Shown: positions 1-37,977 of the stretch, one piece after another
Layout: every line of letters starts with the position of its first letter
How positions within the stretch are numbered: the stretch's first letter is position 1
DNA from: Granulosicoccaceae bacterium
GTDB taxonomy: Bacteria > Pseudomonadota > Gammaproteobacteria > Granulosicoccales > Granulosicoccaceae
DNA: 37,977 bases
NCBI GenBank assembly: GCA_020629835.1
Contig: JAHDCO010000038.1
Coordinates: forward strand, 1 to 37,977
Direction of reading: 5' to 3'
Position numbers and translations under genes: made by a program
Notes under the pieces: model-generated
The model's input: the letters and a program-made list of their open reading frames with translations, nothing else
Told to the model about the DNA's origin: nothing
Database searches by the model: none

Positions 1-107
1 GATTGCTGACGCAGTTGCTGGCGCGCTAAACGAGCTGTTTCAGCTTCTAAGTAGCCTTTTTTCTCTTTGCCTCGCGCATCTAACGCCAGGTATTCAAACG
101 CTGCCAT
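1..107 (-). CDS. gspF: Type II secretion inner-membrane platform protein GspF (5' part only)
   Basis: Only the first 35 codons are present; the gene runs off the left edge. The reverse strand from 107 begins ATG GCA GCG TTT GAA TAC, giving MAAFEYLALDARGKEKKGYL followed by an E/A/R/Q-rich stretch. This is the usual amino end of GspF: 'MAAFEY.ALD..G..KKG', then a run leading into LRQQ. GspF is the polytopic inner-membrane protein that contacts the GspE ATPase. The start lies 15 bases after the gspE stop, in the expected order C-D-E-F, so it should belong to the same transcript. The family assignment rests on a short segment but is supported by context. Confidence 0.85.
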   Translation of the reverse strand, partial: MAAFEYLALDARGKEKKGYLEAETARLARQQLRQQ

Positions 108-122
108 GGTGCCTTCGCGGGT

Positions 123-1715
123 TTAGCTTTCTCGTGTCACGCGCAGAACTTCCTCTAACGAAGTTTTGCCTTCCAGTACTAAACGTATCCCATCATCATT
201 GATGCCAGGGCCGCGGGTTCGAGCGTATTTTTCCATATCGTGTTCCGAACCGCCGTCGTGAATCATGGTGCGCATGGACTCATCCACTTCCACCACTTCG
301 TAAATACCGGTTCGGCCGACGTAGCCCGTGTGATTGCACTTGTCGCAGCCATGCGGTGTGCATACGTCTTTGGCCTGGCTCATGGGTACGTTCAGGGTTT
401 TGAGTTCGGCCACGGTGGGAACGTGTGGTCGTTTGCAGTCGTTGCAGAGCGTTCTGACCAATCGCTGCGCCACCAAACCGACCAGGCTTGACGCAAGCAG
501 GAACGGTTCTATGCCCATGTCGCGTAAGCGAGTTACCGCACCTACGGCAGTATTCGTGTGCAGTGTGGACAATACCAAGTGACCGGTTAGGGACGCTTGT
601 ACTGCGATTTCTGCGGTTTCGACGTCTCGAATCTCACCTACCATGACGATATCCGGATCTTGTCGCAAGATGGCGCGCAGGCCGCGAGCAAAGTCCAGTT
701 CAACTTTGTTGTTAACCTGAGTTTGTCCGATACCATCCAAATAATATTCGATGGGGTCTTCCACCGTCAGGATGGTGAAGCGTGAGGTGTTAAGACGCGA
801 TAGTGCTGCGTAAAGAGTTGTGGTTTTACCCGAGCCGGTAGGGCCTGTCACTAAGATGATGCCGTGCGATAACGATAGAGTTTTCGTTAGTGATTCAAAA
901 CTTTGCTGCGGCATGCCAAGGTGTTCTAGATCGAGACGGCCGGCTTGTTTATCTAATAAACGCAGAACCACTCGCTCACCGTGGCCGGATGGAAGTGTCG
1001 ATACACGCACATCAACAGGGCGGCCAGCAACGCGTAACGAGATACGACCATCTTGCGGCAATCGTCTTTCGGCGATGTCTAGTTTGGCCATGACTTTCAA
1101 ACGAGAAATGACCAGTGGTGCAATCTCACGCGGCGGCTCTAAGAGCTTTTGCATTACGCCGTCCACGCGGTAACGAATCGATAAACGTCGTTCGAAAGGC
1201 TCTACGTGAATGTCAGAGGCTTGCTTGCGCACGGCCTCAGTCATGATGGCGTTGATCAAACGAATCACTGGCGCATCGTCAGTGGATTCCAGTAAGTCTT
1301 CAGGTTCGGGCAGGGCATCGGCCAGTTCGGCTAAGTCTAAGTCTTCACCGAAGTCGTCCATGATGTCCATGGCCTGGCCAGTTTCGCCTTCGTAGTGGCG
1401 GGTTAGGCGAGCATCAAAATCGTCGCTGGAAATGGCTTCCGGTGTTAGCGCCTCGCCTGCTTTTCGGCGGGCCTCAGTGAGCGCCGTTAAGGTGACGCCA
1501 GGCTTGTGCACCAGCACCATAGAACCGTCGGCTGCCGCCTCCAGCAATACGCCGTGACGGCGTGCGAAGGTGTAGGGCAGATCGGTGTTGGGCTTACGCA
1601 GCGGAACAGCGGGTGCTTCACTGCTGGCAGCAGCGTTGTTTTTCATCGCTTCGTTGGCCGCGCCTTCTTTCAAAGGCTTGCCTACGTCGATGAACTCCGC
1701 TGGTTTTATCATCAT
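123..1715 (-). CDS. gspE: Type II secretion ATPase GspE
   Basis: A 530-residue cytoplasmic secretion ATPase that powers pseudopilus assembly. An N-terminal domain is followed by an acidic linker (about 105-145) and then the GspE/PilB core. That core has the DIHVEP motif, the Walker A box GPTGSGKTTT (Lys near 297), the Asp box VEDPIEY, the Walker B region DPDIVMVGEIRD and the His box TGHLVLSTLHTN. The C-terminal zinc-binding tetracysteine motif (CNDC ... CDKC) is present and intact; it separates GspE/PilB-type assembly ATPases from PilT-type retraction ATPases. The gene starts with two consecutive ATGs, 3 bases after the gspD stop, so translation is probably coupled. GspE rather than PilB is favoured because gspD and gspC precede it and gspF follows. 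Confidence 0.96.
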   Translation of the reverse strand: MMIKPAEFIDVGKPLKEGAANEAMKNNAAASSEAPAVPLRKPNTDLPYTFARRHGVLLEAAADGSMVLVHKPGVTLTALTEARRKAGEALTPEAISSDDFDARLTRHYEGETGQAMDIMDDFGEDLDLAELADALPEPEDLLESTDDAPVIRLINAIMTEAVRKQASDIHVEPFERRLSIRYRVDGVMQKLLEPPREIAPLVISRLKVMAKLDIAERRLPQDGRISLRVAGRPVDVRVSTLPSGHGERVVLRLLDKQAGRLDLEHLGMPQQSFESLTKTLSLSHGIILVTGPTGSGKTTTLYAALSRLNTSRFTILTVEDPIEYYLDGIGQTQVNNKVELDFARGLRAILRQDPDIVMVGEIRDVETAEIAVQASLTGHLVLSTLHTNTAVGAVTRLRDMGIEPFLLASSLVGLVAQRLVRTLCNDCKRPHVPTVAELKTLNVPMSQAKDVCTPHGCDKCNHTGYVGRTGIYEVVEVDESMRTMIHDGGSEHDMEKYARTRGPGINDDGIRLVLEGKTSLEEVLRVTRES

Positions 1716-1718
1716 GGT

Positions 1719-3917
1719 TTAATCGATTTCGTCGAATGGCCCAATCAGTTCATTTTTCGAGCCAGCTGCAGCCGCTTGCGCGGGTACAACTTCGATGGCT
1801 GGAAGGGCCGAAGTATTTAGGTCAGGTTCCCCTGCCGGTGTTTGGTTCAATGACGTACTCGGAATAATGGTTCGCATGGCATCGTCCCGAGTATCGACAC
1901 GCTTACCGTCAAAATACAGGTGTAGCTCAGGTAAGCGGGGCGCAGGTCGGTTTATTAACGCTTCTTCACCAAACTGACCCAATTGAGCGGTCCTAAGTTC
2001 TTCGTACTTTGCACGACTGTAATAATCAGAGTCATCTGGGTTACGCAGGATCGTTGGGTGCAGGAACACCATAAGATTCCGCTTGGATTTCTTTGCTGTT
2101 TTATAACGGAACATGCTGCCCAACAAGGGAATATCCCCTAAAAACGGGATCTTCTCAGCGGTGTTGTTGAATTGGTCATCGATTAAGCCACCGAGTACCA
2201 GCGTTTGGCCGTCTTCAACCAGAACCGTGGTTTTGATGGATCGCTTGTTCGTGGTGATGTCTGAAGCGCCTGTGACGGCCGTATTGCTGACATCAGACAC
2301 TTCCTGCTCAATGTCCATCTTGATGTTGTTGCCTTCATTAATTTGCGGCTTCACTTTCAGGCTGATACCAATATCCTGGCGTTCGATGGTCTGGAATGGG
2401 TTGTCGTTACCTGACGACAGCTGTGTGCCGGTAACAAACGGTACGTTCTGGCCTACAACAATCTCTGCTTCCTGGTTATCCATGGTCACAAGCGTTGGTG
2501 TAGACAAAATGTTGTTGTCCGAATCGGACGCAATGGCCGAGATCAAGAAGCCAAAGTTCACGCCGTCGCCAACCTGACCCAGTGCTAATGACAAACCGCT
2601 GGACAGGTTTGCACCCTGGCTTGCCGCGGTGGCCACTAAGGCTTGTGTCGCACCGCCTAAGTTGGAGTAGGCCACGGGTCGGTCTGAATTTGAGCCGTCG
2701 ACTGCGAAGTTCACGCCCAGTGCGTTGGTGTTGTTTTCAGACAGTTCGGCGATGATGGCTTCAACCAATACTTGTGCTCGTCGAATGTCCAGTTGCTCGA
2801 TAACGGCCAGAATGCTGCGCATCTCATCAGGTGGCGCTGTGATGATTAACGCGTTGGTGTCGGCATCGGCCTGAATGTCTACGTTAGGACGGCTTGAGTC
2901 CTGCTGACCAGCCGTTCTTCTAACCACGGCCGCCGTAGGTGTTTGGGGAATCGGCGCGCCCTGAGCGTCAACCGTAGGCGTTGGTGCTGCAGCCGGTATT
3001 GCCGCACCGCCGGTTGTGTCGGTTGAACTGGTGCCGATTTGTGCCTGACCCGCGGATACGCCGGTCAAGATGGGTAAGAGATCTTCAGAGTTTGCGTAAC
3101 GCAGGTAAACAACTCGGGTGTTGCCGCCGGATTCTACTGGTGTATCTAAATTTTTGATCAGGCTGCGCATCCGCACGCGGGTGTTGCTGTCACCACTTAA
3201 TAGAATGCTGTTGGTGCGTTCATCCGCGGCAAATCTCACACCGCCCGTACCGCCGGCTTGCGCTGCACGAGATTGCAGGGATTGCAGAATACGGATGACT
3301 TCACTGGCAGACGCGTGACTTAAGCGAACCACTTCCACTTCTTCGTTATCCGGCGTGTCAATGCCCTTGATGATGTCTGTCAGTCGATCGATGTTGGCGG
3401 CGCGGTCCGTCACGATTAAGGTGTTGGTTGCGGCATAAGCGGCCAGGTGACCTTGCTGAGGCACGAGCGGGCGCAGGATGGGTACTAACTGCGCAGCCGG
3501 GACATTTTCAACTTTGATAACCTGGGTTACCAGTTGATCAGATTGGCTGTTGGTACCTTCGAATGAAGGAACCGGGCCTTGCTTGGCATTCACGTCAGGT
3601 ACGATTTTAATCAGATCGCCTTGCGGTACGGCTGAGAAGCCATGCACCTGCAATACCGATAGGAACGCTTCGTAAATTTCGTCCGCGTTTAAGCGCTTTG
3701 CGCTGATTACCGTTACCCGAGCTTTCACTCGAGGGTCTACGATGAAGTTCTTACCGGTTTGAACCGACACCGTTTTAATCATCGTTTGGATGTCGGCGTT
3801 GTTCAGGTTAAATTCAAAACCCTCGTCGCTGCTTTGCGCTTGCACAGCAACAGCCCAGCTGCACATAGCGGCGAGGGCGATGGGTCGAAACATTGGGAGA
3901 ATGCGACGGGTTGGCAT
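1719..3917 (-). CDS. gspD: Type II secretion outer-membrane secretin GspD
   Basis: The secretin that forms the outer-membrane channel. A signal peptide (RRILPMFRPIALAAMCSWAV, ending AVQAQ) leads into the N0 domain (FNLNNADIQTMIKTVS..), then N1-N3 repeats of the VEVVRLSHASASEV type, and the C-terminal secretin domain with the signature VPFLGDIPLLGSMFRY. An Ala/Pro/Thr-rich insertion (TTGGAAIPAAAPTPTVDAQG and onward) sits within the N3 region. After the barrel there is a tail that may be an S-domain for pilotin binding. I place the start at the ATG at 3917: AGG lies 9 bases upstream and the signal peptide then has normal length. The frame also allows a GTG at 3935, adding six residues. The gene lies between gspC and gspE in the minus-strand operon. 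Confidence 0.95.
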   Translation of the reverse strand: MPTRRILPMFRPIALAAMCSWAVAVQAQSSDEGFEFNLNNADIQTMIKTVSVQTGKNFIVDPRVKARVTVISAKRLNADEIYEAFLSVLQVHGFSAVPQGDLIKIVPDVNAKQGPVPSFEGTNSQSDQLVTQVIKVENVPAAQLVPILRPLVPQQGHLAAYAATNTLIVTDRAANIDRLTDIIKGIDTPDNEEVEVVRLSHASASEVIRILQSLQSRAAQAGGTGGVRFAADERTNSILLSGDSNTRVRMRSLIKNLDTPVESGGNTRVVYLRYANSEDLLPILTGVSAGQAQIGTSSTDTTGGAAIPAAAPTPTVDAQGAPIPQTPTAAVVRRTAGQQDSSRPNVDIQADADTNALIITAPPDEMRSILAVIEQLDIRRAQVLVEAIIAELSENNTNALGVNFAVDGSNSDRPVAYSNLGGATQALVATAASQGANLSSGLSLALGQVGDGVNFGFLISAIASDSDNNILSTPTLVTMDNQEAEIVVGQNVPFVTGTQLSSGNDNPFQTIERQDIGISLKVKPQINEGNNIKMDIEQEVSDVSNTAVTGASDITTNKRSIKTTVLVEDGQTLVLGGLIDDQFNNTAEKIPFLGDIPLLGSMFRYKTAKKSKRNLMVFLHPTILRNPDDSDYYSRAKYEELRTAQLGQFGEEALINRPAPRLPELHLYFDGKRVDTRDDAMRTIIPSTSLNQTPAGEPDLNTSALPAIEVVPAQAAAAGSKNELIGPFDEID

Positions 3918-3963
3918 GTTATTAAACCTGATCACGTAACCTGTTAAGTGTAGCTGCCGAGCG

Positions 3964-4902
3964 TCATTGAGCCAGTGAAATCGTCAACGGTACTTCCACA
4001 CCGTCACGTAATACCACCACATCCAACTGCTCCGCCTTAACGACGTTACGCAGCGCTCGGATACCTTGTTTCTGAGAGTTTATTTGGATGTTGTTTACGC
4101 GAGTAATCACATCACCGGCAACAATGCCTTGGGCTTCAAGTATTTCTGGATTTTGTTTTGGGGTAATTCGGTAGCCCAGTAGCTTGCCGTTCTCTTGATA
4201 GGGCTCTGCGGCAACCACACGACCTAACATGGCCGGGTTGCGTGCTAGGTAATCGCGAATGGCGCCTGGGTTGGTGCTGGGTAATTCGATGGGTGCGTTG
4301 GGATCAACGCCTGCACCGCTGTTATTGCTGGCCGTTTGCTGCGGCTGTGAGCGTTGTATTTGACTGGCCGGTAGTGGCTTGATGTCTTCGGCCATGCTGA
4401 CTTTTTCAAACTTGCCGCGGTTTTTAATGATGACGTGGTCGCGGTGCACTTCTTCCAGTGTGGTTTCCCCGACGATACGTGAGCCAATTTGAAACGCTTC
4501 CTGGTCACCGTTGTCGACTGAAAGGATGGCCATGCTGCGCTCAATTGGGTTGTAGGCGAACACACCGGCTAATTTCAAATTCAATCGCGTTTGCGCGACG
4601 GGGCCACGCACCGGCTCTTCCTTTTTCTCTACCGGCGCTGAGAAGTCCCCGAACAAATGTCGGCGGGAGATAGCGCTAGCCAGCTGCCTGACATCCGGTG
4701 CGTCACTGGATGGTCTATTAATAGTGCTGGCGGTGGTTGTATTCACAGGCACCGGGGCAGGCATAAACGCGGGCACCGCCTTAACGGTTACCAATGCCAA
4801 AGCAACACCGATGGCCACGACCAACAGTGTATTGACCCAACGCGGTAATCGCTCGGGCGTGCCACCGCTGAGAGCGGCAGAAACGGAGGCGGCTGCATTC
4901 AC
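3964..4902 (-). CDS. gspC: Type II secretion inner-membrane clamp protein GspC
   Basis: A 312-residue bitopic inner-membrane protein that links the secretin to the inner-membrane platform. A short cytoplasmic N-terminus is followed by one transmembrane segment (about 21-46, TLLVVAIGVALALVTVKAV). Next come a Pro-rich periplasmic linker and the homology region (LNLKLAGVFAYN..), then a Gln/Asn-rich spacer. A C-terminal PDZ domain spans about 235-312 (GYRITPKQNPEILEAQGIVA..GDVITRVNNI). It is the first gene of the gsp operon. The 356 bases upstream hold no gene, so the operon promoter should lie there, though I could not identify convincing -35/-10 boxes. GspC rather than PilP is supported by the PDZ domain and by gspD directly downstream. 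Confidence 0.93.
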   Translation of the reverse strand: MNAAASVSAALSGGTPERLPRWVNTLLVVAIGVALALVTVKAVPAFMPAPVPVNTTTASTINRPSSDAPDVRQLASAISRRHLFGDFSAPVEKKEEPVRGPVAQTRLNLKLAGVFAYNPIERSMAILSVDNGDQEAFQIGSRIVGETTLEEVHRDHVIIKNRGKFEKVSMAEDIKPLPASQIQRSQPQQTASNNSGAGVDPNAPIELPSTNPGAIRDYLARNPAMLGRVVAAEPYQENGKLLGYRITPKQNPEILEAQGIVAGDVITRVNNIQINSQKQGIRALRNVVKAEQLDVVVLRDGVEVPLTISLAQ

Positions 4903-5001
4903 TGCATAACTCCAATTTGAGAAAGGGCTGTTACGACGGAAATCTCCTCAAACTGTTTAATCTTTGAACAGGGGGTGGGAGTTTCCCGCAGGTGTCGATC
5001 A

Positions 5002-5025
5002 GCGTCAACCAATCAAAATTGACGC
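5002..5025. repeat. Inverted repeat GCGTCAA-N10-TTGACGC upstream of gspC
   Basis: Perfect 7-bp arms separated by 10 bases, about 100 bases upstream of the gspC start. The geometry fits a dimeric regulator site or a weak hairpin. The regulator is unknown. A related 5-bp pair GTCAA/TTGAC lies at 5163-5176. Confidence 0.4.
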
Positions 5026-5215
5026 CACTTGCGCGATAAATTATGTAAAGACAGAAAATGGATTTATTCGGCTTCCATTCCCGTCACTGTGCAGGTGGAG
5101 TGTGGCAAGCCGCGAAGGTTCCCGCCAGTTTCGTGACGGAAAGATTTGCCTACGTAAATTGTGTCAATTTGTTGACTTAATATTGCAGGCTGGTCATGTC
5201 TTTATGAGGCGGGAA

Positions 5216-5252
5216 CGGTGAGCACCGCATTGTTTGTTTGCGGTGCTCACCG
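5216..5252 (-). terminator. Strong hairpin after the HU-like gene, probable terminator
   Basis: Perfect 14-bp inverted repeat CGGTGAGCACCGCA / TGCGGTGCTCACCG with a 9-base A/C loop (minus strand), starting 6 bases past the stop of the HU-like gene. The stem is long and GC-rich. The downstream strand on the minus side begins TTCCCGCC, so the U-tract is poor. It may terminate inefficiently or act as a 3' stabiliser. It separates the HU-like gene from the gsp operon. Confidence 0.7.
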
Positions 5253-5258
5253 CGCAGA

Positions 5259-5735
5259 TTAATTAACGACGTCTTTCAGTGCTTTTAATGCAACAACGCG
5301 AACTCGCTTAGAAGCTGGCTTCGCTTCACGGTACGCAGGTGGTGCATCTTTGTCGAACGGGTTGACGAAGTAACCGGCTTTTTTAGCAGGTACTTTCTTT
5401 ACAGAGATTTTGAACAAACCGGGCATACGGAACATGCCGTACTTGCGAGAGGTTAAGCAATCGCCAACGTAGTCAGTGAACGAATCCAAAACTGCACTCA
5501 CTTCTTTACGGCTTAGATCGGTTTCAGCCGCAATGTGGTTCAGCATTTCAGACTTGCTAGGGGCCTTACCACCAGCAGGACGAGCGGTGGCTTTCTTTTT
5601 AGCCGTCGCTTTTTTCTTAGTCGCGCGTTTTTTGGACGCCGCTTTCTTCGCTGCTACTTTCTTCGAAGCAGTTTTTTTAGCTGCTGCTTTCTTGGCCGTA
5701 GCTTTCTTCTTAGTGGCGCGTTTTTTTGCCGCCAT
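5259..5735 (-). CDS. HU-family DNA-binding protein with N-terminal histone-H1-like Lys/Ala tail
   Basis: A 158-residue nucleoid-associated protein. Residues 2 to about 55 are built almost only from K, A, T, S and R in repeats of the type KKATAKK / AAKKTASKK, the composition of histone H1 tails. From about 60 on there is an HU/IHF-like fold: PSKSEMLNHIAAET, then LSRKEVSAVLDSFTDYVG, a divergent FRMPGLFKISVKKVPAKKAG segment where HU has its beta strands, and NPFDKDAPPAYREAKPASK in place of the DNA-binding arm and RNP motif. The C-terminus VRVVALKALKDVVN matches the last HU helix. I place the start at the ATG at 5735, preceded by GAGGA; the frame is open 17 codons further upstream without a good ribosome site. 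Expected role: DNA compaction or bending. It stands alone between two hairpin regions, so it is probably monocistronic. Confidence 0.85.
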   Translation of the reverse strand: MAAKKRATKKKATAKKAAAKKTASKKVAAKKAASKKRATKKKATAKKKATARPAGGKAPSKSEMLNHIAAETDLSRKEVSAVLDSFTDYVGDCLTSRKYGMFRMPGLFKISVKKVPAKKAGYFVNPFDKDAPPAYREAKPASKRVRVVALKALKDVVN

Positions 5736-5858
5736 GTTGAGAATCCTCGTACTAAAAATTGGATGTGTGGGTTTTAGTATGTGCACTGCAAGCGCGAGCG
5801 GAAGTTACCACAGAACTTGCAACTCAAGGGATGTGTATAGAGCAAGCCCAGCGAAAAA

Positions 5859-5940
5859 CCCGTGTTTTTTCGGTTTTTTTTCTTATTTCACTAAAAAACA
5901 CGGGGGAAATGGCAAATTTTGAACAAAAACCCCGTGTTTT
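5859..5940 (-). terminator. Competing hairpins between yggT and the HU-like gene
   Basis: Three related elements lie here. On the plus strand CCCGTGTTTTTT (5859-5870) can pair with AAAAAACACGGG (5893-5904; 12 bp, 22-base loop). The same central arm, extended to AAAACACGGGG (5895-5905), can instead pair with CCCCGTGTTTT (5930-5940; 11 bp, 24-base loop). The two pairings are mutually exclusive. Read on the minus strand, each 3' arm ends in or is followed by a T run, as in an intrinsic terminator. The element begins about 20 bases after the yggT stop and precedes the HU-like start by about 125 bases. It is at least a terminator for the yggS-tal-proC-yggT unit. Confidence 0.6.
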
Positions 5941-5959
5941 CTAGTGTTTGAACAGGTGG

Positions 5960-6562
5960 CTAGGCACCTAATAAGGCAATTAACGATCCTACGATAAACA
6001 TGCGAAGGGCATACAAACCGATGATGGCTACCATGACGGATAAGTCAAACCCACCAATGGGTGGGATCAATCCGCGTAAGGGGCGCATGATGGGTGCCGT
6101 CACCGAATCCAACACGCCTTGAATCGGATTGCCATGAGAATTTGGAATCCAACTTAAGATGGCTTTGATGATTAACGAAAAGATAAAAACGTTGAACAGC
6201 AAATAAACCACATCGATGAATGTGAATGCCAACAGCTGCGCCCAATTCCATGAAGCAGGGTTTACCACGTAACCAAACCCGGAAACTCCGCCGAGTGGTA
6301 ACAATTTGAAAATTAAAAACTTCAACAATAAAACGCCATACACCATGACCAGGCTGGCGGTGTCATAGCGGCGAAAGCTCGGCACCACTCGGCGCAGCGG
6401 CACCAGGACGGGGTTGGATAGTTTCACGATCGCCTGAGCAAACTGATTGTGGTAATCCGCTCTTACCCACTGCAATACAAAGCGTAATGCAGGTACCGCG
6501 GCGTACAGGCTAAAAATGGTTCCAATGATGAAACCGATAGCGCCTAAGGCTGCATAACCCAT
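5960..6562 (-). CDS. yggT: YggT family membrane protein
   Basis: A 200-residue integral membrane protein with two YGGT repeats. The first has a membrane segment (FIIGTIFSLYAAVPALRFVL) followed by VKLSNPVLVPLRRVVPSF; the second has LLFNVFIFSLIIKAILSW followed by VTAPIMRPLRGLIPPIGG. The repeated 'P-(I/V)-x-x-P-(L/R)-R' loops are diagnostic of the family. The biochemical role is not established; links to osmotic stress and cell-envelope or division functions have been proposed for homologues. The gene starts on the base next to the end of proC, so it is translated as part of the proC operon. It is the last gene before the hairpins at 5859-5940. Confidence 0.93.
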   Translation of the reverse strand: MGYAALGAIGFIIGTIFSLYAAVPALRFVLQWVRADYHNQFAQAIVKLSNPVLVPLRRVVPSFRRYDTASLVMVYGVLLLKFLIFKLLPLGGVSGFGYVVNPASWNWAQLLAFTFIDVVYLLFNVFIFSLIIKAILSWIPNSHGNPIQGVLDSVTAPIMRPLRGLIPPIGGFDLSVMVAIIGLYALRMFIVGSLIALLGA

Positions 6563-7378
6563 CTAAGATTCTCCGAATTCCTGGCCAAGTTCGATGGCAC
6601 GTTGCTGTGCGGCTTGCATCGCAGCGGCCACCGTCTCAGCTAACTGATGTTGATCGAATGTGGTAATTGCTGCGTGTGTCGTGCCACCTTTAGAAGTGAC
6701 TTTCTGGCGCAAGGTTGCTGGTGAGTCTCCCGAATCCCGTGCCATGGCTGCAGCACCGACCGCGGTTTGTACTGCAAGCGCTTCTGCGCTCTCTTTTGAT
6801 AGTCCAAGATCGATTGCAGTGTTGATCATGTGTTCTATTAAATAAAAGAAGTACGCAGGTCCTGATCCTGACAGTGCAGTAACCGCATCGAGCTGGGCTT
6901 CGGTGTCAACCCACACGCTAATGCCTGCGGCGTTCATTAAGTGCTCAGCCCGCTCGCGGTGGTTTTGCGTACAGGCCTTGTTTGCGAATAGGGCGCTTGC
7001 CCCCAAGCCGAGCAGAGCTGGAGTGTTGGGCATGGTTCTTACGATAGCAGTATCGTCGGGTAGCCACCTAGCCATTGCTTCAGCGGTCACGCCTGCGGCC
7101 ACCGACAGCACAAGCTGCGGTGGTGTGACAGTTTGTTCGGTCAGGGCTTTGCAGACGGTTTGTACCGTATCCGGCTTAACGGCTATGACGACGGCGTCGT
7201 TAGCATCAATGGCCGACAACGTCTCGATACTTTGCACGCCGAATCGGGTTTGCACTGCGGCCCGCTGATCGGCGCTGACGTCAAACACTCGCACGTCGGC
7301 GGCGTCACAGCCGGCATTTAACAACCCACCGATCAGGCTGCTGGCCATATTGCCGCCGCCAATGAACGTCCAACGCAT
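6563..7378 (-). CDS. proC: Pyrroline-5-carboxylate reductase
   Basis: A 271-residue enzyme for the last step of proline synthesis: 1-pyrroline-5-carboxylate plus NAD(P)H to L-proline. It has the Rossmann loop GGGNMA (7-12), AVKPD (66-70), MPNTPA (116-121), the substrate-binding ALSGSGPAY (168-176) and TSKGGTTHAA (228-237), all family hallmarks in the right order. Length is normal for bacterial ProC. The start ATG overlaps the tal stop as TAATG, implying translational coupling. The yggS-proC-yggT order is common in gammaproteobacteria; here tal is inserted between yggS and proC. Confidence 0.97.
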   Translation of the reverse strand: MRWTFIGGGNMASSLIGGLLNAGCDAADVRVFDVSADQRAAVQTRFGVQSIETLSAIDANDAVVIAVKPDTVQTVCKALTEQTVTPPQLVLSVAAGVTAEAMARWLPDDTAIVRTMPNTPALLGLGASALFANKACTQNHRERAEHLMNAAGISVWVDTEAQLDAVTALSGSGPAYFFYLIEHMINTAIDLGLSKESAEALAVQTAVGAAAMARDSGDSPATLRQKVTSKGGTTHAAITTFDQHQLAETVAAAMQAAQQRAIELGQEFGES

Positions 7379-8484
7379 TAGTTTAGTGCTTTGCGTTTGT
7401 CGTCAATCGATTCCAACAGCCGATCAAACGCTTCAACAAACGATTGAATGCCGGCTGTCTCGAGTTCATTGGTTATATCGTCAAGGGAGATGCCGAGTTC
7501 GCCCAGTGCTGTGAGTTGCTTATGTGCCTCTGGCAATCCTTGAGTCAGGGTCACGCTGACTTCACCATGATCACGGAACTTATCCAGCGTGGCAGGTGGC
7601 ACGGTGTTAACAGTCTGCGGGCCGATTAACTCTTCGACATATAAAACATCGGAATAGGCATCGTTTTTAGTTCCTGTACTTGCCCACAGCAAACGTTGGG
7701 GCCTGGCGCCTTGATCGGCCAGAGCTTGCCACTGAGGGCTGCCGAATAAATTGGCAAAGTGTCCGTAGGCAACTTTGGCATTTGCAATGGCGATTTTTCC
7801 TAATAAAGCGTCGCCTTGACCGTTAGCTTCCAGCGCAGAATCCACTGCGGAATCGACGCGGCTAACGAAAAAACTTGCTACCGAGGCCAGCTTGTCAATG
7901 GCGCCGCCTGCGGCATGCCTGCGTTCCAGTCCGCGAATATAGGCTTGTGCAATCTCGCGGTAACGTTGCACGGAAAACAACAGCGTGACGTTGACGTTAA
8001 CGCCGGCCGCGGTCAAGTCTTCAAACGCTTGTATGCCGGCTTTGGTGCCGGGCACTTTAATCATCAGGTTGGGGCGATCAACACGGCCGTGTAAATCCAG
8101 GCCCATCTTCACCGTACCCGCGGTGTCGTGGGCTAAGTCCGGAGCTACTTCCAGGCTAATCATGCCGTCAACGCCATCGGTGCTGTCGTAGGTGCTGCGA
8201 AAGGCGTCTGCTGCCGCTTGTATATCTTTAATGGCAAGCTGATTAAACAATTCCAGATTTGAAATGTCTGGATTGGCATTGACTTCTGCCGCCAGCTGCT
8301 CATCGTATTCATCGCTTTTGGCAATGGCCTGCTCGAAGATGGCGGGGTTGGACGTCATACCCATGATGCGATCTTCGGTGATCATGGATTGCAGCTCTTC
8401 GCCGAGCATGCTGCGCTGGATGTAATCCAGCCACAGGCTTTGACCAGCTTCGTGGGCGAGAACTAATGGATTTTTGGAGCTCAT
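7378..8484 (-). CDS. tal: Transaldolase, long (actinobacterial/cyanobacterial-type) form
   Basis: A 368-residue transaldolase of the pentose phosphate pathway, transferring a dihydroxyacetone unit from sedoheptulose-7-phosphate to glyceraldehyde-3-phosphate. Motifs: GMTSNPAIF (42-50), SLEVAP (110-115) and NLMIKVPGTKAG (139-150), where Lys143 is the predicted Schiff-base lysine. Length and the N-terminal QSLWLDYIQRSML match the roughly 370-residue subfamily rather than the 316-residue TalB of Escherichia coli. Three genes around it (yggS, proC, yggT) usually cluster without a transaldolase, so its position is unusual. The stop overlaps the proC start by one base. A short gap (8485-8525) separates it from yggS. 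Confidence 0.95.
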   Translation of the reverse strand: MSSKNPLVLAHEAGQSLWLDYIQRSMLGEELQSMITEDRIMGMTSNPAIFEQAIAKSDEYDEQLAAEVNANPDISNLELFNQLAIKDIQAAADAFRSTYDSTDGVDGMISLEVAPDLAHDTAGTVKMGLDLHGRVDRPNLMIKVPGTKAGIQAFEDLTAAGVNVNVTLLFSVQRYREIAQAYIRGLERRHAAGGAIDKLASVASFFVSRVDSAVDSALEANGQGDALLGKIAIANAKVAYGHFANLFGSPQWQALADQGARPQRLLWASTGTKNDAYSDVLYVEELIGPQTVNTVPPATLDKFRDHGEVSVTLTQGLPEAHKQLTALGELGISLDDITNELETAGIQSFVEAFDRLLESIDDKRKALN

Positions 8485-8525
8485 GGGTTTTTGTTGTTTA
8501 AACGAGGAGAGTTGTACAGTTTAGC

Positions 8526-9242
8526 TTAACCGTCGCGTGCACCGAAGATTGCCGTTCCCACTCGAACAATCGTAGCGCCTTCTGCTATTGCTGCTGTCAT
8601 GTCACCACTCATGCCCATCGACAAGGTATCCAATTGCGGGTGCGCCTGTTTTATGGCCGCCTGCGCTTGTGCGAGCTGACGAAACACCGCCCGTTGTTCG
8701 GTTTCGGTTTGCCGAGGGGCGGGAATGCTCATCAGCCCGCGCAGCCGCAGCGCAGGCAGTTCCGATATTTGCCCGGCGAGCGTCGCCACGTCGGTAAGGG
8801 CAATGCCGGCCTTTGTGTCCTCGGCGTCCAAATTGACTTGAATGCAAACAGACAGGGGTGGCAGCGATGGTGGGCGGTTGTCGTTAAGTTTTTTGGCGAC
8901 CTTGAGCCTGTCGACACTATGCGCCCAATCGAAATGCTGGGCTATCGCTGCCGCCTTACGCGACTGAATCGCGCCGATGAAATGCCATTCAGGAGTTGTG
9001 TCCGGGTGCTTGTCCTGCCACGCACTGATTTTTTCCAGGGCTTCGTCCACATAGTTTTCACCAAACGCTCGTTGACCGGCTAGCCAGGCGGCCTCTATGG
9101 CAGCAAGAGGTTTTCGCTTGCTGACCGCTAACAGTTGCACATCTTCGGGGCTTCGCTGTGCGGCAGAGGCGGCGGTGGCCAGTTCGGATCGAACTGCATG
9201 CAATGCAGAGTTGATGTCGTGGTTTTCTGTGAAATTACTCAC
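8526..9242 (-). CDS. yggS: Pyridoxal-phosphate homeostasis protein YggS (PLPBP)
   Basis: A 238-residue PLP-binding barrel protein of the YggS/PROSC family, which controls free PLP and amino-acid metabolism. LLAVSKRKP places the PLP lysine at about Lys42. FGENYVDEA (60-68), WHFIGAIQSRK (86-96) and the late SMGMSGDMTAAI (phosphate-binding loop) are typical. Start is GTG at 9242 (GTG AGT AAT TTC), in line with homologues beginning a few residues before the first helix. It heads the minus-strand yggS-tal-proC-yggT group and is divergent from pilT across a 203-base gap. That arrangement is widely conserved in gammaproteobacteria. Confidence 0.95.
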   Translation of the reverse strand: MSNFTENHDINSALHAVRSELATAASAAQRSPEDVQLLAVSKRKPLAAIEAAWLAGQRAFGENYVDEALEKISAWQDKHPDTTPEWHFIGAIQSRKAAAIAQHFDWAHSVDRLKVAKKLNDNRPPSLPPLSVCIQVNLDAEDTKAGIALTDVATLAGQISELPALRLRGLMSIPAPRQTETEQRAVFRQLAQAQAAIKQAHPQLDTLSMGMSGDMTAAIAEGATIVRVGTAIFGARDG

Positions 9243-9445
9243 GGTCTTGGTCGTCGCAGGGTTAGTGGTATGCCAGCCATTATGTCGGGTAGATCAAGGT
9301 CGGGTGCGTATTTGCTAAGCAATTTTCTGAAGGGGTCGACATTAGCTTTGTCAGCGTCAGAACCGGCCGAGTGAGTCGTACGGTACTGGCCATCACTAAT
9401 ACGGTGACGGTGAACAATCGCCTCACCCTGGATTGAAGGTGTTTC

Positions 9446-10483
9446 ATGGATATCGCTCAGCTACTGACCTTTGGTGTTAAAAACGGTGCATCCGATATGC
9501 ACTTATCCGCTGGTCTTCCACCAATGATTCGTGTTGATGGCGACATGCGCCGAATTAATGTGCCGGCACTGGATCATGCCGGTGTTCAGGCCATGGTGTA
9601 CGACATCATGAACGACAAGCAGCGTAAGGACTTCGAAGAGAAGTTAGAAACTGACTTTTCATTCGAGATTCCAGAAACCGCTCGCTTTCGTGTGAATGCG
9701 TTCAATCAAAACCGCGGCTGTGCTGCGGTGTTTCGAACCATCCCGACCGAAATCTTAACGCTGGAGCAATTGTCAGCGCCCAAGATCTTCCAGGAAATCG
9801 CTGCCTACCCTCGAGGTATTGTGCTGGTTACAGGGCCTACGGGTTCGGGTAAGTCCACAACGCTTGCCGGCATGGTAGACCACAAAAATGAAAATGAGCT
9901 GGGCCATATCCTAACGATTGAAGACCCCATCGAATTTGTTCACGAGAGTAAGAAGTGCTTGATCAATCAGCGCGAAGTGCACCGCGATACGTTTGGCTTC
10001 GCCGAATCGCTGCGTTCAGCGTTACGTGAAGATCCGGACGTGATTCTGGTGGGCGAGATGCGTGATATGGAAACCATATCCCTGGCACTGACCGCAGCTG
10101 AAACCGGGCACCTGGTTTTCGGCACCTTGCACACCAGTTCAGCGGCAAAAACCGTTGACCGTATCGTGGATGTGTTTCCAGCCGGTGAAAAACCGATGAT
10201 TCGATCAATGTTGTCAGAATCGCTGAAGGCGGTTATTTCCCAAACGCTTATGAAGAAAAATGGTGGCGGCCGAGTGGCTGCGCACGAAATTATGATTGGC
10301 ACACCGGCCATTCGTAACCTGATTCGTGAAGACAAGATTGCTCAGATGTATTCAGCCATACAAACCGGCCAGAGCGCGGGTATGCAAACGCTGGATCAAA
10401 ACCTCAAAGAGTTAGTGAACCGTGGTGTTGTCGATTTGGCAGAAGCCAAGCGTAAAGCCACTAACCCTGACTCTCTCCATTAA
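9446..10483 (+). CDS. pilT: Type IV pilus retraction ATPase PilT
   Basis: A 345-residue hexameric ATPase that drives pilus retraction and twitching. Motifs in order: N-terminal GASDMHLSAGLPPMIRVDGD, Walker A GPTGSGKSTT (Lys136), Asp box IEDPIEFVH, Walker B DPDVILVGEMRD, His box TGHLVFGTLHTSSA, and the C-terminal AIRNLIREDK, the AIRNLIRE motif needed for retraction in PilT. No tetracysteine zinc motif, as expected for a retraction ATPase. The start is well placed after GAAGGTG. pilU follows after a hairpin. The upstream 203 bases contain the divergent promoters of pilT and yggS, but I could not assign boxes with confidence. Confidence 0.97.
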   Translation: MDIAQLLTFGVKNGASDMHLSAGLPPMIRVDGDMRRINVPALDHAGVQAMVYDIMNDKQRKDFEEKLETDFSFEIPETARFRVNAFNQNRGCAAVFRTIPTEILTLEQLSAPKIFQEIAAYPRGIVLVTGPTGSGKSTTLAGMVDHKNENELGHILTIEDPIEFVHESKKCLINQREVHRDTFGFAESLRSALREDPDVILVGEMRDMETISLALTAAETGHLVFGTLHTSSAAKTVDRIVDVFPAGEKPMIRSMLSESLKAVISQTLMKKNGGGRVAAHEIMIGTPAIRNLIREDKIAQMYSAIQTGQSAGMQTLDQNLKELVNRGVVDLAEAKRKATNPDSLH

Positions 10484-10494
10484 TAAACCGTTTA

Positions 10495-10522
10495 AGCGAG
10501 GCTTACCTTGGTAAGCCTCGTT
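10495..10522 (+). terminator. Hairpin between pilT and pilU
   Basis: Arms CGAGGCTTACC (10497-10507) and GGTAAGCCTCG (10510-10520) are perfectly complementary, giving about 10 bp of stem with a tight TT-containing loop, followed by TTAACTGCATTTG. The T-tract is short, so this may be a partial terminator or a processing/stability hairpin that sets different pilT and pilU levels. It lies 11 bases after the pilT stop. Confidence 0.6.
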
Positions 10523-10565
10523 AACTGCATTTGAATTTGGTAAAGCATTTAAGGACTTGATAGGT

Positions 10566-11735
10566 ATGGATCTTCAAGTAGCAAAGCGCTTCATGGACGA
10601 ACTGCTTGTTAGTCTGTACAAAAAAGGAGGCTCGGATTTATTCATCATTGCCGGGGCAGCGCCAGCGATGCGTGTGCACGGCAAAATTACGCCGGTGATG
10701 GATAAAAAACTGACCGCCGACCAGACCCTGGCCTTAACGCAGTCGTTAATGAACGAGGAAGAGCGCAAGGAATTTCGCGAATCCAAGGAATGTAACTTCG
10801 CGATAGCGTTACCCAAGATCTCTCGATACCGAGTCAATGCCTTGGTTCAACGAGGTAGCGCTGGGATGGTGGTTCGAATCATTCCAAATGAAATCCCCAA
10901 ATTCGAAGATTTAAGCCTACCCAACATCTTGCGCCAAGTTGCCATGACCAAACGAGGGTTGGTTATTTTTGTGGGTGGCACAGGCTCTGGTAAATCAACG
11001 TCACTGGCTTCACTGATCGATTACCGAAACCAGAATTCCAACGGGCACATCATCACCATCGAAGACCCGGTTGAATTTGTTCATCAGCACAAGGGCTGTA
11101 TCGTTACCCAACGGGAAGTGGGCACCGACACCGACTCGTTTGAAGTGGCCCTTAAAAATACCTTACGACAAGCCCCGGACGTGATTCTGATTGGTGAGAT
11201 TCGTGATCAGAAAACCATGGAGCATGCCATTGCGTTCGCAGAAACCGGTCACCTGTGTTTGGCCACACTGCACGCAAACAACGCCAACCAGGCGTTCGAT
11301 CGAATCATCAACTTCTTCCCCGAAGCCAGACATAAACAACTTCTGCTCGACTTGTCCTTGAACATGAAAGCGTTTATTTCTCAGCGCTTACTGCCAACAC
11401 CGAGTGGTAAAGGCCGCCGCGCTGCGGTAGAGGTCTTGTTAAACACGCCGCTGATGGCGGATTTGATTCAGCGTGGTGATATTCACGAAATTAAAACGCT
11501 GATGAAGAAGAGTGAAGACTCGGGCATGCAGACCTTTGACCAGGCACTATTTGATCTACTCAGCGACGGCGCTATAACCATCGAAGAGGCCATGCGTAAC
11601 GCTGACTCGGTTAACGACTTAAGGCTACGGATCAAGTTGGATTCAAACAGTGACAAAGCCGTTGATGACATGATCGCCAATTCCATGAGTTTGGAAGAGG
11701 ATGATGATGATGAGCAGAAAGGCATGCTGATGTAA
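10566..11735 (+). CDS. pilU: PilT-dependent retraction ATPase PilU
   Basis: A 389-residue PilT paralogue acting as an accessory retraction ATPase. It has the PilT fold with Walker A GGTGSGKSTS (Lys143), IEDPVEFVHQHKG, Walker B APDVILIGEIRD and His box TGHLCLATLHANNANQ. The C-terminus is longer than in PilT and ends in an acidic run (SLEEDDDDEQKG), typical of PilU. In place of AIRNLIRE it has LLNTPLMADLIQRGD, which separates it from PilT. I place the start at the ATG at 10566, 10 bases after AAGGA; the frame also contains TTG three codons earlier. It follows pilT in the same direction. Confidence 0.95.
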   Translation: MDLQVAKRFMDELLVSLYKKGGSDLFIIAGAAPAMRVHGKITPVMDKKLTADQTLALTQSLMNEEERKEFRESKECNFAIALPKISRYRVNALVQRGSAGMVVRIIPNEIPKFEDLSLPNILRQVAMTKRGLVIFVGGTGSGKSTSLASLIDYRNQNSNGHIITIEDPVEFVHQHKGCIVTQREVGTDTDSFEVALKNTLRQAPDVILIGEIRDQKTMEHAIAFAETGHLCLATLHANNANQAFDRIINFFPEARHKQLLLDLSLNMKAFISQRLLPTPSGKGRRAAVEVLLNTPLMADLIQRGDIHEIKTLMKKSEDSGMQTFDQALFDLLSDGAITIEEAMRNADSVNDLRLRIKLDSNSDKAVDDMIANSMSLEEDDDDEQKGMLM

Positions 11736-11761
11736 TCTCAGCTTGCTGTATCCTTGCTGGG

Positions 11762-12958
11762 ATGAATTTACCAGCGCTTATCCAACGTTTAAGCAGCCTA
11801 GCAGGGCAACGATTTGCAACGTCAGACACCCCGCAAGTGGTGGTGTCGCCGTACCGATTTAACCCACTCGGAGCACACATTGATCATCAAGGTGGCTCCG
11901 TGTTGGCGCGTACGCTGAACCAGTACTCGGTGGGCGCGTTTTACCCGGTTGAATCAGCCAATATAACCATCTCTGCTGCCTCGTTCGATTCGCCGGATGC
12001 GACTTTTCGTGTGGGCGATTCGCCCAGTGGCGAGAATTGGCATCGCTATGCCATGGCGTCTGCTGCGGTGTTCCAGGAATGGTTTTGTGCGCAGCATGGG
12101 GGGCGGTCCGCACCTGTGAAGGGCTTCGATATGGTCGTTGAAGGCACGATGGTCGGGGCTGGTCTGAGTTCTTCGGCTTCCATTATTCTGGCGTACCTCA
12201 TGGCCTTGGCTGCCAGTAACGAGATCACAGTCGACAACCCCACGTTGGTGGAACTGACTCGTCGAGTTGAAAACGAGCACATGGGGCTTAACAACGGCGT
12301 GCAAGATCAAATGTCGGTGGTGTTTGGGCAAAGCACCGGCTTATCGTTACTGCATGTTGATGAGGTTGATGTGAGCTACTGGACTAACCCAGACTCCATT
12401 AATGAGATCAGTTGGCTGGTGTTTTACTCCGGGTTTTCTCGTGAGTTGGTGAGCTCGGGATTTAATGACAGAGTTAGCGAATGCCGGCAGGCTGCGCAGC
12501 AGTTATACCCAGGCGTGCAGCGTTTGGGTGATGTGCCTGAGTCCCACCGAGGCGCAGAGGCGATTGCAAAACTACCCGACGCACTGGCCAGACGAGCCCG
12601 ACATGTGTATTCCGAGATGCAGCGAGTGAAACAGGCGCAAGCCAGTTGGGAAGCCGGTGACTGGAAGGCGTTCGGTGACTTAATGAACTTATCGTGTTTG
12701 AGTTCGATCGAGGACTACGAATGTGGCAGTGAGCCAATGCATTACTTGCACACCTTAGCGAAACAGACCCCCGGTGTGCTTGGCAGCCGATTTAGTGGGG
12801 GCGGCTATGGGGGCTGCTTGATTATGCTTATTGAACCCGAGCGTGCAGCGGCCATCAGCGAGTCTATGCTCAGTGATTTTCTGGTTCGATTTCCGGAGAA
12901 AACGGGTATTGCCCGGTCTTTTGTTGCTGAAAATGAAGGTTCGGTACGGTTGGTATGA
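11762..12958 (+). CDS. Galacturonokinase-like GHMP sugar kinase
   Basis: A 398-residue GHMP kinase. The substrate motif reads SPYRFNPLGAHIDHQGG (29-45), where galactokinases have PGRVNLIGEHTDYNGG. The variant PLGAHIDHQGG is, as I recall, characteristic of plant galacturonic-acid kinase (GalAK) and its bacterial relatives. ATP motif VGAGLSSSAS (131-140), catalytic-Asp region NNGVQDQMSVVFG (Asp182), and the C-terminal SRFSGGGYGG (342-351) are all intact. The predicted reaction is sugar or uronic acid plus ATP to the 1-phosphate; D-galacturonate is the best guess, galactose or arabinose the alternatives. The stop overlaps the next gene, a sugar-1-phosphate nucleotidyltransferase, as ATGA, which supports a joint route to an NDP-sugar. 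It starts 26 bases after pilU, with only a weak ribosome site. Confidence 0.8.
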   Translation: MNLPALIQRLSSLAGQRFATSDTPQVVVSPYRFNPLGAHIDHQGGSVLARTLNQYSVGAFYPVESANITISAASFDSPDATFRVGDSPSGENWHRYAMASAAVFQEWFCAQHGGRSAPVKGFDMVVEGTMVGAGLSSSASIILAYLMALAASNEITVDNPTLVELTRRVENEHMGLNNGVQDQMSVVFGQSTGLSLLHVDEVDVSYWTNPDSINEISWLVFYSGFSRELVSSGFNDRVSECRQAAQQLYPGVQRLGDVPESHRGAEAIAKLPDALARRARHVYSEMQRVKQAQASWEAGDWKAFGDLMNLSCLSSIEDYECGSEPMHYLHTLAKQTPGVLGSRFSGGGYGGCLIMLIEPERAAAISESMLSDFLVRFPEKTGIARSFVAENEGSVRLV

Positions 12959-13683
12959 CACGCAAGGTGGTCAAAGGCGCTGTGTTGTTAGCCGCCGGGC
13001 GAGGTAAGCGGTTACGGCCTTATACAGACAACACACCAAAACCTTTATTGCCGGTCAACGGTCGGCCAACGTTAGATCTGTATTTCCAGGGTCTTGCTGA
13101 AGCGGGTGTGGAAGAGGCGGTGTTGGTTACCCACCATCTAGCTGATCAGGTACAGCATTACGCTGCTGGTGTGCACGCGCGTTATGGGATTCGTTGCAGT
13201 ACGGTGTCTCAGCCTGTGTTGGACGGTACGGCTTCGGCGCTCGAGTCTGTTATGGAGAGTGCTGAAGCGGCACCCATTCTTGCATCGACGTTTTTGTTAA
13301 TGGCTACGGATTACCTGATACCGTCGGACTTTATTGCAAACCTTCTTTCATTTCATCAATCGCACACGCATAACGTATCGGTGAGTTTGAAAAAAGTGCC
13401 GGAGGCCGAGTTAGCGCTGCGCAGTAGCGTTCGGTTTAATGCCGCGGGTGAGTTGCTTGAAATTGTAGAAAAGCCAGCGGCGGGTACAGCCCCCAGCGAA
13501 TATTCGGCAAACCTTGCGTTTGTTTTACCCACCGAGGTTCAAGCGCACATTAAAGCGGTTGAAGCATCCCCTCGCGGTGAGCGAGAAGTACAATCGGCCA
13601 TCAACGCTTACCTGGCTAACGGCGGTAGTGCAATGGGGCTGATACAACCCACACCATATGAATGGCAACCCCCTCAAACATAA
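12955..13683 (+). CDS. Sugar-1-phosphate nucleotidyltransferase
   Basis: A 242-residue nucleotidyltransferase of the GT-A-like NTP_transferase family (RmlA/GlmU-N/GalU relatives). The nucleotide loop LLAAGRGKRLRPYTDNTPKP (11-30) carries the catalytic Arg and the activator-like 'TPKPLLPV' segment. LMATDYLI near 120 corresponds to the metal-binding Asp of the family, and EIVEKPAAGTAPSEYSANLA gives the EKP motif and the sugar-binding region. There is no C-terminal left-handed beta-helix, so it is not GlmU. Its ATG lies inside the kinase stop (ATGA), so the two proteins should be made together, converting sugar-1-phosphate to NDP-sugar. Which nucleotide (UTP, dTTP or GTP) cannot be read from sequence. 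Confidence 0.88.
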   Translation: MTRKVVKGAVLLAAGRGKRLRPYTDNTPKPLLPVNGRPTLDLYFQGLAEAGVEEAVLVTHHLADQVQHYAAGVHARYGIRCSTVSQPVLDGTASALESVMESAEAAPILASTFLLMATDYLIPSDFIANLLSFHQSHTHNVSVSLKKVPEAELALRSSVRFNAAGELLEIVEKPAAGTAPSEYSANLAFVLPTEVQAHIKAVEASPRGEREVQSAINAYLANGGSAMGLIQPTPYEWQPPQT

Positions 13684-13692
13684 TTTGTCTCT

Positions 13693-14307
13693 ATGGCTCA
13701 ATTGTACTTTTACTATTCTGCGATGAACGCGGGTAAATCCACTACGTTATTGCAGTCTGCGCATAACTACCGAGAGCAGGGCATGGAAGTGCTGCTGTAC
13801 ACCGCTTCAATCGATAATCGTTTTGGCGCAGGCTTAATCAAATCTCGTATTGGGTTGGCAGAAGCGGCTGAAGTGTATGACGGGCAAACGGATTTTTTTG
13901 TCAGCGTTCGTGATCAGCTCGAGCAACGTTCAGAGACAGATAAACGTATTGCCTGCGTCTTGGTCGACGAAGCGCAATTCCTGACTCGCAATCAAGTTGA
14001 TGAATTGGCTGACGTGGTGGATGCCTTATCGTTGCCGGTACTTTGCTTTGGCTTACGCACGGACTTTCAAGGTGAGACGTTTCCTGGGTCGGCACGTTTG
14101 CTGGCGGTTGCCGATAAGCTCAATGAATTAAAAGCCGTTTGCGATTGTGGTCGTAAAGCCACCATGACGATTCGTCTGGACGAGTACGGTGATGCCATTG
14201 CCGCTGGAAGTCAGGTTGAAATTGGTGGCAACGAACGGTACGTCTCGAAATGCCGCCAGCATCATCGCGAGTTACTACGCGCAGCGATGGAGCGCGTGGG
14301 TGATTAA
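13693..14307 (+). CDS. tdk: Thymidine kinase
   Basis: A 204-residue type II thymidine kinase of the nucleoside salvage pathway (thymidine plus ATP to dTMP). P-loop SAMNAGKST (9-17), the VDEAQF motif (91-96) with the catalytic Glu93, the lasso region [16 protein letters not shown], and zinc ligands Cys150, Cys152, Cys187 and His190. It aligns closely with the Escherichia coli enzyme, beginning with the identical [17 protein letters not shown]. It starts 9 bases after the nucleotidyltransferase and may share its transcript. The stop codon lies in a 16-bp tandem repeat that also carries the stop of the convergent pyrC'. Confidence 0.96.
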
Positions 14308-14343
14308 GCGCCTGTGTGGTTAAGCGCTTGTGTGATTAAGCAC
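14296..14343. repeat. Three tandem 16-bp imperfect repeats at the tdk/pyrC' convergent ends
   Basis: Units: GTGGGTGATTAAGCGC (14296-14311), CTGTGTGGTTAAGCGC (14312-14327), TTGTGTGATTAAGCAC (14328-14343). Each contains TTAA, which reads TAA on both strands. The first unit supplies the tdk stop (14305-14307) and the second the pyrC' stop (14320-14322). The third unit encodes the NHTS near the C-terminus of PyrC'. This is most simply a small local duplication at a convergent junction; no terminator-like hairpin is seen. Confidence 0.8.
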
Positions 14344-15537
14344 CACGCCCATCAGGGGAGCATCTTCTCCGGTTAGCACTTTTACGTTGTTGATGCCAGT
14401 GAATGGGTTGTGGTGTGGGGCATCGCTTACAGTCACTGGGACATCGGGGTCAATGACGATGTAGCTGTTTACATCTTCAAAGTCGTACGTTAACCCTAAG
14501 ACCCTGGCGGGCGCCGTTGTCACTGTTGGGAGTAACGTTTCAAGCTCTGTACCCAGTAACTTGGGTAAGGCTAAGAACAACGGAAGGAATTGCGGGTAGC
14601 ACGCTAATCCGGGTGCCGTTGCCGGTAACGGTGCGAGTCGGGCATCGGAATCCAGTGGCGCATGGTCTGAGCAAATTGCATCGATGACGCCATCGGCTAC
14701 GCCTTGTCGTAATGCGTCGCGATCGGCCTGGCCTCTAAAAGGCACGGCACTATGAAAGCGCGCGTCGTAGCCGCTGATTTGCTCATCAGTAAAAAACAGA
14801 TGATGTATACCCACATCGCATGTGATGTTAAGCCCAGAGCGTTTAGTGTCTCGAATCATTTGAACCGAGCGTGCGCAGCTGATTCTGGAGATATGTATGC
14901 GGCAGCCACTGGCGTTGGCTAATTCAAGTAAGCGGGTAAGGCCTGCGGTTTCTGCAAGCGCGGGTATTGCCGGTAAGCCGTATTGAGACGCTATCGGGCC
15001 GTCATGAACGCAGCCGTTACCTGCCAAGGCTACGTCCAAAGCGGTAAGGCTTAGTGGAATGTTAAATGTCGCTGCGTATTCCATGGCTCGCAGCAACACC
15101 GCACTGTCATTGATCGGTTGATCGGCTTGCCCAAACGTGACGCATCCTGCGGCATGCAAGGTGGTAAGTTCGGTTAACTTAACGCCCGCAAGATCAGCGG
15201 TTAGTGCGCCCATCGGATGTAACTTACAAGCCGCCTGCGCTTTGGCAATGGATAGAATTTGCTCAACGGTGGCCGTACTGTCGATACAGGGTTGCGTATC
15301 CGGTGAGCACACCAGTCGTTTAAAGCCTGCTTGTTTGGCAAGTTCAGTTTCGTGTTGAATGTTGCCGCGGCGTTTTAATCCCGGCTCGCAAAGGCGAGTG
15401 TATAGGTCAATAAAACCTAAGGTAGCGAAGGTGTTGGCGCTGGGCTTTTGATCTGCTGTTATAGATAAACTGGCAGCGCTCTTGGGTACCGCTGTATCGA
15501 CCGGCAGAGTGTATTTGGATATTGAGTGCTCAGCCAC
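14320..15537 (-). CDS. pyrC': Inactive dihydroorotase homologue PyrC' (aspartate carbamoyltransferase partner)
   Basis: A 405-residue amidohydrolase-fold protein. Where active dihydroorotases have GFIDxHxHxREPG, this has [13 protein letters not shown] (41-53), so both metal-binding histidines of the HxH pair are replaced (Tyr46, Arg48). The expected HVST-type region reads HISRIS, while the late [11 protein letters not shown] keeps the Asp. This matches the non-catalytic PyrC' (PyrX) subunits that form a dodecameric complex with PyrB in Pseudomonas and relatives. The gene starts with GTG at 15537, overlapping pyrB by 8 bases. A true catalytic PyrC must be encoded elsewhere in the genome. It is the last gene of the minus-strand gshB-to-pyrC' group. 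Confidence 0.92.
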
Positions 15538-16540
15538 GGTTCACTCCTTCTGAAGCGTCCTGGCTACTGGCTTCGCGCAGTGGTTCAGCGTTACCCATGA
15601 TGGTGGACATCACCGCCATACGAACAGCCAACCCGTTCGTTACTTGATCGAGGATGACTGACTGAGGTCCATCGGCCACATCGGCTGCAATTTCCACCCC
15701 TCGATTGGTTGGCCCTGGGTGCATAACAATGGCGTCCGATTTCGCAAGCGACAAGCGTTCGCGGGTCAAGCCATAGGTAGAGAAGAATTCGCGCGAACTT
15801 GGCACGGTGATACCACTCATGCGTTCGGTTTGTAGCCGTAAGCCCATGATGACATCGGCATCTTTTAAGGCCACGTCCACATCGCTGTACCAGGTAACAC
15901 CTAAGCTTTCGACGTTGGTTGGCATAAGCGTACGCGGCCCCACCACACGAATTTCGCCGGCCCCGAGTGTGTTTAACGCTGCAATGCCAGAGCGTGCTAC
16001 ACGTGAATGGCGGATGTCACCGATGATCACCACACACAGCGGTTCAAACGCGCCTTTGTGCTGACGGATGGTGAACATGTCCAGCATGCCCTGGGTTGGG
16101 TGGGAGGCTTGCCCGTCACCGCCGTTAACGACATTGACTGTGGGTTTTACATGTCGTGCAATAAAATCCGCCGCACCGGATTCACCATGTCGAACAATAA
16201 ACATATCGCATTGCAAAGACTCCAGAACGCGCAAGGTATCCAGTAGAGACTCGCCTTTGGTGGTGGAGCTGGTGACCAAATCAACGTTCAATAAATCGGC
16301 TGATAAGCGTTTGGCCGCTAGTTCAAACGCCGTACGCGTGCGTGTGCTGTTTTCGAAAAACAGGTTGGCTACGGTTTTACCGCGCAGCAGCGGTACGTTC
16401 TTGATGACCCGATCTCCCACCTGGGTGAAGTTTTCTGCGGTATCCATAATGGAGGTTAGGGTGGCTTTATCCAGGCCATCCAGGGTCAGGAAATGTTGCA
16501 GCGTACCCAGTGAATTGAACTGCGGACTCGGTAAGCTCAC
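15530..16540 (-). CDS. pyrB: Aspartate carbamoyltransferase catalytic subunit
   Basis: A 336-residue enzyme of pyrimidine synthesis: carbamoyl phosphate plus L-aspartate to N-carbamoyl-aspartate. Carbamoyl-phosphate loop [13 protein letters not shown] (61-73), [12 protein letters not shown], the aspartate-domain loop GLRLQTERM, and [13 protein letters not shown] are present. It has the extra N-terminal segment seen in class A PyrB that pairs with PyrC'. Its start overlaps pyrR by 4 bases and its end overlaps pyrC' by 8, a tightly coupled arrangement. No pyrI regulatory subunit is present. Confidence 0.97.
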
Positions 16541-17037
16541 GAGCGCTCACCGATATCTAACGACCAGGGGTTGGTGTTGAGTTGCACATGCGCCGAATCG
16601 GACAAGTTCATGTTTTCGCCGACCACATCGGCGCGAATCGGAAGTTCATGACCATCGCGCTGCACCAGCACAGCCAATGTGATTCGGGACGGGCGACCGA
16701 AATCAAAGATCTCATTCATGGCAGCGCGTACCGTTCGCCCAGTACTCAGCACATCATCGACGAGAAGAATGTGCTTGCCATCAATGGGGGCCTGTAGGGT
16801 GGAAGGGCCAACAACTGGATGCAGCCCAACCGAACTGAAGTCATCGCGGTAGAACGAGATGTTCAATTCACCTAAAGGCGTTTGTATGCCCAGCGCTTCG
16901 TGCAGTGCGGCGGCAACCGACACGCCTCCGGTTTTGATGCCAATCATCACAACGGATGGATCAGACTCACAAAAAGGAGCCAGCTGTTGCTGCATTCGGT
17001 CAAGCATCTGCTCGACGGTGGGTGTGTCAACGTGCAA
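16537..17037 (-). CDS. pyrR: Bifunctional regulator/uracil phosphoribosyltransferase family protein PyrR
   Basis: A 166-residue phosphoribosyltransferase-fold protein. The PRPP-binding loop [10 protein letters not shown] (93-102), [15 protein letters not shown] (31-45) and [12 protein letters not shown] (57-68) are typical of PyrR. Family members regulate pyr genes by RNA attenuation in Gram-positives and may have uracil phosphoribosyltransferase activity; in gammaproteobacteria its regulatory role is less certain. The only start near the expected position is TTG at 17037; an ATG 10 codons later (17007) is possible. It overlaps ruvX by 11 bases and pyrB by 4. I see no PyrR-type anti-antiterminator hairpin nearby. 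Confidence 0.93.
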
Positions 17038-17467
17038 ACCAGCGTTCCAGAATTAAGGCCGCGGCTAGTGTATCCACATCTTCCTTGCGTGTGCGCTTAC
17101 GTCGTTGACCAGATTGTCGAAGTTGGGCCAGTGTCTCACTGGCCTGGATAGAGGAGTAGCGCTCATCCATCCAATGCACGGGCAGCGAGAATCGTTTCGC
17201 ACAGCGCTTACCGAAGCCTTTGGCCTCGTAAGCGATGGATTGCATCTCACCGTCGGCGGTCAGTGGAAGCCCCACCACCAACCCTACTGGCTGCCATTCG
17301 GACACGATGCCATCAAGAACGGCCCAGTCAGGGGTGCCATTGGTATTTCTGACCGAGGATAGGGGGTCTGCTGTGCCTAAATGAACCGTGCCTTTTGCAA
17401 CCCCAATACGTTTCAGCCCGAAATCGAATCCCAGCCAGAGACCATCGCTGACTTCGCCTTCAGGCAT
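17027..17467 (-). CDS. ruvX: Putative pre-16S rRNA nuclease / Holliday-junction resolvase-like RuvX (YqgF)
   Basis: A 146-residue RNase H-fold protein. Motifs: GFDFGLKRIGVA (13-24) carrying the first catalytic Asp, GLVVGLPLTADGE in the middle, VHWMDERYSS with the second acidic residue, and [13 protein letters not shown] with the last Asp. YqgF of E. coli is an essential enzyme for 16S rRNA 5'-end maturation; an older name links it to Holliday-junction resolution. It sits between yqgE and pyrR with overlaps on both sides (8 and 11 bases), the usual gammaproteobacterial order. Confidence 0.94.
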   Translation of the reverse strand: MPEGEVSDGLWLGFDFGLKRIGVAKGTVHLGTADPLSSVRNTNGTPDWAVLDGIVSEWQPVGLVVGLPLTADGEMQSIAYEAKGFGKRCAKRFSLPVHWMDERYSSIQASETLAQLRQSGQRRKRTRKEDVDTLAAALILERWFAR

Positions 17468-18011
17468 TTCCAGACTGTGTCACCAAAACGTTCATATCGA
17501 TGCCAATCCGGTTGGCAACGGCCTCTCGTCGAGCATCCAGCTCTGTATTAAACAGGATGTCGGCGCTGGCGGGGCTGGTTAGCCACGCGTTGTCGGCGAT
17601 CTCGGCTTCCAGCTGCCCGGCCGCCCAACCGGCATGGCCCAGCACCACCAGGTGTTCATCCGGTTCCTCGCCGGCCGCCAGTGCTTCCAGCACATCACGC
17701 GAACTGGATAAAGAGACTCCGCCGGCGAAGTTTTGTGTGCCTTCGAACCTCGGGCCGGGCGGGTGCAGCACGATACCATTTTGCTGATCTACCGGGCCAC
17801 CACGCAGTACCAACTCATGTTGCAGCTCACGATTGGAATTTTTGATGTCCAACTGCGAGAACACCTCGCCCAGATGCAAACCCATGGGTTTGTTGATCAC
17901 GACGCCCCAGGCGCCATCCTGGTTGTGTTCCACCAAATAAATGAGCGATCGACCAAACACATCGTCGGTCAATTGGGGCATGGACAGTAAGAAGTGATGC
18001 GTTAAATTCAT
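17460..18011 (-). CDS. yqgE: YqgE/AlgH family protein
   Basis: A 183-residue protein of the UPF0301 (YqgE/AlgH) family. Family signatures: NLTHHFLLSMPQL at the start, FGRSLIYLVEHNQDGAWGVV, LVLRGGPVDQQNGIVLHPPG, and VVLGHAGWAAGQLEAEIADNAW. AlgH has been linked to alginate regulation in Pseudomonas, but the molecular function is not known. It lies between tonB and ruvX and overlaps ruvX by 8 bases, as in many gammaproteobacteria. Confidence 0.95.
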   Translation of the reverse strand: MNLTHHFLLSMPQLTDDVFGRSLIYLVEHNQDGAWGVVINKPMGLHLGEVFSQLDIKNSNRELQHELVLRGGPVDQQNGIVLHPPGPRFEGTQNFAGGVSLSSSRDVLEALAAGEEPDEHLVVLGHAGWAAGQLEAEIADNAWLTSPASADILFNTELDARREAVANRIGIDMNVLVTQSGNA

Positions 18012-18023
18012 GCCGATAGCACT

Positions 18024-18905
18024 TCAGTAGCTAATGACTGAGTTTGTGCTCTGAAATTCCCAGGTTCGCGTGATGTACAGGATATCGGTTTCATCCCCCA
18101 GGCGTCCGGTTAGCGGTTCGAAAGGACCGGACAGTGACACCAATTGCTTGGCGGATGCGTCGAGCACGGAAAATCCAGAGCTCTCTTCAATCAAGATGCT
18201 CTCGATATCACCGTTTTTGTAAATCCCGACTGTCATGACCAGGGCGCCTGTTAACTCACTTTTTCGCACGTCCTCGGGGTAATTAAGGTTTCCAATCCGC
18301 TCGACGCGCTCTACCCATCGGTACATGTACTCCGCCGAAACGGATTCATGGGTGCGGGCGGTCAGGTATTTTTTGCGGGGGCGCTTTGCGAATTCTTCTT
18401 GTTGGCGTTCGATTTCAGCGCTCAGGCGAGCGATGTCTAAATCCTGTTCAATGACCACCGTATCGATCACGGGCTTCTGGATGAGATTATCTGGCGTGAT
18501 GTCTACCGAGTTAATCAGATCCTCTCCCAGGATGGAGGTGATGACGGTGGCTTCGGTCGCCGCGGCTGCTTCCGGAGCGCTCGCTTGAGCGGCAACCGGT
18601 GCTATGCCGTCCATTTCAGAGTCCAGTGGGCTGGAAAACGGCGAGGCGGGGCGGTCGTTTTCATCAGACTCCCCACCCCCGTCTTGGGCGCTCTGTGCCA
18701 GATAGTCGGCCTCTTCCGGGCGCTCCGAATCGGTTTCCTGTTGCACCAGCAACACCTCCAGCGAACGCGGGGTGCGCATGTCGTTTAAGAAGGGTTCGAA
18801 ACTGATACCCAAAATAATCAATGCGTGCAGGGCAGCCGCCCCGAACAATGCCATGGTAAGCACGTCAGGGTGGCGCCCGGGCATTTTTTCAGCGATGCCG
18901 GCCAT
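18024..18905 (-). CDS. TonB-family protein, TonB3-like
   Basis: A 293-residue bitopic protein. One N-terminal transmembrane segment (about 16-36, TMALFGAAALHALIILGISF) contains the His of the SxxxH-like motif. A long acidic, Ser/Ala-rich linker follows instead of the Pro/Lys-rich rod of TonB1. A segment rich in Glu/Gln/Arg (IERQQEEFAKRPRKKY) precedes the C-terminal TonB fold (about 200-293, NLNYPEDVRKSELTGALVM.. to ..ILYITRTWEF). Position between gshB and yqgE, next to pilG, matches P. aeruginosa tonB3 (PA0406), reported to be needed for twitching motility and pilus assembly. I therefore infer an envelope role linked to type IV pili rather than iron uptake. There is no exbB/exbD next to it. 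Confidence 0.88.
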   Translation of the reverse strand: MAGIAEKMPGRHPDVLTMALFGAAALHALIILGISFEPFLNDMRTPRSLEVLLVQQETDSERPEEADYLAQSAQDGGGESDENDRPASPFSSPLDSEMDGIAPVAAQASAPEAAAATEATVITSILGEDLINSVDITPDNLIQKPVIDTVVIEQDLDIARLSAEIERQQEEFAKRPRKKYLTARTHESVSAEYMYRWVERVERIGNLNYPEDVRKSELTGALVMTVGIYKNGDIESILIEESSGFSVLDASAKQLVSLSGPFEPLTGRLGDETDILYITRTWEFQSTNSVISY

Positions 18906-18939
18906 AGTCAGGAGTTTAGGTCAGGCTACGCCGGGTTGC

Positions 18940-19929
18940 TCAGCCCAATTGAGCTTCCAGCGCATCAAAATACTCATCGCTGATACCACGCGAATACCCA
19001 TTGCTGTCCGCCGGAGCAGCCTCTGGCAGTTGCTTCCGATGGGCATCGATTTCTCTGGCGCAGGTGGGGCTTGTGACATTGATTTCTGTGAGGTAACGAC
19101 CGATGACATCCAGGCCTACAAAATCCAGACCTTTTTCCAGCAACATGGGTGCAACCGTTGACGCAATTTCACGGTCGCGTTCGGTGAGCGCCACGGGTAC
19201 GCCGCGGCCACCGGCCGCCAGATTGCCCCGGGTCTCACCGGCCAGGGGAATTCTGGCCAGGGCAAACGGGACCGGCTCGCCCGCTACCACTAAAATACGC
19301 TTGTCTCCGTCTACGATTTCAGGCACGTAGCGCTGCGCCATAATGGGCACTGTGCCAGCAAGCGTTGCTGTGCCTAATATCATGCTGATGTTTGGATCGT
19401 CTGGGGTTAGCCGGAAGATGCCCATGCCCCCCATGCCATCCAAGGGTTTAACGATGACATCCTGTTCCTCTTTGATAAACGCCTTTAATCGATCAACACT
19501 GGAGGTGACCAGGGTGGTGGGCGTTAGCTCGGGGTAGGCCAGGGTTGCGAGTTTTTCGTTAACGTCGCGAAGTGAACCTGGACGGTTGCTGACCAGCGTA
19601 CCTTCCGCAGCGGCCCGTTCAAGCAGATAGGTTGTGAAGATAAAATTCATGTCGAACGGCGGGTCTTTGCGCATCAGCACGATATCGTGATTCGCCAGTG
19701 GCACAGCATCCTCGGATAGCACTTCGAACCAGTGTTCATTGTCATCGAACACGCGAACCTGTCGTCGGCGAGTGTGCACCGCGTTACCCGACACAAACAG
19801 GTCGTTCGGGTGCATGACAAAACATGACCAGCCGCGAGCCTGGGCGGCCAGCAGCATAGCCAGCGTTGTGTCCTTGTAGGGGGTGATAGATTCGATAGGA
19901 TCCATCACAACAGCCAGGGTCAAACTCAT
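18940..19929 (-). CDS. gshB: Glutathione synthetase
   Basis: A 329-residue ATP-grasp enzyme joining gamma-glutamylcysteine and glycine. N-terminal LAVVMDPIESITPYKDTTLAML, the MRKDPPFDMNFIFTTYLLE substrate domain, VIVKPLDGMGGMGIFR (ATP loop, about 158-173), and the C-terminal DFVGLDVIGRYLTEINVTSPTC are all strongly diagnostic. Length is close to the 316 residues of E. coli GshB. It is the first gene of the minus-strand gshB-tonB-yqgE-ruvX-pyrR-pyrB-pyrC' group, and divergent from pilG across about 120 bases. Confidence 0.97.
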   Translation of the reverse strand: MSLTLAVVMDPIESITPYKDTTLAMLLAAQARGWSCFVMHPNDLFVSGNAVHTRRRQVRVFDDNEHWFEVLSEDAVPLANHDIVLMRKDPPFDMNFIFTTYLLERAAAEGTLVSNRPGSLRDVNEKLATLAYPELTPTTLVTSSVDRLKAFIKEEQDVIVKPLDGMGGMGIFRLTPDDPNISMILGTATLAGTVPIMAQRYVPEIVDGDKRILVVAGEPVPFALARIPLAGETRGNLAAGGRGVPVALTERDREIASTVAPMLLEKGLDFVGLDVIGRYLTEINVTSPTCAREIDAHRKQLPEAAPADSNGYSRGISDEYFDALEAQLG

Positions 19930-20052
19930 AAATCGTTCACCGTCGTAAAATTACTTGCAGTATTGCATGACTAAGCGGCTTTTTAAGGGCTGCTCAATGG
20001 GGTAACCTTTGAGCCCCTTCTCCCCCTTTTCGTTCGATTGCGAGACCAGTGC

Positions 20053-20514
20053 ATGACAGAGCCGGACGTTCCCAGTGCCAAGCCTTCCGAGATTCGGGTT
20101 TTGCTTGTTGATGACAGTAAGTCGGCTCGCCGCGTCACCACGGCGCAACTCAACGCGGCCGGGTATGAGGTCATCACAGCCAGCGATGGTTTCGCAGCCC
20201 TGGCGGATGTGGTGGCCCATCGTCCGCACATCGTGGTAGCCGATATTGTCATGCCGCGATTAGACGGTTATCAGACTTGCGCCTTAATAAAGCACAACCC
20301 GGATTACCAACAGATACCTGTTGTTCTGGTCTCCAGCCGCGACGGCCTGTTCGATCGAGCGCGTGGCCGCCTGGTGGGTGCCGATGAGCACCTGGCCAAA
20401 CCCTATAGCGAAGAGACACTGCTGGCCACCTTAAAACGCTGTCTGGACGACACGGTCGAAAACACAGAACACGCAACGACGGCCACCGAAGACGATCTTG
20501 TTTCGCCGCTATGA
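20053..20514 (+). CDS. pilG: Twitching-motility response regulator PilG
   Basis: A 153-residue single-domain CheY-like response regulator of the Pil-Chp pathway, thought to promote pilus extension. Acidic pocket VLLVDDSKSARR (16-27), predicted phosphoacceptor Asp64 in VVADIVMPRLDGYQ, the switch VVLVSSRDGLFDRARG and the conserved Lys in HLAKPYSEETLL. I use the ATG at 20053; a TTG five codons earlier is also in frame. It is the first gene of pilG-pilH-pilI-pilJ-chpA, and its stop overlaps the pilH start by 4 bases. Confidence 0.94.
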   Translation: MTEPDVPSAKPSEIRVLLVDDSKSARRVTTAQLNAAGYEVITASDGFAALADVVAHRPHIVVADIVMPRLDGYQTCALIKHNPDYQQIPVVLVSSRDGLFDRARGRLVGADEHLAKPYSEETLLATLKRCLDDTVENTEHATTATEDDLVSPL

Positions 20515-20879
20515 GTGTTGTGCTGATTATTGAAGACTCGCCCACGGATGCACATGTGTATCGAAAGGCGCTGGAAGCCTCCGGCCACCGTGTGTTGCAT
20601 GCACCAAACGCCGACGTAGGCGTACCCATGGCCGACATGGAAAACCCGGACGTCATTTTGATGGACATCGTTATGCCGGGTATGAATGGGTTCCAGGCCA
20701 CTCGTCAGCTGAATAAGCAGCCGTCCACTCGACACATACCGATCATCATGTTGTCCACTAAATCTCAGGAAACCGATCGGATATGGGCGCTGCGACAAGG
20801 CGCAGCCGACTACCTGGTGAAGCCGGTGCCAAAACCTGTCCTGTTGGATGCGGTTAAAGCGGCATTGGTGGCTGCATGA
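20511..20879 (+). CDS. pilH: Twitching-motility response regulator PilH
   Basis: A 122-residue CheY-like protein: VLIIEDSPTDAHVYRK (4-19), phosphoacceptor Asp52 in VILMDIVMPGMNGFQ, IIMLSTKSQETDRIWALRQG and the conserved Lys in DYLVKPVPKPVLLD. In P. aeruginosa, PilH acts with PilG, promotes retraction, and may act as a phosphate sink. Overlaps of 4 bases with both pilG and pilI point to one mRNA. Confidence 0.95.
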   Translation: MSVVLIIEDSPTDAHVYRKALEASGHRVLHAPNADVGVPMADMENPDVILMDIVMPGMNGFQATRQLNKQPSTRHIPIIMLSTKSQETDRIWALRQGAADYLVKPVPKPVLLDAVKAALVAA

Positions 20880-21340
20880 TCACACCAGAAAATGAGCAAG
20901 CGTGTTTGTTGTTTCGTGTAGCAACAACGCGTTGGGCAACGGACGTCGCATCCGTGCAACGCGTATTACAGGACGTTGTGGTTTATCCCGTCATGGGCAC
21001 ACAACACTGGTTTCCTGGTCTGTGTCATGTAGACGGGCAGTTGCTGCCAGTATCGGATTTAGCACTTTGGCTTAACCTGGCCGTTTCCGACAACCCGCAA
21101 TCTGATCCGGTTATTCAATTGCATCCGCATCACGGGTTAGTAGGCTTGCGTGTCACCGAAGTCATCGGCACTGAAACACTGACCTTTCAAAGCAGCGACG
21201 CAGAACCTACCGGCACGCACTTGCCCGGCGCCGCAGAACTTACTGCAATGCACAACGGCCATGCCTATCGATGGGTGGATGCGTCTTCACTGATTCAATC
21301 ACCGGCTTTTGTGGCTATTGGTGAAGTAGGCGCGGCGTAA
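20876..21340 (+). CDS. pilI: CheW-like adaptor PilI
   Basis: A 154-residue CheW-domain protein that should couple the PilJ receptor to the ChpA kinase. It begins LLFRVATTRWATDVASVQRVLQ, a degenerate CheW start, followed by WFPGLCHVDGQLLPVSDLALWL, the most conserved CheW strand pair, and GLRVTEVIGTETL. The C-terminal HAYRWVDASSLIQSPAFVAIG fits the last CheW strand. Similarity is moderate, but the location between pilH and pilJ is decisive. It overlaps pilH by 4 bases and pilJ by 1. Confidence 0.9.
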   Translation: MITPENEQACLLFRVATTRWATDVASVQRVLQDVVVYPVMGTQHWFPGLCHVDGQLLPVSDLALWLNLAVSDNPQSDPVIQLHPHHGLVGLRVTEVIGTETLTFQSSDAEPTGTHLPGAAELTAMHNGHAYRWVDASSLIQSPAFVAIGEVGAA

Positions 21341-23220
21341 TGTTGACGAAACTGCGAAACGCCTTAAGTGATGTACGTACAGGCTGGGCAATGTGTTCGA
21401 GGCGGGCAATCGCGATCTGGTGTGTTTGCTTTGCCCTGTGTGTATTGATATGGCTAACAGGTCTTGCGGCAAAGAACCAGACTGAATCGTTGCTGCGAAA
21501 CGCAATCCCCGGGCAGGTGCAGCAAACCGTAGAAAACGCGGTAGAGGGTGGGCCCACGCCGCTTGTGTTATTGGATGAGCCTGAGTCGCTTGATCAGAAT
21601 GCGTTAAAACAAATCAGTGAAACCGCGCTCACGCTGCATTCACAGTTGCAACAACAAACACCAATGTCTGCTAACCATGCCGTGCATGCCGGGCGCGTGG
21701 CAGGTTTAGCGGTTGCGATGCGGCAGGACCAACTAACCAACAGTAACGCATCGTTCTGGCAGCCGATATCCGGCGCTATTGCTGAACTGGAAGCCGCTGT
21801 TCGGTTGGGTGATATCGACTCTGAAGATTCAAAAGATTTGATTGTTGAGTTACGCACTCGTTACGCGCAGCTTCGATCAGGGACCAGGACCGTTGGTGAT
21901 ACACCGGCTTCCGTTTCTCAAACAGCTGCGATAAGTCCTGCGATCACTGCCATGCCTTTGCATTGGTCGCTAGCGCTGTTGCCTTGGCTGCTGTTTTTAT
22001 TGCCGCTGTTTTGCATCGGCTTTGCGTGGGTGGGTTTAGCGCGTATCGCACGTAGGCATTTTGAGCAAAAACCAGAAGCCGGCTACCAGCAACTCGTCAA
22101 CGAAGAGGTTACCCGCAACATGACAGCGGCGGCTCCCGTAGTGAATCGCCACGCGGCCGAGCGGCGCACACAGGCGGCCATCTTGCAGCTTCTTGATGAG
22201 ATGGAACCCTTGGCTGAAGGCGACTTGACCCATGAAGCCAGCGTGACCGAAGACTTAACCGGGGCGTTGGCCGATGCCTTTAATCAAGCGGTGCATAAAC
22301 TTCGGCGCCTGGTCGTACAGATCAATCGATCCAGTGGTGAAGTTCGTGCTGCCGTATCGCTGTCGCGCCAGCGTACGCTAAGCATGGCAAAACAAGGGGC
22401 CAGCCAGGCACGAGAAGTCACGCGGACGTATGAGCGGTTAGAACAGATGCAAAAAGACGTCGCGTCTTTGTCTACCACCACATCACAGGTTGCTGAGCGG
22501 GCCTACGATGTAGCCACGCAAACCGACAGTGCCGCAGTCGCGGTTGCGCACAGCGCTGAATCTATTCAGGTTATGCGTCAGCAAGCTAACGCGGCGGAAC
22601 GTTGTATTCAGCGTTTAGTGAACAGCACACAAAGTATTGAAGCGCGATTGGCGGATGTACAAAAAGCGGCAAGCCGTACGGAGCTCCTGGCCTTAAACAG
22701 TACGATTGAAGCGGCATCCAGGCAAACGGTCACCGATGGTGCTGCATACGCTGTCACGCAGCAAAACAAGTTACACCCATCTGCAAAGCGCTATGCCGAG
22801 CTTTCTACTGATGTATCGGCTTTGTCCGCTGTGTTGGGTAGCGCCAGTCGGGATATCGAGCAGTTGGTTGACATTATTCGTGATGAAGTCAAAGAGAGCG
22901 TCGATGCGATGCAGGCAACGCTGCATCAGGCTGATCAAACAGAAGCACAAAGCGTTCAAGCAACCGAGCATTTAAAGCAAATCGCTAAAGCTACCGATGC
23001 GCTTCAGCAAGCGGCCGCCGAGATTGCGCAAAGAACCGCCGTGCAGGCGCAAGGCCTGTTGGAAGTTGCTGAAACAACCGGCGTGATTAACGAGATAACA
23101 CACAGTAATGCTACTGCGTTATCACAGGCTGTTAGCGATTTGCAAAAACTGGAAAATCTGTCCAACTCGCTGGATGCGTCAGTACACGGGTTTCGCTTGC
23201 CTGCCGAGGGCACATCATGA
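21340..23220 (+). CDS. pilJ: Type IV pilus methyl-accepting chemoreceptor PilJ
   Basis: A 626-residue transmembrane receptor. TM1 is about 23-44 (AIWCVCFALCVLIWLTGLAA) and TM2 about 208-232 (WSLALLPWLLFLLPLFCIGF). They flank a periplasmic domain of about 160 residues, smaller than in P. aeruginosa PilJ (682 residues in total, from memory). A HAMP-like segment (EMEPLAEGDLTHEASVTEDL) and a long coiled-coil signalling domain follow. The signalling tip is near 447-465 (ELLALNSTIEAASRQTVTDG). The expected LLALNAAIEAARAGE tip is recognisable only as LLALNSTIEAAS, and the following GRGFAVVADEVR is missing or unrecognisable. Downstream the next gene is chpA, without pilK. Confidence 0.92.
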   Translation: MLTKLRNALSDVRTGWAMCSRRAIAIWCVCFALCVLIWLTGLAAKNQTESLLRNAIPGQVQQTVENAVEGGPTPLVLLDEPESLDQNALKQISETALTLHSQLQQQTPMSANHAVHAGRVAGLAVAMRQDQLTNSNASFWQPISGAIAELEAAVRLGDIDSEDSKDLIVELRTRYAQLRSGTRTVGDTPASVSQTAAISPAITAMPLHWSLALLPWLLFLLPLFCIGFAWVGLARIARRHFEQKPEAGYQQLVNEEVTRNMTAAAPVVNRHAAERRTQAAILQLLDEMEPLAEGDLTHEASVTEDLTGALADAFNQAVHKLRRLVVQINRSSGEVRAAVSLSRQRTLSMAKQGASQAREVTRTYERLEQMQKDVASLSTTTSQVAERAYDVATQTDSAAVAVAHSAESIQVMRQQANAAERCIQRLVNSTQSIEARLADVQKAASRTELLALNSTIEAASRQTVTDGAAYAVTQQNKLHPSAKRYAELSTDVSALSAVLGSASRDIEQLVDIIRDEVKESVDAMQATLHQADQTEAQSVQATEHLKQIAKATDALQQAAAEIAQRTAVQAQGLLEVAETTGVINEITHSNATALSQAVSDLQKLENLSNSLDASVHGFRLPAEGTS

Positions 23221-26200
23221 CCGCGGCCTCGTTGGTTATCCCGGATTATGCAAGTGTTGCCGCAAAGGAGCTTGAACTGTCCGCGCAAGCGTGGGTGACG
23301 ACAGCCGAGCGTCTGGTTAACGCGTTTGATAAACCGGCCATCCTGAGTTCGCTTCAGCAGCAAACGCTTACCATATCGCACACCTGTGAGTTGCTAAAGT
23401 TCAGGTCAGTTGCTATCGGCTTGAACGAGGTAACTCGGCTGCTTGACTACTGGTCAGCGCAAGGTCCCGGTGATGTTCATGAGGCGGCCTTGGTGCTCTT
23501 GCAGGTGGGCGATCAATTACAAACGTCGGTAGCGATGCCGGTTGCGCAAGCTCGACAAGAGTCTGCACTGAGTTGGCTTCCGATTATTGACAACTGTCGC
23601 AGTTGCCGGCAGGAAGCACCGATGGCAAAAGCGGTGGTAGCCGCAGCCGGTATCGCTTTACCGCAAAGCTCCCGCAAACCGATGCCAGCGCGCAGCGATT
23701 GCGAAGACTTTATCGCGTTAATCAAGCGGGTGCATAAAAACTTCACAATGCACTTGGTTGGGTGGTTTAAGCGACCGAGTGAAACCCGTGACCTCGCTGT
23801 TTCCGCGAGTACGTTTTTACGCGTAGCCGATGCGTGTGATAACCCATCAAAATTGTCCGAACTTGAACCGCTATTCAGGGCCTCTGGCGTTGTGCTTGAT
23901 GCATTGGCCAATGACCCCCTGCTGTCCAGCTTTGCTTTGCAACGATTATTGGGTCGATTGGAGCGCTACTTAAGGCAGCTTGGCAGTACGACGGTAGAGG
24001 ATTTACCTCAAGTATTGCGCGCCTTGCCACCAGAGCTGTTGCAGCAGCTGCTGTATTACGTGGCACGTTTCCCAAATACTTCCGATCATACTGAGCAGCT
24101 ACGGCAAGCATTTGGCTTAGACGTTTTGTCGTTCACGTCAACCGCTCCTAATAAAACCATTCGTGCCAGTGAACCGCTGCGTGTACAAGTCATTGATCAA
24201 CTCAGCCAGGAACTGGATGGCGTGCAAGCCTGGCTGGACCAAGCGGCCACCGATCCTGGCCACCCACAGGCGCAGAAACTGTTTAAGCGTTTGAATGAAC
24301 AAGTTGCTGTATCGGGTTTGCTGGGGTTTGAATCGTTGCAGTTGCAATTAAAGGAATTGCACATTCGCTTGTTAAACCTCAGTGAGCATGCACCTCAGGT
24401 GCAACGCATGAGTGCGGCTGAGCAGCTACTGAGAGTCAGAGCAGAAATACAGAATCCTACTTACCAATCAACTGAGCCTGTTGATGACGCTTCAATTGCA
24501 GGCACTCCTGTCGGGGACGTTGCGCAACGGCTTAAACGGTTGTCGCGCCGCACAGAGAAAAATCAGTTTCAAGCGCTGGCTGCGGCTGCTTGCCTGCAAG
24601 CGGTGCAATCTGAATTACGGCGGTGTGAGGCAGACATAGCTGCGCTGTTGGAAGGCAACCCGATGTTGGGTGCTTCATCTGATGACATTGCGCAACGACT
24701 GAGTGCAGCTGCCAGGTCCGTCAGTGTGTTACCGCAGCCGGAAGTCATTCCGTTGTTGGATGGCTTAGCCGATGCGTTGCGTCGGCACACCGAGCAACCA
24801 TTGAATGCTGACCACTGTGCGCAACTAGCGGAACTGTTGGTGGCGTTGGACCTGTATATCGATAGCTTACTAAGCGATTCTCAAAGCCTCTCGCCATTAC
24901 TTCGACATGCGGTACAGGCATTAACGTCATTGCAGGGGCACCCAGAGCCTGCTGCTTTAGTGTCGGCGGAGCCTACCGGGGCAACTGAATTGGTGCTGGA
25001 TGCCTATTTACAAGCCAATGAGCAAGTCACGCCCTGGTTAAATGGTGAAGTAAACAGTCAAGTAAATGCCCTGGCGGCTTTGGAAGGGTTACGCGATGCG
25101 GCGCAGCACGCCCACATGACAGACGTTACTCAGGTCACAACAGCCTGTGTGAACTTTTTAAAGCAGCCAAATTTACCCAACGATGCGCCGGCATTGGTTA
25201 ATGAAACCCTGGCTGTGGTGCCGCAAATGCTGCACGCAGAACCTGGCACTCAGGAAACGGTTCGTGGATTAGATGTGCTGCTGCAACGGTTGGCCATAAC
25301 GCAATCGGATGAAGACCCACTCGATAACACCCTACAAACGGTATTCGTTCGGGAGTGTGCAACGCATATAGAAACACTGCGTCAAGCGGTCAGAGTGGCT
25401 AAAGCAGATATCCCGCTGTCGAAATTACCCAGTGACGCTTTGCTTAGAGCGTTACACACGTTGTCTGGCTGTGCGCAAACGGTCAGCGCAGAGCATATTG
25501 TGTCCATCGTGCAACCGCTGCAAAAAGCGGCGTTGGCATTGCAGCGTTCCAATGATCATTTCTCGACCGCAGAAACCGACTTTATAAACGAACTTGCCGA
25601 TGCCCTGGAAGCGCGTCTGGACAGTTTTCAGTACCAAACATCGGTTGCACCGAAAACAGTGCAAACCGAACGTGAATTACCGAGCTTTGTGGATGCTGTA
25701 CTGGCTCGCTGTCAGCCTGAGGTGCCGTCAGCGCCGTTAGGATTGTCAAGAAGCCTGGCTGATATCAACGACAACAGTGGTTTGCCGGCAGATAACCCAA
25801 CGGGTAACTTAAGTTCTATCTTCAGGGCTGAAGCCGATGACTTGATGTTGCGGCTACGTTCACATGCTGCAGCGTTATTAACTACCGATGATGCTGCCGA
25901 GTTAGATGATGCCGATACCGTTGGTAGCCGGGCTGCGTCGATAAGTGTGGCTCATGAGGCCATGCAAACCAAGGCGCGTGAAAATGCTTTGAAGGTATTG
26001 CACACGTTGAAAGGCAGTGCGCGTATGGCGGGTAATCACGCCATGGCCGATGCTGCACACGATGTGGAGTCGGATGTCAGTTCGTTAAGCGATGCGGCTG
26101 AGTTTGGTCAGCGAGTGCAGGCGGCACTGCCGCGTTTGCAGGAAAGCTTAACGGCAGACGGAGTCAAGGCAGAAGCCGCTGAATCGGAAAACGAACCGCA

Positions 26201-27908
26201 AGTTGATAAGAAGGCTCCCAAGTTACCGAATAGCCTGGATTCACTGCCGCTGAATACCTTGTCGTCATTACTCGACGATGGCAATACGTTGGTGTCGCGA
26301 CAAGCGCAAGTGGATGATCAACTCGATCAGTTGAACGGTTCTATTCGAGATCTTCAATCCAGTGCTGATCGGCTGCAACGGCTTGCGTCAAACAATCCCG
26401 CCTTTGATGCCACCGCATCTCGCGAGCTCGTTGCCGATATTCAGGCGGCCCATCGTCAGCTTGAAAACGCGTTTCAAAATTTGCAGCGCGTTCAGTCGCT
26501 GGCCTCGCAGTCGGGAACCGCATTACACCGAGCGCTGGTTCAGTCGGGTTTAAATCGGGTGGATTCCTTATTGCCCCGATTGGAGGCAACATTATCGGAT
26601 GCGAAATCGGTTTGTGGCGTTGATGCCAACTTGCTGATGGCCGGTGGAGAAACACCGGTATCGGTGTCGGTTTTAAAGTCTGTGGCGCCCTTGCTGGAAC
26701 ACTTAGTCAGAAATGCGGTTGCACACGGATTTACTTCTGCAGATGCTCGTAAGTCATCGCAAAAGCCAATCGATGGTGAAATTGCGGTGTCGGTTCGATT
26801 GGAAGGTTCCGACTTACTCATTGAAGTCAGCGACGATGGCGACGGCATTGATGAAGATGCCCTTAACCAGACCCGGGAAGAGGCAGGCTTGTTACCCATT
26901 GCGGACGCAAACCACTTAAGAGAAATTTTATGTTCGCCTGGCTTCTCCACACTGGATTCGGTTAATCCGGTGGCTGGTCGCGGGCAGGGCCTGGCTACAG
27001 TTCTCGATGGCGTTGAAGCGTTGGGTGGGAACCTCGAGCTGATTAACGATCCGGGTGAAGGTCTGACGGTGTGCCTGCGTATTCCACAGCGCGTGGTTGT
27101 GGCGCGCTCGTTGGTTTTTGGCGCGTTTCCAGGCCTGCATGCCTTACCCCTTAACGACATTCACGCCGTGATAGATTTTGACGATAGCGCCGATACGGTG
27201 ACACACAATGGGCAGGACTGGCCGGTTCTGTCTGTCGAAACGCTAATGGGTGTGGCAGCACAAAAAACGGTTGCAGAGCGGTGTGCGCTGATCAATATGA
27301 ATGGCGATCGATTTGCTATTCCACTGCCTGACTTGCAGGACGTAAAAGAACTGATCGTGCAACCCTTAGGTGCCCAGCTCCAATCGTTGGGCCGATATGT
27401 CGGCGGTGCGGTTCTGTCCGATGGGCATCACGCGCTGATATTAAATGTGCATCGGTTGCTCCAGGGTTACCTGGGCAGACATTCACACTTACACGGCAGC
27501 CCAACTCAAGCTACTCGAACTGAACCCGCGGAAGCGCTCATCGCCGACGATTCGATCACCATGCGGGTAGCAGGTGAGCGGTTATTGAATCGTCTCGGTT
27601 TTAAAGTGCACACCGCCCGCGACGGGCTGGAAGCGCTCGATTTTTTGAACCGTCGTTTGCCTAGCGTGCTACTGCTGGACATCGAAATGCCCGGGGTGGA
27701 CGGATTTGATGTGGTGCGTCGCATGCGCCCTGAGCTGGTGGCGGCCGAAGTGCCGGTCATTATGATCAGCACTCGAAAAGGCCCGGTGGAGCGCGACCGA
27801 GCGCGGTCCCTGGGGGTGCAGCATTTGATTCATAAGCCCTACACCGAGACCCAGCTGCGCGAGGCACTGGAGGAGGTTGGGGTGTTGAACGATTCAACAA
27901 AACGGTAA
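23217..27908 (+). CDS. chpA: Hybrid CheA-type histidine kinase ChpA (PilL)
   Basis: A 1563-residue hybrid kinase, well below the roughly 2470 residues I recall for P. aeruginosa ChpA. A long N-terminal part has several degenerate, helix-rich phosphotransfer-like units. One clear unit has ALHTLSGCAQTV (His747), and the best Hpt has VLHTLKGSARMAG (His929). A coiled-coil dimerisation segment (about 1010-1110) follows. The ATPase domain contains the N-box HLVRNAVAHGF, G1 SDDGDGIDED and G2 GRGQGLATV. A CheW-like regulatory domain (VVVARSLVFGAFPGLHALPL) is next, and last a receiver domain: ALIADDSITMR, Asp1488 in LLLDIEMPGVDG, and Lys in LIHKPYTE. It overlaps pilJ by 4 bases and closes the operon. 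The substrates should be PilG and PilH. Confidence 0.94.
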   Translation: MTAASLVIPDYASVAAKELELSAQAWVTTAERLVNAFDKPAILSSLQQQTLTISHTCELLKFRSVAIGLNEVTRLLDYWSAQGPGDVHEAALVLLQVGDQLQTSVAMPVAQARQESALSWLPIIDNCRSCRQEAPMAKAVVAAAGIALPQSSRKPMPARSDCEDFIALIKRVHKNFTMHLVGWFKRPSETRDLAVSASTFLRVADACDNPSKLSELEPLFRASGVVLDALANDPLLSSFALQRLLGRLERYLRQLGSTTVEDLPQVLRALPPELLQQLLYYVARFPNTSDHTEQLRQAFGLDVLSFTSTAPNKTIRASEPLRVQVIDQLSQELDGVQAWLDQAATDPGHPQAQKLFKRLNEQVAVSGLLGFESLQLQLKELHIRLLNLSEHAPQVQRMSAAEQLLRVRAEIQNPTYQSTEPVDDASIAGTPVGDVAQRLKRLSRRTEKNQFQALAAAACLQAVQSELRRCEADIAALLEGNPMLGASSDDIAQRLSAAARSVSVLPQPEVIPLLDGLADALRRHTEQPLNADHCAQLAELLVALDLYIDSLLSDSQSLSPLLRHAVQALTSLQGHPEPAALVSAEPTGATELVLDAYLQANEQVTPWLNGEVNSQVNALAALEGLRDAAQHAHMTDVTQVTTACVNFLKQPNLPNDAPALVNETLAVVPQMLHAEPGTQETVRGLDVLLQRLAITQSDEDPLDNTLQTVFVRECATHIETLRQAVRVAKADIPLSKLPSDALLRALHTLSGCAQTVSAEHIVSIVQPLQKAALALQRSNDHFSTAETDFINELADALEARLDSFQYQTSVAPKTVQTERELPSFVDAVLARCQPEVPSAPLGLSRSLADINDNSGLPADNPTGNLSSIFRAEADDLMLRLRSHAAALLTTDDAAELDDADTVGSRAASISVAHEAMQTKARENALKVLHTLKGSARMAGNHAMADAAHDVESDVSSLSDAAEFGQRVQAALPRLQESLTADGVKAEAAESENEPQVDKKAPKLPNSLDSLPLNTLSSLLDDGNTLVSRQAQVDDQLDQLNGSIRDLQSSADRLQRLASNNPAFDATASRELVADIQAAHRQLENAFQNLQRVQSLASQSGTALHRALVQSGLNRVDSLLPRLEATLSDAKSVCGVDANLLMAGGETPVSVSVLKSVAPLLEHLVRNAVAHGFTSADARKSSQKPIDGEIAVSVRLEGSDLLIEVSDDGDGIDEDALNQTREEAGLLPIADANHLREILCSPGFSTLDSVNPVAGRGQGLATVLDGVEALGGNLELINDPGEGLTVCLRIPQRVVVARSLVFGAFPGLHALPLNDIHAVIDFDDSADTVTHNGQDWPVLSVETLMGVAAQKTVAERCALINMNGDRFAIPLPDLQDVKELIVQPLGAQLQSLGRYVGGAVLSDGHHALILNVHRLLQGYLGRHSHLHGSPTQATRTEPAEALIADDSITMRVAGERLLNRLGFKVHTARDGLEALDFLNRRLPSVLLLDIEMPGVDGFDVVRRMRPELVAAEVPVIMISTRKGPVERDRARSLGVQHLIHKPYTETQLREALEEVGVLNDSTKR

Positions 27909-27953
27909 AAACGCCGTTCAGAGTGCTTGCGATCTACCGCTACCGGTGTATGA

Positions 27954-27971
27954 TTGGGAAAAAATTCCCAA
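27954..27971. repeat. Inverted repeat TTGGGAA-N4-TTCCCAA before the beta-propeller gene
   Basis: Perfect 7-bp arms around AAAA, 30 bases before the ATG at 28001. It could be an operator or a small 5'-leader hairpin close to the ribosome site. It is too weak and lacks the following T-run needed to be an obvious terminator for chpA, though the T-rich CCTTTTAAGG follows at a distance. Confidence 0.45.
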
Positions 27972-27988
27972 ATTTATCAGCACCTTTT

Positions 27989-27994
27989 AAGGAG
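27989..27994 (+). promoter_or_regulatory. Strong ribosome binding site that fixes the start at 28001
   Basis: AAGGAG lies 6 bases before the ATG at 28001. It excludes the longer reading of the frame back to 27923, and the resulting protein begins directly with a lipoprotein signal peptide. Confidence 0.9.
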
Positions 27995-28000
27995 ATACCA

Positions 28001-30226
28001 ATGCGATGGAATCAGCCCATGTGGGTCACGGTGGTTGCAGCTTGTGTGATCACAGCGTGTTCGAGCGACTCCTCAGTACCCTCGGGTGACACTCAGAACA
28101 ACCCTCCGGTAGCCGCTGCAGAACGCCGATTAAAGCAAATTGGTTCACCGGAAGCATTTTATGACGCGCTGCGTGAAGCGCTCATTGCACAGAACAACCA
28201 AGACTACGGATACCCCGGTGACCCCGTACCGGTAGCTCTCGAAGCCGATACGGGTGGAAGCGCTACTGACGCTGCCAGTGCGCCACAAGCTCCCGCGGCA
28301 GAATCTACCGCCAATTCAGGATTGGATTTCACCACCACAAACGTGCAGGAGGTCGGTGTTGATGAAGCCGATTTGGTAAAAAACGATGGGGAGTTTTTGT
28401 ATGTTCTAAAGCGCACTTATAACGATTTTGGGCCTGTGCCAGAGCCTTTCCCACTTCCGGGCATTGATCAGCCAGCCGTCGATACGGCATCGACGCAGCT
28501 TAGGTTGTCACTGCCCGCACCGGTTAATCAAAGTACAAGCTTGCGCATCCTGGGTTTAGATGCAGCGACGCCCAATGCCAGCCTTTTAGCTGAAGTGGCT
28601 GTAGACACCAAAGGCATGGCAACCAGTGGCATGTATCTGCACAAAACCGATCAGGGTTCATCGATCGTGATGACCGCGTCAGGCAATAGCGGCTTTTACG
28701 ACATCTGGGGCAGTAGCTACGCGTTCAACGGTTCCGAAAGTCTGATTACCTCGGTTGATGTCACCAACCCCGGGTTGTCGGCGGTGTCAAACCAAGTGTT
28801 GCTGGACGGACAAATCATTAGCAGTCGGCGTATCGGCAATCAGATGTTTTTTGCGTCTCGTTACTATCCGGCTATTCCCGGAGTCAATCCGTATTCGGTC
28901 AGCGCTGATGAGTGGAAAAGCATTGTAGAGAGCACGGACTTATCTACCGTATTGCCTCAGTTCAGTAGCACCGGCACGGCAACGGATACCGCCTTGGTTG
29001 ATCCGGCCAACTGTTTTGTGGCGTCGAAGCCTGATAACGCCTACTACACACCTGATATCATCTCGTTGGTCACGGTGAACATCGACACCATGACCGTGTC
29101 GGATTCTGTGTGTTTTCTGGGATCAACCGAAACCTTGTACGCGTCTCCCGAAGCGGTTTACCTTGCTACGACACAATGGTCGTATGAGACGTTTGATACC
29201 GAAACAGTCGATCCGGATGATCGACCTGGCGCTTCCGTTAGTGGCAGCACGTCCGCAGACCCACGCGTGGATACCGATATTCATCGGTTCGCCATCGGTG
29301 AGGGCAGCTTAACTTATCAAGGCAGTGGCACCGTTGCCGGACACCTGGGTTGGAACTTTACGCGTATGCCGCACCGCTTAAGCGAGTACCAGGGCCGCTT
29401 GCGCGTGGTGTCGCACAGTGCAACGCAAAACGCTAACGTCAGCCCGGTAAACGTCACGGTGTTGGAGCCGAACGGTGCAGGTGAATTGGCAACTATTGCC
29501 CAGCTGCCAAACAGCACGCACCCTGAGCCAATTGGTAAACCGTTCGAAGACTTGTACGCGTCGAAATTCTTAGCCGATAAAGCGTATCTCGTCACCTTCC
29601 GCCGTACGGATCCTCTGTACGTTATCGACTTTTCGTCACCAACGGATCCGTATGTGGCGGGGGAACTGGAAATCGATGGCTACAGTGAGTATTTGCAACC
29701 GGTTGGCGACGGTTACCTGCTGGGTATTGGGAAAGATGCATTTGCCACGCAAGACGGTACCGGGGCGTTGCCTCAGGGTGTGAAACTCTCTTTGTTCGAT
29801 GTACGTGATGCCAGTAACCCGACTGAAGTGCAGTCCATGGTGATTGGGCAGCGCGGCACTGAGTCGAGCGCGCTTTATGATCACCGAGGCATCACGGTGC
29901 AAATGGGGAACGACAGCCGTCCCACACGCGTTGCAATTGGTATTTCAGTCAGTGGGGCGGTTGAACCTCCACCGTTGAATGAGAGTAATGCGTTTGACTG
30001 GTACCCGACCAGTTATACCGGGCTGCACGGTTTTGATATCCGAACCGATGGCGACGCTGGTATTGAGTTCAAGGGTGCGTTAAGGGCAAAAACCGATCAA
30101 TACGGCTATAGCAGCAGTCATAACGATCGTTCCGTCCTGGTTAATAACGCAGCCTTTTACATCAACGATGCCGAGGTGTACTTCGCGCCTTGGGATGACT
30201 TGGCCAACGGCTTGGGTCCGCGTTAA
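28001..30226 (+). CDS. Secreted beta-propeller domain lipoprotein
   Basis: A 741-residue exported protein. Signal peptide MRWNQPMWVTVVAACVITAC ends in an ITAC lipobox (Cys20), so it should be lipidated. A low-complexity Ser/Pro/Ala linker follows. The region from about 114 on (NVQEVGVDEADLVKNDGEFLYVL) is the hallmark start of the beta-propeller family (PF09826-like, 'secreted protein containing C-terminal beta-propeller domain'). Typical phrases occur later: STQLRLSLPAP, VSNQVLLDGQIISSRRIGNQMFF, GHLGWNFTRMPHRLSEYQGRLRVV, YASKFLADKAYLVTFRRTDPLYV and LSLFDVRDASNP. Function of the family is unknown; it may bind protein or polysaccharide at the cell surface. It is set apart from chpA by 92 bases. 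Residue 20 as +1 Ser-Ser-Asp gives no +2 Asp, so outer-membrane sorting is expected. Confidence 0.85.
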   Translation: MRWNQPMWVTVVAACVITACSSDSSVPSGDTQNNPPVAAAERRLKQIGSPEAFYDALREALIAQNNQDYGYPGDPVPVALEADTGGSATDAASAPQAPAAESTANSGLDFTTTNVQEVGVDEADLVKNDGEFLYVLKRTYNDFGPVPEPFPLPGIDQPAVDTASTQLRLSLPAPVNQSTSLRILGLDAATPNASLLAEVAVDTKGMATSGMYLHKTDQGSSIVMTASGNSGFYDIWGSSYAFNGSESLITSVDVTNPGLSAVSNQVLLDGQIISSRRIGNQMFFASRYYPAIPGVNPYSVSADEWKSIVESTDLSTVLPQFSSTGTATDTALVDPANCFVASKPDNAYYTPDIISLVTVNIDTMTVSDSVCFLGSTETLYASPEAVYLATTQWSYETFDTETVDPDDRPGASVSGSTSADPRVDTDIHRFAIGEGSLTYQGSGTVAGHLGWNFTRMPHRLSEYQGRLRVVSHSATQNANVSPVNVTVLEPNGAGELATIAQLPNSTHPEPIGKPFEDLYASKFLADKAYLVTFRRTDPLYVIDFSSPTDPYVAGELEIDGYSEYLQPVGDGYLLGIGKDAFATQDGTGALPQGVKLSLFDVRDASNPTEVQSMVIGQRGTESSALYDHRGITVQMGNDSRPTRVAIGISVSGAVEPPPLNESNAFDWYPTSYTGLHGFDIRTDGDAGIEFKGALRAKTDQYGYSSSHNDRSVLVNNAAFYINDAEVYFAPWDDLANGLGPR

Positions 30227-30256
30227 GACCCGGTTGTAATCCAAGCCAACGCATTG

Positions 30257-30309
30257 ACCTGCGTGTGTGCTTAGCGTCGTACAATGCAGCGCTCCACACG
30301 CACGCAGGT
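30257..30309. promoter_or_regulatory. Split inverted repeat flanking a possible promoter of the iolG-like gene
   Basis: Left arm ACCTGCGTGTGTG (30257/8-30269) and right arm CACACGCACGCAGGT (30295-30309) are complementary apart from a two-base CG insertion in the right arm. Between them is a possible -10 TACAAT (30280-30285); a TTGACC at 30254-30259 is 20 bases upstream, too far for a standard -35. The right arm overlaps the ribosome site (GCAGG) of the gene starting at 30315. It could be a two-half-site operator, or, if transcription starts upstream of the left arm, a hairpin that masks the ribosome site. Confidence 0.45.
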
Positions 30310-30314
30310 TGATC

Positions 30315-31313
30315 ATGTCAGTTCGTTTCGCAGTATTAGGCGCTGGGCGTATCGGCAGGGTTCACGCCCAAACCATTCACACAGATCGTGACGCGCAATT
30401 GGTGGCAGTTGCAGACGCAATTGAAGCTGCCGCTGAATCGCTGGCCACAGAGTATGGTGCCGAGTCTCGCACCATTGACGATATTGCCGCTAGCGATGAC
30501 ATAGACGCCGTGGTGATCTGCACGCCCACCGATATGCATGCAGACTTGATCGAACAGTTCGCTAAGGCGGGTAAGGCGATCTTTTGCGAAAAGCCGATTG
30601 ATTTGGATGAGCAGCGGGTTCGGGAGTGTTTGGCGACCGTTGAGGCTAATGACGCCACCCTGATGGTGGCGTTTCAGCGCCGCTTTGACCCGGACTACCT
30701 GGCGTTAAAAGAGCAGGTTCAATCCGGTGCTGTCGGGGATGTGGAAGTTGTGGTGCTTACCAGCCGAGATCCCGCACCGCCGCCGATTGAGTACATCGAA
30801 CGCTCTGGCGGCATCTTCCGAGACATGTGTATTCACGATTTTGATATGGCGCGTTGGTTACTGGACGAACCCATTACGTCTGTACAAGCGGCTGCGTCTA
30901 ACCTGGTTGATCCGGCGATTGGAGCTGCGGGCGACTTCGACACAGTAAACGTCATTCTGAAAACCGATAGTGGCAGGCAGGCCACCATTAACAATTCGCG
31001 GCGGGCGGCGTATGGCTATGACGTACGTGTGGAAGTGCTGGGTTCCAAAGGCATGGTCACGGCTATGAACACGCACGAACGACGCACTGAACTTGCTACT
31101 GCAGAAGGCTATCAACAGCCTGCCCTTCAACACTTTTTTATGACACGCTTTCTGGCAGCTTATGCGAACGAGCTAGCAGCGTTCATTCAGTGTGTGAAGC
31201 AGGGTATACCGGTAACTCCAAGCGGCGAGGATGGATTGCAAGCGCTGCGCCTGGCTAATGCTGCAGTGCAATCGGTCGAGGAACAACGGGTTATAACGGT
31301 TGCTTACCCGTAA
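30315..31313 (+). CDS. Gfo/Idh/MocA oxidoreductase, inositol 2-dehydrogenase-like
   Basis: A 332-residue NAD(P)-dependent dehydrogenase. Rossmann motif VLGAGRIGRVHA (7-18), ICTPTDMHADLI (69-80), EKPIDLD (92-98) with catalytic Lys93, and GGIFRDMCIHDFDMARWLL (165-183) with Asp170 and His174. These are the positions of the Lys/Asp/His set in Bacillus IolG. Length and overall motif pattern match IolG. The substrate could be myo-inositol, scyllo-inositol or another polyol; no other iol genes are nearby. I place the start at the ATG at 30315 preceded by CAGG; the frame is open 16 codons upstream. It overlaps the next gene by 14 bases. Confidence 0.85.
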   Translation: MSVRFAVLGAGRIGRVHAQTIHTDRDAQLVAVADAIEAAAESLATEYGAESRTIDDIAASDDIDAVVICTPTDMHADLIEQFAKAGKAIFCEKPIDLDEQRVRECLATVEANDATLMVAFQRRFDPDYLALKEQVQSGAVGDVEVVVLTSRDPAPPPIEYIERSGGIFRDMCIHDFDMARWLLDEPITSVQAAASNLVDPAIGAAGDFDTVNVILKTDSGRQATINNSRRAAYGYDVRVEVLGSKGMVTAMNTHERRTELATAEGYQQPALQHFFMTRFLAAYANELAAFIQCVKQGIPVTPSGEDGLQALRLANAAVQSVEEQRVITVAYP

Positions 31314-32322
31314 AGAACAACGCGAGTTTAAGCCTCGTATTGTTGATGCGGTCTTTGCCATTTGGCCCAACGCGGCAGTAACCCAGCTCGACACACTGCA
31401 ACCGCTCTGGAGTGACTATGGTGCCATCGTCAGAGTACATCTGTCGGATGCAGACTATGAAGGTGCCCAACTTAATCGCCTGATAGCGAAAGTGATTTCA
31501 CCACCGCAATCAGCAACGCATCCACGTGGTTGGAATTCAGAAAAGTCGCAGTTACGAAAACTGCGTTCCTATCAAGTGGAACGGTATTTTTATCAGCGGT
31601 ACGCTAATGCATGCCCAGACTCACATCGCCTGCCTCGATGTTATGGCTCCGAGGGTGTTGATGGCAACGTGGTTTTATTGCTGGAAGACCTGGACGTCGA
31701 ATACCCACGCCGCCAGGATCATCTAGACCTAACCGGCGTTCGCCGCTGCCTGCATTGGTTAGCCAGTTTCCACGCCCACTTTTTGAGTAAACGCGATGGT
31801 AATTTATGGGAGCGAGGAGGTTACTGGTATCTCGCTACCCGCTCTGATGAGTTCGCAGTGATGCCCGAAGGGCCGCTAAAACAAGCTGCGTCTGCTTTCG
31901 ATGGCCTGCTTGCAGAGTGTGAGTTTCAAACGTTATTGCATGGGGATGCAAAAGTGGCCAACTTTTGTTTTTCCCCTACGCTTGAGAAGGTCGCTGCGGT
32001 GGATTTCCAGTATGTTGGCCAGGGCTGTGGTATTCAGGATGTGGCTTACTTACTCGGCAGTTGCTTAAGCGAACAAACGCTATGGCGCCACGAAACTGAA
32101 CTACTTAACGAGTACGGGCAATCGCTGGTTGCGATGCTTGAACAGAAACAGCCCGCAACAAAAGCCCGTGAGGTGGCTGATGCATGGGTGTCTCTGTACG
32201 CTGTTGCAGGCGCTGACTTTCATCGCTTTTTGAGCGGGTGGAGCCCGGGTCACAAGAAACTCACGGCCTACTCGGAAGATTTGGTTGCGCGAGCGCTGCA
32301 GTGTGTTGATAACCATTCCTAG
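31300..32322 (+). CDS. Aminoglycoside/choline-kinase-like phosphotransferase (CHK/EcKL type)
   Basis: A 340-residue protein kinase-like (PKL) small-molecule kinase. N-lobe LIAKVISPP supplies the ATP-binding Lys; VLLLEDLDVEYPRRQDH is the hinge. The catalytic loop LLHGDAKVANFCF has His214, Asp216 and Asn221, and the metal-binding VDFQYVGQGCGIQDVAYLL replaces the DFG loop. SEKSQLRKLRSYQVERYFYQ resembles the EcKL/CHK family that phosphorylates hydroxylated small molecules. The only start in range is TTG at 31300, within the end of the dehydrogenase gene, so translation is probably coupled. The upstream GAGGA lies about 20 bases away, so the start is uncertain. Substrate unknown; a polyol or sugar product of the preceding enzyme is a reasonable guess. 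Confidence 0.82.
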   Translation: MLTRKEQREFKPRIVDAVFAIWPNAAVTQLDTLQPLWSDYGAIVRVHLSDADYEGAQLNRLIAKVISPPQSATHPRGWNSEKSQLRKLRSYQVERYFYQRYANACPDSHRLPRCYGSEGVDGNVVLLLEDLDVEYPRRQDHLDLTGVRRCLHWLASFHAHFLSKRDGNLWERGGYWYLATRSDEFAVMPEGPLKQAASAFDGLLAECEFQTLLHGDAKVANFCFSPTLEKVAAVDFQYVGQGCGIQDVAYLLGSCLSEQTLWRHETELLNEYGQSLVAMLEQKQPATKAREVADAWVSLYAVAGADFHRFLSGWSPGHKKLTAYSEDLVARALQCVDNHS

Positions 32323-32346
32323 GGCGCGTGTGCTACAACCTTCGCC

Positions 32347-33390
32347 ATGATAAATGTAGGCATTATTGGTGGGTCCGGATATACCGGTGTTGAGCTCCTT
32401 CGGTTGCTGCTGCCGCGCACAGACGTTTCCATACGCTTTGTCAGTTCCCGAGCGCACGCTGGCACAAGAGTCGATGAGCAATTCACCAGCTTGAGGGGTC
32501 ATTGCGATTTAGAATTTTCCGACCCCGCCACCATCAATCAAGCAGAATGTGACCTGGTGTTTTTTGCAACGCCTAACGGCACGGCCATGCATCAAGCGCC
32601 GGCGTTACTTGAAGCGGGTGTGAAAGTCGTGGATCTGTCTGCGGACTACCGAATCAAGGACATCGGAACTTGGGAGCGTTGGTACGGACTGACTCACACC
32701 AGTCCCGCCTGGGTTGAACGCGCCGTGTATGGGCTACCTGAAATCAATCGTGAGGCGATTCGCAGCGCTGATCTGGTAGCGAACCCGGGGTGTTATCCCA
32801 CCACTGTGCAGTTAGGATTTTTGCCTTTGTTGGAGGCAGGTCTAGTCGACACCAAGTCACTGATTGCTGATGCTAAATCCGGCGTAAGCGGTGCGGGTCG
32901 CGCCGCCAGCGTGCCTACTCTGCTGGCAGAAGCATCTGACAATTTCAAAGCCTATGGAGTGTCTGGGCACCGGCACTTACCCGAGATTGAACAGGGGCTG
33001 ACGTTTATGAGCGATAGCCCCATCGATTTGACCTTCACGCCTCACTTACTGCCTATCATTCGTGGCATACATGCGACCTTGTACGCACCACTTAAATCCG
33101 GAGTATCGGCGTCTGAAGAAGAGTTACAGGCCTTATTCGAAAGCCGCTTCAAGAGTGAACCGTTTGTTGATGTACTACCTAGTGGTGTTTATCCGGAGAC
33201 TCGGTCAGTCAAAGGCAGCAACACGGTTCGACTTTCCGTGCTTAAGCCGCAGGGGCGAAACACCGTCGTGGTACTTGCCGTTGAAGACAATCTGGTTAAA
33301 GGCGCTGCGGGTCAGGCAGTCCAAAATATGAACTTGATGATGGGTATGGAAGAAACGGAAGGCTTACAGGGCCTGCCGCTGTTGCCATAA
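32347..33390 (+). CDS. argC: N-acetyl-gamma-glutamyl-phosphate reductase
   Basis: A 347-residue enzyme of arginine synthesis reducing N-acetyl-glutamyl-5-phosphate to the semialdehyde. NADP motif [16 protein letters not shown] (6-21), [10 protein letters not shown], the active-site NPGCYPTT with Cys149, [25 protein letters not shown] (catalytic His) and the C-terminal dehydrogenase fold. It starts 24 bases after the phosphotransferase. It is followed by a small membrane protein gene and erpA, as in P. aeruginosa. Confidence 0.97.
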
Positions 33391-33393
33391 ACC

Positions 33394-34086
33394 ATGCCCG
33401 GAAGCCGCCGTACTCTGTTACTGATGTGCAGCAGTTGTTTGATGCTCGGTGGGTTATTGGGATTTACGATCGGTACGACTTCGAAATCAGTCAACCCATC
33501 GTCTGAATCCGCCGACCTTACGACATCTATTGAATTATTGACGGCCCATAGTCAGCAGCAGGCCAACGCATTGCAGATAGCCGAAGCATCCATGGCCCGA
33601 CTTGCCCAGGAGATGGATGCGCAAGATCGAGATCATGAATTGGAAGTTCAGGAACTTGAGTTATACCGTCGCATAGAGTCCGGTGGTAGTCAGCAGGGTC
33701 TGAAATTGGAATCTGTTGAGTTGCAGATGGTGGATGATTGGCCGGCGCTTAAAATTACAATCTTCCAGGAGGGTGGGCGTGATAGAGCAAAAGGACGCGC
33801 AGGTGCGACACTGATTGGCACTGATCTGGCGGGTGCCGAGGCCGGTCGGTTAGTGCTGGTGGACGTGGAGTCATCTTCCGCGATGGCCTTCGAATTTCAG
33901 TTTTTTACCCGTTTGTCGATTCCATTACCATTAACAGTGCCCGCACCCGGTGATCAGACCAGCTTTGAGACGTGGTTGGAAGGTCTTGATTTAGTTGAGA
34001 TTGACCTTATTCCTGAGGGGTTAGGGGAGACGCCTATGCGAATCACCGTTCCGGCTAATCAGATCACTGTTGGCTTTTTGGAATAG
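33394..34086 (+). CDS. Membrane-anchored coiled-coil protein, DUF6776-like
   Basis: A 230-residue protein. One N-terminal membrane segment (about 7-28, TLLLMCSSCLMLGGLLGFTI) is followed by a helical, Gln/Glu-rich coiled-coil region (LLTAHSQQQANALQIAEASM.., ELEVQELELYRRIESG). A beta-rich C-terminal half begins near LKLESVELQMVDDWPALKIT. It matches in position and layout the uncharacterised protein found between argC and erpA in pseudomonads and other gammaproteobacteria; I assign the family name on that basis. Function is unknown. It begins 3 bases after the argC stop. Its stop codon overlaps the erpA promoter and IscR-like site. Confidence 0.75.
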   Translation: MPGSRRTLLLMCSSCLMLGGLLGFTIGTTSKSVNPSSESADLTTSIELLTAHSQQQANALQIAEASMARLAQEMDAQDRDHELEVQELELYRRIESGGSQQGLKLESVELQMVDDWPALKITIFQEGGRDRAKGRAGATLIGTDLAGAEAGRLVLVDVESSSAMAFEFQFFTRLSIPLPLTVPAPGDQTSFETWLEGLDLVEIDLIPEGLGETPMRITVPANQITVGFLE

Positions 34087-34114
34087 TTGACTAATTTACT
34101 AGGTCAAGTACACT
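34083..34114 (+). promoter_or_regulatory. erpA promoter with an IscR type-1-like operator
   Basis: -35 TTGACT (34087-34092) and -10 TACACT (34109-34114) are separated by 16 bases. The overlapping segment from 34083 begins ATAGTTGACTAATTTA. Against the IscR type-1 consensus ATASYYGACTRWWWYAGTCRRSTAT (as I remember it), the first 16 positions match fully and 4 of the last 9 match (20 of 25). ErpA is a known IscR target in E. coli. Binding here is an inference. Confidence 0.6.
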
Positions 34115-34162
34115 TCTCCCCCGAGTCAGTGATTTTCACTCACGTTTTTCTAAGGAATGTTC

Positions 34163-34528
34163 ATGTCTGCCGAGCTTGAGTTCGATGACTTTCAAATGCC
34201 CGACCCTCTGGTCTTTACTGAGGCTGCTGCGCTGAAAGTTAAGGAACTGATCGAGGAAGAGGGTAATCCTGACCTGATGCTGCGTGTATTCGTATCAGGC
34301 GGCGGCTGCTCGGGCTTTCAGTACGGCTTTACCTTCGACGAAGTACTAAACGAAGGCGACACCACCGTACAGAAAGAAGGGGTGAAATTGCTGATAGACC
34401 CGATGAGCTTCCAGTATTTGACCGGCGCTGAAATTGACTACACGGAAGGATTAGAAGGGTCGCAGTTCGTGATCCGTAATCCCAACGCGGTCACCACCTG
34501 CGGTTGCGGCAGCTCCTTCTCAGTGTGA
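34163..34528 (+). CDS. erpA: A-type iron-sulfur carrier ErpA
   Basis: A 121-residue A-type carrier delivering Fe-S clusters to apo-proteins such as IspG/IspH. Fe-S ligands Cys49 ([11 protein letters not shown]), Cys113 and Cys115 ([11 protein letters not shown]) are all present. The pattern [19 protein letters not shown] and [20 protein letters not shown] is typical. I use the ATG at 34163, placed 6-7 bases after AAGGA; another ATG two codons earlier overlaps that ribosome site. ErpA is favoured over IscA by length and by context (argC / DUF6776-like upstream, M23/tyrS downstream). It converges on the M23 peptidase gene. Confidence 0.95.
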
Positions 34529-34572
34529 CTTGACGCCCGTCTGATTTCTTCGCAGAGACGTCGGATAAAACC

Positions 34573-36249
34573 TTACTGAGAAGCGCTAGCTACGGCAGTG
34601 TCAGCGGGTATCACGCTGCGCATCTGGGCAATCATCTCATCCGATACGGCACGCAGTGCATCTCGATACTTCGGATCAATCGGATCAGCCTTGGGTAAGC
34701 TGACTTTCAACGGATCCATGTGCACACCGTTCTTTCTGAATTCATAGTGTAGGTGGGTACCGGTTACACGACCCGTTTTGCCTACATACCCAATCACCTG
34801 GCCACGTTTTACTTTCGTACCTCGGTCAACGCCTTTCGCGATCCGTGACATATGGGCGTAAAGCGTACTGATGTTGTTGCCGTGCTGGATAGTTACCCGG
34901 TTGCCATAGGCGTTTTGGAAGCCGGAAGCTTTTACTGTGCCGTCGGCCGTCGCGTAAATTGGAGAACCGTAGGGCGAGCCGTAATCAACTCCGCGATGAG
35001 CGCGAATTTGGTTGAGCACAGGGTGGAGGCGGTTGGGATCAAAGCGCGAGGTAATGCGCACGACATCAACCGGGTGGCGCAAAAACGTACGTTGTTTGGT
35101 TTGACCGTCCGGAGAGTAATAGGTGGTTCGACCGTCTTCGGTGGTAAATCGAATGGCTCGATGAGCACGCCCGCCACGGATAAATTCAGCCGCCAGGATA
35201 TCTCCGTCGCCAATGTACTTGCCTTCCCGGTACAGCCGATCAAACACGATGCTGAATTGATCGCCTTTCTGGATATCTCGAGAGAAATCCAGCTCCCATT
35301 CGAAGATGTCAGCGAGTTCCATGATCGTCGACTGCTTCAGCTTGGCTTGTTCAGCTGCTGCAAACAGTGAAGATTCGATGGTCCCGGAGGTGACGACGCG
35401 CTCTTTCTCGATCGGCAGGTCAATAGAGGCTACCGCAAAGTCGTTGTCCGCCTTACGAATGGTGACGCGCTTATCTTTACCAACTTTCGCCGTCAGGCTG
35501 TGAAAGCTGCCGTCACTGGTTTGAACAACCGTCAGCTTTTGACCGATTCGTAGGTTTGACAGGTGCTCAATAACAAACTTATCGGCCAGCAGTTTCGGCA
35601 TTTGCTCAACGCTTACCCCATGCTCATTCAATATTCCTGACAGCGTATTGCCTGACTGCACACTGATGACTTTCTCAATGGCGTTGCTCGGTGCTTCCGC
35701 TCGTTGCCGCATGGCAGCGATGGTTGGGTGATTAACAAGAGGCGATACGGTTACGGTTTTTGTAGGCTCTTGCCCCGCAAGCTTTTCAGGCGTAAGCGAC
35801 TGCATTTCCTCCAGTAACGAAGGTTGCGTCGTATACGTATCGATTGGCAACAGACCCAGCTCCGATGATTCATCCGCGGCGGCAAGGCCTGAATCTGGAC
35901 GCAGAGCTGCAGCATAAAGTTGTTTACCTTCACCCAGGGCGTTGGTTGCGTCATCGAAAAAGAACGTCGGGCTGAGCATGGCAGCCATGCGATGAGGTTC
36001 AGGAACCGTTTCAACGCGACCGCTCAAGTCGGTAGAGGTGGTGGTAGCCATCAGACCGACAGCGACCACACACAAACCGCACATGGATATCTTTCTTATC
36101 GGAACGCGCCGCTTGGCCGCCGTGACACCGTGCACCTTGCGTACCGCGCCGACGCCTCCGCCCGAGGCCGGCTGACGTTGCTTCGCCCCTCGAGCCTTAA
36201 CATTAAAGTCGACGTTTAAGGCATTATTTGTGGCGAGATCGAGAGTCAA
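34573..36249 (-). CDS. M23 murein DD-endopeptidase, MepM/YebA-like
   Basis: A 558-residue envelope peptidase. A basic cytoplasmic N-terminus and one transmembrane segment (about 54-72, MCGLCVVAVGLMATTTS) lead to a long linker, then an OapA/LysM-like region (ISVQSGNTLSGILNEHGVSV). A Csd3-like N-terminal domain is followed by the LytM/M23 domain, about 385-520. Zn ligands are His418 and Asp422 (HRGVDYGSPYG) and His501 in HLHYEFR (His499/501), with YAHMS. It cleaves D-Ala-mDAP crosslinks to let peptidoglycan grow. The only long start is TTG at 36249 without a good ribosome site; a GTG at 36135 is possible. It is divergent from tyrS. In P. aeruginosa anmK lies between erpA and this gene; here it is absent. 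Confidence 0.93.
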   Translation of the reverse strand: MTLDLATNNALNVDFNVKARGAKQRQPASGGGVGAVRKVHGVTAAKRRVPIRKISMCGLCVVAVGLMATTTSTDLSGRVETVPEPHRMAAMLSPTFFFDDATNALGEGKQLYAAALRPDSGLAAADESSELGLLPIDTYTTQPSLLEEMQSLTPEKLAGQEPTKTVTVSPLVNHPTIAAMRQRAEAPSNAIEKVISVQSGNTLSGILNEHGVSVEQMPKLLADKFVIEHLSNLRIGQKLTVVQTSDGSFHSLTAKVGKDKRVTIRKADNDFAVASIDLPIEKERVVTSGTIESSLFAAAEQAKLKQSTIMELADIFEWELDFSRDIQKGDQFSIVFDRLYREGKYIGDGDILAAEFIRGGRAHRAIRFTTEDGRTTYYSPDGQTKQRTFLRHPVDVVRITSRFDPNRLHPVLNQIRAHRGVDYGSPYGSPIYATADGTVKASGFQNAYGNRVTIQHGNNISTLYAHMSRIAKGVDRGTKVKRGQVIGYVGKTGRVTGTHLHYEFRKNGVHMDPLKVSLPKADPIDPKYRDALRAVSDEMIAQMRSVIPADTAVASASQ

Positions 36250-36446
36250 CGCGATGGCCCGATGATTGTCTGCGAAACGGTGTGGATTGAACTTTTTCGT
36301 TATAGTCCGCAGTACGCACGTAACGACATTCGCTCAATTTCACAAAGTTTAGAACAGTACTTCGATTTTTGTAGGGTGCCGTAACGTTTTTGTACCCTTG
36401 TTGAGTAGTTTTTGACCACCTTAGTCCTTTACCTTCCTTTAAATCA
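36250..36446. other. Divergent intergenic region between the M23 peptidase gene and tyrS
   Basis: 197 bases between divergent genes, so it should carry both promoters. It is AT-rich with TATAGT at about 36301-36306 and TTTTTGACC at about 36409-36417, but I could not pair a -35 with a -10 at standard spacing for either gene. tyrS has no good ribosome site (CTTCCTTTAAATCA before ATG). I saw no hairpin resembling a T-box leader. Confidence 0.4.
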
Positions 36447-37652
36447 ATGAACCCAACTCCTCTGGATGAACAACTCGCCCTGCTTGAACGCGGTGTGGAC
36501 GAATTACTCTTGCGCGATGAATTGATTGAGCGCTTGAAGCTTGGTCGTCCTTTGAAGATTAAGGCCGGATTTGATCCTACTGCGCCAGACCTGCATCTTG
36601 GGCATACCGTGCTTCTGAATAAGATGCGTCAGTTTCAGGAATTGGGGCATGAAGTTACGTTCTTGATTGGCGACTTCACAGGGCGTATCGGCGACCCGAG
36701 TGGGCGCAACGTGACACGGCCACCGTTGGACGATAAGGCCATCGAAGCAAATGCGGAAACTTACAAGTCTCAAGTATTTAAAGTGTTGGACCCAGAGGCT
36801 ACGAAAATTCGTTTCAACGCAGAATGGTTTGGGCCAATGGATGCCGTTGGGCTGATAAGGCTCGCATCGAAACAAACACTGGCGCGCATTCTAGAACGGG
36901 ACGATTTCGATAAGCGTTATAAATCCAACCAGCCCATCGCCTTGCATGAGTTGCTGTATCCATTGGTACAAGGCTACGACTCCGTCGCGTTAGGGTGTGA
37001 TGTAGAGCTGGGCGGCACCGATCAGAAGTTCAATTTATTAATGGGGCGAGAGTTGCAGAAAGCGAACGGCCAGCCACCGCAGATCATAATGACTCTGCCT
37101 TTGTTAGAAGGCTTGGATGGGGTTCAGAAAATGTCGAAGTCATTGAACAACTACATAGGTGTCAATGACGAACCCAATGACATGTTTGGAAAAGTCATGT
37201 CGATTCCTGATGACATCATGTGGCGGTATTTCGATTTGGTGAGCCTAAAGTCGAACCAGGAAATAGACGGTTACAAAAAAGCCGTAGAAGAGGGCAAGAA
37301 CCCTCGAGACATCAAGTTTGAATTGGGTCTGGAGATCGTCGCTCGGTTTCATAATGAATCGCTTGCAAAAGCGGCGCAGGAAGCCTTTGTACAACGCTTT
37401 CAAAAAGGCCAGCTGCCTGATGACCTGGAAACCATCAACCTAGTGGTAGGGGATGAAGGTAAGGCTTTAGCGAATGTATTAACCGAGTTGTCGTTGACGA
37501 GCTCAACGTCGGAGGCGCACCGTATGGTGAAGCAAGGCGCAGTTCGGATTGACGGCCAAAAGGTTGAGGACTCACGCCAGTTACTACAAGCGGGTAATGA
37601 GGTGGTGCTTCAGGTAGGTAAACGTCGGGTAGCGCGAGCCAAGTTGACTTAA
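36447..37652 (+). CDS. tyrS: Tyrosyl-tRNA synthetase
   Basis: A 401-residue class I aminoacyl-tRNA synthetase. HIGH-type motif HLGHT (50-54), [13 protein letters not shown], the tyrosine/ATP site [25 protein letters not shown] at 228-232, and an S4 RNA-binding domain in the last 65 residues ([20 protein letters not shown]). The length and motif style match the shorter TyrRS subgroup (TyrZ-like, found in Pseudomonas) rather than E. coli TyrS. It lies just upstream of a ribosomal RNA operon, as in P. aeruginosa (tyrS PA0668). Confidence 0.97.
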
Positions 37653-37763
37653 ATACGCGCGTTAACGACGCATTACACTGCGTAGCCGTCAAAGCATTAT
37701 TGACGCGTTTGTTGAGCATTTGGCATAGCTCCCTTGGAGTGGCACTTTTTTTCTTTGGGGCGG

Positions 37764-37791
37764 TTGACGTGGAAATTTCAGAGCCTACAAT
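37764..37791 (+). promoter_or_regulatory. rRNA promoter candidate 1
   Basis: TTGACG (37764-37769), 16-base spacer, TACAAT (37786-37791). A T-rich tract (CACTTTTTTTCTTT) lies 10-25 bases upstream of the -35, fitting an UP element. A pyrimidine and GC-rich segment follows the -10, as in growth-rate-controlled promoters. Confidence 0.7.
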
Positions 37792-37854
37792 TCCGTCCTC
37801 CGCTGCACAGCAGGCCACACGTTGTCTGGGCGTAGCGGGCAACAATTTCTCCGG

Positions 37855-37876
37855 TGCCTGATCAGGCAAATTTTTT
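37855..37876 (+). terminator. Terminator-like palindrome between the two rRNA promoters
   Basis: TGCCTGATCAGGCA (37855-37868) is a perfect 14-base palindrome able to form a 5-bp stem with a GATC loop. It is followed by AATTTTTT. It resembles a weak intrinsic terminator that P1 transcripts would meet before boxA. Confidence 0.45.
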
Positions 37877-37888
37877 CCCGGAAAAAGG

Positions 37889-37916
37889 TTGCAGAGCGAA
37901 AAAAGTCTGTTAAACT
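37889..37916 (+). promoter_or_regulatory. rRNA promoter candidate 2
   Basis: TTGCAG (37889-37894), 16-base spacer, TAAACT (37911-37916). Upstream is an AT-rich segment with a near-palindrome TTTTTCC-C-GGAAAAA (37872-37886), possible UP element or Fis-type site. The transcript would start just before boxB. Confidence 0.65.
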
Positions 37917-37927
37917 TCTCGCTCTTC

Positions 37928-37957
37928 GCTGCAGACAAAGCAGCACGCTCTTTTACA
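37928..37957 (+). promoter_or_regulatory. boxB/boxA antitermination signal of the rRNA leader
   Basis: boxB-like hairpin GCTGC / GCAGC (37928-37932, 37940-37944; 7-base loop) followed by GCTCTTTTACA (37947-37957), one base different from the E. coli boxA core GCTCTTTAACA. This identifies the downstream transcript as an rRNA operon. Confidence 0.8.
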
Positions 37958-37977
37958 ATCGAATCAAGTAGCTTAGA

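Follow-up and report, generated by a model that had tools for sequence, protein, structure and literature searches.

Kamashev et al. (2017) distinguish, among HU proteins, a clade of alpha-, beta- and gamma-proteobacterial members, HU_ins, whose core is the most remote from other HU. In that paper (PMC5683647), beta strand 2 of HU_ins members is lengthened by 5 or 3 inserted residues and the core contains a PAKKA motif, most members have an N-terminal extension averaging 40 residues with about 10 Lys, and the members named come mainly from Rhizobiales, Burkholderiales and Xanthomonadales. Mycobacterial HupB and Streptomyces HupS are of a type that the same paper places in a different clade, HU_acti_C. 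HupB lacking its C-terminal Lys domain fails to associate stably with the nucleoid (PMC5676037), and acetylation has been reported for HupS, which has a C-terminal tail, and weakens its DNA binding (PMC11229371). The pA104R protein of African swine fever virus is lengthened, unlike bacterial HU/IHF, by the stretches P53-G55 and A90-K92; its proline enters the major groove, apparently without a bend in the DNA, and its best BLAST matches are bacterial HU proteins (as reviewed in PMC7712801). The open-licence literature that we searched yielded no experiment on the long-armed HU clade, only its sequence-based label.

The gene and its HU domain

We analysed a window of 37,977 nucleotides (contig JAHDCO010000038.1) from a Granulosicoccaceae bacterium, a family of Gammaproteobacteria. 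A minus-strand frame opens with ATG at 5735, closes with a stop codon ending at 5259 and encodes an HU-like protein of 158 amino acids with a calculated pI of 10.6; its ORF and translation agree with the coordinates and frame given in the initial annotation, and the gene is genuine. The ORF list also offers a longer frame from GTG at 5786 (175 aa), but we prefer the ATG because the MAAKK start is kept in all 20 same-genus homologues and because an AGGA, read from the sequence, lies 8 nt upstream. In codon comparisons with the three nearest relatives (L035, L036 and L037), synonymous to non-synonymous differences number 35:6, 44:11 and 41:14 in the HU domain and 18:11, 20:14 and 19:14 in the tail that precedes it. 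By these counts the coding sequence is under purifying selection, with the synonymous excess greater in the domain than in the tail. On the plus strand opposite the tail, the open frames 5476-5922 and 5535-5777 translate as Phe/Ala-rich, membrane-like sequences, because the complement of Lys and Ala codons reads that way; they are probably a spurious ORF trap for annotators.

Residues 58-158 (101 residues, net charge +8; 5262-5564, minus strand) form the HU domain. The HU fold proposed for them in the initial annotation was borne out: the Pfam family PF00216 (Bac_DNA_binding, HU/IHF) matches the protein at 36.1 bits (E 7.6e-9) and the domain alone at 40.1 bits against a cut-off of 22.4, as it does 12 of the 12 members of the profile alignment A1, and an AlphaFold2 model, built from 12 sequences and for the monomer only, has HU topology, with two helices (61-72 and 76-95), a sheet (strands 101-104, 108-115 and 142-149) bearing an arm (strands 121-123 and 134-136) and a last helix (151-157). 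From residue 61 onwards, ten-residue blocks have pLDDT values of 72-89; pTM is 0.45. Foldseek ranks pA104R first (E 8.1e-7), followed by HU and IHF chains, but VIA-align yields a tie, with 6n2l at Z 9.4 (1.8 A over 87), pA104R at Z 9.1 (4.4 A over 99) and canonical HU at Z 8.8, so that structure alone does not single out pA104R. Membership of the HU-HIG family (PF18291) was rejected, its score of 25.8 bits falling just under the cut-off of 26.2 with help from the tail (19.1 for the domain alone), as was an Hc2/H1-like identity (PF07382, 13.9 vs 40; NF038053, 16.2 vs 80; NF038052, 12.9 vs 135). The window genome holds three other PF00216 genes; to judge from their sequences, one encodes an HU and the other two encode IHF-like proteins.

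The lengthened arm

The domain had been described as lacking an obvious arm motif, so that DNA bending might be lost or replaced. The absence of the motif was wrong: an Asn125-Pro126 tip is present (codons at 5358-5363, minus strand) in an arm that is longer than in canonical HU. By sequence and profile alignments the lengthened region spans residues 113-141 (5313-5399, minus strand), with PAKKA at 116-120 and AKPA at 138-141. We reject arm loss because the tip proline occurs in all 84 distinct domain sequences, the window's included, a set that leans towards likeness, since its members had to reach 80 bits with an HMM of the same clade. The set comprises the best-scoring loci of each search and two plasmid records; of 91 loci with a hit, one scored less than 80 bits, and L087, which has a score of 89.4 bits and no ATG, was left out. 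The tips read NPF in 71 of the 84, NPQ in 5, DPF in 5, SPF in 2 and NPA in 1.

Measured against the genome's own HU (L001), the window arm has 3 more residues before the tip and 5 more after it: from the conserved G to the tip N there are 19 residues rather than 16, and from the tip P to the next conserved P 13 rather than 8. MAFFT and the HMM alignment place the pre-tip gap differently, so that the difference in length is firm and the site of insertion alignment-dependent. Across the distinct sequences the G-to-tip stretch is 19 residues in 79/84 and 20 in 3/84, being unscorable in 2/84; the post-tip stretch is 11 in 77/84, 12 in 3/84 and 13 in 4/84. The four with 13 are the window protein and the three relatives closest to it. 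In 3/84 the PGL pattern failed.

Among solved structures, the chain scoring best with a 12-member profile is pA104R, at E 1.9e-17 to 2.3e-17 compared with 3.6e-9 for the best canonical HU. Its arm (6lmh, 9js5) aligns to the profile without a gap, although there is one of 2 residues before strand 1, whereas the HU chains 8hd5 and 4qjn are three residues short both before and after the tip. Relative to HU, pA104R thus has both 3-residue insertions, where the window protein has +3 and +5. P53-G55 and A90-K92 are probably the clade's insertions. The two proteins also differ: pA104R is a 110-residue chain without the long tail, the identity between them is 27-29%, and its tip-to-AKP stretch is 2 residues shorter. 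A bacterial origin of pA104R is already implied by the BLAST matches reported in PMC7712801; what we add is that it shares its insertions with the clade. We did not find this stated in the literature searched, and the available portion of PMC5683647 makes no mention of the virus.

We think it rather likely that the window protein is an accessory nucleoid-associated protein whose lengthened arms and basic tail bind and condense DNA; it would most likely belong to HU_ins and act beside the genome's ordinary HU and two IHF-like proteins. From the fold we infer a dimer, which would hold DNA between two lengthened, Asn-Pro-tipped arms. In the manner reported for pA104R, these longer arms may hold the DNA without bending it strongly, leaving it coated and condensed more than kinked. 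Because pA104R, with its gapless arm alignment, is reported not to bend DNA, weak bending is plausible by analogy, on other grounds than the missing motif first proposed. A lack of bending is nonetheless the weakest step of the mechanism, and we advance it tentatively: the tip proline that is kept is the residue that intercalates in bending HU and would suit bending too, and the window's post-tip stretch is 2 residues longer than that of its pA104R-like relatives (13 vs 11).

In a possible, though rather unlikely, alternative the protein and the role of its tail are the same and the arms behave like those of ordinary HU, their tip prolines entering the minor groove and kinking the DNA while the insertions adjust reach only. 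The unbroken conservation of the tip proline (84/84) speaks for it, DNA-bending HU and IHF chains are as close in structure as pA104R, and Kamashev et al. modelled the inserts as changing the HU fold little (PMC5683647). Against it stand the two arm insertions held in common with pA104R, a protein reported to be non-bending. The review (PMC7712801) sets the arms of pA104R apart from those of bacterial HU/IHF; the same two insertions are common in a bacterial clade, and whether a long-armed HU bends DNA is therefore addressable in harmless bacteria.

The basic tail

Ahead of the domain lies a Lys/Ala tail, residues 1-57 (5565-5735, minus strand), made up of 22 K, 3 R, 19 A, 6 T and 2 S among others, with no D or E and a net charge of +25. 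Of the 75 frames in the window that run from stop to stop over 100 aa or more, it contains the most basic 50-residue stretch (net +24, the runner-up being +14), and with these frames as control its basicity exceeds chance for the window. AlphaFold2 gives pLDDT below 50 for residues 1-4 and 6-53, in keeping with the disordered basic N-terminal tail proposed earlier. The suggestion that an N-terminal position is unusual for such a tail was overstated, since tails in that position typify an HU clade already described (PMC5683647).

Slipped-strand variation in tail length, also suggested at first, fared differently within the window and across species. A search of the window tail for exact tandem duplications in the DNA (period 3-60 nt, at least 9 nt) gave none, its Lys and Ala codons are mixed (AAA 14, AAG 8; GCT 6, GCC 3, GCA 4, GCG 6) and TRF reports imperfect arrays only, with 80% and 66% matches. 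A slippage-prone repeat is accordingly rejected for the window copy, a rejection that does not extend to the clade. In one relative, L024, there is an exact 15-nt tandem, and the close pairs L023/L024 and L022/L026 each differ by a 5-residue gap, for which reason gain or loss of tail units between species appears likely.

Tail length ranges from 0 to 109 residues among the 84 distinct sequences, with tail starts chosen by rule (the starts of L006, L022, L023, L025, L027 and L035 being cut back to MAAKK if that motif occurred), and from 23 to 86 residues within the genus. The longest tail found, that of L064 in the same-family genome G168, has 109 residues with 42 Lys. A net charge of at least +5 is seen in 60/84. 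Because synonymous changes in the tail outnumber amino-acid changes while lengths vary, basic composition seems to be kept as length drifts. Tails reach at least 18 residues in 56/84 and fall short of 18 in 28/84, and by the latter count the tail is dispensable for the clade. Three genomes of one genus in another class (G236, G310 and G357) each encode two long-armed paralogues (L084-L086 and L089-L091) in which only 2-3 residues precede the domain, so that arm and tail are separable. Tails of 0 to 109 residues offer a natural series on what an H1-like tail adds to HU.

In the mechanism that we favour, an accessory protein that condenses DNA, the +25 disordered tail of each subunit would follow the backbone of the DNA held by the arms or of a DNA nearby, which would raise affinity and permit bridging and compaction, by analogy with the C-terminal Lys tail of HupB, which raises DNA binding. 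Low-complexity basic tails can bind any polyanion, and the tail might instead serve chiefly for RNA, polyphosphate or phase separation, with DNA not its target. We regard this as improbable given that the tail is joined to an HU domain whose DNA arm is conserved and that the tails of HupB and HupS are reported to act in DNA binding.

Genomic setting, distribution and known relatives

Pfam identifies the upstream neighbour as yggT (PF02325, YGGT; 5960-6562, minus strand) and the downstream neighbour as gspC (PF11356, T2SSC; 3964-4902, minus strand), at gaps of 224 nt and 356 nt, and in 20/20 same-genus copies the HU-like gene lies between the two. Starting 7 nt past its stop codon is a perfect 14-bp hairpin with a 9-nt loop (5216-5252, minus strand), terminator-like with a clear U run absent; the fold of 5205-5262 has -30.3 kcal/mol and a z of -7.1. 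Between yggT and the HU-like gene, overlapping inverted repeats (5859-5946, minus strand; fold of 5850-5950, -32.4 kcal/mol, z -4.7) probably mark the end of the yggT transcript. Flanked by hairpins on both sides, the gene looks monocistronic, which makes a special role in secretion unlikely despite the neighbours. That the protein is a dedicated regulator of the adjoining type II secretion genes is very improbable: gspC adjoins it in every same-genus copy, but hairpins and the two gaps separate the gene from both neighbours, and outside the genus relatives often have neither neighbour in the 1-5 kb covered on each side. A promoter scan gave a single promoter-like site, located in yggT, where shuffled sequences averaged 2.0. 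Terminator-like sites numbered six against a shuffle mean of 2.2, and the three of them that lie on the plus strand inside the tail are read as composition effects. Elsewhere in the window, a 16-bp direct repeat in 3.2 copies (14291-14341) straddles the end of the gene at 13693-14307 and the first part of the gap before the convergent gene at 14320-15537.

The domain is present in 20 of 23 same-genus genomes, and the three without it are 63-76% complete. In a draw of 185 genomes from the class, 103 match at E of 7.9e-18 or below, these being long-armed HU, often tailed; 42 match only at 1.8e-9 or above, which is the level where ordinary HU scores, and 40 have no match. A draw of 200 from the phylum gave 15 matches at E of 1e-15 or below, 4 of them from another class. 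A scan of named genomes returned 11 loci, namely three Granulosicoccaceae MAGs (87-94% identity), two other gammaproteobacterial MAGs (44-50%), five Myxococcales or Deltaproteobacteria MAGs (37-41%) and Trinickia (34%). The tailed HU-like protein is no oddity and fits a widespread HU subgroup that has been described before. Derivation from a phage or plasmid is scarcely credible: relatives, all below 60% identity, occur in 66 of 72,556 plasmid records (37 of them Cupriavidus), but the gene has a fixed chromosomal place in the genus, 50,697 phage records contained no match and none of 52 pattern matches in viral contigs was confirmed, so that a phage origin is rejected. Among the best 20 of the 66 plasmid relatives, 14 are annotated as 'HU family DNA-binding protein'.

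The window protein is a probable member of HU_ins, because it combines an insert (19 residues against 16 from the conserved G to the tip N, at an alignment-dependent site), a Lys-rich N-terminal extension (57 aa with 22 Lys) and PAKKA at residues 116-120, all in a proteobacterial host. It would thus belong to a kind already known, the arm being slightly longer in the small group around it. A conjecture that we consider unlikely, though worth stating, goes further: HU_ins may be a second bacterial HU-type packaging mode, in which long arms grip without kinking and an H1-like N-terminal tail, varying in length by units, tunes bridging, and pA104R may be a tail-less offshoot of the clade and no viral departure from HU.

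Dinoflagellate histone-like proteins, which may resemble the window protein in sequence, were considered as candidate kin. Kamashev et al. assign these proteins to a separate clade, HU_Rhodobacterales (PMC5683647). From HU_ins as described there, the window protein differs in its tail (57 residues with 22 Lys, against an average of 40 with about 10), in the 2 extra residues that its small group has after the arm tip, and in its Granulosicoccaceae-like host. It shares with HupB and HupS an HU domain and a long, Lys-rich, disordered tail, but theirs is C-terminal (PMC5676037, PMC11229371). With canonical HU, represented by the genome's own L001, it has in common the fold, the Asn-Pro tip and the ALKDxV end, whereas that protein has no tail and an arm shorter by 3 residues before the tip and 5 after it.
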